A DNA stretch of 64,000 bases from Marinomonas pontica (GTDB taxonomy: Bacteria > Pseudomonadota > Gammaproteobacteria > Pseudomonadales > Marinomonadaceae). The stretch spans positions 62,001 through 126,000 of the forward strand of contig NZ_JAODTL010000041.1 in NCBI RefSeq assembly GCF_026191375.1, in the 5' to 3' direction. This document shows positions 1 through 64,000 of this stretch, in pieces. The notes beneath the pieces were generated by a model that saw nothing but the letters and a program-made list of their open reading frames with translations, had not been told where the DNA came from and ran no database searches. The translations under genes and the position numbers were made by a program. Numbering within the stretch: position 1 is the stretch's first letter; every line of letters begins with the position of its first letter.

Positions 1-13
1 TGTTCACCTTAAA

Positions 14-28
14 TAAGAATGATTCTTA
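14..28. promoter_or_regulatory. Putative Fur box upstream of chemoreceptor
   Basis: A perfect inverted repeat, ATAAGAAT-G-ATTCTTAT, spans 13-29. Against the 7-1-7 Fur consensus (TGATAAT-n-ATTATCA) the 15-mer at 14-28 matches 10 of 14 positions by eye, with mismatches placed symmetrically. It lies about 50 bases before the start of the chemoreceptor gene. Because the window begins here, it could equally serve a gene to the left. Confidence 0.5.
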
Positions 29-78
29 TAAACACCCCCCAGTAACAGTAACTAATTACCCATAAGGAAATAAACCTC

Positions 79-2091
79 ATGTTGTCTTTCGTTAAGAAAG
101 CCTCGTTGCCTAAACAACTTGGTCTCGGCACGTTCATTGCTATTCTTGTTATATTCACCGTGGTTGTCTTGATCATTGATCGACTGTTTAGTTACGAAAT
201 CAACAATATAGTAACAAGTCACCAAGAAAAAGAAGTCGCACTGATTGCACAGCAACTTGAAACAAAGTACCAGCTACTAACCAAAACGGCCGATCGATTC
301 AGCGATATGCTGGCCACACAGCTCAATACACTGTCGGTGGATACGAGCCAAACTCGTCCGACACTCACCTTGAAAGGTGTTTCACTTAACAGCGATGCCA
401 CCCTACTAAACGAATTCGCACGCTCAGCACAATTAGAAGCCAGCATTTTAACCAAGACCGCAAATGGCTTGGTGCGAATCAGTACGACGTTAAAAAATCA
501 AAATGGCCAAACGGCAACAGATAGCATAGTAACCGTTCCTAGCGCCATCAAAGCATTGCAAACACATACAGCGCAAACGGCTCAGACCACGCTTTGGAAT
601 AAAAAGTACATCAGCCATTATGCCAGCCTAAGCAACCAACCCAATGTGGTCATTGAGCTGCTTATTCCCTATTCCGCTATTTTAGAATCGTCAGCTCAGT
701 CGATTAACAGCATGCAATTTGGTAAAACAGGTTATGCCTACGTCACCGACACAGGGGAAAATGAGGGCACGATTCTTATTCACCCAAGTTTGGCCGGAAA
801 AAACTTGTATTCTGAATTTCCTGATTTAAAAAACATCTTCCAACAGATGTACCAAGCAGACAGTGGAATTGTGACCTATGCGGTAGAAATCCCTGGTAAA
901 GGGAAAGAAGCTCGCTCTTCTAAAGCGCTCTATCAGCATGTAAAAGGCTGGGATTGGGTAGTGACATTAAAATCCTATAACGATGAATACCAAGAAGAGA
1001 TCAATAATATTGTCTGGGCTATTGTCATCGTCTGCGTGCTTGCAGCGTTACTGCTCAGCGCTATTCTATGGTTCTTTATTCGATCGTCTTTGGCGCCATT
1101 GAAAGAGATATCATCTGGACTTCATCAATTAGGTGAAGGCAATTTGGCGTTTCGCTTTAAAACCAAAAAAGACGCTGACAGCAACAACGAGATGGATTTA
1201 TTACAAAACGATGCCATCCAGATGCGTGACAGTTTAATCGCGTTGGTTAATAACATTCTGACCACAAGCAAAGCGTTGTTACAGTCTACTGACGGCATTT
1301 CTTCGGCTAACAATACGCTGCGTAACAGCGCTAATAACAGTCAAGATTCAAGCGCACAAGTGGGTGCCGCGATTTCACAAATCGCCATGTCGATTCAAGA
1401 AGTCGCTCAGAGCTCTAATCAGGTATCGGAAGAATCGGTGGAAGTGCGCCAATTAACCCAAGAAGGTAACAGTGCGGTTGAACAAGTGGAGCACACTGTC
1501 AGTGACTTGTTGCATGCCTTTAGCAAAGCGTCAGACACCATTCAAGAAGTTGAAAGCAGCTCTAAAAACATTGGTGAAGTGGTTACCGTCATTAGTAACA
1601 TCGCCGAGCAGACCAATTTGCTTGCCCTTAACGCAGCCATTGAGGCCGCACGCGCAGGCGAGCAAGGTCGAGGCTTTGCCGTGGTAGCCGACGAAGTTCG
1701 AGTGCTGGCACAACGTACACAGCAATCGACAGAAGAAATCCGAAACGTCGTTGAACGCCTGCAAAATAACAGCCGTTCTGCTGTAAATGAGATGGAGCAA
1801 GGTCGCAATCAAGTTGACGCCAGCGTTCAACAAGCCAATCATGCCAACAGCCTTTTGACAAAGATTTATCAATCCATGCAAAACGTTGAAATTGGTATCA
1901 ATAATGTCGCCGCCGCAACCGAAGAGCAAAGCGTCGCCTCGACTCAAATTCGTCAAAACTCAGAAGATCTTCAAAAGTCGGCATTAGACACATTGGCACA
2001 GGCCAATACCTCGCAAGAGCACAGCCAAAATATCAGTGAGCTTGCTTCTAAGCTGCAGAAGGACTTGGCTATTTTCACATTGAAAAAATAG
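79..2091 (+). CDS. Methyl-accepting chemotaxis protein with periplasmic Cache-type sensor
   Basis: Transmembrane chemoreceptor of 670 residues that passes ligand information to CheW/CheA. It has a short cytoplasmic N-terminus, a first membrane segment at about 17-37, a large periplasmic region (about 38-310) of dCache type, a second membrane segment at about 312-335, a HAMP linker and a signalling domain over the last 220 residues. The conserved hairpin tip ([19 protein letters not shown]) lies near 510-530. The C-terminus has no CheR/CheB-tethering pentapeptide. The ATG is preceded by AAGGAAA. A Fur-like palindrome upstream suggests iron control (inference). The ligand cannot be told from sequence. 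Confidence 0.93.
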
Positions 2092-2110
2092 TCTAACCGC
2101 AAGGAATTTT

Positions 2111-4192
2111 ATGACTCAGTCTGACAACCACCGCCATTGTTTGCTTTTAACAGGCTCGCCAAATGAGGTGCTGTCAGACTTCCGTCAGCTCTGCGAACAT
2201 TTTTCCTCTGTATTGATTTCGGCTCATGATGTGGGCCAATACGATGAGTTACTTGCTTCACCTTCCTCACTCCCCCCTTAAAACGTGTTCTTTTAAACAC
2301 GCTCGACAAGAGCTTGGCAGCAGTCACGATGCCATTTTAGTGGATTTATCTCAGGGTGTTTCAGCCAGTGCATTGGCCATATTGGCAGGTACCGTTCGAG
2401 GTAATGGAGTATTTGCGATTGCACTGCCCAATGAAGATTGGCTCTCAATGACCGATCAGGACTTAGCGAGATATTTGCCTTGGCCTTACGAACCTGCACA
2501 AGTCACTTCAGCGTTTAAGCGCTATCTGCTAGATCAACTTCAAAGCGAGGCATCGCCTTTTCGCTCTGTACCCGATCAGGTTACCGCGCTACCAGCATTG
2601 TCTCCAGTAAACGCCAATGCGCCACTGACCAAAGAGCAAACTGACGCCCAAGCCGATTTGTTTGCAGAACAAGCCAAATCCTATGTGCTTATCGCTCCAC
2701 GTGGACGCGGTAAATCCACCTTGCTTGGCGATTCAATCGCAAAGCTGATTCAAGCAGGAAAGCGCGTTGCTGTTTGCGCACCAAATCAAGAAGCGATTGT
2801 TAGCCTAAAAGCACGCTTTGATCAGCAGATGAATCAAAACCACATAAGCCTGCCTTTTTTTGCGCCTGACGCATTAATAAGCGATTCCTCTTATTGGGAT
2901 TTTTTGTTTGTAGACGAAGCGTCGATGATTCCATTGCCGTTGCTCATGACATTGAACAACAAAGCCGAACATGCTCTTTTTAGCACCACGGACTACGGCT
3001 ACGAAGGCGCCGGGAAGGGCTTTGGCATTCGTTTTTGCCATCATTTAGCTTCGCAAAAAACACCCCATAAACACGCCTTAAAAACACTCACACTGAACCA
3101 ACCGATTCGATGGGGGGAAATGACCCACTTGAGAATTGGATCAACAACTGCTTCTTTTTGGCCCCACCAGAGAACAACGCCAACACCATCAAGGATGTCG
3201 ATAAAGCGACCATCGAATATTCAAAACTGACAGGCGAGCAATGGCTCACCCGCTCGCCATTGCTCGCCGATACCTTCCAATTACTGGTAAGCGCGCATTA
3301 TCAAACCTCCCCAGATAACTTGCGTTGGGTTTTGGACGACCCTTCAGTATCAACACATGTATTGCATCGCGCCGGACAAGTACAAAGTGTTGCCATAATG
3401 ACAAAAGAAGGCAATTTACCAAACACACTAAGCCAAGAAGTGATGCAGGGAAAACGCCGACCAAGGGGGCACTTGGTGCCGCAGTCCTTACTGGCCCATG
3501 AAGGAATAGAAAACGCGGGACAGTTCACTTACTGGCGCATCAGTCGTATTGCCACCGACCCAAGTCTGCAAAATCAAGGCTTAGCGTCTCAATTGCTGGC
3601 GCAAATAAACAGCGCAGCACAGCAAAATTGCGACTTCTTGTGCAGTAGTTTTGCGGCGACCATCGATGTGGTGTCTTTTTGGTTAAAAAATGGCTATGTT
3701 CCCATCAGAATGGGCACCGCCAAAGATCACGCCAGCGGCGGCTATTCGCTGATGGTGGTAAAACCCATATCAGACTCAGCACGCCACTTAACCAGCAAAT
3801 GGCAAGCCACCTTCATTGAGCAATTTACCCTCAATCTACTGCTGCAATATTCTGATTTACCCACGGAATTGATTCTGCTTATGTTGGGACAATGCTCGCC
3901 AGCGCAAGGTAAACTCCCCACTCTGGCGCAATTATCAGCAAAAGACTTACAGGATATTGCGTTGTTTGTAGAGCATCACCGTCCTTTTGACAGTATCCGT
4001 GCTGTTTTCCTCAAAGCAACGCTATCGCTTGCCCTACAAGGTCAATTAGACTCCCAAAAAGCCACTCATAGACTGTTATTAGAAGCCGCATTAGGCAGAA
4101 ACACCGAACATTCTCGCCAAGACGCCAAGTTAGCGGGCAAAAAAGCCATGCATCAAAGTTTCAAAGCCATCTTATCGACACTCCTTCTTTAA
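2111..4192 (+). CDS. tmcA: tRNA(Met) cytidine acetyltransferase TmcA, interrupted by two compensating frameshifts
   Basis: TmcA makes N4-acetylcytidine at the wobble position of elongator tRNA-Met, using ATP and acetyl-CoA. The ATG at 2111 follows AAGGAA. In order the protein shows an N-terminal DUF1726 region, a helicase-like core with Walker A (PRGRGKST, near residue 195) and a DEAS Walker B (near 267), a GNAT domain (RIATDPSLQNQGLASQLL, near 480-500) and a C-terminal tRNA-binding region. The frame is lost at C6 (2272-2277, one base too many) and regained at G6A3 (3112-3120, one base too few). Corrected, it is 693 residues, the normal family length, with motifs intact. Two opposite homopolymer shifts suggest base-calling error rather than a dead gene. 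Confidence 0.88.
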
Positions 4193-4222
4193 AATGGGTG
4201 AATACCCACCCATTTTTAAATT
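4191..4222 (+). terminator. Rho-independent terminator of tmcA
   Basis: AAAATGGGTG and CACCCATTTT pair around a six-base loop. The hairpin overlaps the tmcA stop codon and is followed by further T residues. Confidence 0.75.
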
Positions 4223-4328
4223 CACCATGTGTGCAATCCCCCTATTACATACAGTTTAGTCTTTTAAAAATGCAGCCATTTATTTTTTATTTATAACAAA
4301 ATCAATAGGTTAAAAACAAATTAAAGAA

Positions 4329-4346
4329 TTGGCACAGATTGTGTAA
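4329..4346 (+). promoter_or_regulatory. Weak candidate sigma-54 promoter for dctPQM
   Basis: TTGGCACAGATTGTGT has the -24 GG followed by exactly ten bases, but the -12 element reads GT instead of GC. It lies about 105 bases before the dctP start. It is worth listing because the linked DctB/DctD pair is of the sigma-54 type, but the match is imperfect. Confidence 0.3.
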
Positions 4347-4449
4347 ACAGTATGACAAGCGCCACCTGTTTTGCTCGGTCGGTTTTGGTAACAAATCCTA
4401 CTAAAAGTCAGGTAAACAATAATAATTCAGTTTTTGGAGTCTTATAAAA

Positions 4450-5442
4450 ATGAAAAAAATCAGCTTAGCTCTTACATCTCTAGCACTTACTCTTTCTGCT
4501 GGCACAGCGATTGCGAACTGTGACCCAGGTGAGCGTGTTGTTAAATTCAGCCACGTAACAGGCGGTACTACTCACCCTAAAGTGGTTGCGGCAAATAACT
4601 TTGCAGAACGTGTAAACACAGAAATGAATGGCAAATTGTGTGTTGAAGTTTTCCCTAACTCCACACTATTTGGTGATTCAAAAGAACTTGAAGCCCTACT
4701 ACTAGGTGATGTTCAACTACTTGCTCCATCATTGTCTAAATTCGGTTCTTACACAGACAAATATGGCGTATTCGATCTTCCTTTCATCTTTAAAGACATG
4801 GATCACGCGATCCGTTTCACCAAAACACCTGAAGGTAAAAAACTTCTTACAGAGATGGATGAATACGCAGGTTTTGTTGGTCTAGGATACTGGATGTCTG
4901 GCATGAAATATTTCTCTGCCAACAAACCTCTTTTGGTTCCTAGTGATGCGAAAGGTTTGAAATTCCGCGTACAAACGTCTGACGTTGCTAAGCAAATGAT
5001 CGCAGCGATGGGCGCATCTCCTCAAGCAATGGCATTCTCTGAAGTATACGGTGCCTTGCAAACTGGCGTTGTAGATGGTCAAGAAAATACGTGGTCAAAC
5101 ATCTACACGAAAAAATTCTACGAAGTACAAGACAGCACAACAGAAACGAACCACCAATTGTTGGCTTACTTATTCATGACATCGTCTGAATTTTTGAAGA
5201 GCCTATCTCCAGAAGACCGTGCTCAGTTCACTCAAATTGCGGATGAAGTTACTCAAGCAGCTAACTTGAACGTAAAAGCAGCAGAAGCGGCTAACCGTGA
5301 AAACATCCTAAAAGCCGGCGGCAAAATCAATACGCTGTCACCAGCTCAGCGCCAAGAATGGGTGGACACTATGAAACCCGTTTGGAAGCAATTTGAAAGC
5401 TACATCGGTAAAGATTTGATTGACGCTGCTGCCGGCGCTTAA
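4450..5442 (+). CDS. dctP: TRAP transporter substrate-binding protein DctP
   Basis: Periplasmic receptor of a TRAP transporter, 330 residues. It begins with a clear signal peptide (MKKISLALTSLALTLSAG, cleavage near residue 22). The body has the DctP fold signature: a receptor lobe with FSHVTGGTTHPK, the LFGDSKELEALLLGDVQ stretch, and the substrate-carboxylate Arg region (GLKFRVQTSD). The family typically binds C4-dicarboxylates such as succinate, fumarate and malate. The ATG follows TTTTTGGAG. It is the first gene of dctP-dctQ-dctM and is separated from dctQ by a stem-loop, a usual arrangement that lets the binding protein be made in excess. Confidence 0.92.
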   Translation: MKKISLALTSLALTLSAGTAIANCDPGERVVKFSHVTGGTTHPKVVAANNFAERVNTEMNGKLCVEVFPNSTLFGDSKELEALLLGDVQLLAPSLSKFGSYTDKYGVFDLPFIFKDMDHAIRFTKTPEGKKLLTEMDEYAGFVGLGYWMSGMKYFSANKPLLVPSDAKGLKFRVQTSDVAKQMIAAMGASPQAMAFSEVYGALQTGVVDGQENTWSNIYTKKFYEVQDSTTETNHQLLAYLFMTSSEFLKSLSPEDRAQFTQIADEVTQAANLNVKAAEAANRENILKAGGKINTLSPAQRQEWVDTMKPVWKQFESYIGKDLIDAAAGA

Positions 5443-5462
5443 TCACTCTACTACCCAGCAGT

Positions 5463-5486
5463 GAGCTGACCTTAGCAGGTCAGCTC
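5463..5486 (+). terminator. Intercistronic stem-loop between dctP and dctQ
   Basis: GAGCTGACC and GGTCAGCTC form a perfect nine-base stem with loop TTAGCA. No strong T-run follows, so it is more likely a 3'-end stabiliser or partial terminator of the dctP message than a full stop. Confidence 0.6.
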
Positions 5487-5603
5487 TTGTGATTTCCCCT
5501 GTGCTCACTTGATAACGGCCTGATGTTGGCCAACCTCAGACACAGATGACACCACTAAGCTGCTTTTTACTCTGTTCTGGTCCACTTAGTTAAGGAGACC
5601 CCC

Positions 5604-6281
5604 ATGGCACTTTGGCCGCATCTTTACTTACTTATTTTCATCATTATTCTTTGGGTGCTGGAAAAACGCTTCCCAAAAGTCATGGAACGAGCGGAAGAAA
5701 ACCTGTTAATCATCGTTATTTCTTCCATCATGGCGGTATCGTTTGGACAGGTTATCGCACGTTACGGCTTTAACACAGGCTGGGACGCCGCACTCGAATT
5801 TAATACCGTTGCCTTTTCATGGTTGATCCTTTTGGGCATGAGCTACGGTATCAAAACGGGCCTTCATCTTGGCGTCGACATTGTGCTTAACGCCGTTCCA
5901 AAACGCATCACAAAAGCCTTGTCTTTATTTGGTGCGGCGGCGGCCATGCTATACGGTCTGATCCTGCTCGATTCCACTTGGTTGGCGATGTTGGGTGTCG
6001 ACGTTAGTGGTGGCGCAATCGAATATTGGTTAAAAATGTTCAAAATCGGCATAGGCTCTGAAGAATTGCGTTACCCAGAATTTGTTCAAGAAATGTTTGG
6101 TTTACGTCCACGCGTCCATCGTTGGATTGTGTTGGTTATTCTGCCAATCAGTTTGGCTCTACTTTCTTACCGATCTCTGCAAGCCTTTATTGATATCGCA
6201 CGTGGCAAACGTGACATGTTGATCAGTGGTCATGAAGCGCAAGATCTTGTTAAAGAAAATCAAAACGTCTTGAAAGACTAG
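5604..6281 (+). CDS. dctQ: TRAP transporter small permease DctQ
   Basis: Small membrane subunit of the TRAP transporter, 225 residues. Hydrophobic segments are seen near 5-20, 32-50, 70-90, 110-130 and 175-195. It contains the family-typical stretch around RYGFNTGWDAALEFNTVAFSW and the following LLGMSYGIKTGLHLGVD. AAGGAGACCCCC precedes the ATG. It lies 16 bases before dctM and is presumably co-translated. DctQ and DctM form the membrane complex that takes substrate from DctP using the sodium gradient (family knowledge). Confidence 0.9.
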   Translation: MALWPHLYLLIFIIILWVLEKRFPKVMERAEENLLIIVISSIMAVSFGQVIARYGFNTGWDAALEFNTVAFSWLILLGMSYGIKTGLHLGVDIVLNAVPKRITKALSLFGAAAAMLYGLILLDSTWLAMLGVDVSGGAIEYWLKMFKIGIGSEELRYPEFVQEMFGLRPRVHRWIVLVILPISLALLSYRSLQAFIDIARGKRDMLISGHEAQDLVKENQNVLKD

Positions 6282-6297
6282 GCGTAGGAGCTTAATT

Positions 6298-7911
6298 ATG
6301 GAATCAATCATTCTATTTTCACTGGTTATTGTCCTGCTATTTATTGGCTTGCCAGTGGGTATCTCGTTGGGCTTATCGTCCATCTTGTTTATTACTTTTT
6401 TCTCACATGACTCTTTGTCATCGGTTGCTATTTCTCTGTTTGGGGCGGGTCAGCACTATACGCTGTTGGCTATCCCGTTTTTCATTATCGCTTCGTCTTA
6501 TATGTCGACAGGCGGCGTAGCGAAACGTTTGATTAATTTCGCGATTGCCAGTGTTGGTCATTTCCGTGGTGGCTTAGCGATGGCGTCTGTGTTGGCGTGT
6601 ATGATGTTTGCGGCCTTGTCTGGATCGTCTCCAGCAACAGTGGTTGCCATCGGCACTATCGCCATTGCGGGTATGACTCAAGTAGGTTATTCAAAAGAAT
6701 TCGCCGCAGGCATCATTGCTAACGCGGGTACATTGGGTATTTTGATCCCACCATCCATCGTAATGGTAGTGTATGCGGCGTCCGTAGACGTGTCTGTTGG
6801 TCGTATGTTCTTGGCTGGGGTTATTCCTGGCTTGATGGCTGGCGGTATGTTGATGTTGGCCATCTATGTGGTAGCGCGTATCAAAAAGCTACCAGCGGAA
6901 GAATGGAAAGGCTTTGGCAATCTAATTCGTGGTGGTAAAGAAGCGGGCTGGGGCTTGTTCCTAGTTGTGATCATCATGGGTGGTATTTACGGTGGTGTGT
7001 TCACGCCAACAGAAGCGGCGGTGGTTGCGGCGGTTTACTCTATGTTCATCGCACTGTTTGTTTACCGTGACATGGGCCCGTTAAAAGGCCAAACATGGAC
7101 AAACGACAACGACGCACCTCATGCGCGTGTTGGCTTTAACGGTACCGTTTATGGCGTGTCATTCTTCCTAGTGTGGGAAATCATGTCGTTCTTCATGTTC
7201 GCTGACAGCGAAACAGTGACAGGCGGCGATCGTGCTACTTGGGGTGCGATCATGTCCGTTGCCTTGGCGATCTTCTACGTTTACAAACGTTCTAGCAAAC
7301 TAGAACAATCGATTGGCGCTTGTTTGACGGCGGGCATGCCAATTTGGGGTCGTAACTTATCTATGATGCTTCGTGGTTTCTTCCCATCTTTGTTTGGCGA
7401 AGAGTCTCGCAAAGTTATGTTGGAAGGCACAAAAACCACCATCATGCTGATGTTTATCATCGCCAACGCTTTGTTGTTTGCGCATACATTATCGGCAGAG
7501 CGCATTCCACAAATGATCACCGAGTGGATGCTTGGTGTCGGCTTTAACTGGTTTACGTTCCTAATCGCTGTCAACATCTTGCTGTTGATCGGTGGTCAGT
7601 TCATGGAACCATCTGGTCTATTGGTTATCGTTGCCCCTGTGGTGTTCCCAATCGCAATGGAGTTGGGCGTTGACCCGATTCACCTAGGTATCATCATGGT
7701 GGTAAACATGGAAATCGGTATGATCACACCACCGATTGGTTTGAACCTGTTCGTAACGTCCGGCATCACCGGTATGAGCTTGGCGCGTGTGGTAAAAGCC
7801 GCCATGCCATTCGTACTCGTATTGATGGTGTTCTTGGTGATGGTGACTTACATCCCTGCATTGTCTACCGCATTGCCTTACAGCATCATGGGACCAGAGA
7901 TCGTTCAATAA
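6298..7911 (+). CDS. dctM: TRAP transporter large permease DctM
   Basis: Large membrane subunit, 537 residues, highly hydrophobic. DctM signatures are present: LFIGLPVGISLGLSS near the N-terminus, the SGSSPATVVAIGTI helix-loop, the NAGTLGILIPPSI motif and, near the C-terminus, GMITPPIGLNLFVTSGI. The usual length is about 430. The extra length sits between about residues 255 and 385, where a hydrophilic stretch (ending GEESRKVMLEG) separates the two halves; longer variants are known in the family. The start is supported by TAGGAG. A strong terminator follows. Confidence 0.92.
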   Translation: MESIILFSLVIVLLFIGLPVGISLGLSSILFITFFSHDSLSSVAISLFGAGQHYTLLAIPFFIIASSYMSTGGVAKRLINFAIASVGHFRGGLAMASVLACMMFAALSGSSPATVVAIGTIAIAGMTQVGYSKEFAAGIIANAGTLGILIPPSIVMVVYAASVDVSVGRMFLAGVIPGLMAGGMLMLAIYVVARIKKLPAEEWKGFGNLIRGGKEAGWGLFLVVIIMGGIYGGVFTPTEAAVVAAVYSMFIALFVYRDMGPLKGQTWTNDNDAPHARVGFNGTVYGVSFFLVWEIMSFFMFADSETVTGGDRATWGAIMSVALAIFYVYKRSSKLEQSIGACLTAGMPIWGRNLSMMLRGFFPSLFGEESRKVMLEGTKTTIMLMFIIANALLFAHTLSAERIPQMITEWMLGVGFNWFTFLIAVNILLLIGGQFMEPSGLLVIVAPVVFPIAMELGVDPIHLGIIMVVNMEIGMITPPIGLNLFVTSGITGMSLARVVKAAMPFVLVLMVFLVMVTYIPALSTALPYSIMGPEIVQ

Positions 7912-7957
7912 CGGTCTCATTTACCCAAACTGTAAGCAGAAAATTTATAGAGTTTAG

Positions 7958-7979
7958 CGCCCTTCGGGGCGTTTTTTTT
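7958..7979 (+). terminator. Rho-independent terminator of the dctPQM operon
   Basis: CGCCC-TTCG-GGGCG hairpin with a UUCG tetraloop, followed by eight T residues. Confidence 0.9.
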
Positions 7980-8007
7980 GCGCTCGACTCTGCAGATGTC
8001 CTTCAAA

Positions 8008-8751
8008 CTACAGCAATACAATCGCTTGCCAAATCAAGCGCAGCGCCATGATGGTCAATACAATGTTAAAGATCCGATGAAAATGACGATCTGGCATACG
8101 TTTCAGCAATCTAAGACCCACCCAAGTTCCTAGCGCACCACTCAACACCATACAAAACAATAACGGCAGCCAAGCGCCTAAAGGAAAACCTGCCGCTTCA
8201 AACACGGTTACTTTTAAAACATGTTGCAATGACATGGCCGTGGCAAACGTGGCAACGGTGCGAAATCGATCCGCATGAATCTGTTTTACAAATGCCGCGA
8301 CCAAAGGCCCTGTCGCTCCAGCAAACAAGGTGATAAATGTCGTAACGGCTCCCGCTATGACGGTTCCCCATGTGCCTAAAATCATTTTGGGTAATGTTGG
8401 CCCCCAGCATAAATACAAAATAAACAAAGCAATGGTGAGATACATAATCGCCGGTGGTAAAGCCACCAAGACAAAGCTACCAATAAAGGCTCCCAGCAGT
8501 GCACCAGGCAAGAAAGCCGCAATCAGCTTCCAATCGATATGTCGCCAGCTCATCGCCGCTCTGCCTGCGTTTGAACCCAACTGAGCAACACCATGCAACG
8601 GAATAATCAACTGAGGCGGTAGCACTTGCGCCATCACACCCAATAGCATCACACCACCGCCAGCACCAAAGCTCGCGGTGAAAAAAGACGTGAGCCCTGA
8701 CACAACCACCAACAAGACGACAATGTGCGGGGAAACTTGCTCAAATAGCAC
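8008..8751 (-). CDS. TauE/SafE family sulfite-exporter-like membrane protein
   Basis: Integral membrane protein of 247 residues with about eight hydrophobic segments and the TauE/SafE (DUF81) pattern: a glycine-rich GAGGGVMLLG near the N-terminus and a repeated half with FAGATGPLVAAF. The family exports sulfite, sulfonates or related anions; the substrate here is unknown. The first in-frame start is GTG at 8751 with no good ribosome site. An ATG at 8765 lies one base out of frame across A6 (8754-8759), so the true N-terminus may be four or five residues longer if that run is miscounted. It sits between the TRAP operon and dctD but may be unrelated. Confidence 0.8.
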   Translation of the reverse strand: MLFEQVSPHIVVLLVVVSGLTSFFTASFGAGGGVMLLGVMAQVLPPQLIIPLHGVAQLGSNAGRAAMSWRHIDWKLIAAFLPGALLGAFIGSFVLVALPPAIMYLTIALFILYLCWGPTLPKMILGTWGTVIAGAVTTFITLFAGATGPLVAAFVKQIHADRFRTVATFATAMSLQHVLKVTVFEAAGFPLGAWLPLLFCMVLSGALGTWVGLRLLKRMPDRHFHRIFNIVLTIMALRLIWQAIVLL

Positions 8752-8888
8752 AGAAAAAAGGTCATAGGCACCGATTTCGTAAGGAGGGAAACAAGGGAGA
8801 ATAGCAAAATGGGCAGTAAAAATCTTAGCCTGCCCATTCTTATCAGTGATACAGAAAATTAGGAGTTAAAAAGAGACTATTTAGGCAA

Positions 8889-10247
8889 TTACTGCTTATA
8901 AAGGTCTTTATCCAAATCATACTTACGCATTTTGTCGTAAAGCGTCTTACGCGGTAAGCCAAGCGCGTCCATGGTGTCTTTAATAGACCCTTTTTGACGC
9001 AACAACTCCTGCTCTAACAGCGTTTTCTCAAAGCGCTCCATTTGCTCAGGCAATGTCATGACCCCTGGGTTATTTTCATTGATAATGATTTGATCAAATT
9101 CAAAAGACCCCGCTTCCCCCATTAGGACATAACGTTCCGCAAGGTTTCGCAGCTCACGCACATTGCCCGGCCAGTCGTAGCTCAATAAACTGTGCATTCG
9201 CGCCGCAGACAATGGTTCAGATTCACGCTTGTACTGAGCAATAGCCACCAAACAAAAGTGCTGCCACAGCAATGAGATATCGTCTTTTCTCTCTCGCAAT
9301 GGTGGAATATCCACACGTACAACGTTAAGCCGATAATACAAATCTTCGCGGAAAGTACCGCCTTCACTTAGCTGTTTCAGATCAACTTTGGTCGCGGCCA
9401 AAATCCGTAAATCCAAGTCGATGGCCGTGTTAGACCCCAAACGCTCCAAGCGTCGCTCTTCTAACACTCGCAATAAACGAATTTGCATCGACATGGGCAT
9501 GCTTTCTATTTCATCTAAAAATAGCGTGCCACCGTTCGCGTGTTCGAGCTTACCGATCCGTTGCGTTTTAGCATCGGTAAACGCGCCTTTTTCATGACCA
9601 AACAGCTCAGATTCCATGATCGAATCAGGCACCGCGCCGCAGTTAATCGCCACAAAAGCATGACCACGCCGGGAACTGTGTTCGTGAATATAACGGGCCA
9701 CCAGCTCTTTACCGGTTCCCGTTTCACCTTGAATCAGAATATCTGCAGCGGTGTCCGCCACATGCAACAAAGCCTGACGTAAACGATGAATACCCGGTGT
9801 GTTGCCAATGATACGAGGCCCCGGAGCGTTTTGCGCAGCCAACTCTAGACGTAAATTGCGGTTTTCAAGGGTTAAGCGGCGTTTCTCTGAGGCTCGACGA
9901 ACCACCTCTATAAAGTCTTCATTCGAGAACGGCTTTTCAATAAAGTCATACGCGCCGTCACGAATCGCACTCACCGCCATGCTAATGTCACCGTGCCCCG
10001 TGATCAGAATGAACGGAATTTCTGCATCAATTTTTTTGACGTCTTCAAACAGCTCTAAACCACTTTTGCCGGGTAAGTTAATATCGCTCACAATCACCCC
10101 AGACCAATCCAGTGACAATTGCTCAATCACACCTTGAGCGGTTGCAAACTCAGTCACATCAAAATCTTCAAGTTGCAATGTCTGAGAAATCGCGATGCGA
10201 ACCGCTTGTTCATCATCGATCAATAAAACTTGCTTGCTGTCCGGCAT
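8889..10247 (-). CDS. dctD: Sigma-54-dependent response regulator DctD
   Basis: NtrC-family activator of 452 residues: receiver domain 1-120 with acidic pair D11-D12 and phospho-acceptor D55 (VSDINLPGKSG), AAA+ domain about 140-375 with Walker A (GETGTGKE) and sigma-54 contact loop, and a Fis-type helix-turn-helix at the C-terminus (DTMDALGLPRKTLYDKM). The contact loop reads GAFTDA rather than GAFTGA. Its ATG overlaps the dctB stop (TAATG), so the pair is translationally coupled. By family and by proximity to dctPQM it probably activates dicarboxylate uptake when phosphorylated by DctB (inference). Confidence 0.9.
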   Translation of the reverse strand: MPDSKQVLLIDDEQAVRIAISQTLQLEDFDVTEFATAQGVIEQLSLDWSGVIVSDINLPGKSGLELFEDVKKIDAEIPFILITGHGDISMAVSAIRDGAYDFIEKPFSNEDFIEVVRRASEKRRLTLENRNLRLELAAQNAPGPRIIGNTPGIHRLRQALLHVADTAADILIQGETGTGKELVARYIHEHSSRRGHAFVAINCGAVPDSIMESELFGHEKGAFTDAKTQRIGKLEHANGGTLFLDEIESMPMSMQIRLLRVLEERRLERLGSNTAIDLDLRILAATKVDLKQLSEGGTFREDLYYRLNVVRVDIPPLRERKDDISLLWQHFCLVAIAQYKRESEPLSAARMHSLLSYDWPGNVRELRNLAERYVLMGEAGSFEFDQIIINENNPGVMTLPEQMERFEKTLLEQELLRQKGSIKDTMDALGLPRKTLYDKMRKYDLDKDLYKQ

Positions 10248-12531
10248 TAAGATTCCTCTTTGGCAATAATGCTTTGCGGGCTAAATCGGGGTAGCCTAAC
10301 ACAAAATTCTGCACCCCCAGAGTCTCGATTTTGCGCACTGATCTGTCCGCCCATCGCTTCAACGATACGCTGACTAATAGACAAGCCCAATCCCAATCCT
10401 AAACCAGAAGATTTGGAGGTAAAAAAAGGTTCAAATAAATGTTTGGTGGCTTCTTCGCTCAAACCATTACCCGTATCTTGGACACTGATAATAATTTGCG
10501 CGTCCGTTGCTTTTTGCTCTATTAAGACCCGACGCTCGTTCGTGGCGTCTTCCGCTATCGCATCCGCCGCATTGGCCAACAAATTCACCAACACCTGTTC
10601 CAAAAAGACCATGTCACCATTCACAATAAAGCCCAAATCCTCCCCGACTATGAGCTCAATATTGGCCTCTTTATAGCGTGGGCTCATAATCTTTAGAGCA
10701 CCCACAATGGCCGTCTGCACTGCAATTGGCCCCTGCTGCACATCCCCTTTTCGAGCAAATACCTTGAAGCGAGCAATAATATCACCCATGTGGTGACCAA
10801 GCTGGCTAATGTGTTGCAGATTCGCATGGGCTTGCTCATATTGCCCACGGTCTAAAAATTTCAATCCATTTCCGGCAAACGCTCGGATCGCCGTTAAAGG
10901 TTGGTTTAACTCATGATTCAGCCCCGCACTAAGCTGCCCTAACACAGCCAATTTAGCAGTTTGTATGAGCTCGCGCTGCGTGCCTTTGTGCTCTTCAATT
11001 TCTTGGCGTAATCGCGTGTTGGCACCTTGCAGCTCAACGGTACGTTCTTTGACTCGCTCTTCTAGATCAATACGCGCTTGGGTGATGTCTTGTTCGTAAC
11101 GTTTCCGCTCAGTCATGTCATGAAAGGTCACCAAATAACTGCGTCGATTAGGCAGCTGCATCTCACACAAGGTCATTTCTACCGGTACTGATTGATTTGA
11201 ATAACACAAATGCCCCTCACGAGTGAGAACCTTAATGCCTAAATCACTTGCGGCGTCCAAAAAATCATCCTGAGAAGTTGTGATAACTGAACTTTGTTCA
11301 TCGGGTTGAAACAAGGTATCCAATGTCTGTCCCACCAGTGGTGCCAGTGGTTGCCCCACCAGCTTTTCAACCGCCGGATTAAAGGATTCTATTTTGTGAT
11401 GCTCATCCAATGTCACCAAGCCCGCTTGTGTGTTTTGAATCACTTCGCGAATGTAGGCTTGATTGTGTCGCGTCATTTCATTGGCATCAGAACGCTCTCG
11501 TAGCATTCGGCTTCGTAACATAGCCAAGCCAAAAAGCAACGCTGTGATGGTCACACCGCCAGCAAAAATAGCGCGCCATAGGGAAATCTCTTCATTAATG
11601 GTTTTTAGTGGCGCCAATATCGAAATTTTGAAATCCAATAAACGAATCGGGCGACTCATACGCAAAAATGACATTCGCTGTAACTCTTCGGTGCCATTAG
11701 TCATGGTGTTTTCTAACACGTCGATGATCTGAGATTTTTCATCAAACGGTTTTTGATAGACGATCGCCAGCTTTTCAATGGATTGTCCAAAATAGCGTTG
11801 TGAATCGGCAATGCGTTGCAATTCCAAATGAGACAATTCTCCTAGCACGCGATACAGCCAATTCGGGCGAGAACTGCTGAACACAATGCCATCGGGATCA
11901 AGTAATAAAAATTCATAATGCTGATTCGCAAAGCGTTTTTCAAACTGTGTCAGATCCACTTTTACAACGGCCACACCAATAATGGAATCGCCTTCATAAA
12001 CAGGATAGGAAAATAATACCCGCGCCGATTCGACGTGGTGCCCAGCGCATAATAACGCCCCGGCTTGCCCCGAATGGCGTCTTTAAAATAGGGGCGAAAG
12101 GCGAAATTACGGCCGACAAAACTGGCCTCTTCACGGTAATTAGACGCCGCAATGGTCAACCCTTCCATATTTAAAATGTAGCTGTCTGAGGCTTCAGTAA
12201 TGCGGTTGATTTGCTCAAGCTCGCGATTCAACTGATTAATATCCGATTCAAAGCCATCGCGCAGTGCTTTTCTGACCCGATCGTTGGACGCCAATAACGT
12301 CGGCATGTGCTGATATTTGGCAATGGCGCTTTCTAACACGCTGGCAAGCTGGTTTAACTGCTCAAAGGAATCAATGCGTAACGCTTTAATTTGCTGGTTT
12401 CGTAACGCTTCTCCGCCCTTCCAAATAGACAGCGACGTGATGATAAACACCACCACATACAGCCAAAACACATGTTTTTTAATGCGGTTTATATCGAAAA
12501 ATTTGACGTTCAAACGGCCACGCTCACTCAA
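10247..12531 (-). CDS. dctB: C4-dicarboxylate sensor histidine kinase DctB, one-base frameshift
   Basis: Membrane sensor kinase, 761 residues when corrected. Order: membrane segment about 20-40, periplasmic dCache-like domain to about 315, second membrane segment about 318-338, PAS domain about 350-470, coiled coil, HisKA with phospho-acceptor His near 540 (LNHELNQPLTAIRAF), and HATPase with N box NLLANAADAI and DTGNGL. The frame breaks at the A4 run 12010-12013 on the plus strand. One more base joins YYF to SYPVYEGDSIIGVAVVK and restores the dCache domain. It is longer than typical DctB (about 600) because of the PAS domain. It is the partner of the adjacent dctD. Confidence 0.85.
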
Positions 12532-12657
12532 GTAATGATCCTGCAGAAGGGACAGACTAAATGTGTGTCTTGGATTGAATTCATGTGCGCTTTAAGGCAT
12601 CTTTGAAGGATACGCAAAACTGTGCACGTTTTATGAATTTTATTAAATAGGATAAAA

Positions 12658-15175
12658 ATGCATTCCATCAGTATACATTGTCAATCGATTGATGATCTCA
12701 TTCAAAAACTGGAAGGAATACAGCCGCCCGACCTTATCCAACTATACGGCACCTTTTCGATTAAAGAAGCCAAACCATGGGCAATATATTTAACACAGTG
12801 CTTTCCAGACGCGTGCCGTATTGGTATGGCAAGCCAGCGACACATCTCAAACGGCCAAGTCAAAAATGATGGCGCCACGCTGATTTTATCCTATTTCAAA
12901 CGCAGTCACCTGACTTATAACACTGTCCCTTACGACGACCAAAAAATTGAACGATCAGGTCAGCAGTTGTTCGCGCCTTTTCTTGCCAGTGATGAAAAAA
13001 ACCAAGCCAGTGCTTACATTGTACTGGCCGATACCAAAGACGCCATTCAAGATGACTTTTTCCGCGTCTCCCAAGAAAACGACTTAACCATCAGTGGTGG
13101 ACGAGCAGGCCTATTCGAACCAGGCAATAGCTGGGTGCTGTGCCAAGAAAACTTATACCAAAATCAATCTGTTGCTGTGGGCATCATTGGTGAATATTTA
13201 ACGCAGCAGCGCGATGTCTTTGTCGACAATATCGCCATAGGTCGTCGAATGTTGGTCACCGCCAGCGAAGGCAAAGTCATTAAACAAATCGACCATTTGC
13301 CTGCTCAGCAAATTTATCAACGCTATTTGTCCAATGGCGAACGCATCAGTCTGACACTTGCCAACCGATTCGCACTGACAACCGTACACAATAACGTAGA
13401 AATAAACGCGGTTCCGCTCAGCTGGGAAGGCGACGGCGGCATCTTAATGAGCGAAGCCATACCAGAGGGCGCATACGTTAAATTTCTCTATTTTCACCCC
13501 GCTCAGTCGCTCTACTCTATCGTTCCTAAGATTCAGCACCTCAATGAACAACTGCCTGAAAGCATTTTTGTGTTCAATTGCATCAGCCGCGAAGACTTTC
13601 TGGAAGAAAAACCAACCGATAAACTCAGCATGCTTAATCAAGTGCTGCCATTGCATGGAACCTACTGTTTTGGAGAGTTCTTTTCGACTCAATTTGGCAC
13701 AAGAATCATGCAACATGCGCTCACTTATTTGGCAGTTCATGAATCTGGCTGCGGCCTAAAACGAGAAGCGGAGCCGATCCAGCTTCCGGATGAACGCGAC
13801 TCTTTAGCCCCCATGTTCAACCTAATTGGTAATGCATTCCAAGAACTGGAACAAGAACACGCTTCTTTTGGCTACTCCTGCGCTAACCCAGACACCAACA
13901 ACGATTGGCTACACGATCTCGCAAACCGGGTTACTGAATCGTTTTTCATTACTGGGGCGCTTGACCAATCATCAAGACATCGCCCACCTTGTGGTTATGC
14001 GCATTCGTAATTTCTGATTAATCAATCAACAATATGGCTACAACGCCGCAGACGATTTGTTTGCCCAATTAGCCCATTATTTAAAACGTCGTCTGGGCAC
14101 CAACTCTGTGGGCATTGAATTTACCTGTTATCGCCTGTCAGCCAACGAAATCGCCGTGTCGATTCACAGTCAGATTGCACCGAATAAAATTCTTCGATTG
14201 TTTCGCAATTTAGCCGAAGACATCGAAAACGAAGAATTCTCCACCATGAAAAAAGTGGAGCATTTGCTCACACTAAGCTTGTCTGTTGGTATGGCGTCGG
14301 TGCTTGATCAAAATGGTCGTGCGCTTTGCGATCAATCGCATTTGCTGATCAAAGCCAGCGAAGCAAGACGCTATGCGCAAATGAATAATCAACCCATTTA
14401 TTGGAATGGCGACCTGCCTGATAATGCCTCCACCGAAGAAAATTTGGATTGGATTTTAAAGATTCGTAAAGCGCTAGAAAACGATGACATTTTCGCCTAC
14501 TTCCAACCTTACTATGACAGCAAAACAGGAGAAGAAATCGGCGCAGAAGCGCTGCTCAGAGCACGCATCGATGGGCAAATCGTCAGTCCAGCGTTCTTTT
14601 TAGACTTGATAAAACAAACGCAATTGTACTCAAAAATTACTCTAACCATGCTCGCAAAGTGCGAACGTATTCTTAACACTTATCCTAAGGTAAACGTCGC
14701 CTTAAACTTATCTGTATTGGACTTTAAACATTACGCCACGTTAAAAGCCCTGCGCCAGTTTTTTGCACGCAACAAGGTAAATGGGCGTTTGACACTGGAA
14801 ATCACCGAATCCGAATCCATCCAAGACTACGATTGGATCAGCCCAATTATTAATGAATTCAGAGAAGCTGGTGCGCTATTGGCCATAGACGATTTTGGGG
14901 CAGGCTATTCTAACTTAGAAAAACTCATCGCATTGAACCCAGACATTCTCAAGCTGGATGGCTGCATTATCAAAACCATTGATAAAGACGAAAAACTGCA
15001 AAAGTTAGTACAACATACCAACAACCTTGCGCATTCTCTGGGAATAAAAACCCAAGCCGAATTTGTACACAACGACGCCGTCAAACAACACTTAATAGAC
15101 TTGAAAATAGATTACTTACAAGGGTATCACTTATCCGAACCACTCAGCGAAACCGAGTGGCTTGAACGTCATTAA
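12658..15175 (+). pseudogene. FIST-GGDEF-EAL sensor/c-di-GMP phosphodiesterase, frameshift plus in-frame stop
   Basis: About 838 residues if repaired. The first 370 residues match FIST_N plus FIST_C, a predicted small-ligand (amino-acid) sensor module. Then come a GGDEF domain with a degenerate signature (SANEI where GGDEF is expected) and an EAL domain with AEALLR, NLSV, EITES and DDFGAGYSNL, which should be a working c-di-GMP phosphodiesterase. Two lesions lie at the start of the GGDEF domain: one extra base in AAA 13923-13925 (without it the text reads DLATGLLNR, matching the usual DPLTGLLNR) and a TGA at 14015-14017 in the corrected frame, between IRNF and LINQQYG. The stop makes true inactivation, or expression as two proteins, more plausible here than at the other broken genes. 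Confidence 0.72.
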
Positions 15176-15197
15176 ACACACACATCGCTTTCTTTGC

Positions 15198-16175
15198 TTA
15201 TGCCCGCGCATGAGCAAAGGGCAGAACCTCAGTAATGTGTGTTTTATGACACAACAGCATGAGTAGACGATCAACGCCTAATGCCACCCCAGCGCAATCG
15301 GGCAGTCCACTTTGTAATGCGCTAATTAGTCGTTCATCAAACTGCCGATTCGACAAACGCATTTCCTGACGTGTTCGCTTATCTTCGGCAAAGCGTCTTG
15401 CTTGCTCCTTAGCATCCGTCAATTCATGATAGCCGTTCGCCAGCTCCATGCCTTGCCAATACAACTCGAAACGCGACGCCACCAGCAAGCCATGCTCATC
15501 GACAACTGTTTTTGCTAGGGCTGCCTGAGACGCGGGGTAACTGTGAATAAAACAAGGGGTGTATTGACCAATAGCAGGCTCAACTACACTAGAAAAAAGT
15601 AACTCAAGCAAGGTATCGCGATCATCTTCCTGCAAGCCGTATTCTGTGTGTTCATGAGCACATTCTTGTAACTGGAACAATGTCGCAGTGAAAGGATCAA
15701 GTCCGGTATGACGTAAAAACGCCATTTGATAACTGAGTCGCTCGCACGTCAACGTCTCGTCATTTAACAGCACCGACAGCAACTGTTGAATCTCATCCAT
15801 CAATTGCCAATGATCAAATCCCACGCGATACCACTCCAGCATGGTAAATTCGATGCTATGGCGGCGGCCAATTTCCTCGGCTCGGAACACTTTTCCCAAC
15901 TGATAAATAGAACCAGAGCCTGCGCATAACAAACGCTTCATAGCGAACTCTGGAGAGGTTTGAAGGTAATACGTCAGGTCTTCACCTTGGGAACGCGTCT
16001 GACTGGTTAATACTTCAATATGTGGATCAGTAATACTGCCCAGAGACAGACACTGAGTATCCACCTCCATCACCTCACGCGAATCGAAAAAAGCGCGAAT
16101 GGCTTTCAGTAACTGCGCACGCTTTTGTAAAATCGAAAGGTCCGCACTGGGTTGCCACAAAGAAGCGTCGTACAT
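15198..16175 (-). CDS. epmA: EF-P--(R)-beta-lysine ligase EpmA
   Basis: Class II lysyl-tRNA-synthetase paralogue that attaches (R)-beta-lysine to EF-P Lys34 (also called PoxA/GenX/YjeA). It has the catalytic core only, without the anticodon-binding domain: motif 2 region FRAEEIGRRHSIEFTMLEWY and motif 3 region GVALGVDRLLMLL near the C-terminus. The 325-residue length matches the family. The ATG at 16175 is chosen because GAG lies eight bases upstream; a GTG three codons earlier is possible. Its partners efp and epmB are 4-6 kb away in this window. Confidence 0.93.
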   Translation of the reverse strand: MYDASLWQPSADLSILQKRAQLLKAIRAFFDSREVMEVDTQCLSLGSITDPHIEVLTSQTRSQGEDLTYYLQTSPEFAMKRLLCAGSGSIYQLGKVFRAEEIGRRHSIEFTMLEWYRVGFDHWQLMDEIQQLLSVLLNDETLTCERLSYQMAFLRHTGLDPFTATLFQLQECAHEHTEYGLQEDDRDTLLELLFSSVVEPAIGQYTPCFIHSYPASQAALAKTVVDEHGLLVASRFELYWQGMELANGYHELTDAKEQARRFAEDKRTRQEMRLSNRQFDERLISALQSGLPDCAGVALGVDRLLMLLCHKTHITEVLPFAHARA

Positions 16176-16340
16176 AAAAAACACTCTGAAAAATAAAGTG
16201 CATCATAACAAATACAAGGTCACAAATTTACTGCGAAGAACACTATTTTCATCTCCCGCCATGCCAAACGTAGGCGTGAACACTAAATCAATGTCATGCT
16301 TGATTTTCAGATCATTTTGACAAACCTAAGCCGAAAAACA

Positions 16341-16382
16341 CTGTTGATAAACACAGTACTTATCAACAGTGTTTATCAACAG
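16341..16382 (-). terminator. Hairpin terminator downstream of the SDR gene
   Basis: A perfect 14-base inverted repeat, CTGTTGATAAACAC/GTGTTTATCAACAG, has a 14-base loop. Reading on the minus strand it is followed by TGTTTTTCGG, so it probably ends the SDR transcript before epmA. The loop itself contains another partial copy of the arm (TTATCAACA). Confidence 0.65.
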
Positions 16383-16399
16383 CCAAGTAAACAGCTCCG

Positions 16400-17128
16400 C
16401 TATAAATCGAACTGCGATGGCAACATCACCACATCTCGAATCGTTACATGGCGAGGACGCGTTAGCATGAAAATGAGAGCGTCAGCCACATCGCTGGCTT
16501 CCATCAAGCTGCCTTTTGCCTTGGCTTCTGCCAGTTTTTCCGCAGGCCAATCAGATAACAAAGAGGTAATAACTGGGCCAGGAGACACCGAGCCGACACG
16601 AATACCATGCTTGCTGACTTGTCTACGTACCGTTTGCACAAAACAATTCATCGCCCATTTTGAAGACGCGTAAACCGGCTCCCAAGGCGTTGGAAAATGC
16701 CCTGCTAACGAACTGGTGATTAAAATATCACCCACGCCTCGTTCAATCATATGCGGCAACACATCGCGCACGTTTTTAATGACCACGTTGATATTCAGAT
16801 TCAACATGCGATCTATGGCGTCGTTATCGGCATCGACTAAATCACCGCCCACATACAAACCTGCATTCGCGTGAAAAATATCGATCACCTTGGTTTTCTC
16901 TAAAATACGCGGAACCAAAGCGGAGCAAGCCGCAGGATCAAGCAAATCTGCCGCAAGCGTCACGACGTTATCGCCATGTTGTTTTTGCAATGCATTAAGC
17001 GCCGCTTCATCACGGTCAACAATGACAACGGTTGCGCCTTCGGCCAACATGCCTTCCACGCTGGCCAACCCAATTCCAGAGGCGCCACCCGTTACTACGG
17101 CTACTTTTCCAATTAATGCGTTAGACAT
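16400..17128 (-). CDS. Short-chain dehydrogenase/reductase (SDR)
   Basis: NAD(P)-dependent oxidoreductase of the classical SDR family, 242 residues. The cofactor motif TGGASGIG is at about 13-20, an NAG-type motif (HANAG) near 86-90, and the active-site Ser and YASSK near 140-157. The aspartate in VIVDRDE after the second strand suggests NAD rather than NADP preference (inference). The substrate cannot be told. The ATG follows AGGTAAC. Confidence 0.85.
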   Translation of the reverse strand: MSNALIGKVAVVTGGASGIGLASVEGMLAEGATVVIVDRDEAALNALQKQHGDNVVTLAADLLDPAACSALVPRILEKTKVIDIFHANAGLYVGGDLVDADNDAIDRMLNLNINVVIKNVRDVLPHMIERGVGDILITSSLAGHFPTPWEPVYASSKWAMNCFVQTVRRQVSKHGIRVGSVSPGPVITSLLSDWPAEKLAEAKAKGSLMEASDVADALIFMLTRPRHVTIRDVVMLPSQFDL

Positions 17129-17386
17129 GCGTTACCTACTTATTGTTATTGATGGATAAATTTTCAGATGAAACACGCTACCACTCTATGATGAAAAAAT
17201 TCTGCTACTTTTTTGCGCATAACTGATCTTAAACAAAGGCCGCCGCCAGAACACCACGCTTGCCTGTGCTTTTTTATTGTTCAGTTTTTTTGATCATTTA
17301 CCTCAAAATCCTCCGTTACTTAATTGTTTTTTTTAGCGGTATAGTTCGCTCATCGTAAACAACCTCTATTTAGGCAAGGAAATACT

Positions 17387-17827
17387 ATGAACTCTCTAAT
17401 TCAAACAATCACTAAAACAACGTCTGGCGTGGCAAGTACGATTTTGCGCATTCCGGTTGGCTTGATTCTTATGGCGCATGGTGCGCAAAAACTGTTCGGC
17501 ATGTTTGGCGGATATGGTTTGGAAGGCACTGGGCAATTTATGGCGTCACTTGGCTTAGAACCAGGTTACTTGATGGCTCTGCTCGCTGGCAGTGCAGAAT
17601 TTTTCGGTGGTTTGGCTCTGGTGATTGGTTTACTCGTGCGCCCGGCCTCTGCAGTTATTGCCTTTACTATGGTCATGGCTATTTTCTCTGTGCACATTTC
17701 AAACGGATTATTCATGGCTAACAATGGCTATGAATACGCGCTAACCCTTTTGATCGTTGCCATGTCGTTGGTATTCAGCGGTGCTGGCGCGCTATCTGTT
17801 GATAAAGCCCTATCCAGCAAGCACTAA
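17387..17827 (+). CDS. DoxX family membrane protein
   Basis: Small membrane protein of 146 residues with four hydrophobic helices and the DoxX pattern: RIPVGLILMAHGAQKLFGMFGG at the start, then GSAEFFGGLALVIGLLVRPA. Members are linked to thiol and oxidative stress systems or to oxidoreductases, but the function is mostly unknown. AAGGAAA lies before the ATG. It appears monocistronic, convergent with the downstream diguanylate cyclase. Confidence 0.88.
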   Translation: MNSLIQTITKTTSGVASTILRIPVGLILMAHGAQKLFGMFGGYGLEGTGQFMASLGLEPGYLMALLAGSAEFFGGLALVIGLLVRPASAVIAFTMVMAIFSVHISNGLFMANNGYEYALTLLIVAMSLVFSGAGALSVDKALSSKH

Positions 17828-17849
17828 TCGAACTGGCATTGTCCTGTTC

Positions 17850-17887
17850 TTTCAACACCTCGCGGCAAATGTCGCGAGGTGTTGAAA
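17850..17887. terminator. Bidirectional hairpin between doxX-like gene and diguanylate cyclase
   Basis: TTTCAACACCTCGCG pairs perfectly with CGCGAGGTGTTGAAA around loop GCAAATGT. It sits between two convergent genes. Confidence 0.75.
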
Positions 17888-17914
17888 TCAAACCTGTGGG
17901 TCTTACAAAGCTGG

Positions 17915-19585
17915 TTAGGTACTCAAAATTACCTGATTGCGTCCTTGCTCTTTTGCTTTGTATAAGGCCGCATCCGCACGATTAAGCACTTGCTCATAAT
18001 GCTCATCACTTGCCTTGCACATAGCTACACCAAAGCTCGCCGTGACAAACAAAGCCTCGTGCATGTCGGTTGATTCCACTCTCTGACGAAGCCGTTCCGC
18101 CATGTCGTGTGCCGTTTTTTCCTTAACATTTGGCATCAGTACAGTAAACTCTTCGCCACCAAAACGAGCAACCATACCAGCGTCACCAATAACGTCGACC
18201 AATATTGTCGCCATTTTTTTAAGCACTTTATCGCCTATTGAATGTCCGTAGTGATCATTTATTTTTTTAAAATGATCAGCGTCCACCATGATGACAGCAA
18301 ATTCATGATGTGACTCTCGAACGGATTGATACTCTTTCTGTAAGGCTTCATCTAATGCTAAACGATTAAACACCTGTGTCAGTGGGTCTTGGCGGACGAT
18401 GGCCTTTAAAGATTGATTACTGGCTTCTAATTGCGCGGTTCGTGCCTGAACCTTGGCCTCTAAAGTCACGTTTAATTGCAATAATGTTTGCTCGCGGTCC
18501 AATAACGATGACATCATTTCCTGTAATGAGCGACTCAAGCTGGTGACTTCATTTAAGTGGCTGTCATCTTGGAAAGTTACGTGACGATCCCCTTGCTGAA
18601 TCCGCTTTGCCGTTCTGGCTAATCGCTCTAAAGGAAGACTTAGTGAACTGGCCAGCCGATAGGCCAGCAACATACAAAACAGCGTAGATATTCCCCCTAA
18701 TATCAACAACAGACGATGCACTTCCCTCACAGATTGCATCGCAATATCAGCGGGTTGTCGCACCACAATACGCCAGCCTAATTGAGTAGATTGCGGAGAA
18801 ACCACTGTCACAAGACTGGTAAGGTAATTTTCATTGTCAGACCAAACAACAGATTCGAACTGACCACTGTTAGGCAGAGTGTTAGGCACATCCATCTCAC
18901 CCACATAATTGTCTGGGTAAATGATTTCTTGGTTATTATCGATGATAAAAATATCCACCGACGCTCCGTTAAACTCATTATTAAAAGACGAAGCAAGCAC
19001 CTCTTTCACCCACGCCCAATCAGCATGAGTCGCCACAACACCTTTTAGCACTCCGTCTTTCCCAATCACCGGCGCAGCAAAGTCCACAAACCGAATAGGC
19101 ATGCCGTCTTTGGGTTTCGGCAATAACTTTTCGAGCAAAAGTGCTTTATGAACATCGCCGATATAAGCACCAGAATGGCTGTGGATAAACCAAGGGCGCT
19201 GACTAACATCCGCGCCTTTCAAAACCCCATCACCTGACGCCAACACAATGCCATTTTCATCAGCAAACCCAATCCAAGCATAATGTTTGTAAGAGTTTTT
19301 GATTTGATCAATGGTTTCTTGCAGCCCGCTGAGATCTTGGCCCTCATAAAGAGAAAGGCGTTTGCTCAATAGAACAATTTCCCGTTCACGTTCAATAAGG
19401 CTCGCTGTCAGCATATTTGACACCGATTGACTGATGCTAACCAATGACTCGCCACTGGCTGCCGAAAGTCGAGTGGAGGCAACATGATAGAGATAAGTAA
19501 CAAGTACCAAACTAAGAGACAACAACAGGCCACCGGTTAATAAAGTAATGCGGCTGCGAAATGTATTAACCCCTTTGAACACCAT
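17915..19585 (-). CDS. Membrane diguanylate cyclase with Cache sensor
   Basis: Predicted c-di-GMP synthase of 556 residues: N-terminal membrane segment about 13-33, periplasmic dCache_1 region about 34-280, second membrane segment about 285-305, HAMP, a coiled coil, then GGDEF about 385-556. The active site reads GGEEF, a functional variant. The usual RxxD product-inhibition site just upstream is absent (DAGM before VARFGG), so allosteric shut-off by c-di-GMP may be missing. A start at 19585 (MVFKGVNTF) is likely. Its signal is unknown; the Cache domain suggests a small extracellular molecule. Confidence 0.9.
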   Translation of the reverse strand: MVFKGVNTFRSRITLLTGGLLLSLSLVLVTYLYHVASTRLSAASGESLVSISQSVSNMLTASLIEREREIVLLSKRLSLYEGQDLSGLQETIDQIKNSYKHYAWIGFADENGIVLASGDGVLKGADVSQRPWFIHSHSGAYIGDVHKALLLEKLLPKPKDGMPIRFVDFAAPVIGKDGVLKGVVATHADWAWVKEVLASSFNNEFNGASVDIFIIDNNQEIIYPDNYVGEMDVPNTLPNSGQFESVVWSDNENYLTSLVTVVSPQSTQLGWRIVVRQPADIAMQSVREVHRLLLILGGISTLFCMLLAYRLASSLSLPLERLARTAKRIQQGDRHVTFQDDSHLNEVTSLSRSLQEMMSSLLDREQTLLQLNVTLEAKVQARTAQLEASNQSLKAIVRQDPLTQVFNRLALDEALQKEYQSVRESHHEFAVIMVDADHFKKINDHYGHSIGDKVLKKMATILVDVIGDAGMVARFGGEEFTVLMPNVKEKTAHDMAERLRQRVESTDMHEALFVTASFGVAMCKASDEHYEQVLNRADAALYKAKEQGRNQVILST

Positions 19586-19670
19586 GAAAGAGACCTGCTA
19601 TGACGTATTATAAATAATTATAGAATAAGCAATAAATCGTGCCTTATACAGACAATTCTCCAACAAAAAA

Positions 19671-19698
19671 GGCCCTCGATAGTCTCCTATCGAGGGCC
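19671..19698 (-). terminator. Rho-independent terminator of efp
   Basis: GGCCCTCGATAG-TCTC-CTATCGAGGGCC is a perfect 12-base stem. Six A residues lie before it on the plus strand and give the U-tract on the minus strand. Confidence 0.88.
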
Positions 19699-19729
19699 CT
19701 TCAATTTACTCGGTACGTTGTCTCAGGAA

Positions 19730-20305
19730 TTATTTACCTGTTGCACGAGAAACGTATTCGCCAGTACGAGTATCAACACGCAGCACTTCGCCGATATTAA
19801 TAAACAGTGGTACACGAACCATAGCACCCGTTACCAAGAAAGCAGGCTTAGAGCCGCCGTTCGCCGTATCGCCTTTTACACCTGGATCGGTTTCTTTTAC
19901 TTCAAGTTCAATGAAGTTAGGGGCTGCAACCGCCAATGGCGCGCCGTTGTATAATGTTACAACGTATTTTTCTTGCTCTTTTAGCCACTTAATCGTGTCG
20001 CCAACAGCCGTTTCATCCGCTGCGTGTTGTTCAAAAGAACCATCCACAGCCATGAAGTGCCAGAATTCACCGTCGGTGTACAAGTACTCCATGTCGGTGT
20101 CCATTACGTCAGCAGATTCAAGCGTATCGCCCGATTTAAAAGTACGCTCCCACACTCGTCCAGAACGTAGGTTACGTAGCTTAATGCGGTTAAAGGCTTG
20201 GCCTTTACCTGGTTTAACATGTTCGTTATCGATAATCGAACATGGATCACCGTCAACCATTACTTTCGCGCCGCTGCGCATATCGCTGGTAGAAATATTA
20301 GCCAT
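19730..20305 (-). CDS. efp: Elongation factor P
   Basis: EF-P relieves ribosome stalling at polyproline stretches. At 191 residues it has the three beta-barrel domains of the family (KOW-like N-terminal domain, two OB-like domains). The modified lysine is K34 in HVKPGKGQA, the substrate of EpmA and EpmB, both encoded nearby. The C-terminus carries the [13 protein letters not shown] signature. The ATG follows GAGGATGT. It is divergent from epmB across a 175-base spacer holding a long inverted repeat. Confidence 0.97.
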
Positions 20306-20364
20306 ACATCCTCACAGTATATTTTTAGAGAAAAGGCTCTGACTGGCGTATCATGTCAGTCCCA

Positions 20365-20427
20365 AGATCTCTGCAAACTCTTTTTCACTTCCTGATACAC
20401 AGTAGAAAAGAGCGTTTGCAAAGATCT
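20365..20427. repeat. Long imperfect inverted repeat between efp and epmB
   Basis: AGATCTCTGCAAACTCTTTTTC (20365-20386) is nearly complementary to 20405-20427, with an 18-base loop. It lies between the divergent efp and epmB starts, so it would fall in the 5' leader of one or both messages. It could be a regulator-binding dyad or an RNA hairpin. Confidence 0.6.
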
Positions 20428-20480
20428 CTGAGAGCCATCGGCCAAGTAGGCCAAAATAAGTTGGCGCAATCATAACCCAA

Positions 20481-21517
20481 ATGAACACAATTTTGCAGAT
20501 ATTTGACGTGATCCCTATTCATACTAAGAACAATTTAAGCTGGTCGCAACACCTGTCGCAGGCCATCACCTCGTTACCCGAACTGGTTGAGCATTTAGGC
20601 TTGCCAAAAAGTCTCGCTCAACAAGGCGCAGAAGCGCATCAGAGCTTCAAATTGTTGGTGCCGCGCCCTTATTTGTCTCGCATTGAATATGGCAATCCAA
20701 ACGATCCGCTGCTGTTGCAAGTTTTACCCAGCCTCTCAGAAATGCAAAAAGTCGTGGGCTACACAAAGGATCCGCTAGAAGAAGCTGACCACAATCCGCA
20801 AAAAGCCATCGTACATAAATACAAACGCCGTTTATTGGTGATCACCACAGGCACTTGCGCGGTAAATTGTCGCTATTGCTTCCGTCGTCATTTTCCTTAT
20901 GGCGAAAATCAACTGGCGCAAGCCGAGTGGGAATCGGTAATCGACTATCTAAAAGCCCACCCAGACGTCAACGAAGTGATCTTGAGCGGTGGCGACCCTT
21001 TGATGATGAAAGACAGCTTGCTCGCCGATAAGCTCCATAAACTGGAGGCCTTGCCGCAAATTAAACGCCTACGCATTCATTCACGTTTGCCTGTGGTGAT
21101 TCCAGATCGCGTTTGCGACGACATGCTAACGTGGATCACAGCCAGTCGCCTCGACATCGTCATGGTGTGGCACATTAATCATGCCAATGAAGTGGACGCA
21201 AATCTGGCTCAAGCGGCTGACAAACTAAAAAAGCGGGCGTCACCTTGCTTAACCAAGGGGTACTATTGAAAGGCGTTAACGACTCGGTAGAAGCCCAAGT
21301 CAACTTGAGCGAGGCCGTTTTCGATGCCGGCATTTTGCCGTACTACATGTTCACTTTAGATCCGGTAGACGGCGCGGCGCATTTTGATATTTCTATCGAA
21401 GATGCTCAACGCTTGATGGGAAAAGTGGCTGCGGAATTACCAGGGTATTTAGTGCCAAGGCTAGCCAAGGAAATCCCTGGCAAGCCTGCGAAAAGTGTCT
21501 TCGCTCCGACTTTTTAG
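20481..21517 (+). CDS. epmB: EF-P beta-lysylation protein EpmB (lysine 2,3-aminomutase family), one-base frameshift
   Basis: Radical-SAM, PLP-dependent enzyme that converts (S)-alpha-lysine to (R)-beta-lysine for EF-P. The iron-sulfur cysteines are C126, C130 and C133 (CAVNCRYC), followed by FRRHFPY and the SGGDPLM motif. The frame is lost at the A6 run 21227-21232. One more A turns KKRASP into KKAGVTLLNQGVLLKGVNDS and yields 345 residues, the normal length, ending in AKSVFAPTF. Start ATG at 20481. It acts with EpmA and EF-P in this same region. Confidence 0.9.
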
Positions 21518-21558
21518 AACGAATAAACTTTAGTAAGAATGTACTTTATTCACTGTCT

Positions 21559-22902
21559 TTACCTAAGCAGTGCAATCCGCCCCACTTTTACTTGCTGACG
21601 TCGAATGCTCACGTTAGGCGCCAGCTGGTATAAGTCGCCATTGCGTCCAACAAGCTGGCTTGGTACATGGCTCTGTTTCGCCACTTCAGCGTGAGCATCT
21701 AAATGCTGAGGTTCGCCATGAACGGGAATGGCCAGTTGAGGCTGAACCCAAGTATAAAGCTGCTTGAGTTCTTCACGGCAGGGATGACCACTCACATGAA
21801 TGGTTAAATCGGTGTCATGAGCTTGCAAGGTGCGGATTTTTCGACCTTTAAATTGCTCGACCAATCTGTCGATGGCTTGCTCATTGCCCGGAATTCGCAT
21901 GGAACTGAAAATCACCAAATCATCGGCTTCCAGACTTAGATCAAAGCAATTGTCTGCGGCGAGTCGGTTCAAGGTCGCCCTTGGTTCGCCTTGGCTTCCC
22001 GTCACCACCGCCAGCACTTCTTCTCTTGGTAAGTAACCAAGATGTGCGGCATCAATAACCGGCAAATCATCAGGCCAATGCCCAGTTACTCGAGCCGCAC
22101 TGACCATGTTGGTAAGCGATCGTCCGATCAAAGCAAGATAACGACCGGTTTCTTTTGCCACCTGTCCCAATGCAATTAGGCGTGCAACATTGCTGCTGAA
22201 ACAGCCGACAACAACACGATTTTTTTCGGCTTCAATGGTGGTTAATAAGCCCTGATAACAGTCGCTTTCAGACGGCGAAAAACCCTCTTTTAATGCATTG
22301 GTGGAATCACACACCATGGCGAGAATGTTTTCTTTGGCTAACGCTTGAAAGGCGGCAGGAGAAAAACCATCACCTAAGATGGGTTTTTTATCGATTTTCC
22401 AATCGCCGGTATGAAAAATTCGCCCTGCTGGCGTGTCGATGGTCATCGCATACGGTTCTGGAACCGAGTGCGTCAATTCCAACCATTTGACATTAAACAC
22501 ACCGATTTTTTTGGTTTCGTTTTCTTTTACTTCGATAATAGGCACTTGATCGGTTAAGCCGACCTGAACCAACTTACGACGCAGCACTTCGGCGGTAAAC
22601 GCCGTGGTATAGACAGGGCATTTAAAACGTCGCCACAAAAATGGCAATGCGCCCACATGATCTTCATGAGCATGAGTAATAACGATGCCAGCCAAACGCT
22701 CTTTTTGCTCACTAATAAAACGTGGATCAGCGCAGACAATCTCAGACGTACGCAGGTCATCAGGCGTTAATGGCTCATTAAAAGAAACGCCGCAATCCAC
22801 CATCAACCACTGGCCATCGTGGCCATACAAGTTCATGTTCATGCCAATTTCGCCAGTGCCACCGAGAGGCAAAAACCATAAATCCTCTTGCGAGGGAATC
22901 AA
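21559..22902 (-). CDS. RNase J-like metallo-beta-lactamase-fold nuclease
   Basis: 447-residue protein of the RNase J/beta-CASP type. The metallo-beta-lactamase motif is HAHEDH (near 76-81), followed by downstream metal ligands in FHTGDWK and a beta-CASP domain with VTGSQGEP. A late HVSGH motif and HGEPQHL near the C-terminus are as in RNase J. It is shorter than Gram-positive RNase J (about 555), as the C-terminal domain is missing; short versions occur in proteobacteria. Role in RNA processing is inferred from the family. The only fitting start is TTG at 22902, behind AAGGAG at a long spacing, so the N-terminus is uncertain. Confidence 0.82.
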   Translation of the reverse strand: MIPSQEDLWFLPLGGTGEIGMNMNLYGHDGQWLMVDCGVSFNEPLTPDDLRTSEIVCADPRFISEQKERLAGIVITHAHEDHVGALPFLWRRFKCPVYTTAFTAEVLRRKLVQVGLTDQVPIIEVKENETKKIGVFNVKWLELTHSVPEPYAMTIDTPAGRIFHTGDWKIDKKPILGDGFSPAAFQALAKENILAMVCDSTNALKEGFSPSESDCYQGLLTTIEAEKNRVVVGCFSSNVARLIALGQVAKETGRYLALIGRSLTNMVSAARVTGHWPDDLPVIDAAHLGYLPREEVLAVVTGSQGEPRATLNRLAADNCFDLSLEADDLVIFSSMRIPGNEQAIDRLVEQFKGRKIRTLQAHDTDLTIHVSGHPCREELKQLYTWVQPQLAIPVHGEPQHLDAHAEVAKQSHVPSQLVGRNGDLYQLAPNVSIRRQQVKVGRIALLR

Positions 22903-23063
22903 AGATGAAATAACCCACTCCTTGTGATGATCAGCAGTAACCTCTGCCGTATTGTGTCTATGGTACGCATTTTCCGTTAATATCCCAGCTTACACTGAAA
23001 ATAGAGAGGCAAAAGGCCTTTTCTTCTTTTTATTCCCCGTTTTATTAGTCTTGGAATCAAGCC

Positions 23064-23992
23064 GTGATCACGACAAACAAATTTCAGGCCTTACTTGGTA
23101 AAGCCGTCAGCTACTTCATTTTATTATCTTGTTTGGCCATTTTAATGATCTACCTTGTGCAACGGTTTGGCGGAGACTACGCCGAGCAAAAAATCAAAGA
23201 ACAATTGGAACGGTCCGGCCTCGCCCCGTTTGTGCACTACGAAAACATTCACCTCGACCCATTCACTCTGACGCCTTCTCTAGAAAACGTCATTGTTGGC
23301 GATCAAAGCGCACCTTGGTTGCGTTTTGCTCGAATTTCACTCAACAACTATTTAATCAACTACCCTAACCTGAGTGTGGACTTTTGGATTCAAGAAAGCC
23401 CAATCAATAGCCTGTCCCGTGATACGGGTCGCTTAATGCGTGCCGCTGGAATAGACACATTGCTAGGCAAAGGGTCTTTTTCATCCAACGTTGATGGTGA
23501 ATCAGTAACGTCCCAATTCAAGCTCGACATCAAAGACCTTGGCAAACTGACCGTGGCTTCACACATTAATCTGCTGGATCAGGCGATCGACATGGCCGAT
23601 TTACGAGCCGACATACTTGCCTCACTCGCACTGGGTCAACCTGAAGCGTTAGCCATAATTTATGGGGACACCATTGAGTTAAATTCGTTAAACGTTCAAT
23701 ACCAAGACACGGGATTATTCACCCACTTGTTCCCGCACTCGACAATGTCTCAAGATTCACAGAACAGTCACCTAACTGGGTTAAAGTTCGCAAGCCAAGC
23801 ATTTGGGCTAGCACCCGCGGATTCAAGCGAAGCGGATCACATTGCTAAAACAGTACTGACGTTTTTGAATAACCCAAATCAATTGTCACTGTCCATGTCT
23901 CCCTCTCCAGCAATAAGTCTAAAAAATTGACCTTATTAGCGAACGAAGGTTCCCTATACCAAGGCACAACAATGCGCATCGCAAACGATTAA
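23064..23992 (+). CDS. Uncharacterised membrane-anchored protein, possible late frameshift
   Basis: I do not recognise the family. The protein has one N-terminal membrane segment (about 16-34, LILSC-like hydrophobic run) and a soluble, presumably periplasmic body with beta-rich text such as LTPSLENVIVGD and VTSQFKLDIKDLG, reminiscent of AsmA/DUF2125-like exported proteins. The reading frame stops at 23930 right after an A6 run (23921-23926). With one more A it continues as KKLTLLANEGSLYQGTTMRIAND and ends at 23992, which reads like a natural C-terminus. I therefore give the longer span, but the break is less certain than in other genes here. Confidence 0.6.
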
Positions 23993-24057
23993 CGCCATTT
24001 CTTTTCATTACGAATGCTTGTACCGTGGTGTTTTTTCAGAAGATGACTAGGAAAGGC

Positions 24058-24534
24058 ATGAAAAATGTGACTATTTTGGTAGATGTTCAAAATGTCTATT
24101 ACACCACCAGACAAGCGTTCGGCCGTTCATTTGATTACAACACCTTTTGGAAACAAGCGACGGAAGGCCGTAATGTGATCAAAGCCATTGCGTATGCCAT
24201 CGACAGAGGCGATGAAAAACAACGACAATTCCAAAATATCCTTCGTGCCATTGGCCTGGAAGTGAAATTAAAGCCTTTTATTCAGCGCTCGGACGGTTCA
24301 GCAAAGGGCGACTGGGATGTGGGTATTGCGATTGATGGTATCGAATACGGTAAAGGCAGCGATGTGCTTGTGCTGCTTTCAGGTGACGGCGATTTCGATA
24401 TTCTCGCCAAAACATTGAGGGAGAAATATCAAACCCAAGTCGAGGTATATGGTGTCGAATCCCTTACTGCGCAATCATTAATCAATGCGGCGGACAGTTT
24501 CTTTCCCGTCGATAACAAATTGTTACTAAAATAA
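24058..24534 (+). CDS. NYN domain protein (LabA/DUF88 family)
   Basis: 158-residue protein with a PIN-like NYN fold predicted to act as a ribonuclease. Acidic residues expected at the metal site are visible: ILVDVQN at the N-terminus, KGDWDVGIAID in the middle and LLSGDGDFDILAK near 105-117. The start at 24058 is chosen because AGGAAAGGC directly precedes it; an in-frame upstream start would add 11 residues without a ribosome site. The target RNA is unknown. Confidence 0.85.
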   Translation: MKNVTILVDVQNVYYTTRQAFGRSFDYNTFWKQATEGRNVIKAIAYAIDRGDEKQRQFQNILRAIGLEVKLKPFIQRSDGSAKGDWDVGIAIDGIEYGKGSDVLVLLSGDGDFDILAKTLREKYQTQVEVYGVESLTAQSLINAADSFFPVDNKLLLK

Positions 24535-24613
24535 ATACAACTTGGCTATATTTTTAAGAGAGAATGTGAAAATCAATGTTTTCATATTTACTTCACAGAC
24601 AAATAAAAAGCCA

Positions 24614-25662
24614 ATGATAAGCCACAAAAACCCGCAACTGATAGACGCCAGAGTAACCTTGCATAAGTGGCTGAGCCTCGCTACGGCGATTATTGTCTTT
24701 TTTTCTCTTTGTTAAATATTGTGGCACTCAATCAGCCCTCTTTGGGTTTTGTTGAAGGCGGGTTTGGTCTGCTTAATTTGTATTTTTATCACCAAGCTCA
24801 ACAGGGCAAAATGCAAAGTTGGCACAGCCACATCTTAATCGCCTCTCTCACCATTACTATTTCGTATGCCGTTTATACTGCGGATTTAAGAGCGGGATCG
24901 GCCTATTGGCTGCTTGTTTTACCACCACTGTACTGCCTTCTCACCGGCTCTAAGCGAGGGCTTTTTTATACCATTGCGCTCTCTTTACCCGCCATCGCCA
25001 TTTTATTTATAAAATCCGACCCCGAAAATTATCTCGGCTATCGCTCGGTTATCAATTTTGTGCTCGCGTACTTTTTGTCGTATGTCATTTGCTACTTATA
25101 CGAAAATCAATACACAACAAGAGACATCACATTACAAAAAATGGCGTTCCAAGACCCGTTAACGGGCGCAAAGAACCGTCATGCGTTAAAGCTGTTTTTT
25201 GAAGAATTTAATAAGAAACCAATAGATCCTTTTTTGGGAGAGCCCCAAGAAACGCACTTATTGATTGTCGATATTGATTATTTTAAAAGCGTAAATGATG
25301 AATTTGGCCATGATGTAGGAGACTCGGTTCTAATCGAAATCACTGAGCTATTGCACTACTACACGGACAACGACCAAGTGTACCGGATCGGCGGAGAAGA
25401 ATTTCTCATTGTCTTGCAGAAACACGATGGCAAACAAGCCTTTAGCTTTGCAGAAACAATTCGAAGAAACATTGAGAACTCGGTGTTTCGCTACCATCAG
25501 CAGAACATAAAAATCACAGTGAGCATCGGCATCGCCCAACTCAATAAAGGCCAAACATTCAAAGAGTTCTTCAAAGTCGCTGACAAAAACCTATACTCTG
25601 CGAAAAACAAAGGACGTAATTTGGTGCATCATGACACCATGAACATTAGCGAAGCGATGTAA
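24614..25662 (+). CDS. Membrane diguanylate cyclase, one-base frameshift near N-terminus
   Basis: The N-terminal half is several hydrophobic segments, a MASE-like membrane sensor, and the C-terminal half is a GGDEF domain (about 180-335) with active-site RIGGEEF. The RxxD inhibition site is replaced by TDND. The first 28 codons from ATG 24614 are in another frame. One more T in the T7 run 24698-24704 joins ATAIIVFFF to SLLNIVALNQPS and gives 349 residues. Without repair the apparent start at 24667 would be an internal TTG-like codon with no ribosome site. Confidence 0.83.
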
Positions 25663-25715
25663 ACCAAGACGATGTAAATCGACGCAACGCCATTCAATAC
25701 AGGCTCATTGCATTA

Positions 25716-25937
25716 TTAATGGACAAATGTGTCTAAAAACAATGCCTCAACCTTGTCTCTCGCCCAAGGCGTTTTTCGCAAAAATTTCAGGCTGGATTTA
25801 ACAGACGGATCGCTCTTGAAGCAATTTATATTGATGCGAATCGACAACTCTTCCCAACCATAATGCTCTACTAGGTCTGTGACAATTTTTTCCAGCTTTA
25901 TCCCATGCAAAGGGTTGTTTACTTGCGTTCCACTCAT
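25716..25937 (-). CDS. VF530 family DNA-binding protein
   Basis: Small 73-residue protein of the VF530 (DUF2132) family. The family signature is nearly complete: [12 protein letters not shown], then [28 protein letters not shown] and LRKTPWAR. A solved family member is helical and was proposed to bind DNA; cellular role unknown. AAGGTAA lies seven bases before the ATG. Confidence 0.9.
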
Positions 25938-26121
25938 TTCTATTTACCTTGTTATGTACATTCATAATTTTTCGCAGTATACAGTAAAAGCCCTTGCCAC
26001 CCTGAGACATAATCCAACTTCTAGAATAATTCTGCGCAGAAAGAACAGAAATCATTCAATGATGTTTGACTAATAAGACAAATCCCCGAAAAATAGTCAA
26101 AAACATTAGGAGAAAACTCTC

Positions 26122-26409
26122 ATGGGTATTTTATCTAGCCTAAAAGGGCTATTTGCCGGCACAGAAAGCGCACCAGAAAAAGCAGAAGACACCGTGGAAT
26201 ACAAAGGTTTTTCTATTATTCCAGCCCCAATGAAAGACGGCGGCCAATATCGCGTCGCGGCGAGCATCACCAAAGGCGAAGGAGACGAACTCAAAACGCA
26301 CAATTTCATTCGATCCGATTTAATGCCAAACCGTGATGAATGCATTGAAATCACACTTCGTAAAGCCAAGCTCACCATAGATCAACTTGGTGACACTATT
26401 TTCAATTAA
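26122..26409 (+). CDS. HlyU family protein
   Basis: 95-residue protein of the HlyU-named family (not the ArsR-type HlyU of Vibrio). It has a short amphipathic N-terminus (MGILSSLKGLF), then a compact beta-rich domain with YKGFSIIPAPMKDGGQYRVA and FIRSDLMPNRDEC. Function is not established. AGGAGAAAA precedes the ATG. The hydrolase gene starts 19 bases downstream, so the two are probably co-transcribed. Confidence 0.85.
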   Translation: MGILSSLKGLFAGTESAPEKAEDTVEYKGFSIIPAPMKDGGQYRVAASITKGEGDELKTHNFIRSDLMPNRDECIEITLRKAKLTIDQLGDTIFN

Positions 26410-26427
26410 TTGAACGAGAAGATCACA

Positions 26428-27444
26428 ATGAGCGCACCGATAGGACAACACTGGAAACAAATAGATGATTGTGAAGACCTATTAGGTGCCGATTTTCGAG
26501 CTCGCACCTATGCATTTCCAGGCCCGAAAACCCAAGTTTGCACCACCCTAGTTCATCATATTGGCAACCCTGACAGCACAAAAGCCATCTTGTATGTACA
26601 CGGTTACACCGATTATTTTTTTCAAACGGGATTAGCCGAACATTTTGTGCGTCTTGGCTACCGTTTTTATGCAGTAGACCTTCAAGGCTACGGTCGCTCT
26701 ATTCGCCCATCCACGCCACCAAACTGGTGTGAATCCATAGAACAATATGGGCAAGATTTAGACATCGCTTTAGCCACCATGAAACAAGACGGCGTGAACG
26801 ATGTTGTCATTTTAGGACACTCCACTGGGGGACTGGTCGTCTCAACCTATTTGGCGCAACCCTATGCTTTACCTGAACGAGAAAGCCATTACCAAAAGCC
26901 TTTTCCAAATATTCTTGGCTTGATGTTGAACAGCCCGTTTCTGGCTTTGCCTTTCCCACCCACAGTGTTGAACCGAATAAACTGGCCGATACGAGCCATC
27001 GTGTCTTTATTGCCCTTTTGGTATATGCGCGCCAAAAAAATCACCCTTTACGCTAAAACCTTGCATTGTGTTTTTGGTGGCGAATGGGACTACCGATTAG
27101 ATTGGAAACCGGCTCAAGGGTTTGATTTGTCCTTTCATTGGCTTAGAGAGATCATTTCGGCGCAGCACAATTTAGTAAAACAACACCTAACGATTCCTAC
27201 CCTACTTTGCCATTCGAACATCAGCACTATTGGCAAAGAAACCATCGAAGAAACCCAACAAGGGGACGGTGTTTTGGACATAGAAAGCATGCAAGACGCT
27301 GCCCACAAAATATTCAGAAACCTAACCAAAGTGTCTATCGCACAAGGGTTCCATGATTTGTATCTGTCTCATCAGACAGCGCGTGACGCCTATTTATCGG
27401 CCATGACGGATTGGTTAGACGAGCAAACAAAGGCGCTAACTTAA
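26428..27444 (+). CDS. Alpha/beta hydrolase, monoacylglycerol-lipase/lysophospholipase-like
   Basis: 339-residue serine hydrolase. The oxyanion segment YVHGYTDYFF, the nucleophile elbow GHSTGG (Ser132) and a late GFHDLYLS containing the likely catalytic His are visible, in the style of Hydrolase_4 lysophospholipases. The ATG at 26428 with GAGAAG upstream is preferred to a TTG six codons earlier. The 3' end overlaps the convergent SDR gene by four bases. Confidence 0.85.
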   Translation: MSAPIGQHWKQIDDCEDLLGADFRARTYAFPGPKTQVCTTLVHHIGNPDSTKAILYVHGYTDYFFQTGLAEHFVRLGYRFYAVDLQGYGRSIRPSTPPNWCESIEQYGQDLDIALATMKQDGVNDVVILGHSTGGLVVSTYLAQPYALPERESHYQKPFPNILGLMLNSPFLALPFPPTVLNRINWPIRAIVSLLPFWYMRAKKITLYAKTLHCVFGGEWDYRLDWKPAQGFDLSFHWLREIISAQHNLVKQHLTIPTLLCHSNISTIGKETIEETQQGDGVLDIESMQDAAHKIFRNLTKVSIAQGFHDLYLSHQTARDAYLSAMTDWLDEQTKALT

Positions 27445-28274
27445 GCGCCTTGACGTCGCATTACCCAATCCAACAAAACCGTTGGTAATACACGCTTCAT
27501 GATCACTGCGGCGTATGTTGGCAGAGTCACATAATACCGTGCTCTTGGGCGAGTGGATTCCAAAGCATGGATGAGCTTTTCAACCACCGCGCTGGCAGGC
27601 AGAGTCTGCGAGGAAGCGACGCCCTCTTTGCTCAAGCGAGTAATGGCTTCAGCATAACCCTTTTGATGACGACTGTTTTCCATATCAATATTGTCTTGTA
27701 GCGCAAGCAAAGCATTAGCACGAAAACGACTTTCAATTGGACCAGGCTCAATAAGGCTGACCTTAATCGGCGTATCAGACAACTCCAAGCGCAAGGTGTC
27801 CGTTAAACCTTCCAATGCAAACTTACTGGCGTTGTAAGCACCACGAAATGGCGCCGCGACCAACCCTAATACAGAGCTGTTATTAACAATACGTCCAAAA
27901 CCTTGAGCCAGCATGATTTTCAAAACTTTCGTCGTCAACTCATGCGTACCAAAGAAATTGCATTCAAACTGAGCTCGTAACGCGTCAACGGGCAAATCTT
28001 CCACAGCCCCCGGTTGGCCATAAGCACCGTTATTAAACAAAGCAAACAACTGACCATTAGTCATTGCCAGCGTTTCTTCAAGGCCTCGTGAAATAGAAGC
28101 CGAATCCGCTAAATCCAAACACACCACATGCTTAATGCCCTGCGCTTTTAGCGCCTCAACATCTTCTTGTTGGCGACAACTGGCAACGACAAGAAAATCA
28201 CGCTCTTGAAGCATTTTGGCTGCCTCTAGACCAATCCCCGACGAACACCCTGTAATGAGAATAGAATATTGCAT
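27441..28274 (-). CDS. Short-chain dehydrogenase/reductase (SDR)
   Basis: 277-residue classical SDR with TGCSSGIG near residue 8, NNGAYG, the active-site Ser (NNSSVLG) and YNASK. The text SLIEPGPIES after the active site matches SDRs acting on retinol, steroid or 3-oxoacyl-like substrates, but the substrate is unknown. The ATG at 28274 is chosen because AAAGGAGCC lies just upstream; an upstream start would add 19 residues that fit no SDR. Confidence 0.87.
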   Translation of the reverse strand: MQYSILITGCSSGIGLEAAKMLQERDFLVVASCRQQEDVEALKAQGIKHVVCLDLADSASISRGLEETLAMTNGQLFALFNNGAYGQPGAVEDLPVDALRAQFECNFFGTHELTTKVLKIMLAQGFGRIVNNSSVLGLVAAPFRGAYNASKFALEGLTDTLRLELSDTPIKVSLIEPGPIESRFRANALLALQDNIDMENSRHQKGYAEAITRLSKEGVASSQTLPASAVVEKLIHALESTRPRARYYVTLPTYAAVIMKRVLPTVLLDWVMRRQGA

Positions 28275-28430
28275 AGCGGCTCCTTTGAAGAAAAAACATC
28301 GTGCTTTGGATGGTACCAAAATGTCGCACAAAGTGCCTTTCTATTGATTTCGATCACAATATAAACAGCCACTCCAGCCCATAATCCCTGCTTATAAAAC
28401 ACACACAATTTTCTGTTAAAGGGATGTCAC

Positions 28431-30053
28431 ATGAAACTCAGCTCAATTAAAGTCAGTCATAAACTGTGGGGGCTTATTATCGTTTTAGTCGCCTTACTGG
28501 TCACCTTTAGTGCAACCACCTACCGCGAACTGTACGCTGAGTTATTACAAGCCCGTCAATTGCAAGTCAAAGAACAGGTGGATAACGCCTACTCACTGGT
28601 TGCCTTCTACGCAGACCAAGCGGATACGATCGGCGAAGACAACGCCAAACAGTCGGCACTCGCCGCCTTATCTGCATTACGCTTTGGCGAGGACGGGTAC
28701 TTCTGGGTAAATGACATGCAAACCAAACTCCTTATGCACCCATTCAAACCACAAAATGCCGGCAAAGACATGTCTAATACAACGGATGCAAAAGGCCAAT
28801 TTCATTGGAAAAATATGGTCTCTGTGGTGAAACAGCAAGGCGAAGGCTATGTTGAATACGCCTACAAAGGCCCTCAAGTAAGCCAACCAGAAGACAAAGT
28901 ATCCTATGTTAAAGGCTACCAACCATGGGGCTGGGTGATTGGCAGCGGAGTTTTATACAGCAGTGTCACCGACATATTCTGGAAGTCGATTACCCAATCA
29001 GCCATCATTGAAATGTCATTGATAATGCTCGCCATGATTGGAAGCATTTTGATTGTTCGCAACATCACGCAGCCATTAAAAACCGTAACAGAACACCTAC
29101 AACATATTTCTAATGGCAACCTAACCAAACACATCGATATGCAACGTGCTGATGAGATTGGCATCTTGGCCAATGCGGCCAATCGAGTATCCAGTTCCCT
29201 AAACGACACGCTACTCGAAGTCGACCACGCCATCACAGAGTTGCAAGCCGTGTGTGTTCAAATGCAAGGCAACAGCCTCAATACCCAAAAAGGCATGGAT
29301 CACCAATTCCAAGAAGTCGAACTGTTGGCCACCGCCATGAATGAAATGTCTTATTCTATTAAAGACGTTGCACAACATGCCAAAGACACGGCGGACGCCA
29401 CTCAAACGGTTCAAACCATTACCCGTCAAAGCAGTCAAGACCTTGATGCCACCAACATCGACATTCAGAGCTTAACCACGCACATTGAAGGAGCCAACGA
29501 CGTCATCATTAAACTACTAGAGCAAACAGGCGATATCGATTCCGTGCTGGGGGTGATTGGCGATATTTCAGAACAAACCAATTTGCTCGCACTCAACGCC
29601 GCCATTGAAGCCGCTCGCGCAGGTGAATTGGGTCGTGGCTTTGCGGTAGTTGCAGACGAAGTACGCTCACTGGCCAGCCGAACTCAAGGCTCTACCGTCG
29701 AAATCCGCGCAATTATTGAAAAGCTACAACATCAATCAAAAGAAGCATCTACTTCCATGGCCACCAGCACAGAACAAGCGGAACGCGGTGCCGGCCGAAT
29801 GCATGTGGCCGCTGAAAACCTCAAAAACATGCTGATTCAAGTCGATGACGTGTCCGCAAGAAGCTTACAAATCGCCTCCGCAGCAGAGCAGCAAGGCGCC
29901 GTGGCCGAAGAGATCAATCACAACTTGATGGGCATTCGTGAAGTGTCTGAAAAAGTATTGGAAGACTCTCAACAAGTGTCCGAAGGCAGCACCATGATCG
30001 CCAAAATGACCGACGAGCTAAGTAAGAAAATCAAACAGTTCCAGTTTGCTTGA
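28431..30053 (+). CDS. Methyl-accepting chemotaxis protein with single Cache domain
   Basis: 540-residue chemoreceptor: membrane segment about 12-32, periplasmic Cache_2-type domain about 33-185 with [12 protein letters not shown] and a second glycine-rich motif [11 protein letters not shown], membrane segment about 190-212, HAMP (about 213-265) and signalling domain with hairpin tip [19 protein letters not shown] near 383-401. There is no C-terminal pentapeptide. The Cache_2 class often binds small organic acids (family knowledge). The start has AAGGGATGTC upstream. Confidence 0.93.
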
Positions 30054-30074
30054 GAGCCTTTCTATCCTGTAACA

Positions 30075-30104
30075 AGAGGTGAGCTAAGCACTCATCTCTT
30101 TTTC
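30075..30104 (+). terminator. Terminator of chemoreceptor gene
   Basis: AGAGGTGAG pairs with CTCATCTCT (one G-T pair) around a seven-base loop and is followed by TTTTTCG. Confidence 0.7.
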
Positions 30105-30145
30105 GTTTAAGCTCGCTGCGGTTAAAAACGTAAATATGATTTTAA

Positions 30146-30916
30146 CTAAAGCGTCCTTATATATTGACTTGGCGTTACTCCAAATGACTTGTAAAAGCGC
30201 TGACTAAAGCGTTCTTGAGACTGGTAGCCGCAACGCACCGCAATGTCGATTTGTTGATCGTAACCTTGTTGCATCAAGCTGATTGCATGATTCATACGCA
30301 CTCGGGTTAACAGGGTTCTAAACTGAGTATTTTCTTCTTTCAAACGACGAATCAAGGTAGCTCGACTCATTGAGAAATGGGCCGCAACTTGATCCAATTG
30401 ATAATCCTGCCATGGCGCTTGTTGCATGAGTTCAGTGACTTTTTGCGCAAAGGGCACAGAATGCCCATCAAAAAGTAGATGCAATTTACCGACTTCGGCC
30501 ATCTGTTGATAAAAGCCATTAATCCAATACGCTTGAGCCGTCTCACTCAATCCATCGATATCCAATCCCATTAAGAAATCAAGACTCTCCATCAAAGCGC
30601 GGCTAGGTTTAAAGCGCGGCGACCACTCACCATCTACTGCCATGCTTAGCTGTATCATGGCTTCTGGAGGTGACAATAAAAAACTCATCTGCACTGACAA
30701 AAATCGCGCTTTGGTTGGCTCATTTTCAAACGTCAGTTGTTGCCCTGCTTTTGTTAATAGCAAGGTCGATGCATCAAATTCCAACACATCATCTTGCCAG
30801 AATAGACGTTTACGCCCTGAACGAATTTTAAAGAGGCTAGGAGTAAGAATCGCCACATTACGCAATCGCTGTGCTTGTACCCCATACACATGACTGACTT
30901 TAAAAGCAGGACGCAT
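30146..30916 (-). CDS. AraC family transcriptional regulator
   Basis: 256-residue regulator with an N-terminal cupin-like ligand region and a C-terminal pair of helix-turn-helices. The first recognition region is LDQVAAHFSMSRATLIRRLKE; the second carries the family consensus IAVRCGYQSQERFSQRFYKSFG, ending TPSQYIR. It lies 34 bases downstream of the PEBP gene on the same strand and may be co-transcribed with it. Effector and targets are unknown. Confidence 0.9.
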   Translation of the reverse strand: MRPAFKVSHVYGVQAQRLRNVAILTPSLFKIRSGRKRLFWQDDVLEFDASTLLLTKAGQQLTFENEPTKARFLSVQMSFLLSPPEAMIQLSMAVDGEWSPRFKPSRALMESLDFLMGLDIDGLSETAQAYWINGFYQQMAEVGKLHLLFDGHSVPFAQKVTELMQQAPWQDYQLDQVAAHFSMSRATLIRRLKEENTQFRTLLTRVRMNHAISLMQQGYDQQIDIAVRCGYQSQERFSQRFYKSFGVTPSQYIRTL

Positions 30917-30950
30917 TGTTACTCACTCCTAAACCCTAATAAATGATGGA

Positions 30951-31493
30951 TTAACGATGATAAGGTGCGACCAGCACGGCCTTACCGATGGCCATACTGC
31001 GCACGGTAAAACCCGCTAACGCGGATGAAACATCGGCATTTAGATCCAGCTTTTCGACAGGCAATGCCCAAACCGTAAACTGGTAACGGTGCATATTATC
31101 GCCTTTAGGAGGACAAACACCGCCAAACCCCACACTACCGTAATCAGACTTCAGCTCAGTTGCACCCAGCTTAGTTAAGTCAGCACCTTGAGCCAAAGAC
31201 GACACAGAAGCTGGAATATTAAACGCAGACCAATGCCACCAACCACTGCCTGACGGCGCATCAGGGTCGTATGCGGTAAGGGCAAAACTCTTTGTGCCTT
31301 TTGGTGCATCTGCCCACTGCAGTTGTGGCGACTTATTCTCCCCTGAGCAACCGAAACCATCAAACTCAAACACTTGCGGTATTTTCTTACCCTCTTGAAT
31401 ATCTTGGCTGGTTAATTCAAATGCATTGCTGCTCATGGAGACTAAGCCACTTAACGCTGCCGTCATAAAAATTACTTTATTCATCATTGTCAC
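30951..31493 (-). CDS. Exported PEBP-fold protein (YbhB/YbcL Raf-kinase-inhibitor-like)
   Basis: 180-residue protein with an N-terminal signal peptide (about 1-24, ending SSNAF) and a phosphatidylethanolamine-binding-protein fold. The ligand-site motifs are present: YDPDAPSGSGWWHW and GFGGVCPPKGDNMHRY. Bacterial members are periplasmic or cytoplasmic with no firm function. Start codons ATG 31493 or 31484 are both possible. Confidence 0.9.
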   Translation of the reverse strand: MTMMNKVIFMTAALSGLVSMSSNAFELTSQDIQEGKKIPQVFEFDGFGCSGENKSPQLQWADAPKGTKSFALTAYDPDAPSGSGWWHWSAFNIPASVSSLAQGADLTKLGATELKSDYGSVGFGGVCPPKGDNMHRYQFTVWALPVEKLDLNADVSSALAGFTVRSMAIGKAVLVAPYHR

Positions 31494-31623
31494 CTTACTG
31501 TTTTAATCTTTAGAGTCGTTATAGTAAGGATTCAAGATCATTCGAACTCGACAAAAAGTATCTTATTAAGACCTTAAATTAATTTTTTTGACACTTTGTG
31601 CTCTACCTCATGAAAAAACTAAA

Positions 31624-32976
31624 TCACTCCAGTTTTCGATACAAGGATCGCAAGCTGATCCCTGCAATCTCAGCCACTTGTTCCTTATTGTTGTCGTGTG
31701 CGGCCATGAGATCGGACAAGTAACGCTTTTCTGCTGTTTTTAAATCCACCCACGCAACCTTTTCACCTTCCGCGGTTTGCCCATACGTCACCAGCGTGAG
31801 CGATAAATCCGTTTGTTGGTGAATGCTCGTATCGATATTTAGGCTCTCCAATATGGTGTCACGCTCAATCACATTGGTGTCAGTTAACAACACAGCTCGG
31901 TTCAAGATATTACTGAGTTCTCGAATATTGCCGGGGAAAGGGTAATGTTGTAACGCCTGCAACGCAGAGTGTGTTAAGTGGTATTCTTTTCGCTCACTGA
32001 TGCGTTTTAACAAGGTGCTAATCAACAAAGGCAAATCCGCTTGACGATCGCGCAACGGAGGAACAAAAATCGGGAATACATTAATTCGATAATACAAATC
32101 CTGGCGAAACTCGCCTGCTTTCACCATTTGCGCGAGGTTTTTGTGAGTGGCGCAAATCAACCGAAAGTTGGTGTGTTTGATCGTCGAAGACCCCACAGGG
32201 CGAAACGCACCCGTTTCAATTAGGCGTAACAACTTTACCTGCATCGACAACGGCACATCACCAATTTCATCTAAAAATAGCGTACCGCCATTGGCCAATT
32301 CCACCAGCCCAGTTCGGTTACTGTGAGCCCCCGTGAACGACCCTTTGAGATGACCAAACAGCTCGCTTTCAAACAGTGAATCCGTCAGGCCAGCACACTC
32401 CAGTGTGACCAACGAATTTTTAGCGCGATCACTGCCTTGGTGAACGGCCTGAGCTACCAACTCTTTACCGCTACCAGATTCGCCTAACAACAAGACCGAA
32501 GCATCGCTGTGGCTCACGCGAGTGATCTTTTCCAACATCTGATTAAAGGCCTTACTCGCCCCCACCAATTTGGCGCTACCTTCTTCCACACTGGCCACCG
32601 AAACCGGCCGCAGCAGCTCAACAAAAAACAACAATTCGCCCTGTTCATTATGAATCGGCAACATTTCCACATCGACGTGTTCTTTTCCTCGCGGCGTCTG
32701 GTGAATGTGTAAAACACGTTCTTTCCGCCCTGACTGCAAAGTGGCAGACAAGGGGCAATCCTCTCCCGCTTCATCACAAGGTACCGTGTAGCCGTGCGAT
32801 ATTTCAAAGCAACGAGCAGGCTTATCCAGCGCGATGTCACCAAATTGATCTCGATAATGCTGGTTAAACGCCACAATACGGTAATCCGTAGACACCAAAA
32901 TAGCAGGGCAATCATAACCCTCTAACATACTAGCAAAGCCGCGAGTAGCCACTGTGTCGGATGCAATGATCTTCAT
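31624..32976 (-). CDS. fisR: FisR-like sigma-54-dependent activator, sulfane-sulfur sensor
   Basis: 450-residue activator: N-terminal PAS-like domain (1-125), AAA+ domain (about 135-365) with Walker A GESGSGKE and contact loop GSFTGA, and Fis-type helix-turn-helix at the end (VAEIAGISLRSLYRKLE). The N-terminal domain holds C56, C67 and C74, with spacings of 11 and 7. From memory these equal the spacings of the sensing cysteines C53, C64 and C71 of Cupriavidus FisR, which respond to sulfane sulfur. It is divergent from a persulfide dioxygenase and sulfide:quinone reductase operon with a -24/-12 promoter, which fits that role. The symbol is by homology and context. Confidence 0.86.
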   Translation of the reverse strand: MKIIASDTVATRGFASMLEGYDCPAILVSTDYRIVAFNQHYRDQFGDIALDKPARCFEISHGYTVPCDEAGEDCPLSATLQSGRKERVLHIHQTPRGKEHVDVEMLPIHNEQGELLFFVELLRPVSVASVEEGSAKLVGASKAFNQMLEKITRVSHSDASVLLLGESGSGKELVAQAVHQGSDRAKNSLVTLECAGLTDSLFESELFGHLKGSFTGAHSNRTGLVELANGGTLFLDEIGDVPLSMQVKLLRLIETGAFRPVGSSTIKHTNFRLICATHKNLAQMVKAGEFRQDLYYRINVFPIFVPPLRDRQADLPLLISTLLKRISERKEYHLTHSALQALQHYPFPGNIRELSNILNRAVLLTDTNVIERDTILESLNIDTSIHQQTDLSLTLVTYGQTAEGEKVAWVDLKTAEKRYLSDLMAAHDNNKEQVAEIAGISLRSLYRKLE

Positions 32977-33115
32977 AATTCCATGCCATTAATGTCAAAA
33001 ATTTACGCCAAATATGACAAAAGAAATTACATTAGTCAAATCTAATTAATAAAGAAAAAAACACAAAAATTTATTTAACCTTAAATTTCAATAAGTTAAA
33101 TAAAAATATTGTGTT

Positions 33116-33130
33116 TGGCACGCTTTCTGC
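33116..33130 (+). promoter_or_regulatory. Sigma-54 (-24/-12) promoter of the sulfide-oxidation operon
   Basis: TGGCACGCTTTCTGC contains GG (33117-33118), ten bases, then GC (33129-33130), the exact spacing required. The match to TGGCACG-N4-TTGC misses one base. It lies about 70 bases before the dioxygenase start, in the spacer shared with the FisR-like activator. Confidence 0.85.
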
Positions 33131-33199
33131 CTTTGTACCAAGTATCCATCCAACAAATGGGCATTCCATTTGTGAAGAAAACCGACATTGAGGTGACAC

Positions 33200-34081
33200 A
33201 TGACAACCCATTTAACGGCAAAACCTGACGTAGCTGTATTTTTTGATAAAGACTCCAGTACCTTTTCTTATGTGGTGAAGGACCCAGCGTCGTCAAGCTG
33301 TGCGATCGTAGACAGCGTTTTGGATTTTGACTATGCCTCTGGTGGCACCTTTCACAAAAGCGCCGACGACATCATCGACTACGTGATCGCGCATAAACTG
33401 AAAGTAGAATGGCTAATAGAAACACACGTCCACGCCGACCATCTTTCTGCTGCCCCTTACATTCAGAAAAAATTGGGCGGAAAAATTGGCATTGGCGCAC
33501 AAATCACGACGGTTCAAGAAACCTTTGCCAACGTATTTAATGAAGGTACTGACTTCCTACACGATGGTTCTCAGTTCGATTACCTCTTCCAAGATGGTGA
33601 ACAATTCCATATTGGCGACATGCCATGCACCGCGCTTCACACCCCCGGCCACACACCAGCTTGTTTTACACATGTTCTGGGCGACGCTGTTTTCGTTGGT
33701 GACACATTATTTATGCCTGACGCCGGAACGGCACGCGCGGACTTCCCTGGTGGAGACGCCGGCATCCTGTTCGACTCGGTTCAAAAAATCTTAGCGTTGC
33801 CAGAAGATCATCGTATCTTCATGTGCCACGACTACTGCCCGAACGGCCGAGAATTAGAGTACCAAACCACCGTCAAAGCCCAGCGCGAGCAAAATATTCA
33901 CGTCAAACAAGGCATCAGCAAATCAACCTTCGTTGACCTAAGAGAAGCTCGCGACAGAACCTTGTCCATGCCTCGCCTGATTTTGCCATCGTTACAAATC
34001 AACATGAGAGCAGGACACATGCCAGAACCAGAAGACAATGGTTTATCTTATCTAAAGATTCCGTTGAATGCATTTAAGTAG
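33200..34081 (+). CDS. Persulfide dioxygenase (metallo-beta-lactamase fold)
   Basis: 293-residue non-haem iron enzyme of the ETHE1/PDO type that oxidises glutathione persulfide to sulfite and glutathione. The metal motif THVHADHLSA is near residues 75-84, with further ligands in TPGHTPACFTHV, FVGDTLF and FMCHDYC. The text DAGTARADFPGG is typical of the BigR-operon subgroup. It is the first gene behind the sigma-54 promoter, followed by the SQR fusion and SulP genes, so product sulfite could be exported. ATG follows GAGGTGACAC. Confidence 0.9.
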   Translation: MTTHLTAKPDVAVFFDKDSSTFSYVVKDPASSSCAIVDSVLDFDYASGGTFHKSADDIIDYVIAHKLKVEWLIETHVHADHLSAAPYIQKKLGGKIGIGAQITTVQETFANVFNEGTDFLHDGSQFDYLFQDGEQFHIGDMPCTALHTPGHTPACFTHVLGDAVFVGDTLFMPDAGTARADFPGGDAGILFDSVQKILALPEDHRIFMCHDYCPNGRELEYQTTVKAQREQNIHVKQGISKSTFVDLREARDRTLSMPRLILPSLQINMRAGHMPEPEDNGLSYLKIPLNAFK

Positions 34082-34114
34082 ATCGTAACGACAAGAGCAA
34101 CTAACTATAAATAT

Positions 34115-34130
34115 CCTAATGACCATTAGG
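34115..34130. repeat. Short palindrome between persulfide dioxygenase and SQR genes
   Basis: CCTAATG-AC-CATTAGG is a perfect seven-base inverted repeat in the 81-base spacer. The tight two-base loop favours a protein-binding site over an RNA hairpin, but either is possible. Confidence 0.45.
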
Positions 34131-34162
34131 CTAAATAATAATTATATAAAGTGAGAACAGCC

Positions 34163-35803
34163 ATGTTACGCAAACAAATCACAGACAACTATTCCGTCTC
34201 TGAGCAGATCAGCTTAGACGATGTAGACGCTTTAGCAGAATCTGGCGTCACACTTATCATTTGTAATCGACCAGATGGTGAAGAGGAAGGACAATTACCT
34301 TTTGCCGATGTTGCCGCTTATGCAAAAGAAAAAAACATTAAGGCTGAGCACATTCCGTTTGCTGGCGGGCAAATGACAACAGCCGATGTTATAGCATTTC
34401 AAGCTGCCATTAAAGATGCAGATAATATTCACGCCTATTGCCGAACCGGTAATCGCTCTAGCCAAATTTGGCAAGCAGCTCAGGAAGCTTCACCTGCTGA
34501 TCCCTCCACTCAAGACAATAAAGCCTCTTCCGCAACAGCCGATAAAGCACAGCCTAAAGAAGACAACAAAACAACCACTCAATACGATGTTGTGGTAGTC
34601 GGTGCAGGCTCAGCCGGTATTTCTACCGCCGCCAGTTTATTAAAACGCAAACCTGGCTTGAAAATTTGTTTGATTGATCCTGCTGAAAGTCATTTTTATC
34701 AGCCCGGTTGGACGCTGGTAGGCGGCGGTGTGTTTAAAGCAGCCAATACGCGCCGCAACATGGCTGATGTTATTCCAGCACACACAAAATGGCTAAAAGA
34801 AGCGGTAAAAACGTTCTTGCCAAATGAAAACAAAGTTGTGCTCGAAAACGGCCAAAAAATAGCTTATCAATACCTAGTCGTGGCGGCTGGTATCAAGCTT
34901 AATTGGGACGCCATTGAAGGCTTATCAGAGACATTAGGCCGCAACGGCGTGACATCAAATTATCGTTACGACTTAGCACCTTATACATGGGATTTAGTTA
35001 AAAACTTAAACGGCGGCAAAGCCGTATTCACCCAACCGCCCATGCCAATCAAATGCGCAGGCGCGCCACAAAAAGCCATGTATTTGTCATGCGATCATTG
35101 GTTGAAGAATGACAAACTGAAAGATATCAATGTCTCATTTTACAACGCAGGTGCCGTACTATTTGGCGTTGCTGACTATGTTCCTGCTTTGGAAAGTTAT
35201 ATTCAAAAATACCAAGTAAATACTCACTTCACTCACAACCTAGTCAAAGTGGACGGTCCAAACAAACGCGCCTATTTTGCCACCACAGACAAAGACGGTG
35301 AGAAAAGCATCGTAGAGACCGAGTTCGATATGTTACATGTTTGCCCACCACAAACAGCTCCAGACTTCATTCGCAATAGCCCATTAGTGGATGCGGCTGG
35401 CTGGGTCGATGTGGATAAAGAAACCTTGCAACATACCCAGTTCAAAAACATCTGGTCATTAGGTGATGTAAGCAACACGCCAAACGCAAAAACCATGGCA
35501 GCGGCTCGTAAACAAGCACCGGTCGTGGCACAAAACATTGCTGATGCTATCGACGGAAATACGATAAGAGCCATCTACGACGGTTACGGCTCCTGCCCGC
35601 TTACCGTTGAACGCGGCAAGATTGTCTTGGCGGAATTTGGTTACGGCGGAAAGCTGCTGCCGACCTTCCCGACATGGCTGAACGATGGCACCAAACCCAC
35701 CTATCTCGCTTGGGTGCTGAAAGAAGACTTGCTGCCTCCTTTCTACTGGCACGGGATGCTGAAAGGCTATGAATGGTTTGTTAAACCAACAATGCGTAAG
35801 TAA
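34163..35803 (+). CDS. DUF442 sulfurtransferase-sulfide:quinone oxidoreductase fusion
   Basis: 546 residues. Residues 1-110 form a DUF442 (Blh) phosphatase/rhodanese-like domain with active-site loop CRTGNRS (C93). A low-complexity linker rich in Ala, Asp and Lys follows (about 112-140). The rest is an FAD-dependent SQR with GAGSAGIS dinucleotide motif near 148 and the two redox cysteines C298 (PIKCAGAP) and C394 (VCPPQ). SQR oxidises sulfide at the membrane and passes electrons to quinone; the DUF442 domain may handle the sulfane sulfur. ATG 34163 is chosen over a GTG four codons earlier. Operon with neighbours on both sides. Confidence 0.9.
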   Translation: MLRKQITDNYSVSEQISLDDVDALAESGVTLIICNRPDGEEEGQLPFADVAAYAKEKNIKAEHIPFAGGQMTTADVIAFQAAIKDADNIHAYCRTGNRSSQIWQAAQEASPADPSTQDNKASSATADKAQPKEDNKTTTQYDVVVVGAGSAGISTAASLLKRKPGLKICLIDPAESHFYQPGWTLVGGGVFKAANTRRNMADVIPAHTKWLKEAVKTFLPNENKVVLENGQKIAYQYLVVAAGIKLNWDAIEGLSETLGRNGVTSNYRYDLAPYTWDLVKNLNGGKAVFTQPPMPIKCAGAPQKAMYLSCDHWLKNDKLKDINVSFYNAGAVLFGVADYVPALESYIQKYQVNTHFTHNLVKVDGPNKRAYFATTDKDGEKSIVETEFDMLHVCPPQTAPDFIRNSPLVDAAGWVDVDKETLQHTQFKNIWSLGDVSNTPNAKTMAAARKQAPVVAQNIADAIDGNTIRAIYDGYGSCPLTVERGKIVLAEFGYGGKLLPTFPTWLNDGTKPTYLAWVLKEDLLPPFYWHGMLKGYEWFVKPTMRK

Positions 35804-35816
35804 CGAGAGCTTCAAG

Positions 35817-37535
35817 ATGACCATTGAACGTTTCATTCCCGCCCTGTCTTGGCTAAAGACCTATAACCGTGGGCAATTTAGCCAAGACGCCACCGCGGCG
35901 TTTATCGTCACCATGTTGCTGATTCCTCAGTCACTGGCGTATGCCATGCTGGCTGGGGTGCCACCAGAAGTGGGTTTATATTCCAGTATATTACCTTTGG
36001 TTTTGTACGCTTTCTTTGGCACCAGCACATCTTTGTCAGTTGGCCCAGTTGCCGTGGCGTCACTCATGACGGCGACGTCACTGGCGGTGATTACCGAGCA
36101 AGGTACAGCCAGCTATCTCACTGGTGCTATTACGCTCGCTTTGTTATCTGGCACCATGCTAGTGATCATGGGCGTAATGAAACTAGGCATGGTAACAAAC
36201 CTGCTTTCTCACTCGGTGATTTCTGGGTTTATTTCTGCTTCCGGTATTATTATTGCGCTGAGCCAGCTGAAACACATTTTGGGCATTCAAGCCCATGGCG
36301 ATAATGTTGTCACACAATTGCTTTCTATGCTGGAAAACATCGGTCAATTTAAACCCATGACCTTTGTGATTGGCGTTTCTGTCATCGCATTTTTGCTGTT
36401 AGCTCGTCGTCACGCGAAACGTTTTTTGATCATTCTAAAAGTTCCTGAAGCATCAGCGGCGTCGTTGGCCAAAACAGCCCCCATTCTCGGTGTGTTATCC
36501 AGCCTTGCGGTGGTGTATTTATATGATCTACCGTCCCATGGCGTGGCGATTACTGGACACATTCCCGCAGGATTGCCGACCTTAATGTTCACCTTGCCTT
36601 CCTTGGACTTGATTAAAGAGCTGGCACTGCCTGCACTGATGATTTCCATTATTGGCTATGTAGAGTCCATTTCCGTTGGCAAAACGTTGGGCGCTAAACG
36701 ACGTGAAAAAGTCAAACCGAATCAAGAGCTGATTGGTTTAGGGGCCGCCAACATTGCTTCAGGCGTTTCAGGCGGCTTTCCTGTCACCGGTGGGTTTTCT
36801 CGCTCTGTGGTGAACTTTGATGCCGGTGCGGTCACTCAGCTTGCCAGCATCATGACGGCTCTCGGTATTATGATCGCGTCTTTGCTGTTAACGCCTATGT
36901 TGTACTTTTTGCCCAAAGCCACACTGGCGGCGACCATCATTGTAGCGGTCACAACCCTGATAGATTTTTCTATCTTGAAAAAAACCTGGCTGTTTTCTCG
37001 CAGTGATTTCTATGCCGTGCTCGCAACCATAGTAATTACCTTGTTGCTTGGTGTGGAAGTGGGTGTCGCTTCTGGGGTCGTTTTATCGATTGCCTTGCAT
37101 TTGTATCGTACATCGAAACCACACGTGGCCGAAGTTGGCTTGATCAAGGGCTCAGAGCACTTTCGTAATGTGAAACGCTATGAGGTAGAAACTTCCCCTC
37201 AATTGCTTTGTTTACGACCAGACGAGAGCCTGTTCTTTGCCAATGCAACGTTTTTGGAAGATCACATCATCGACACCATTAGCCAGCGCAAAGACATTAA
37301 CCATGTGGTGATTCAATGCAGCGCCGTGAATGAAATTGATTTCAGCGCCTTAGAAATGCTTGAAGCCCTTAACCTGCAATTAAAAAGCTTGAACATAAAA
37401 CTCTCGCTTTCGGAGGTAAAAGGCCCCGTAATGGATCACCTAGAATGTAGCGGATTCCTGCAGCACCTCAATGGCAAAGTGTATTTATCGCAATTCCAAG
37501 CGTTTAAAGATATTACACAATCCTCAGCCAGCTAA
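35817..37535 (+). CDS. SulP family anion transporter with STAS domain
   Basis: 572-residue membrane transporter: about 12-14 hydrophobic helices, SulP signatures near the N-terminus (DATAAFIVTMLLIPQSLAYA and AGVPPEVGLYSS), the FPVTGGFSRSVVNFDAGA motif, and a C-terminal STAS domain (about 440-560). The family moves sulfate, bicarbonate and other anions. Location after persulfide dioxygenase and SQR suggests sulfate or sulfite handling (inference). The ATG at 35817 lies 13 bases after the SQR stop; starts further upstream would overlap that gene. Confidence 0.9.
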   Translation: MTIERFIPALSWLKTYNRGQFSQDATAAFIVTMLLIPQSLAYAMLAGVPPEVGLYSSILPLVLYAFFGTSTSLSVGPVAVASLMTATSLAVITEQGTASYLTGAITLALLSGTMLVIMGVMKLGMVTNLLSHSVISGFISASGIIIALSQLKHILGIQAHGDNVVTQLLSMLENIGQFKPMTFVIGVSVIAFLLLARRHAKRFLIILKVPEASAASLAKTAPILGVLSSLAVVYLYDLPSHGVAITGHIPAGLPTLMFTLPSLDLIKELALPALMISIIGYVESISVGKTLGAKRREKVKPNQELIGLGAANIASGVSGGFPVTGGFSRSVVNFDAGAVTQLASIMTALGIMIASLLLTPMLYFLPKATLAATIIVAVTTLIDFSILKKTWLFSRSDFYAVLATIVITLLLGVEVGVASGVVLSIALHLYRTSKPHVAEVGLIKGSEHFRNVKRYEVETSPQLLCLRPDESLFFANATFLEDHIIDTISQRKDINHVVIQCSAVNEIDFSALEMLEALNLQLKSLNIKLSLSEVKGPVMDHLECSGFLQHLNGKVYLSQFQAFKDITQSSAS

Positions 37536-37570
37536 TAACTAATACCAAATACCTAAGCAAGCAGAGACAA

Positions 37571-37606
37571 AAAATCCAATGGCGTTGCGGCCATTGGATT
37601 TTTCTT
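37571..37606. terminator. Bidirectional terminator between sulP and M20 genes
   Basis: AAAATCCAATGGC and GCCATTGGATTTT form a perfect 13-base stem with loop GTTGCG. A-rich and T-rich ends serve both strands. Confidence 0.85.
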
Positions 37607-37614
37607 GGTGTATG

Positions 37615-38796
37615 TTAACCACGCCCTATCAATACACAATTATGCCCCTCTTGACCATTTAACTGACGAATAATATCCAGAAACAAATCTCGACCAACAG
37701 GAATCAAACCATCGGGGAAGTCGTAATCAGGGTTATGTAATTGTGGGCTCGTGTGTCCTGCACCCAAGGCAAACATAGCGCCTTCTTTTGCCGTGGCGGT
37801 GAACTGACCAAAATCCTCTGACCAACGCATTGGTTCATCTAATAACGCAAAAGGCGTTTGAGTATTATCACAAGCACTGACCACCAAATCACAACCTTGT
37901 TGAGAGTTAACGCTGGCCTGAAACACATCGTCGTACTCAAACGAAATACTCACGTTCTCACGCGTTGCGATCGCTTGAGAAAAACGCTCTGCGTGCGCCA
38001 CCAATGTTTGCATCCCTTCATTGGTTTCACTACGCAACGTCACCATCACCACCGCATCGCCAGGCGAGGTACCAAAGGCCACTTCACCCAGTTTTGCATG
38101 AATCACGGTCACCCAATTGCGTCCCAATGATGTAGCTTGCGCGACATTGGCAGGCAAACCATTTAATTCTTGAATAATATGGCACATGGCATTGGCAGGA
38201 CTGATGCCGTTTTCGGGGTGGGCAGCATGGGAAGTTTTGCCTTTTAGATGGATAATCATGCCTCGGGACGCACAATTGAAGGTACCCGCTCGCACCGCCA
38301 CCTTACCGAGCTCTAAACTGGGGTAATTGTGCAAGGCGAAAGCATAATCGGGCGCGATGTCAGAAAAACGCGGGTCTTGTACCATTTGAATCGCTCCCAT
38401 ACCGGTTTCTTCTGCCGGCTGAAAGCACAGCACCACGCGCCCTTTTTGCGGACGATGCGTCGCCAATTCTGCACCCAGCGCCGTCACAATACTCATGTGC
38501 CCATCGTGTCCGCATTTATGGGAAACCCCCATCACTTTCGATCGATGCTCAAAGTCATTAGTCTCTTCGATGGGCAAGGCGTCTAACTCGCTGCGAATTA
38601 AGGTGGTTGGGCCACTTTGCGCACCGTTAAACACAAACGCCAGGCCCGTTCCGCCAAGCCCCGTGATCACCTCATCCGCAGAGAAAGCCTGAAACTCTTC
38701 GAGAATTCGAGCCGCCGTCGCTTGCTCTTGATTTGACAGCTCTGGGTTCTGGTGAAGGATTTTACGAAACGCGATTAGCTCATCAAAAGATTGCAT
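37615..38796 (-). CDS. M20 family amidohydrolase
   Basis: 393-residue metallo-amidohydrolase of the M20D type (hippurate/N-acyl-amino-acid hydrolases). Visible motifs are RSELDALPIEE, the metal-binding HKCGHDGHMS, and PAEETGMGA, followed by HNYPSLELGKVAVR and a late GHTSPQLHNPDYDFPD. Substrate is not clear; relatives remove acyl groups from amino acids. ATG 38796 (MQSFDELIAF) is preferred to an upstream extension that lacks conservation. Confidence 0.88.
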   Translation of the reverse strand: MQSFDELIAFRKILHQNPELSNQEQATAARILEEFQAFSADEVITGLGGTGLAFVFNGAQSGPTTLIRSELDALPIEETNDFEHRSKVMGVSHKCGHDGHMSIVTALGAELATHRPQKGRVVLCFQPAEETGMGAIQMVQDPRFSDIAPDYAFALHNYPSLELGKVAVRAGTFNCASRGMIIHLKGKTSHAAHPENGISPANAMCHIIQELNGLPANVAQATSLGRNWVTVIHAKLGEVAFGTSPGDAVVMVTLRSETNEGMQTLVAHAERFSQAIATRENVSISFEYDDVFQASVNSQQGCDLVVSACDNTQTPFALLDEPMRWSEDFGQFTATAKEGAMFALGAGHTSPQLHNPDYDFPDGLIPVGRDLFLDIIRQLNGQEGHNCVLIGRG

Positions 38797-38825
38797 AATT
38801 GGGCCTATTCTGACTAATAAGGGTA

Positions 38826-39092
38826 CTACTCGTAATGACTCCAAAGCCGAAGTATTTTTATCATTTTCTCAGCGTCTAACACTTGATAAACAAGTCTGTG
38901 TTGAATGTTAATTCTGCGTGAATAAGCACCAGAAAGGTCACCGATTAACTTCTCAAACGGAGGTGGTTTTTGAAAGGGGTCCTGCGCGACCAAACTGAGT
39001 AACTCTTGAGCTTTTGGTTTCAGCCCACTAGACGCTAATTTTTTTGCATCCTTCTGAGCTTGCTTGGTATAAATCAACTTCCATGTCACCAA
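38826..39092 (-). CDS. yoeB: YoeB-like toxin (Txe/YoeB family mRNA interferase)
   Basis: 88-residue basic protein of the RelE superfamily, cutting mRNA at the ribosomal A site in characterised members. The order AQKDAKKL, FEKLIGDLSGAYSRRIN, HRLVYQV and the C-terminal WSHYE with the His-Tyr pair match YoeB. The gene overlaps the 3' end of the antitoxin gene by seven bases, the normal arrangement. Confidence 0.92.
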   Translation of the reverse strand: MVTWKLIYTKQAQKDAKKLASSGLKPKAQELLSLVAQDPFQKPPPFEKLIGDLSGAYSRRINIQHRLVYQVLDAEKMIKILRLWSHYE

Positions 39093-39328
39093 TCTAACTC
39101 CTCATCACATTCACTCGCGGGAGTATCCATTCCCTCGCGAATAGATTCACGCATATTAGGCACTGATAGTAAAAACAGGGTTTCCTGAATCGCTGACCAG
39201 TCTTCTTCCGATACCAAAACCGCATTATTACGCTTACCAGTAATAACGATAGGCTGATGAGAATCTGCTGTTTCGTCAATCAATCGATACAAATTACTAC
39301 GTGCTTCTGTTGCCGTCATTCCAGCCAT
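39086..39328 (-). CDS. yefM: YefM-like antitoxin (Phd/YefM family)
   Basis: 80-residue antitoxin: a Phd/YefM DNA-binding N-terminal part (MAGMTATEARSNLYRLIDE, then PIVITGKRNNAVLVSEEDW) and an acidic C-terminal tail (ASECDEELDW) that would cover the toxin. ATG 39328 is chosen because GAGGTGTG precedes it; a start four codons upstream is possible. It is expected to repress its own promoter together with YoeB. Confidence 0.92.
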   Translation of the reverse strand: MAGMTATEARSNLYRLIDETADSHQPIVITGKRNNAVLVSEEDWSAIQETLFLLSVPNMRESIREGMDTPASECDEELDW

Positions 39329-39361
39329 CACACACCTCAAAATAGTTCAAATAACAATCAG

Positions 39362-39389
39362 ATTTTACGCTTTATAATACGTACGTCAA
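39362..39389 (-). promoter_or_regulatory. Putative sigma-70 promoter of yefM-yoeB
   Basis: On the minus strand TTGACG (39384-39389) and TAAAAT (39362-39367) are 16 bases apart, 34 bases before the antitoxin start. The palindrome ACGTACGT lies inside the spacer and overlaps the -35 end. Confidence 0.5.
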
Positions 39390-39560
39390 GACGGACGCTT
39401 TTCATTTTTCATCAGCCTCTCAATCGAAATATAGACTCAGTCAGCAAGAGTGGATTTTTTTACACATTGCTATAGAAAAACCTTAGACTCAAAAACATTA
39501 AACAAAAAAATAAAGCTGCACTGGAAATTAAAATCAGCAAGTTATCCACAGAAAAACATA

Positions 39561-39596
39561 AACTCTCTTTATAAGTTTATAAAGAGAGTTTTTTGT
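39561..39596 (+). terminator. Orphan Rho-independent terminator
   Basis: AACTCTCTTTATA-AGTT-TATAAAGAGAGTT is a perfect 13-base stem followed by a T-run. On the plus strand no gene ends here, so it may terminate a lost or unseen small transcript or protect against read-through. Confidence 0.65.
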
Positions 39597-39700
39597 TAAA
39601 AAAGCCAAGGGAGTTAAGAGAAGCTAGACATATTAACTGGTCTTTTCAAAAGAAACGCCGCTTGGTTTGAGTATCCTCTGAACCTGCTCTATCTGCAGTT

Positions 39701-39765
39701 GTTGGCCTAAAGGCCAACCTACAAAACGGCGGATCACGCTTCGCTCATGCCGCCCTACGTGTTGT
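39701..39765. repeat. Intergenic palindromic repeat-like element
   Basis: A perfect hairpin GTTGGCCT-AA-AGGCCAAC (39701-39718) is followed by CTAC and then a second dyad centred on GCTTCGC (CGGCGGATCACGCTTCGC, then CATGCCGCC). The combination resembles interspersed repeats of the form GTAGGGCGG...GCGAAGCG common in proteobacterial intergenic DNA. Only one copy lies in this window. Confidence 0.5.
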
Positions 39766-39843
39766 TTTAAATAGGTTTTCAAGCAATAAAAAAGCGAGCC
39801 ACGGCTCGCTTTTGTCGATTCCAATGAAGAGAAAAACTAAGTG

Positions 39844-40674
39844 TTAACTCAAGGCTCTAGAATGATGTTCTAGGTGATCATCAATAAAGCTGGCGATGAA
39901 ATAGTAGCTGTGGTCGTAGCCTGGTTGACGGCGTAGCGTGATCGGGTGTCCGGCTTTTTCACAGGCGACTTCTAGGGCTTCTGGTTTAAGTTGTTCTACC
40001 AAGAAGTTGTCGGCTTCACCTTGATCAATAAACAAGGGTAAGCGTTCACTCGCGCTCTCGATTAGCAAAGTAGCGTCCCACTCGTTCCAAGTGGCTTTGT
40101 CTTCACCCAAGTATCCCGTGAAGGCTTTTTCGCCCCAAGGACAGTTAGTTGGATTAACGATCGGGGCAAATGCTGAGACAGATTGATACTTGCCTGGGTT
40201 CTTTAACGCACAAATCAGAGCACCATGCCCACCCATAGAGTGACCAGAGATAGAACGCTTATCAGTCACTGGGAAATTCGCTTCCACCAAATGCGGCAGC
40301 TCTTGAACCACGTAATCATACATGCGGTATGTATTTGAATACGGTTCCACTGTCGCGTTGACATAGAACCCCGCCGCCGAACCAAAGTCGTAGCTTTCGT
40401 GCTCATTCGGATAATCCGTACCGCGTGGGCTGGTATCTGGACAAACAATGGCCAAACCTAATTCTGCCGCTTTACGAAAGGCACCGGCTTTTTGCGTAAA
40501 GTTCTCATCATTACAAGTCAAACCTGACAGCCAATACAAGACAGGCACTTTTTGCGTTTCCGCTTGTGGTGGCAGGTAAATAGCAAAGGTCATGTCACTT
40601 TTTACCGATAAGCTTTCATGCTTGTAGCGCTTCAACCAACCGCCGAAGCTTTTGGTACTGGATAGCAATTCCAT
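39844..40674 (-). CDS. fghA: S-formylglutathione hydrolase
   Basis: 276-residue esterase (also called FrmB/YeiG type) that hydrolyses S-formylglutathione to formate and glutathione, the last step of glutathione-dependent formaldehyde oxidation. The nucleophile motif is GHSMGGHGA, the esterase-D start LSGLTCNDENFTQKAGAFR is near 50-70, and the late DHSYYFIASFIDDH holds the catalytic His. It lies just downstream of the adhC/frmA gene on the same strand, confirming the pathway. Confidence 0.95.
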   Translation of the reverse strand: MELLSSTKSFGGWLKRYKHESLSVKSDMTFAIYLPPQAETQKVPVLYWLSGLTCNDENFTQKAGAFRKAAELGLAIVCPDTSPRGTDYPNEHESYDFGSAAGFYVNATVEPYSNTYRMYDYVVQELPHLVEANFPVTDKRSISGHSMGGHGALICALKNPGKYQSVSAFAPIVNPTNCPWGEKAFTGYLGEDKATWNEWDATLLIESASERLPLFIDQGEADNFLVEQLKPEALEVACEKAGHPITLRRQPGYDHSYYFIASFIDDHLEHHSRALS

Positions 40675-40694
40675 AGATGTCTCCTAATCTACGT

Positions 40695-40723
40695 GAGATA
40701 AGCTCACATTGCGGGCTTATCTC
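40695..40723. repeat. Inverted repeat between adhC and fghA
   Basis: GAGATAAGC and GCTTATCTC form a perfect nine-base dyad with an 11-base loop in the 65-base spacer. No T-run follows, so an intercistronic RNA stem is most likely. Confidence 0.55.
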
Positions 40724-40739
40724 AACGGCGTCATTACGA

Positions 40740-41879
<1,140 letters not shown>

Positions 41880-42023
41880 TCAGTTTCAATGCAAACAGTG
41901 TAGACGCAATTGATTACTAGGATAATGCCCAATTTAGAAAATGATTATTGCCATACAGCAACAATCCTCTTTCACTTTATGGAAAATACGGTAATCTGAG
42001 CGTTTGGACATAAGGGGGATACA

Positions 42024-42913
42024 ATGAAAAACTGGGAAGCCATGGAAGCGTTTGTCGAAGTCGTCCGACAAGGCCGCTTTTCTGCCGCCGCTGTTAAACT
42101 CAACGTCTCTGCCTCTCACATCAGTCGTTTAATTACTCAGCTGGAAGCAGAACTGGGCACCACCTTGCTGTTCCGCACCACAAGACGCATTCGCTTAAGT
42201 GAGGCAGGCGAGCTGTATTACCAGCATTGCCGTGGTTTGCCAGAGGCGCTAAGCAGTGCTGAAGAAGTGATTTCATCGCTAAATCAAGCCCCCATTGGCC
42301 CCTTTAAAATGACCTGTGCCACCACGTTTGGTGAACGCTACATTGCGCCTTTGATGAACGATTTTTTGTTGGGTCACCCAAAGATCGAACTGGACTTTCA
42401 TCTCACTAACCGTGCAGTCGACTTGATCGAAGAAGGCTACGATCTTGCCATTCGCATGGGCGCCATGAAGGATTCCAGCCATTTGTCACGCCGCCTGTGC
42501 GATCGAGTGGAATACCTTTGTGCGTCTCGGGAATACATCGACCAACACGGCATGCCGCATACGTTGGCGGAACTCAACAAACACAGCTGCTTAATCGGCT
42601 CAAAAATCATTGGCTGTTTCAACAAGACGGACAACGCAAAGAAATGAAAGTAAGCAGCAACTGGCGCAGCAATTCTGGCCCTGCTTTACTGGATGCCGTG
42701 CGAAAAGGTTTGGGGATCGCTCAGTTGCCAGATTATTACGTGGCCGACGACCTAGCCAGCGGAAAACTCATCCCTTTACTGACTCATTACCAATATCCAT
42801 ACAGTGGCGTTTGGCTGGTGTACCCAAAAGTTCGTCAGCCTTCACCTAAGTTACAAAATATATGCGATTACTTGATCCAACGTTTTAAGCAAGATCCGCC
42901 TTTTGCCAAATGA
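42024..42913 (+). CDS. LysR family regulator beside formaldehyde genes, one-base frameshift
   Basis: 296 residues when corrected: winged helix-turn-helix in the first 60 (AFVEVVRQGRFSAAAVKLNVSA then SHISRLITQLEAELG) and a substrate-binding domain from about 90. The frame breaks at A5 (42602-42606). One more A changes the text to SKNHWLFQQDGQRKEMKVSSN and continues to the normal end at 42913. Divergent from adhC-fghA, so it is the probable regulator of that pair (inference from arrangement). AAGGGGG lies before the ATG. Confidence 0.87.
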
Positions 42914-42993
42914 TACTCGTATGTTTAAATACCCAACGCGCACGTATTTTACGCAGTGCATTTCTAACCATAACGCACCATTAAGCGAAGCCC

Positions 42994-43257
42994 ATGTTTT
43001 CACAAGAAGATCTCGTACAAGTTGCCCGTCAGACAATGCCATTTGGAAAATACCAAGGCCGTGTTTTGATCGATTTACCCGAAGCCTATTTATTGTGGTT
43101 TGCCCACGAAGGCTGGCCGAATGGCAATTTGGGACAGTGGTTACAGCTGGCGTTGGAAATCAAAATCAACGGTTTGGAAAAGTTGGTCGATCCTCTGCGT
43201 AAACCTGCCGAGAAAAAACCAAACGAGCCAAAAGTTCGCATCCGCTTTGATGACTAA
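42994..43257 (+). CDS. DUF3820 family protein
   Basis: 87-residue protein with the DUF3820 core MPFGKYQGRVLIDLPEAYL followed by WFAHEGWPNGNLG, and a charged C-terminal tail. The family is sometimes called putative quorum-sensing-regulated virulence factor, but its biochemical role is unknown. It ends four bases inside the convergent acetyltransferase gene. Confidence 0.85.
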   Translation: MFSQEDLVQVARQTMPFGKYQGRVLIDLPEAYLLWFAHEGWPNGNLGQWLQLALEIKINGLEKLVDPLRKPAEKKPNEPKVRIRFDD

Positions 43258-43712
43258 GCAGTGGTTTTAGATCGAGGGAAGACATAATACAACACGCCGT
43301 GATCTTCTTTGTCAAAAACAAACCCTGCGCGTTCGGAGGCCTTAATAGACGCAATGTTGCCAACTTTGATTTCCGCCAATAAGGGGTCTTTGAAGTAGCC
43401 AATGATGGTCGATAGCATCTTCTGTGCAATGCCTTTTCCGCGCGAATCAGGCGCCACAGTCCACGACAATTCCCAAGCATCCGCCACGCGATCTGCTCGG
43501 CACGTTCCGACCGCTTCACCGTTCATTTCGGCCACCCACAAACGACGCATCTCAGGATGACGCAAAGAATTCTCGAGCCACACAAGGTGTTCCTCAAGAG
43601 TAATTTGATCCATATGATGAGAAGCCATACGTGTTTCTAGATCATTACGCCATGACAACAGTTTTTCTGCATCAGCCATTGTTGCCGGCCGTAAACACAC
43701 TTTATCTGCCAT
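43254..43712 (-). CDS. GNAT family N-acetyltransferase
   Basis: 152-residue acetyltransferase. The N-terminal LRPATMADAEKLLSWRND, the acetyl-CoA loop with APDSRGKGIAQKML (near 90-103) and the final beta strand EIKVGNIASIKASERAGF fit the RimJ/PseH-like GNAT branch that modifies amino sugars or protein N-termini. Substrate unknown. GGAAGG precedes the ATG. Confidence 0.85.
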   Translation of the reverse strand: MADKVCLRPATMADAEKLLSWRNDLETRMASHHMDQITLEEHLVWLENSLRHPEMRRLWVAEMNGEAVGTCRADRVADAWELSWTVAPDSRGKGIAQKMLSTIIGYFKDPLLAEIKVGNIASIKASERAGFVFDKEDHGVLYYVFPRSKTTA

Positions 43713-43907
43713 AAGAAACCTTCCATTAGTTCAAATGTATAAGACAGTTTAATAGGAGTATATACCTTTATTTCCTAACGACAGCTAGTGCTATTTTTTA
43801 CCACATTTTATATGGCATTTATCCTACCAAAAGGTACAAAAGTTGCTTATTTTTTTGAGTCACAAAAAACGATATTTTCCCTTTAAACAAACAGGACACA
43901 CCACCTA

Positions 43908-44363
43908 ATGGACATTAGAGTTGATGATTTATCTGGTTCAGAAATCAAACAATTGCTTACCGAACACCTTGAAGACATGTTTGCTGTATCGCCGCCAGAA
44001 TGCGTATTTGCATTGGATTTAGACGGCTTAAAAAAGCCCAACATTACCTTCTGGACAGTGTGGCAAGACAGTCAATTGCTCGGTTGCGGGGCACTGAAAA
44101 CGTTAGACGATACACACGGTGAAATTAAGTCCATGCGCACCACCAGCGCCGCGCGCAACAAGGGAGTTGCCTCTACACTACTGCGCCATATTCTCGATGC
44201 AGCAAAACAAAAAGGGCTCAATAAAATTAGCCTAGAAACTGGGTCACAAGACTTCTTTGCGCCCGCTAGAAAACTCTACGCTAAACACGAATTCCGTGAA
44301 TGTGACCCCTTTTCAGATTACAAGCTAGATCCTCACAGTGTTTTCATGACCAGAACACTCTGA
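43908..44363 (+). CDS. GNAT family N-acetyltransferase
   Basis: 151-residue acetyltransferase of the YsnE/PhnO-like group. LLGCGALKTLDDTHGEIKSM forms the central strands, and the acetyl-CoA pocket reads TTSAARNKGVASTLLRHIL (near 83-101). LETGSQDFFAPARKLYAKHEF precedes the end. Substrate unknown. The region upstream (43713-43907) shows only AT-rich sequence. Confidence 0.87.
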   Translation: MDIRVDDLSGSEIKQLLTEHLEDMFAVSPPECVFALDLDGLKKPNITFWTVWQDSQLLGCGALKTLDDTHGEIKSMRTTSAARNKGVASTLLRHILDAAKQKGLNKISLETGSQDFFAPARKLYAKHEFRECDPFSDYKLDPHSVFMTRTL

Positions 44364-44473
44364 AAAATTAGCCATCACAGTTTCGCTGTTTATTCGTTCA
44401 AACTGTGCATTACGGGCGATTTATAAGCCCGTTAGACTGCAAGGATACGTGGCAGACCAAAAAGAGAGCGAAC

Positions 44474-45166
44474 ATGAAAACGATCGGCATCATTGGCGGA
44501 ATGAGTTGGGAATCCTCCGCCTTGTACTACAAAACCATCAATGAGTTAACCAAGCAGCGCCTTGGGGGATTACATTCCGCCAAGGTCATTTTAAACAGCG
44601 TGGATTTTGCTCACATTGAACGTCTGCAGCACCAAGGTGACTGGGAGCAATTGGGCGATATGTTGGCCAATGAAGCCACTCGTCTGGAACGCGCCGGAGC
44701 CGATTTTCTGCTGATCGCGACCAATACCATGCACAAGGTGGCAGATGCTGTTCAAAGTGCGGTGCAAATCCCTTTATTGCATATTGCCGATGCGACAGCC
44801 AAAGAATTGGTTCAACAAAAGCATCAAAAAGTTGGCTTTATTGGCACACGTTATTCTATGGAAGACGATTTTTATATCCGACGTTTAGAAGAGCAATACG
44901 GGTTGGATGTCATTACGCCATCGAAACAAGACAGGGACAACATTCATAAAATTATTTACGACGAATTGTGTCTCGGAAAGATCCTTCCTGAATCGAGGGA
45001 AATTTACATTGATATAGTCAATCGGCTTAATGCCGCAGGCGCAGAAGCCGTCATTGAAGGGTGCACAGAAATCACCCTATTATTAAAGCAAGAGCACGTT
45101 GCCGTCCCCTTGTTTGATACGACCTACATTCACGCGCAGGCCGCCGTGGACACAGCATTGGAATAA
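44474..45166 (+). CDS. Aspartate/glutamate racemase family protein (YgeA-like)
   Basis: 230-residue PLP-independent amino-acid racemase. The N-terminal GIIGGMSWESSALYYKTIN is typical. Where two-cysteine racemases have the first catalytic Cys, this one has Thr in ATNTMHKVAD; the second site is a Cys in EGCTEITLLL. That Thr/Cys pair is as in E. coli YgeA, which acts on one stereochemical direction poorly (family knowledge). The ATG at 44474 follows AGAGAGCG; an in-frame extension upstream has no homology. Confidence 0.9.
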   Translation: MKTIGIIGGMSWESSALYYKTINELTKQRLGGLHSAKVILNSVDFAHIERLQHQGDWEQLGDMLANEATRLERAGADFLLIATNTMHKVADAVQSAVQIPLLHIADATAKELVQQKHQKVGFIGTRYSMEDDFYIRRLEEQYGLDVITPSKQDRDNIHKIIYDELCLGKILPESREIYIDIVNRLNAAGAEAVIEGCTEITLLLKQEHVAVPLFDTTYIHAQAAVDTALE

Positions 45167-45184
45167 GTGATTAATCACAAAAAA

Positions 45185-45212
45185 AGCCAGCGCGAACGCT
45201 GGCTCGTTTTTC
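45185..45212. terminator. Bidirectional terminator between racemase and fumC
   Basis: AGCCAGCG-CGAA-CGCTGGCT hairpin with A-run before and T-run after; the two genes converge here. Confidence 0.88.
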
Positions 45213-45261
45213 ATTATTTGGAAAGGGAGGAACCAAATAAAGAAGCCTGATTCTTTAAACA

Positions 45262-46638
45262 CTAAATCCCACCATGGGTTAATTTTGCAGGATCCAGCAA
45301 GGCGAGCAATTCTTCTCGACCAAGATCGGTCTCTTCCTCCGCCACATCCACAACCGGGCGACTTTCTTTATAAGCCCTTTTCGCAATGTCAGCGGCTTTT
45401 GCATACCCAATAATTGGATTTAATGCGGTAACTAAGATCGGGTTACGATGCAGCGCTTCATTCAATTTATCCTCATTAACGGTTAAAGTCGCGATGGCAT
45501 TATCCGCCAATAGCTGCCCACTGTTGGCCAGTAACTTGATGCTGTTTAACAGGTTTTTAGCGATCATTGGCAACATAACATTCAATTCAAAATTACCCGA
45601 TTGACCGCCAATTGTGATCGCCGCGTCGTTACCAATCACTTGCGCTGCCACCATCGCTGTTGCTTCTGGAATCACAGGGTTCACTTTGCCCGGCATAATA
45701 GAAGAACCTGGCTGTAAAGCGTGTAGACTAATTTCGCCTAATCCCGCCAATGGCCCCGAGTTCATCCAGCGCAGGTCATTGGCGATTTTCATATAGGTTA
45801 CGGCAACCGCTTTTAACTGGCCAGATAACGCAACGGCGGTATCTTGAGAACCAATTAAAGCAAAAAAATTCTGCCCCTTAGTAAACGTCACTTTGGTTAA
45901 ATCAGACAGTTCTTTAGCAAACAACACGGCAAATTCAGGATGAGCATTGATCCCCGTACCCACCGCCGTCCCACCTTGGGCAAGCTGAGTCGTTTTGCTT
46001 TCTAGATACGTTAAATTGTCGATGTTATCTTGCAGTTGCGCCGCCCAAGCGTGAAAAGTTTGATCCAATCGAACCGGCATGGCGTCCATTAAATGCGTTC
46101 GACCTGTTTTCGTGTACCCCGCGAGCGCTGTGCCTTTCTCAACAATAGTGTCCTTTAAATGCTCTAAAGCAGGCAGCAGATGACCTGTTAACTCTAACGT
46201 CGCGCTGATATGAATAGCGCTCGGGATAACATCATTACTGCTTTGCCCGTAATTCACATGATCATTCGGATTAACCACTGAACCATAGTAACGACTCGAC
46301 AAAGTTGCAATCACCTCATTGGCGTTCATGTTCGAGCTGGTGCCCGATCCCGTTTGAAACACATCCACAGGGAAATGCTGCATTAGATCGTCGGCGTTGA
46401 GCAGCTCATCACAGGCATTTTGAATGGCCTTGGACATATCGGGCGTAATGCATTCGAGTGTTTGGTTAGCACGAGCGGCCGCCGCTTTGATTAAAATTAG
46501 AGAGCGAATAAAGGCTTCAGGAAGTGGCTCGCCACTGATTGAAAAGTTGTTAATGGCACGTTGCGTTTGGGCGCCATAGAGTGCATTTTCTGGGACGTCT
46601 AACTCGCCCATACTGTCTTTTTCAATACGCATTTTCAT
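45262..46638 (-). CDS. fumC: Class II (iron-independent) fumarate hydratase FumC
   Basis: 458-residue fumarase of the oxygen-stable class, which needs no iron-sulfur cluster. Family signatures are GSGTSSNMNANEV, the SSNDVIPSA region, TGRTHLMDAMPV and GSSIMPGKVNP. It lies 15 bases after a FagA-like gene with Fur boxes upstream, so it is expected to be made when iron is scarce and to replace iron-dependent fumarase, as in Pseudomonas. Start at 46638 or, less likely, the ATG at 46632. Confidence 0.95.
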   Translation of the reverse strand: MKMRIEKDSMGELDVPENALYGAQTQRAINNFSISGEPLPEAFIRSLILIKAAAARANQTLECITPDMSKAIQNACDELLNADDLMQHFPVDVFQTGSGTSSNMNANEVIATLSSRYYGSVVNPNDHVNYGQSSNDVIPSAIHISATLELTGHLLPALEHLKDTIVEKGTALAGYTKTGRTHLMDAMPVRLDQTFHAWAAQLQDNIDNLTYLESKTTQLAQGGTAVGTGINAHPEFAVLFAKELSDLTKVTFTKGQNFFALIGSQDTAVALSGQLKAVAVTYMKIANDLRWMNSGPLAGLGEISLHALQPGSSIMPGKVNPVIPEATAMVAAQVIGNDAAITIGGQSGNFELNVMLPMIAKNLLNSIKLLANSGQLLADNAIATLTVNEDKLNEALHRNPILVTALNPIIGYAKAADIAKRAYKESRPVVDVAEEETDLGREELLALLDPAKLTHGGI

Positions 46639-46653
46639 CGGTTGGTAATGCCC

Positions 46654-47010
46654 CTATTGTTCAAAGGAAGAAATAAAGTAATGACTCAGAATCCGTAAAC
46701 TGTGTTCCATTTTGAAATAGTTTTTCGCATCTTGATAAGTAACGATCAAGTGCTTTAAATGCGACAATGGTTGATACACCTTGTCTAAACAGGTCTGACG
46801 CCAATGAGGTGCAACGCGGGTGTCGCATACCGTATCCAGCAAAACATTGAACACACGCTGATGCAGCAAAGTCGCATCGGTGATGCTCAAACGCTCGGCA
46901 TATTCTTCCGTCAGATTCAAATAATGATAGAGCACTTCGGGAGAGTCCGCACATTGCCCTCCTTGAATGGTTTGTTCGAGCACTGAAAATGGCACTAGAT
47001 AATGACTCAT
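46654..47010 (-). CDS. fagA: FagA-like protein (Fur-associated gene)
   Basis: 118-residue protein resembling Pseudomonas FagA, which is encoded first in the Fur-regulated fagA-fumC-orfX-sodA operon. The conserved core is visible as FNVLLDTVCD, then PHWRQTCLDKVYQPLSHLK. Function is unknown. The ATG at 47010 is chosen because AAGGGGC lies six bases upstream. Unlike Pseudomonas, no orfX or sodA follows fumC here; a terminator and the convergent racemase gene come next. Identity rests on remembered similarity plus context. Confidence 0.75.
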   Translation of the reverse strand: MSHYLVPFSVLEQTIQGGQCADSPEVLYHYLNLTEEYAERLSITDATLLHQRVFNVLLDTVCDTRVAPHWRQTCLDKVYQPLSHLKHLIVTYQDAKNYFKMEHSLRILSHYFISSFEQ

Positions 47011-47046
47011 TGTTTCGCCCCTTGAATTCACATCAAAAAATATAAA

Positions 47047-47061
47047 TGATAACTATTATCA
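47047..47061. promoter_or_regulatory. Fur box upstream of fagA-fumC
   Basis: TGATAACTATTATCA matches the 7-1-7 Fur consensus at 13 of 14 positions by eye and is 36 bases before the fagA start. Confidence 0.8.
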
Positions 47062-47096
47062 ATAATGTGCATGAAGGCAGGATCTGTCAAGGTGTT

Positions 47097-47112
47097 GATA
47101 ACGATTCTTATT
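47097..47112. promoter_or_regulatory. Second, weaker Fur-like site upstream of fagA-fumC
   Basis: GATAACGATTCTTATT resembles half-conserved Fur boxes (about 11 of 14 consensus positions over the 15-mer from 47096) and lies 50 bases from the better site. Two sites suggest cooperative Fur binding. Confidence 0.5.
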
Positions 47113-47175
47113 AATTTTTGATAATACGTCTGTTTGCTTGATTTCAATCAGCAAAATAAATGCCCAAAAACGCAA

Positions 47176-47209
47176 AAGCCCCTGCTACCTAATTGGGTAA
47201 CAGGGGCTT
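47176..47209 (-). terminator. Terminator of slyD
   Basis: AAGCCCCTG and CAGGGGCTT pair, with inner TACC/GGTA pairs around loop TAATTG. AAAA on the outer plus-strand side gives the U-tract for the minus-strand transcript. Confidence 0.8.
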
Positions 47210-47251
47210 CTCAGAGGAATACTTTTATTTTGTATTCAATGCGTCTGGCTA

Positions 47252-47731
47252 TTAGTGATGATGACCACCCACGCCGTGCGCATGACCATGTGCGATTTCG
47301 TCATTCGTCGCCTCACGCGCATCTACGATTTGAATATTGAATGTTAGGTCTTTACCAGACAATGGGTGATTCAAGTCGACAGTGGCATGTTTCAAACCAA
47401 CCTTAACAACCGTTACCTGACGCATGCCTTTGTCTGTTTGTACCATGGCAACCATACCGGCTTTCCAGCGCTTCGCACCTTGTAGATGTTTTACTGGCAC
47501 TTGTTGCTGACGATCTTCATGACGCTCGCCATACGCATCAGCGCATGCCACCGTCACTTCAAATTCGTCACCAACGGCTTTGCCTTCCATTGCTTTTTCA
47601 AGCCCTGGAATAACGTTGCCGTGACCATGCAAATACGCCGCTGGATCTTTACCCGCAGACGTTTCAATTAGCTCTTCGCCATGACGCAATGTGTAGTGAA
47701 ATTGAACGACTTGGTTGTCTGCAATCGACAT
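47252..47731 (-). CDS. slyD: FKBP-type peptidyl-prolyl isomerase SlyD
   Basis: 159-residue prolyl isomerase/metallochaperone. The FKBP half starts FHYTLRHGEELIETSAG and the IF flap domain carries VACADAYGERHED. The C-terminus is His-rich (HGHAHGVGGHHH), suiting nickel binding, though shorter than the E. coli tail. SlyD assists folding and hydrogenase/urease nickel delivery in other bacteria. AAGGAAAC precedes the ATG. Confidence 0.95.
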   Translation of the reverse strand: MSIADNQVVQFHYTLRHGEELIETSAGKDPAAYLHGHGNVIPGLEKAMEGKAVGDEFEVTVACADAYGERHEDRQQQVPVKHLQGAKRWKAGMVAMVQTDKGMRQVTVVKVGLKHATVDLNHPLSGKDLTFNIQIVDAREATNDEIAHGHAHGVGGHHH

Positions 47732-47850
47732 GATGTTTCCTTAGTATCTGGTTATGTAATATTCGGGCATTATAGTGATTATAACGCCACTTACCTAGAC
47801 TCTTATTTGTTACTTTCTCAAAACGACACTGCCACAAAACAGCGCATTAT

Positions 47851-48438
47851 TTAAAAAATGGACAGTTCTAACGAGTCTTCTTTAATTATGATGTCTTTCA
47901 CCATAGAGGCCGCTGTTTTTTCGAACGGTGAATGATTCAGCACATAAACTGGGTGTTCATCAAAGTACTGAACCAAAGCTTTTTCAAAATCATCATGCAA
48001 GGAGCCCAATGTGGAGCGCAGCATTTTATCGTTAAAACTGGAGCCCTCTACCTCAATTTTGGTTATTTTTGGCGCCACCAAATACAAACGGTCTTCTTCA
48101 ATACGCACCCCCGACTCAAAAGACGGATTGACCTTAGTCGTCAAGGAAAAGGTCTGCCCAAATGCCGACAGCGTTCCCGTCATATTGCTGGTCAAATCAA
48201 CCAGCACCAAACCGCCATCGCGTTCTGTGAAATCAATGTGGGCGGCGGTCACCGTCAAATCGAGGTTTAACGTATTGCTGTCTAACGTTAATTCAATGTG
48301 GTTTTGTTGTGGCTGAGCAAGTTGCTTTGTGACTTCTTCATTGACCTCGTTTTCAGGAATGCGAAAGCTGTTACAACCCGAGGTAATCAGCGTGGTGGAC
48401 ACCAACATTAACAACATAAAGGTACGCATCAGTGTCAT
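47851..48438 (-). CDS. DUF1439 lipoprotein (YceB-like)
   Basis: 195-residue predicted lipoprotein: signal peptide with lipobox ending TSGC (lipidated Cys near residue 22), then a lipid-binding-like beta fold typical of DUF1439. Its ATG overlaps the stop of the mechanosensitive channel gene (TAATG), so the two are translationally coupled. Function unknown. Confidence 0.87.
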   Translation of the reverse strand: MTLMRTFMLLMLVSTTLITSGCNSFRIPENEVNEEVTKQLAQPQQNHIELTLDSNTLNLDLTVTAAHIDFTERDGGLVLVDLTSNMTGTLSAFGQTFSLTTKVNPSFESGVRIEEDRLYLVAPKITKIEVEGSSFNDKMLRSTLGSLHDDFEKALVQYFDEHPVYVLNHSPFEKTAASMVKDIIIKEDSLELSIF

Positions 48439-49310
48439 TATTTATTCTCCACCGTCTGTTGGTTTGCAAGTCGATTGGCATACCAAAAAGCCATAAAATC
48501 TTCCGTCACTTTTTGCTCTATCTCGACCGCCTCATCTGTTGGACAAAAAAGAGAAATGCTAAACACGTTGTAACCTTCTACCGTAGTGGTAATGCGAACA
48601 CGTGGTTCCGGTCCTGAAATTTTAATGTCCAATCGTTTTTCAATCAGGCTGTTATAACGAATAGCCACATCATGAAAATGTTCACTGTACTCACGAATTT
48701 TGTCCAATATTTGTTCTTTAATGGTGAACAAATTCACCTCGTCTGTCGCACGCGAAATAGAAAACGTATGCGTGACATAACGACGCATATAGTTCAAATT
48801 TTGAACCGTTTGCAGCAGCAACACACTGTTTGGCACCACTGTCGTTCGTCCTGTGTAAGCGTAGCTGCCGCCCTTCAAATCCACTTCAAACAACGTGGTC
48901 GATAGCCAATCACTGTCGGTAACTTCGCCTTCATAATTGGCGATCCGAATCCAGTCTCCAACCTGATAGGGTCGCGTACTCGCTCGATAAAATGCGCCAA
49001 TGATACAGGCAATAAATTCCTTAGTAGCAATCACCAAAGCCACCATAAAAGCAGCAATAGATATGGCAATGTTTTGCAATTCCGACGACCAAATCAACAC
49101 CAAACCAACCACAAGAAAAAGGTTGAAAATGTTATCCACCGTGTTGATCCGCTGACGTTTTTTATCGTGTTCAATATTCTGATGAAGGCGAATCGCACGT
49201 TTCGTATAACGTCGCACAATATAGGACAATAAAATCCAAGCAAGCGTCAAAACGATCTCAACGTGATCCATTAAAATTGAAAGGTCTAATTGGGAAAAAT
49301 CAACGGGCAT
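48438..49310 (-). CDS. Mechanosensitive ion channel family protein (MscS-like)
   Basis: 290-residue small MscS-type channel: three membrane segments in the first 105 residues, the pore-proximal stretch IAISIAAFMVALVIATKEF, the beta domain with RPYQVGDWIRIANYEGEVTD (near 120-139) and a C-terminal mixed domain. The ATG at 49310 is chosen because AAGGAAAC precedes it; a start 14 codons upstream is possible. Channels of this type relieve osmotic downshock. Coupled to the downstream lipoprotein gene. Confidence 0.9.
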   Translation of the reverse strand: MPVDFSQLDLSILMDHVEIVLTLAWILLSYIVRRYTKRAIRLHQNIEHDKKRQRINTVDNIFNLFLVVGLVLIWSSELQNIAISIAAFMVALVIATKEFIACIIGAFYRASTRPYQVGDWIRIANYEGEVTDSDWLSTTLFEVDLKGGSYAYTGRTTVVPNSVLLLQTVQNLNYMRRYVTHTFSISRATDEVNLFTIKEQILDKIREYSEHFHDVAIRYNSLIEKRLDIKISGPEPRVRITTTVEGYNVFSISLFCPTDEAVEIEQKVTEDFMAFWYANRLANQQTVENK

Positions 49311-49398
49311 AAAAAGTGTTTCCTTTGTCAAGGGCGTAACTTTAACAACCATTGTTCAGATCAACAAATAAAAGCACTAGACAAAGAGGAAAATTATA

Positions 49399-49414
49399 CT
49401 GTACATTTATACAG
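49399..49414. promoter_or_regulatory. LexA (SOS) box of yebG
   Basis: CTGTACATTTATACAG is an exact CTGT-N8-ACAG site, 23 bases before the yebG start and overlapping a TATACT -10-like element. Confidence 0.9.
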
Positions 49415-49437
49415 CATTATTTTTCAAGAGGTGGATC

Positions 49438-49863
49438 ATGCCTGTAATTATCAAATATGTTGTAGAACGCGATGGAATCGAAAAAATGACGTTTACTTCA
49501 AAAGCCGAAGCCGATACATACGACAAACTTTTAGACACGGCGGAAGCCTTATATGACTTATTGGATCAAAGTCATTTAACGAAAGATCATGGACAAAAAG
49601 AAGCACTTTCTATGTACCTTGCTGAAAACAAAGAATCGTTGCTGGACATTTTAAGCAATAAAAAGAAAACAGCTCAAAAAGCGAAAAAGCCAAGCCCAAA
49701 AGCCACCAGCACACAACTAAACTTGACAGAAGCGACCGCTAAAAAAACGCTGGAAGACTTGGTTATTGAAACAGACGAAGACATTGTATACAGCGAAGAA
49801 GACAGCGCGGCTGTATTTGATATGGATGATACCAATGACTTCCAAGAAAGTGATGCCGCATAA
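49438..49863 (+). CDS. yebG: YebG family DNA-damage-inducible protein
   Basis: 141-residue protein. The first 60 residues match YebG (MPVIIKYVVERDGIEKMTF, then LLDTAEALYDLLDQS). The tail is Lys-rich then strongly acidic (TDEDIVYSEEDSAA), making it longer than E. coli YebG (96). A perfect LexA box precedes the gene, so SOS induction is expected. Biochemical role unknown. Confidence 0.92.
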   Translation: MPVIIKYVVERDGIEKMTFTSKAEADTYDKLLDTAEALYDLLDQSHLTKDHGQKEALSMYLAENKESLLDILSNKKKTAQKAKKPSPKATSTQLNLTEATAKKTLEDLVIETDEDIVYSEEDSAAVFDMDDTNDFQESDAA

Positions 49864-49877
49864 AGCGGCATTTTTTC
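49853..49877 (+). terminator. Terminator of yebG
   Basis: ATGCCGC-ATAAA-GCGGCAT hairpin overlapping the stop codon, followed by a T-run. Confidence 0.85.
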
Positions 49878-50109
49878 TTAAATAAAAGAAAAATCATGCA
49901 ATATTTCTCAATATATCGAATATTTATTGCACAAAAAAACCTAACCATGATGCAGACCTAGAAAAGTCTAAAATTCCAATCAAAATCAGATTGATTTAAA
50001 TCACTATTGTGCAAAGTAATCCCTCCATTTAGCGATTCACATTTCGTAACATTTAGTAAATAATTAGTAAGTAAATTGACTAATAACTTTCGAAATGGGA
50101 ATAAAACCG

Positions 50110-51080
50110 ATGCAGCTAGCGATAATTCTATTGCTCATTGCCACTCTTAGTGTGTGCTCGATGTATTACATCTACACTTACCGAGGAAACATTCGCTATA
50201 CCAGCTGGTCAGAATATTTCCGCAAAGGTTGGCCTATTTTTGCCCCATTAAACTGCTTGTTGTATTTGTTTTCGTGCAAAAAGTCCGTCGTCCTATTATC
50301 GATACATTGCAATACAAAGAACTGGACGTATTGCGTGACAACTGGGAAATTATTCGTGACGAAGCCCTTGCTCTTCAACAACAAGGCGACTTAGAAAACA
50401 TAAATAAGCCCGGCTCAGATGCCTATTACGACGTTGGGTTTAGAACCTTTCACAAATACGGATGGCGTAAATTTTACGTGAAGTGGTATGGCTACACTCA
50501 CACATCGGCGCAAACCATGTGTCCGAAAACCACTGAAATTTTAAGCAAAATCAAGAACATAAACGGAGCAATGTTTGCATTTATGCCTGCTAATTCCGAA
50601 CTAACACGCCACCTTGATCCTGTTGCCTGTTCACTGCGTTATCATCTGGGACTCGAAACACCGAACTCAGACGATTGCTTCATCAATATTGATGGCGAAC
50701 AATACGCTTGGCGCGATGGCAAAGACCTTCTGTTTGATGAAACCTATCTGCATTTTGTTAAAAACAACACAGACCAAAGTCGTTTGATTTTGATGTGCGA
50801 TTTTGATCGCCCAGTTAATCCACTCGGTAAAATCATTAATTTTTGTTACAAAATACTGATGCGCGCGTCCATCGTGCCGAACACCAGTGACGACAAAAGT
50901 GGCCTCGCGAATAAAATATTCAAAACAGTCACACCGCTGCTAGAGCAAAGCAAAGTCCTAAAGCAAACCAACCGTAAAGCCTATAAACGCCTAAAATACA
51001 CAGTCAATAGCCTATTACTGCTGGCCATTGCAGGCATCATTGTGGGTGTCGTGCAGTTAATTTCTTGGTTATTCTTTTAA
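50110..51080 (+). CDS. lpxO: LpxO-like lipid A aspartyl/asparaginyl beta-hydroxylase, one-base frameshift
   Basis: Fe(II)/2-oxoglutarate dioxygenase that 2-hydroxylates an acyl chain of lipid A. 323 residues when corrected: an N-terminal membrane anchor (about 3-20), then the shared LpxO text DNWEIIRDEALALQ and KWYGYTHTSAQTMCPKT. The iron ligands lie in TRHLDPVACSLRYHLGL and FDETYLHFV, and a second hydrophobic anchor sits at the C-terminus. The frame breaks at A5 (50278-50282); one more A links NCLLYLFSCKK to VRRPIIDTLQY. The ATG at 50110 with GGGAAT upstream is preferred over one five codons earlier. Confidence 0.88.
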
Positions 51081-51106
51081 CCGATTGAATCCGTTTAGTA
51101 TTAAAA

Positions 51107-51131
51107 GGGAGAGCAATGCTCTCCCTTTTTT
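51107..51131 (+). terminator. Terminator of lpxO
   Basis: GGGAGAGC-AAT-GCTCTCCC hairpin followed by six T residues. Confidence 0.9.
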
Positions 51132-51251
51132 ATCATGCCCACTCGCCTAGTTATTTTCCTTTCAGATTACACAATTCACAGAACAATAAAGAACACTCTT
51201 TTGGCTTATACTATGACGTCTTTCACCGCCCCTGACCTCTAGGCTCGCTAT

Positions 51252-53086
51252 ATGAAACCTGCCGCTTCACCAAATAATACTGTCGATAAAAACATGCTTG
51301 GCGTGTTTCGTTATAGCCGTCGCGCCATTGATTTGGTGTGGAAAACCTCCCCAGCGTTAACCATCGGCTTGGCGATGGCGACTCTAGTTGCCGGTGTCAC
51401 GCCAGCCGCCATGGCGTATGTGGGACAATTGATCGTAGATGCCGTCGTGGCAGCTATGGAAAGCTACAAACAAGACCAAGTCTTGCATTACCAAGCCGCT
51501 CTCAGCTACGTGTTATTGGAAGGCATCTTGGTTTTAGTCATTGCTGCCGCACAACGCGCTTTAACCGCTCAGCAGGCCATTTTACAAGGATTATTAGGCC
51601 AAAAAGTCAACTTGCTGATCTTAGAGAAAGCCCAAAGCCTAACACTCTCGCATTTTGAAGATTCAGAGTTTTACGACAAATTAGTTCGTGCTCGCCGTGA
51701 GGCCTCCAGCCGCCCGCTTGCTCTGGTGAATAAAACCTTTGCCCTGCTACAAAATGCCATTACGTTATCCAGTTTTGCGGTCTTGCTGTGGCACTTTTCG
51801 CCGTGGGCGTTGGCATTATTGATTTGTGGCGCTTTGCCTTCTTTTATCGCCGAGGCCAAATTTTCTGGTGATGCTTTTTTAATGTTTCGTTGGCGCTCCC
51901 CGAAGTGCGCCAGCAAAACTATTTAGAAACGCTACTGGCGCGAGAAGACAACATCAAAGAAGTTCGTCTGTACCAACTGGGCGACCGTTTTTTGCAACGC
52001 TACACCGAAATATTCATCAAGCTATTCAGAGAAAGTAAGCGACTGATTTTGCGCCGTGAAAGCTGGGGCTTCGCCCTTGGCGTGATAAGTACCTTAGTGT
52101 TTTATGGCGCCTATGGTTGGATCGTCAGCGACACCATTATTGGCGCGATTACTTTGGGACAAATGACTATGTATTTGCTGTTATTCAAGCAAGGTCAAAG
52201 CTCGGTTTCCGCATCACTCACTTCCATTAGTGGCATGTACGAAGACAATTTATATCTATCTAATCTTTACGAATATTTAGAACAAGAAACGCCGCTTTCG
52301 ACTTCTGGCCTTTCAAAAGGCACTATTCCAAACGATGGCATTCGTTTTGAAAACGTCTCTTTCCAATATCCAGGTAACGAACGCCCGGCACTTGCCAACA
52401 TCAACCTGCACATTCGCCCTGGTCACAGCCTTGCGATTGTTGGAGAAAATGGCTCTGGCAAAACCACACTGATCAAACTACTAACGCGACTGTATAACCC
52501 AACCCAAGGGCGAATCTTGCTAGACGGCTTGGATTTGCTGGAATGGGAAGAAAGCGCATTACTAAAACGTGTTGGCGTGATATTCCAAGACTTTGTTCGC
52601 TATCAATTTATTGTTGGCGAAAACATCGGCGCTGGCGATAACGACAGATTTAACGATCAAACCGGTTGGAAAAAAGCAGCCGAGCTTGGCAAGGCCACCG
52701 ACTTTATTGATGAGCTGGAACAAGGTTACCAAACCCAACTTGGCCGCTGGTTCCGTGGCGGACAAGAATTGTCTGGTGGGCAATGGCAAAAAATCGCCTT
52801 GGCCCGCGCTTTCATGCGCGAAGACGCCGATATTTTGGTGTTAGACGAACCGACAGCAGCCATGGACGCCCAAGCCGAAGCCAATATTTTCCAGCATTTC
52901 CAAGAGCATACTAAAGATAAAATGGCGATTCTGATTTCTCACCGTTTTTCTACCGTACGACTCGCATACGAAATTATCGTCATGGAACATGGGCAAATTA
53001 AAGAACGCGGCACCCACGATTCACTATTAGCACAACAAGGCCAATACGCGCATTTATTTACCTTGCAGGCGCAAGGCTATCGCTAA
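51252..53086 (+). CDS. ABC transporter, fused permease-ATPase, one-base frameshift
   Basis: Half-transporter of 611 residues when corrected: six-helix membrane domain about 1-320 and ATPase about 350-590 with Walker A GENGSGKTT, signature LSGGQWQKIALARA, Walker B ILVLDEPTAAMD and H-loop ISHRFSTVR. It presumably works as a homodimeric exporter of lipids, peptides or drugs; substrate unknown. The frame breaks at C4 (51898-51901). One more C gives RSPEVRQQNYLETLL in place of RSPKCASKTI. Starts at ATG 51252. Confidence 0.87.
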
Positions 53087-53192
53087 AAAACTGACCCAAG
53101 CCACTATGGCGTGAGTGTTTTTTGTTATGCTTTGCCTCATTAAATTCGTTCTTTGCCGAAGTTTACGAGAATAACTCACAGGAAAAACCGTT

Positions 53193-54548
53193 TTGAACCG
53201 ACGTAATTTTATAAAATCTAGCCTTTTAGTCGCCATGAGCAGTTCACTGCCGAGAGTCGTTCTTGCCGCTACACCGTCTGCGGGTTTCGACTATGAATTA
53301 ATCATCGAAGCGGCCGCTGTGAACATCGTAGCTGGCGGCAGCACGCCAGCACTTTGCTTTAATGGCGGATACCCTGCACCTGTGATTCGCGCTAAACAGC
53401 ATCAGCCCGTTCGTATTCGTGTGATCAACAAGTTAAACGAGCCGACGACCATTCATTGGCATGGCATGAGAATCCCTATTGAAATGGACGGCGTGCCGTT
53501 TTTAAGCCAACCGCCCATCATGCCCGGTGAAACCTTCGACTACGAATTTACGCCACCGGATGCGGGATCTTTCTGGTATCACCCACACATGAACAGCGTC
53601 GAGCAACTCGGCAAAGGCTTGGTTGGTGCTCTGATTGTTGATGAAGCTGAGAAGCCAGACTTTGATGAAGATCTGGTGCTTTGCATGAAGAACTGGCACA
53701 TCAAAGACGATGGTTCTTTTTCCGCGTTAACGACGCCACAGAATGCTTTTCGTATGGGGACACCCGGTCGCGTCATGACCATCAATGGTGAAATCCACCC
53801 AACCTATAACGTCCCTGCTGGCGGAGCGATTCGAGTACGTTTTTTGAATGTGGATAACACAGTGATGTACCAAATCAACTCAACCGATCCAGACGCTCAG
53901 ATCCTTGCTATTGATGGCAATCCAATTGCAGAACCCATTGTGTTAACCAATCACATGGCCGCACCGGGAATGCGCCTTGATCTTGGTGTAATAGCACCGA
54001 GCAAGGTGGGAGAAACCGTCACCTTTAAACACAAGGGTAAGCCGATGGTGACCATCAAAGCCGTGGCGAGCCAACTTAAAGACCGGCGCTTACCTAAGCT
54101 GCCACTCAACCCCATCCCTGCGCTGGATTTAGAGAACGCGGAAACCATTAAATTTGCGTTTGAATGGAACGCCAACATCACGCCAATAGAGAAAGATGGC
54201 AAGGTGAGCTACAACTTCTGGACGATGAATCGCCGTTCTTGGGAAGGCATGTCAAAAGGCCATATTCCAGATCCTCTTGCCACATTAGAGCGCGGTAAAA
54301 CCTATATTTTCGAGCTGTCAAATTTGACCCAATATCACCATCCGATTCATATCCACGGTCATACTTTCACGGTGTTAAAATCGAACAAAAAAGCCATTAC
54401 ACCATTCCATTCAGATACCGTCTTGCTGGGTCAAAATGAAACCGTACTTGCAGCCCTAGTAGCCGATAATCCGGGACGTTGGATGTATCACTGCCATATC
54501 ATCGAACACCTAAAAACAGGTTTTATGAGCTTTGTTGAAGTGACGTGA
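53193..54548 (+). CDS. Tat-exported multicopper oxidase
   Basis: 451-residue oxidase. The N-terminus NRRNFIKSS is a twin-arginine signal followed by a hydrophobic stretch to about residue 26. All four copper-binding blocks are present: HWHGMR, FWYHPHMNS, HHPIHIHGHTF and HCHIIEHLKTG (with the T1 Cys and the His flanking). Such enzymes oxidise Cu(I), Fe(II), Mn(II) or phenols with oxygen; no Met-rich CueO-type insert is seen, so it is nearer the laccase/SufI-like MCO group. It starts at TTG (53193), with AGGAAAAA upstream. Confidence 0.9.
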   Translation: MNRRNFIKSSLLVAMSSSLPRVVLAATPSAGFDYELIIEAAAVNIVAGGSTPALCFNGGYPAPVIRAKQHQPVRIRVINKLNEPTTIHWHGMRIPIEMDGVPFLSQPPIMPGETFDYEFTPPDAGSFWYHPHMNSVEQLGKGLVGALIVDEAEKPDFDEDLVLCMKNWHIKDDGSFSALTTPQNAFRMGTPGRVMTINGEIHPTYNVPAGGAIRVRFLNVDNTVMYQINSTDPDAQILAIDGNPIAEPIVLTNHMAAPGMRLDLGVIAPSKVGETVTFKHKGKPMVTIKAVASQLKDRRLPKLPLNPIPALDLENAETIKFAFEWNANITPIEKDGKVSYNFWTMNRRSWEGMSKGHIPDPLATLERGKTYIFELSNLTQYHHPIHIHGHTFTVLKSNKKAITPFHSDTVLLGQNETVLAALVADNPGRWMYHCHIIEHLKTGFMSFVEVT

Positions 54549-54601
54549 TCCACGTCACTATAGACGGGCATCGGCCTAATGAGCCATAACAGGAGACATA
54601 A

Positions 54602-54636
54602 AAAAGCCAAGTCACACACCGCGTGACCTGGCTTTT
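54602..54636. terminator. Bidirectional terminator between MCO and DUF6172 genes
   Basis: AAAAGCCA/TGGCTTTT outer and GTCAC/GTGAC inner arms with a single A-C mismatch and seven-base loop, between convergent genes. Confidence 0.8.
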
Positions 54637-54673
54637 CACGTTAATATCAAATCATCCACAATAAACGGCGAAC

Positions 54674-55026
54674 TTATCGTTCTTCGTCACCGTCTTGCTC
54701 TTCAAATTCGCCTTCTTGCGCTTCGTCTTGTTCCAGCGTATCACGTTTTGCGCGTTGCGCTGGAGCCGCCAAAATCTCAAGGTAAAACTGAGTCCATTCT
54801 TGGCTTTCAGCAAAGCTGATTTTTTCATTGATTTGAGCGACATGAATCTCTTCCGCACTGTCTTCTGTTTGACCAAAACGACAATCAAACCCCCAAAAGT
54901 CAGCGTATTCTGGCAATTTTTTGTTACGCTCTTCTTTTTCAGGTATTTTTTGACTTCGTGCTTTGTTGCTTCAATTAAACGTGGGTATTTAATAGTCGGA
55001 TGAGATAGTTTAAAGGTCTTTTTCAT
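54674..55026 (-). CDS. DUF6172 family protein, one-base frameshift
   Basis: 117 residues when corrected. The N-terminal MKKTFKLSHPTIKYPRLIE and YLKK, then ERNKKLPEYADFWGFDCRFG match the DUF6172 pattern, followed by HVAQINEKI and FYLEILA, with an acidic tail (EGEFEEQDGDEER). The frame breaks at T5 (54935-54939, A5 on the coding strand). Without the added base a 124-residue hybrid ending at 54652 results, with Lys-rich nonsense text. AGGATCCC precedes the ATG. Function unknown. Confidence 0.78.
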
Positions 55027-55142
55027 TGGGATCCTAAGGGATTAAAAGTCAGGAAGTGGCGAACACATTCCCATTGCCGAGCATGATAACGGATCGCCTT
55101 ATTAGTTGCCATGAATCACACCAAATGAGCCTCCCAACGCGC

Positions 55143-56219
55143 CTATCGCTTATGACGGTATGGCGTCAGTAAACGGTGGATAAACGACAGCTTTTCACGC
55201 ACCGCGGGTACCAAAACAAAAGGGTATAAATCAGGTTGCCCCATGCCTCTGTTCAAATTATTTACGGCAAACGTCAACGGTACGTACTGCGCGAGAATGT
55301 CATCAAAATTGTCGTGTCGATAAGGGTCAATATTCACCATTACGGCTAGGTTTTTTCTACTGTCCGCAATAGGCTGAAGACTGAAGCCAAAGTCGCTCGC
55401 CATCTCCAATGTGTCGATAATATGCAGATAATGCGCCCATGTTTCCGCCCAATCTTCCCAAGGATGAGAAGACGCGTAGACACTCACAAACGATTGCTGC
55501 CAATTGGCATTCGGCGTTTTGTAGTGGGCTTCTAACGCATCAGCGTAACTCGCCTGCTCATCCCCAAAAATGGCACGACACTCAGCCAGCGCGTCCTCAT
55601 CTTCCAAAATAAGCCAATCCCAATAATAATGGCCTACTTCATGACGAAAATGGCCAATGACCGTCCGATAAGACTCGTTCATGTCTTCGCGCATTTGCTC
55701 TCGGTCAACCGTATTGCCCTCAGCAGCATTGATTGTCACTTGCCCTGCGGCGTGCCCTGTCATGGCACTCGCGTCCTCTGGTACGACGTTATTTTCTGAA
55801 ATGAAATCGAAAGATAAGCCATCTTCCGGTTCACTCTTCTTGCTAACCAATGGCAACCCAAGACGCAAAATAGAATACACCAGACGATGCTTAGCGAACT
55901 CCAGCTGTTGCCAAGCTTGGCGCTCTTCTACTTTCTCTAGGTTTGGGATGTGACGGTTTAGCTCACAGGCGACACAAAATGTGCTGCCGCCTTCTTCAAC
56001 CATCCAATTACACACTTGATGCTGATGGTTCTCGCAATAATACCAACGCTTCGCTGGAACCGATGTGTCTGCCAGTGCATGCCATGCGTTATCCACGGAC
56101 TGCAAGGCACTGAGCTCTAATTGATCAGGTAAGAAACCCAACGAAGAAGAACATTGTTCACAATGAGTATTTTCGAACAACACGGTTTGACCACATTGCT
56201 GACAACTGAAGATTTTCAT
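55143..56219 (-). CDS. Zinc-ribbon putative zinc-binding metallopeptidase
   Basis: 358-residue protein. The first 35 residues are a zinc ribbon (CQQCGQ and CEQCSS) and a second Cys/His set lies near 80-105 (YYCENHQHQVCNW and FCVACELN). A gluzincin-like HEVGHYYWD motif near 192-200 with a later E-rich helix (WEDWAETWAHYLH) marks it as a putative zinc peptidase (DUF4344-like zinc-binding domain family). The ATG at 56219 with AGGCG upstream is preferred to a start 22 codons earlier. Substrate unknown. Confidence 0.82.
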   Translation of the reverse strand: MKIFSCQQCGQTVLFENTHCEQCSSSLGFLPDQLELSALQSVDNAWHALADTSVPAKRWYYCENHQHQVCNWMVEEGGSTFCVACELNRHIPNLEKVEERQAWQQLEFAKHRLVYSILRLGLPLVSKKSEPEDGLSFDFISENNVVPEDASAMTGHAAGQVTINAAEGNTVDREQMREDMNESYRTVIGHFRHEVGHYYWDWLILEDEDALAECRAIFGDEQASYADALEAHYKTPNANWQQSFVSVYASSHPWEDWAETWAHYLHIIDTLEMASDFGFSLQPIADSRKNLAVMVNIDPYRHDNFDDILAQYVPLTFAVNNLNRGMGQPDLYPFVLVPAVREKLSFIHRLLTPYRHKR

Positions 56220-56331
56220 AAAACGCCTGCTACCAAAAATTGAGCGCGATTGCGCCAAGCTAGGATCATAGTTTACAGTACCCAAAAACGCCTATCTAAC
56301 GACTCGCTACAATAACCATTGAGACAACACA

Positions 56332-57349
56332 TTGCTGAAGCAAAACAACAAAAACTTCACCACCATTTCCGACGTTGCAAAATACGCCAAAGTGGGTAAG
56401 ACCAGTGTTTCACGTTACCTCAATGGGGAACAAGATAAATTATCCGGAAGAGCTACGAGAAAAAATCGCGCAAGCCATCGCTCATCTGGATTTTCGTCCT
56501 AACCATTCAGCTCGGATGCTCAGAGCGGGACATTCTAAGCTAATTGGACTGTTACTGGCTGATATTACCAACCCTTACTCCATCGAAGTGTTGCAAGGTA
56601 TCGAGCATGTTTGCCGCCAAGAAGGCTACATGCTAATGGTCTGTAACACAGACAACCAAGACGAATTACAAGACCGTTATTTGTCTCTTCTAGAGGCTCA
56701 TCGAGTCGATGGCATCATAGTTAACACAGCGGGCATGGCACAAAAACAAGTCAGTAATTTGAAACGCCTGCCTTGCCCCTTAGTACTGGTTGATAGAATC
56801 AATACCTCGTTAGGATTCGACGCCATTGGGCTCGACAACGAAGCCGCTGTAAACGAGGCCTGCGAACACTTACTCACTGAGGCTTACGACGCCATTTTAG
56901 TGGTGACCGAATCCATTACCATTGATCCGCGCAAAGCAAGGGTCGATGCTATTCGCGCTTTCACCAAAGCACACGACAACATGCCCTGCGATGTCATTGA
57001 AATCGAAAAATTGAGCCATAGCGTTCTTATCAATTCCATCGAACATTTTATAAGCACTCACCCAAAACGCAAAAAAGCCATCTTCACCACCAACGGGGTC
57101 GCCATGATGAGCACTGCAAAAGCTTTGAAACAGCTAGATATTCGTATCGGCACGCAAATTGGTCTCATCAGCATAGACGACCCAGAATGGGCACAACTGT
57201 TCGAAGGCGGCATCACCGTAATGCGCCAGCCAACACAACTCATCGGTCAAACCGCTTGCGAGCGATTGCTTGCTAGAGTCCAAGGTAACAACGAAGCCGC
57301 ACAACACATCAAGCTCAAAGCCGAACTCGTTATTCGACACTCTCTTTAA
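56332..57349 (+). CDS. LacI family regulator beside KDG kinase, one-base frameshift
   Basis: 338 residues when corrected: the LacI helix-turn-helix reads FTTISDVAKYAKVGKTSVSRYLNG at the start and the periplasmic-binding-protein-like ligand domain follows from about 60 to the end. The frame is lost just after YLNG. Removing one base from G4 (56425-56428) gives YLNGNKINYPEELREKI; the next ten bases are alternative sites. The start is uncertain: TTG at 56332 is the first usable codon after an in-frame stop and no strong ribosome site is seen. It probably controls the KDG kinase gene through the dyad at 57406-57423 (inference). Confidence 0.82.
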
Positions 57350-57405
57350 AAAACGCATCACCCATAAAGCCACTCAAACAGCATGAAAGTACTTTTCTTG
57401 CTATT

Positions 57406-57423
57406 CATGGAACCGATTCCATG
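57406..57423. promoter_or_regulatory. LacI-family operator upstream of KDG kinase gene
   Basis: CATGGAACC-GATTCCATG is an almost perfect 18-base palindrome (one mismatch pair, with central CG) of the LacI-family type. It sits between the LacI-like gene and the kinase start, 60 bases upstream of the latter. Confidence 0.7.
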
Positions 57424-57482
57424 ATACTTTTCTCGAACACTTTTTGACCTCCGTAAACACAAAAACGTCAGGGGCAATCCAC

Positions 57483-58433
57483 ATGCAAAATACGCAAACA
57501 CACACCTTTGTCACCTTGGGTGAAGCCATGGCCATGTTTGTGGCCAACACACCAGGCCAACTGGCTGACATTGAAGAGTTCCAACGCTCTTTAGCTGGAG
57601 CCGAAGTCAACGTCGCCATCGGTATGGCACGTTTGGGTTTTGAATCCTGTTACATCAGTAAGGTGGGCAAAGACAGCTTTGGTCAATTTATTCGCCAAGC
57701 GATCAGCAAAGAAAACATTCGTACCGATTGGATTTCTGAAAGTACGAACCATGCTACTGGCTTCATGCTGAAATCGAACGTTACCGACGGCAGTGACCCT
57801 AAAGTAGAATACTTCCGTCGCAACTCAGCGGCGTCAACACTGAGCACTGTCGACATAGACAGCGGCTTATTTAAAACAAACACTCACTTACATCTTACTG
57901 GCGTTGCCGCAGCCGTCTCGATGCCAATGCGCGACGCCGCAAAGCACGCCTTAAGGCTCGCAAAAGAGCAAGGCTGCAGCGTCTCATTCGACACCAACTT
58001 GCGCCCGACTTTGTGGCCAGATCAAGCGACCATGGTGGCAGCCATTAATGAATTTGCCTTTGCCAGCGACATTGTTTTGCCAGGTATAGAAGAAGGTAAA
58101 ATCCTCGCGGGTAGCGACCAACCTGAAGTGATTGCAGACTTTTATCTCCAGCATGGCGTCAAAACCGTGATCGTTAAACTCGGCAGCAAAGGCGCGTATT
58201 TCAAAACCAGTACAGGTGAATCAGGAACGGTTGCAGGCTTCCCAGTGGAAAAAGTGGTCGACACAGTCGGCGCTGGCGACAGCTTTGCCGTGGGTGTGAT
58301 TTCAGCCTTGCTTGATGGTAAAACCATGGAACAAGCTGCTCGTCGCGGTAATTTATTGGGTTCCCTAACCGTACAAGTACGGGGTGACAGCGAAGGATTG
58401 CCTACTCGAAACCAATTGATCGGGTTAGAATAG
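57483..58433 (+). CDS. kdgK: 2-dehydro-3-deoxygluconokinase (PfkB family)
   Basis: 316-residue ribokinase-fold kinase that phosphorylates 2-keto-3-deoxygluconate for the Entner-Doudoroff pathway. N-terminal VTLGEAMAMFV, the AGAEVNVAIGMARLG motif, EYFRRNSAASTL (typical of KDG kinases) and the C-terminal DTVGAGDSFAVG with catalytic Asp are visible. The ATG at 57483 follows AGGGGC. It follows the LacI-like regulator. KDG is a common end-point of pectin, alginate and gluconate breakdown, so it feeds sugar acids into glycolysis. Confidence 0.9.
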   Translation: MQNTQTHTFVTLGEAMAMFVANTPGQLADIEEFQRSLAGAEVNVAIGMARLGFESCYISKVGKDSFGQFIRQAISKENIRTDWISESTNHATGFMLKSNVTDGSDPKVEYFRRNSAASTLSTVDIDSGLFKTNTHLHLTGVAAAVSMPMRDAAKHALRLAKEQGCSVSFDTNLRPTLWPDQATMVAAINEFAFASDIVLPGIEEGKILAGSDQPEVIADFYLQHGVKTVIVKLGSKGAYFKTSTGESGTVAGFPVEKVVDTVGAGDSFAVGVISALLDGKTMEQAARRGNLLGSLTVQVRGDSEGLPTRNQLIGLE

Positions 58434-58440
58434 CCATAAA

Positions 58441-58477
58441 ACAAAAAGGGAAAAACACATTGTTTTTCTCTTTTTGT
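58441..58477. terminator. Bidirectional terminator after kdgK
   Basis: ACAAAAAGGGAAAAACA pairs with TGTTTTTCTCTTTTTGT (one G-T pair) around loop CAT. The A- and T-rich arms could serve either strand. Confidence 0.7.
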
Positions 58478-58595
58478 CATTGCTACACCAGATATCAAGG
58501 AAACCAAAAATACTCCTGTAATAAACAGCGTCGCGAATTAAAAGAAGACAGAATTTACAGGATCTTACACTCTATTAAATGCCTCTTGATCTCGA

Positions 58596-59495
58596 TCAGA
58601 AATATTTGCTCTTAGCTTGATACGCCTGTTTGATATGCTCAATCAATAAGCGAAGCTTTTCCGGCAGGTATTTGGTAAAGGGGTAAATAGCGTAAACGCC
58701 CAGTCGGCGTGGTTGATAATCCGTCAAAATAGCAACCAGCTTACCTTGCTGCAAATCTTCATACACGCAGCAACGCGGCACATAGACGATTCCAAAACCC
58801 GCCAAGGCGGCCTTGCGTAAAGCCTGAGCGTTATTTGTAGCGAAACTACCGCTGATGCGCACACTTTCTTCAATGTTGTTTCGAGTAAAGCGCCAATCAA
58901 ACGAGCCTTGGGCTTGGTAGGTGTACGCTAAGCAATTATGATCTTTCAGGGCTTCTAGGCTTCTGACGTCACCATGTCGCTGAATGTAACTTGGCGAGCA
59001 ACAGACCACCCAATTTGATTGAATCAAAGGCTTGGCAATTAGGCTGGAATCTTCCAACTTGCCAGTACGAATCGCCAGATCCAATCCTTCGCCAACCAGA
59101 TCCACAAAGTCATTTTCAAGGCGCATATCCACGGTAATATTAGGGTATTTTTGGCAAAACTCCGCCACCGCTTCCGCCAATAGCAATTCCCCAGAAATCG
59201 TCGGCACGGACATCTTTATTGTGCCTGTGAGACCTTGACTAAACGCCGACACAGAAGCAATCGCATCGCTCACTTGGCCTTCTATATTCTTGGCGTGAAC
59301 ATATAAGCTTTCCCCTGCTTCGGAGAGACTGAGCCGTCTTGTCGTTCGGTGAATCAACTGCGCGCCGAGATCTTGCTCAAGCTTGCTAATGCGTTTACTT
59401 AAGGCTGGTGTCGACAACCCGGCTTGCTGAGCCGCTTTATTAAACGACCCCGCATCGGCAACGTTCACAAAAAGCGTTAAATCGGCTGCGTTCAA
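58596..59495 (-). CDS. LysR family transcriptional regulator
   Basis: 299-residue LysR regulator: DNA-binding part in the first 65 residues (FVNVADAGSFNKAAQQAGLS then PALSKRISKLEQDLG) and ligand-binding domain after it. It is divergent from the FMN hydroxy-acid oxidase gene, 115 bases away, so that enzyme is its likely target (inference). The ligand is unknown. A LysR dyad is not obvious by eye in the spacer. Confidence 0.9.
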   Translation of the reverse strand: MNAADLTLFVNVADAGSFNKAAQQAGLSTPALSKRISKLEQDLGAQLIHRTTRRLSLSEAGESLYVHAKNIEGQVSDAIASVSAFSQGLTGTIKMSVPTISGELLLAEAVAEFCQKYPNITVDMRLENDFVDLVGEGLDLAIRTGKLEDSSLIAKPLIQSNWVVCCSPSYIQRHGDVRSLEALKDHNCLAYTYQAQGSFDWRFTRNNIEESVRISGSFATNNAQALRKAALAGFGIVYVPRCCVYEDLQQGKLVAILTDYQPRRLGVYAIYPFTKYLPEKLRLLIEHIKQAYQAKSKYF

Positions 59496-59609
59496 TGTTG
59501 CGTCCTTTTAATTAAGACGTTTTTGGAAAGAGTTTATTAGTTTATGTCGTATTTATTATAAATAGAACTGAGACTATAGTGAATGAACAAAATAAAAGGA
59601 GCAGAATCC

Positions 59610-60758
59610 ATGCGTCTCAAAGACTGCCACAACTTCCAAGACTTTCGCACCCTAGCCAAAAAACGCCTACCAAGCCCGATCTTCAATTACATTGATGGTG
59701 GCGCCGACGACGAGACAACCTACCGCCGCAACACGGCTGCATTTGAAACCTGCGACCTAGTGCCCAGTGTTCTCAATGGCGTAAAAGACGTAGATCTGTC
59801 CGTTACCGTGATGGGACAAAAACTCGCCCTGCCAATCTACTGTTCGCCAACAGCCTTGCAGCGATTATTCCATCACGATGGTGAAAGAGCCGTTGCCAAT
59901 GCTGCCGAAAAATACGGCACCATGTTTGGCGTGTCGTCCCTTGGCACAGTGAGCATGGAAGAGATAGCCAAGCAAACCACCACACCTCAGGTCTATCAAT
60001 TTTACTTTCATAAAGACCGCGAACTGAACCGCGCCATGATGCAACGGGCGAAAGACGCAGGCGTGCAAGTGATGATGTTAACAGTCGATTCCATTACTGG
60101 CGGCAACCGAGAACGCGACCTTCGTACAGGCTTCGCCATTCCTTTTAAATTAAACCTAAAAGGCATGCTGCAATTTGTCCTCAAACCCATGTGGGGCATT
60201 AACTACGTCACCCACGAAAAATTCCGTTTGCCGCAGCTTGAAGAACACATAGACATGGGATCAGGCGCCACTTCGATTGGCGACTACTTTACCAACATGC
60301 TCGACCCATCGATGAACTGGGACGACGTGGCGGAAATGGTGAAATTCTGGGACGGCCAGTTTTGTTTGAAAGGCATCATGAGCCGAGAGGACGCCCGCAA
60401 AGCAGTTGAGATTGGCTGCACTGGCGTGATCATTTCCAACCATGGCGGACGTCAACTGGATGGCTCGCGCAGCTCCTTCGATCAGCTCGCAGAAATCGTT
60501 GATGAAGTAGGCGATGAAATCGATGTCATCTTCGACAGCGGCGTCCAACGGGGCACCCACGTACTTAAAGCCTTATCTCTTGGCGCCAAAGCCGTCGGCA
60601 TCGGCCGCATGTACTTATACCCACTCGCCGCCGCTGGACAACCAGGCGTTGAACGCGCACTTGGACTCATGAAAGCCGAACTCGAACGGGACATGAAACT
60701 CATGGGCAAAACATCGATTAACCAGCTATCTAGAGACAACCTACGGTTTCGGTCTTAG
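59610..60758 (+). CDS. FMN-dependent alpha-hydroxy-acid dehydrogenase (LldD-like)
   Basis: 382-residue TIM-barrel flavoenzyme that oxidises a 2-hydroxy acid, most likely L-lactate, by transferring electrons to quinone or oxygen. NYIDGGADDETTYRRN near the N-terminus, SPTALQRLFHHDGE, the WDDVAEMVKFWDGQFCLKG stretch, the catalytic His in SNHGGRQLDGS and FDSGVQRGTHVLKAL are all typical. The ATG at 59610 follows AAAAGGAG; nine codons upstream are less conserved. LldD proper, mandelate and glycolate-type enzymes cannot be separated with certainty. Confidence 0.88.
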   Translation: MRLKDCHNFQDFRTLAKKRLPSPIFNYIDGGADDETTYRRNTAAFETCDLVPSVLNGVKDVDLSVTVMGQKLALPIYCSPTALQRLFHHDGERAVANAAEKYGTMFGVSSLGTVSMEEIAKQTTTPQVYQFYFHKDRELNRAMMQRAKDAGVQVMMLTVDSITGGNRERDLRTGFAIPFKLNLKGMLQFVLKPMWGINYVTHEKFRLPQLEEHIDMGSGATSIGDYFTNMLDPSMNWDDVAEMVKFWDGQFCLKGIMSREDARKAVEIGCTGVIISNHGGRQLDGSRSSFDQLAEIVDEVGDEIDVIFDSGVQRGTHVLKALSLGAKAVGIGRMYLYPLAAAGQPGVERALGLMKAELERDMKLMGKTSINQLSRDNLRFRS

Positions 60759-60783
60759 TCTCGAATTTATTGGACAGCTAAGT

Positions 60784-60816
60784 AAAAAGAGGGACTAAAT
60801 AAGGTCCCTCTTTTTT
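60784..60816. terminator. Bidirectional terminator between LldD-like and ABC genes
   Basis: AAAAAGAGGGAC and GTCCCTCTTTTT form a perfect 12-base stem with an eight-base loop and an extra T. Confidence 0.9.
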
Positions 60817-60831
60817 AACTACTGTCACGCC

Positions 60832-61809
60832 CTAAAAAAGATGCTCTTTTCCCTCTTGTGGTGTGGCGTATATAGTACTTCCAGCCGTAATAGAGAAGTC
60901 CCCATCTACACGAACCACCAGCATTCCCAATGACTCAACGTGAATATGGACAATAGCATCAGCCCCTAGCTGCTCAATGTGTTTAACAACGCCTTTCCAT
61001 TTCCCTTCTTTCGGCGATAGGGTCAAATGCTCAGGACGTATTCCGTAAAGATCAGCGTTATGTTCCTTGGCAATAGCCCCTTCAAACAAGTTCATTTTTG
61101 GACTACCAATAAAACCGGCTACAAAAGGCGTCTGGGGATGATGATATAGCTCCATAGGCGTGCCAACCTGCTCAATATGACCTGCATTGAGTACCACAAT
61201 CTTGTCAGCCATTGTCATGGCTTCAATTTGATCGTGGGTAACATAGATCATGGTGGCATTCAAAGTGGCATGCAGCTCCGTCAATTCGATGCGCATTTTA
61301 GAACGCAACGCCGCATCCAGATTAGAAAGCGGTTCATCAAACAAAAACACTTCTGGCTCTCGTACGATGGCACGACCAATCGCCACACGCTGACGCTGTC
61401 CACCAGACAGATCTTTGGGTTTGCGATCCAGAAGAGATTCAAGCTGCAACATTTTCGCAGCAGCATCTACTCTTTCTCTAATCTCGTTTTTAGGACGCTT
61501 AGCTAAACTCAGACCAAAGCCAATATTGTCTCTGACAGTCAAGTGCGGATACAGAGCATAACTTTGAAATACCATAGCAATGCCACGATCAATTGGATCG
61601 GACTTAGTAACATCTTTTCCCCCGATCTCAATTGTACCGCTGGTTGCGTCTTCCAAACCTGAGATAATACGTAACAAGGTGGATTTTCCGCAGCCGGAAG
61701 GTCCGACAAACACACAAAACTCGCCATCATTCACGTCTAAATCAATGCCTTTCAGAATTTTAACGCCATTAAATTCTTTGTGTATATTTTTTAATCTTAC
61801 GGTAGCCAT
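60832..61809 (-). CDS. Sugar ABC transporter ATP-binding protein (UgpC/MsmK type)
   Basis: 325-residue ATPase: Walker [11 protein letters not shown]-loop FQSYALYPH, signature [14 protein letters not shown], Walker [13 protein letters not shown] and a C-terminal regulatory (TOBE-like) domain from about 240. This type powers carbohydrate importers. It lies five bases after the inner-membrane permease gene on the same strand and is the last gene of a binding protein-permease-permease-ATPase operon that enters from the right edge. Confidence 0.93.
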
Positions 61810-61813
61810 CGTT

Positions 61814-62638
61814 TTATCCTTTTACTGCACCTGCGGTCATACCTTTTACAATTTGCTTATTAAAGAAAATAAACATAATAAGAGGCGGTATGGTGACGAG
61901 AAGAATGTTCATAAAAAGCAAATTCATCTGGGAAGAAAACTGACTTTGAAAGTTATACAAAGTCAATTGTACTGTCACGTTATCTTTGCCAGGCAAGTAA
62001 TACAGTGGGTTGGTAAAGTCATTAAATATGGTGACTGATTGAACCAAGATAACCGTTACCGTTACTGGTTTTAACAGGGGCAATATAACTTTAAAAAACA
62101 CCTGCCAAGGTTTAGCACCGTCAATAATGGCTGCTTCATCAAGATCTCTTGGAATACTGGCAATAAAAGAGCGAAACAGCAGTACCGAGAAAGAAAGACC
62201 GTAGGCCACCTGTATCAAAATCATACCGTGCAAGGTTTTAAATAAATGCAGTTCTTTAAGCAGCCAAATCGTTGGTACAACGGCAGGCGGAATCATCAAT
62301 CCGGCTAGTATCAAAGCGTAAATAAAACCATTCCATTTAGATGGTCTTCTTTGTATAACATAACCAATCATAGCCGCAGAAATAACTAACAATGAAATAG
62401 CACCAACGGTAATCACGGTTGAATTAAAATAGGCAAGCAGCAACATATAATTTCTGGCTTGAATTACTGCCACTAAGTTATCCCAAAATAACCATTCAGA
62501 AGGCCATGACAGCCCTAGTTGAGAAGCCTCGGCCGCCGATTTTACCGCCGTGAGGCCAATAAAAATAAAAGGCGTAACAAAGATTAAAACGCCAATAACT
62601 AGAGCTATAACACCATTGATAATTTGCTGACGTTTCAT
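61814..62638 (-). CDS. Carbohydrate ABC transporter permease
   Basis: 274-residue permease of the MalG/UgpE type with six hydrophobic segments. The EAA loop is [25 protein letters not shown] (cytoplasmic contact for the ATPase). Its ATG overlaps the stop of the preceding permease gene (ATGA), indicating coupled translation. Sugar specificity is not visible. Confidence 0.92.
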
Positions 62639-63495
62639 AAGTCCACCTCTCTACGGTTGAACCAATAGGTTAGAGGAATCACAATAAAAGCCACCAGCGC
62701 AAACAAAATAATGTTACCCGCTGTCGAAAGCCCATAGAAACCAGCCTGATACTGTTTATAGATAACCGATGCTAATACATCAGAAGAAAATCCAGGGCCG
62801 CCTTTTGTCATCGCCCAAATGATATCGAATGAACGTAAGCCACCAATCAAAGAAAGCGTTACCACTGTCACTGTAGCCGGACGAACCAGGGGAACCGTTA
62901 TGCGGAAAAACATTTGCAACTTAGTAGCACCGTCAATGCGTGCAGCTTCATAATAATCAGAACTTATGGTCGCAAGACCTGCAATATAAATCAGTGTGGC
63001 CAGCCCAACCCCTTTCCAAATATCCACCAAGGCAACAGAGAAAAGCGCCAAATTAGGATCAATCAGCCAAGCAGGACCTTGAATACCAAAATAACTTAGC
63101 CCTATGTTTAACATCCCTCTTGCTGGGTGCATGATTTCCGCGAAGGCAATGCCGACACCTATGGTAGAGACCAAAACAGGGAAGAAAATTAAGGTTCTTA
63201 AAAAGCTTTGTCCCAGTAAGCCTGATGTCAATAAAACAGCCAGTAACAATCCCAAAACAGACTTGGCTATGGATGTAAGCACACCAAAAATCACCGTATT
63301 CACAACCCCAGTGATTAGAAAAGGCTCTCTCAAAAACTGATAATAATTATCCAAACCAATAAAACGGGTTTCAAATAAATCCCAATGGGTCAAACTAAAC
63401 CAAAAAGCGGCAACCGTTGGCACTAGAAATAGCACCAGATACACCAGCCCTCCCGGTAAAATAAACCAATATGGGTAAGATCGACTACTTTTCAT
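62635..63495 (-). CDS. Carbohydrate ABC transporter permease
   Basis: 286-residue permease of the MalF/UgpA type with six hydrophobic segments. The EAA loop reads EAARIDGATKLQMFFRITVP, followed by LVRPATVTVV. The ATG at 63495 follows GGAGGATTT, a strong ribosome site, and is preferred to a start five codons upstream. It pairs with the second permease, overlapping by four bases. Confidence 0.92.
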   Translation of the reverse strand: MKSSRSYPYWFILPGGLVYLVLFLVPTVAAFWFSLTHWDLFETRFIGLDNYYQFLREPFLITGVVNTVIFGVLTSIAKSVLGLLLAVLLTSGLLGQSFLRTLIFFPVLVSTIGVGIAFAEIMHPARGMLNIGLSYFGIQGPAWLIDPNLALFSVALVDIWKGVGLATLIYIAGLATISSDYYEAARIDGATKLQMFFRITVPLVRPATVTVVTLSLIGGLRSFDIIWAMTKGGPGFSSDVLASVIYKQYQAGFYGLSTAGNIILFALVAFIVIPLTYWFNRREVDL

Positions 63496-63557
63496 AAATC
63501 CTCCAATCACCTCCTTATTAGTCGCCTTTTTACAGCGCTAACAAGGAGATAAAGCCC

Positions 63558-64000
63558 TTACCAATTTGGTAGATTCAGCTGTCTGGCCTGCTTCGCAACA
63601 TCTTGGTCATAAAGCTCAGCCGCTGATTGTGCATTTCTAATACCCGATCCCACCTCAACGGTAAGTTGTTCAAGCATTGGACCTTTTATTGGCGAAAGGA
63701 ACTCTAAAGCGGGAGCTGTGCGGCCTTCTTCTTGAAAATAAGGCAACATGTCTTTCACTGCTGGGTAAACATTATCCGGTAGAGTACAGCCTTTTATTAG
63801 ATAAGGGCCGTTGGCACCAATGGCTTTAGTAATGACATCACAAGCGTCGACTGTTGCAATGTAGTTTAGGAAAGCTTTAGCCTCTTCTTTTTGATCACTT
63901 TCTTTTGGAATGTAATACCCAGCCGGCATCCAAACCGTTAAGCCATTTTTATCCGCGTCATCTCCTGGTTGAGCGAAGAACCCAACATCCTCAATATAAT
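63558..64000 (-). CDS. Carbohydrate ABC transporter substrate-binding protein (partial, 5' end beyond window)
   Basis: The last 147 codons of an extracellular solute-binding protein; the gene continues past the window edge, since the frame is open to position 64000 (text IEDVGFFAQPGDDADK before MPAGYYIPK). Periplasmic sugar-binding proteins of family 1 end in this way (helix KEEAKAFLNYIA, then the C-lobe). First gene of the ABC operon by position. The full length and signal peptide cannot be seen. Confidence 0.88.
   Translation of the reverse strand, partial: YIEDVGFFAQPGDDADKNGLTVWMPAGYYIPKESDQKEEAKAFLNYIATVDACDVITKAIGANGPYLIKGCTLPDNVYPAVKDMLPYFQEEGRTAPALEFLSPIKGPMLEQLTVEVGSGIRNAQSAAELYDQDVAKQARQLNLPNW

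Follow-up and report, generated by a model that had tools for sequence, protein, structure and literature searches.

The window analysed here, a 64,000-nucleotide stretch of the Marinomonas pontica genome, raises a question at positions 12658–15175 of its forward strand: is a gene that joins a FIST sensor to an enzyme of c-di-GMP turnover really broken in this organism, or is it broken only in the printed sequence? The FIST part, a degenerate GGDEF domain and an EAL domain follow one another at this locus, but they do not all lie in a single reading frame as printed, whereas in nine relatives they do. The original prediction offered two readings of this arrangement, namely a real inactivation or a split gene in which the EAL part has a start of its own.

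The locus and its domains

The sensor part (12658–14010, forward strand) is an open reading frame of 450 residues with an ATG start. Pfam matched it to both FIST (1.2e-14) and FIST_C (1.2e-13), which identifies it as a FIST_N plus FIST_C module, and it shares 47–80% identity with seven relatives, the homology extending only to about 13917. A sequence search of solved structures with this part, at E up to 1, returned no match. The continuation that is homologous to the relatives lies in the +1 frame, where it meets a TGA at 14015–14017 and is thereafter open to 15175, including the EAL domain; apart from the TGA, there is no stop in the reading frame of approximately 2.5 kb. The first ATG, GTG or TTG past the TGA is a TTG (14057–14059, forward strand), and the open reading frame counted from it (14057–15175) has 372 residues. 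The coordinates of the reading frames and the in-frame TGA, both given in the original prediction, agree with the list of open reading frames, and its identification of the first start codon past the TGA was also correct. Furthermore, the combination of domains that it proposed has been borne out by Pfam, by the orthologues and by alignment.

The middle domain lies on the forward strand in the +1 frame, with approximate bounds of 13922 and 14462. Pfam at E up to 0.001 found no GGDEF domain in either of the M. pontica open reading frames, and the domain was placed from a protein alignment and from four orthologues, in which it was detected by weak matches (E 8.2e-11 to 2.1e-6), all of them over the cut-off. 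The alignment took in six of the nine relatives, and all seven rows that cover the signature position (M. pontica and the six relatives) read SANEI there; the motif is also readable in three further relatives. The GG(D/E)EF signature of an active diguanylate cyclase is therefore missing and, given SANEI, it is very unlikely that this GGDEF-like domain makes c-di-GMP.

The EAL phosphodiesterase domain, together with the stop codon, spans 14462–15175 on the forward strand (Pfam EAL, 1.5e-54). Its nearest solved counterpart by sequence is the EAL domain of MucR (5m1t; E 3.1e-26), with which the main motifs align; those retained are EALLR, NLS, EITES, DDFGAGYS, KLDG, AE and LQG. The ExxE motif is different, however, in that MucR has AEGVE, whereas M. 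pontica and the six aligned relatives have AEFVH, the second Glu being replaced by His. The assignment of catalytic roles among the EAL motifs follows general knowledge of these domains.

Position of the frame change and the stop codon

Nucleotide alignments, repeated with four relatives, placed the frame change at 13918–13921 (forward strand), where M. pontica has one extra base compared with all seven aligned relatives. An earlier suspicion that the sequence shifts frame here was thus justified, but the site proposed for the shift, a homopolymer at 13923–13925, was not the right one: this AAA run has the same length in M. pontica and in 7/7 aligned relatives. The TGA (14015–14017, forward strand) lies about 95 bases from the extra base and occupies a position that encodes Arg in eight of the nine relatives and Ser in the remaining one (L067). 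Because the nine relatives read through both sites in one frame, the two frames of M. pontica are halves of one ancestral gene and, judged by sequence comparison, the agreement of both frames with the single-frame relatives exceeds chance.

Distribution among relatives

The genome to which the window belongs is assembled as 3.55 Mb in 62 contigs, and our searches covered 34 Marinomonas genomes and 21 genomes of other genera. The FIST part was found in 7 of the 34 genomes of the genus, each time in one open frame of 837–902 codons, and a search with the EAL part (E up to 1e-60) led back to these seven genomes, with hits in the frames already identified; the two parts were never found apart across these 34 genomes. 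No match to either part was obtained in the other 27 Marinomonas genomes, or in the 21 genomes of other genera. Two further records, from M. pollencensis (L067, 849 codons) and M. profundimaris (L068, 855 codons), also have an open frame, which brings to nine the Marinomonas relatives with FIST, GGDEF-like and EAL domains in a single open frame.

In one genome of the genus, G027, a transposase gene (L010, 1632–2579, reverse strand) follows about codon 37 of the FIST gene. It matched HTH_38 and, below its cut-off, rve, and we take it to be IS30-like. Despite the interrupted start, the G027 frame is open over the equivalents of both 13918–13921 and the TGA. The gene is dispensable within the genus, as the 27 genomes that lack it and the transposase gene in G027 demonstrate, and for the same reasons a real loss in M. 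pontica would be plausible.

A wider search covered 369 genomes of the class, that of M. pontica included. Among the matches listed, one besides the M. pontica gene aligned from FIST to EAL (G412, 25% identity), although the search is no gauge of the rarity of the architecture, since it was dominated by ordinary GGDEF-EAL proteins, at most two candidates were scored per genome and the matches were listed in part. G412 is a distant gammaproteobacterium represented by one contig, and its FIST-GGDEF-EAL gene (L100, 1462–3999, reverse strand) has one in-frame TAA within FIST_C, past which the reading frame goes on.

One-base indels in the assembly

A census of broken genes bears directly on the extra base. 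Conserved genes of the contig that carries the window (C41) were compared with the syntenic stretches of six relatives, and broken gene places were flagged at 8 of 61 in M. pontica, as against 7 of 361 in the relatives. If frame changes alone are counted, the figures are 8/61 and 3/361 (Fisher p 1.4e-5), and exclusion of the FIST gene leaves 7/60 for M. pontica (p 7.3e-5). All eight of its flagged places localize to one-base indels, while the seven flags in the six relatives consist of three frame changes (two of one base, one of ten bases) and four in-frame stops. The immediate neighbour of the FIST gene is among the eight: a PAS-HisKA-HATPase kinase (10247–12531, reverse strand), whose reading frame is divided by the deletion of one base near 12010. 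Its N-terminal open reading frame has a Cache match below the cut-off, and the kinase is presumably dctB-like. The other one-base indels, judged against the relatives, fall in conserved genes of the forward strand at 2111–4186, 20481–21523 and 42024–42910 and, with the support of one or two relatives only, at 50110–51071, 51252–53083 and 56335–57343.

A second census, with three relatives, covered two stretches that were picked around rpoB and ftsZ and are thus not random. Here, M. pontica was flagged at 7/59 places and the relatives at 8/236 (4/84, 1/70 and 3/82; p 0.015), most of the latter flags looking non-genic and all being counted without localization. Five of the seven M. pontica flags were localized, every one to a one-base indel; the other two, by appearance opposite-strand or non-genic reading frames, are not part of the overall sum. 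This sum, with the FIST gene included, is 13 localized one-base indels in 120 conserved gene places (eight deletions and five insertions), or about one per 9 kb compared (63.8 + 51.9 kb). The census sees frame changes and stops and is blind to insertions, and the interrupted FIST gene of G027 accordingly went unflagged.

Among the genes cut in this way is rpoC, which has an inserted base at C4:19811 (L069, G000:C4). A profile search for rpoC found stretches on contig C4 only, with profile positions 1–301 in a different frame from those from 299 onward, and revealed no second copy in the assembly; in G030 and G025, rpoC is a single frame of 1416 codons. As rpoC is indispensable, and no second copy was found, this indel can only be an error; the remaining localized indels are probably errors too. 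Both rpoB and ftsZ are intact in the M. pontica assembly. Since the extra base in the FIST gene fits an assembly-wide pattern of one-base indels that does not spare rpoC, an assembly error is the most likely cause of the frame change, and we hold this conclusion with considerable confidence.

The TGA is a different kind of lesion, and the only one among those localized that is not an indel. It too is probably an error, perhaps arising from a locally poor stretch, the alternative being a real nonsense mutation. Against an error, the mode of error demonstrated in this assembly is the one-base indel and not the creation of a stop by substitution. A search for pairs of indels that compensate each other returned, in M. 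pontica, no genes beyond those whose shift had been established before (one patch appeared in the control, G030, as well); because patches under seven codons escape this search, it is no test of the TGA itself. Overall, the apparent split is probably explained by an erroneous extra base at 13918–13921 together with a probably wrong call that creates the TGA, and the living organism would then have one intact gene of about 840 residues, in the order FIST_N, FIST_C, degenerate GGDEF and EAL. That the whole gene is intact in the organism seems to us reasonably likely. As for the two readings originally offered, inactivation and a split gene, neither accounts for the frame change as readily as an assembly error does; inactivation survives in the form of a possible nonsense mutation at the TGA.

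Alternative explanations

The gene could be a real but very recent pseudogene, in which the TGA is genuine, with or without the frame change, and the enzyme has been inactivated. We consider this unlikely, though to be taken seriously: the singularity of the TGA among the localized lesions and the evident tolerance of loss within the genus both favour it. However, the nearby frame change matches the indel pattern seen across the assembly, the long reading frame contains no additional stop, and both halves are conserved to the same degree as the copies of the relatives. Between M. pontica and seven relatives, dN is 0.075–0.120 for the EAL part and 0.121–0.265 for the FIST part; among the relatives, in the pairs listed, the corresponding ranges are 0.077–0.149 and 0.103–0.301 (L009 and L067 lie outside this table). 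Within these pairs, protein divergence does not point to relaxed selection in either half. A long-standing pseudogene was rejected on the same values, neither half being more diverged than the relatives' copies, whereas a very recent loss would be invisible because dS is near saturation. For this reason dN/dS was mostly not computable, and the M. pontica gene gave a value in one pair only (0.031, EAL part).

Far less probable is a functional split into a FIST protein and a second protein, with half of the GGDEF domain and the EAL domain, translated from a restart at the TTG at 14057 or beyond. Such a split would agree with the openness and conservation of both halves, and with the closeness of the two lesions to each other at the border between FIST and GGDEF. 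When ribosome-binding energies were calculated for 13 in-frame starts, none stood out as convincing. The TTG at 14057, near which the EAL part had been suggested to start separately, shows no Shine-Dalgarno pairing (+0.3 kcal/mol, against a background median of -2.1 over 208 internal start-like codons), and this suggestion is now weak. A TTG at 14264 pairs with the anti-Shine-Dalgarno sequence at -5.2 kcal/mol, which is stronger than the ATG at 12658 (-4.0), but this codon is within the GGDEF domain, and the 10% and 25% quantiles of the background (-5.6 and -3.3) bracket the energies of both starts. As the gene's own ATG does not exceed the background, the energies constitute a weak test. More telling against a split is that, across the 34 genomes of the genus, FIST and EAL parts were found only together, sharing one frame in each of the seven genomes that have them.

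In a related version, the printed sequence would be right, and a recent division of the gene would have released the FIST sensor and the EAL enzyme as separate proteins that still cooperate. We give this very little credence; if true, it would be a case of a fusion reverting to a two-protein system, of the kind that NosP (see below) represents. Finally, recoding, in which a programmed frameshift and read-through of the stop together yield the full protein, is extremely improbable and was dismissed, because its sole support is the conservation of both frames, while the shift occurs in 0/7 aligned relatives and the stop in 0/9, two events within 100 bases would be required in one species, and single-base shifts are found elsewhere in the assembly, even in rpoC.

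Function and relation to known systems

To our knowledge, few FIST-pseudoGGDEF-EAL enzymes have been studied. A close known system is CdpA of Vibrio cholerae, in which we assume that a degenerate GGDEF domain lies between FIST-FIST_C and EAL. According to the cited sections of PMC8846402, CdpA carries a FIST-FIST_C sensor on an EAL phosphodiesterase and is inhibited by heme; it shares with the Marinomonas gene, to which it is likened by architecture and not by sequence, the joining of FIST-FIST_C to an EAL phosphodiesterase. The same sections describe FIST-FIST_C proteins with GGDEF, EAL or HD-GYP domains, from which, as presented there, the Marinomonas gene differs in its SANEI signature, conserved in the relatives seen. 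NosP, in the cited parts of PMC8846402 and PMC12570481, is a stand-alone FIST sensor of NO and heme that acts on a kinase. Thus, as far as these accounts extend, NosP and the Marinomonas gene both place a FIST sensor upstream of c-di-GMP control; however, NosP is a separate protein beside its kinase, whereas the Marinomonas gene fuses sensor and enzyme.

By analogy with CdpA and NosP, the FIST module of the intact gene may bind a small ligand, either heme or NO on heme. The GGDEF-like domain, with no synthesis of c-di-GMP expected of it, might serve as a relay or as a dimer scaffold, and the EAL domain would cleave c-di-GMP under the control of the sensor, with both its activity and the direction of control being predictions. 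It is probable, on this analogy, that the FIST part senses heme or NO and sets the activity of the EAL domain. Our best reading of the gene is that it encodes an ordinary FIST-pseudoGGDEF-EAL phosphodiesterase of the CdpA type, whose enzymatic activity is predicted.

In summary, what looked like a tempting case of a split signalling gene most likely reflects the quality of the assembly, for which the break in rpoC provides a useful yardstick. Broken genes in this 64,000-nucleotide window should be treated with care, and should not be taken as biology without sequencing reads. For Marinomonas itself, the gene would represent one more FIST-pseudoGGDEF-EAL enzyme, with an architecture that is already known.
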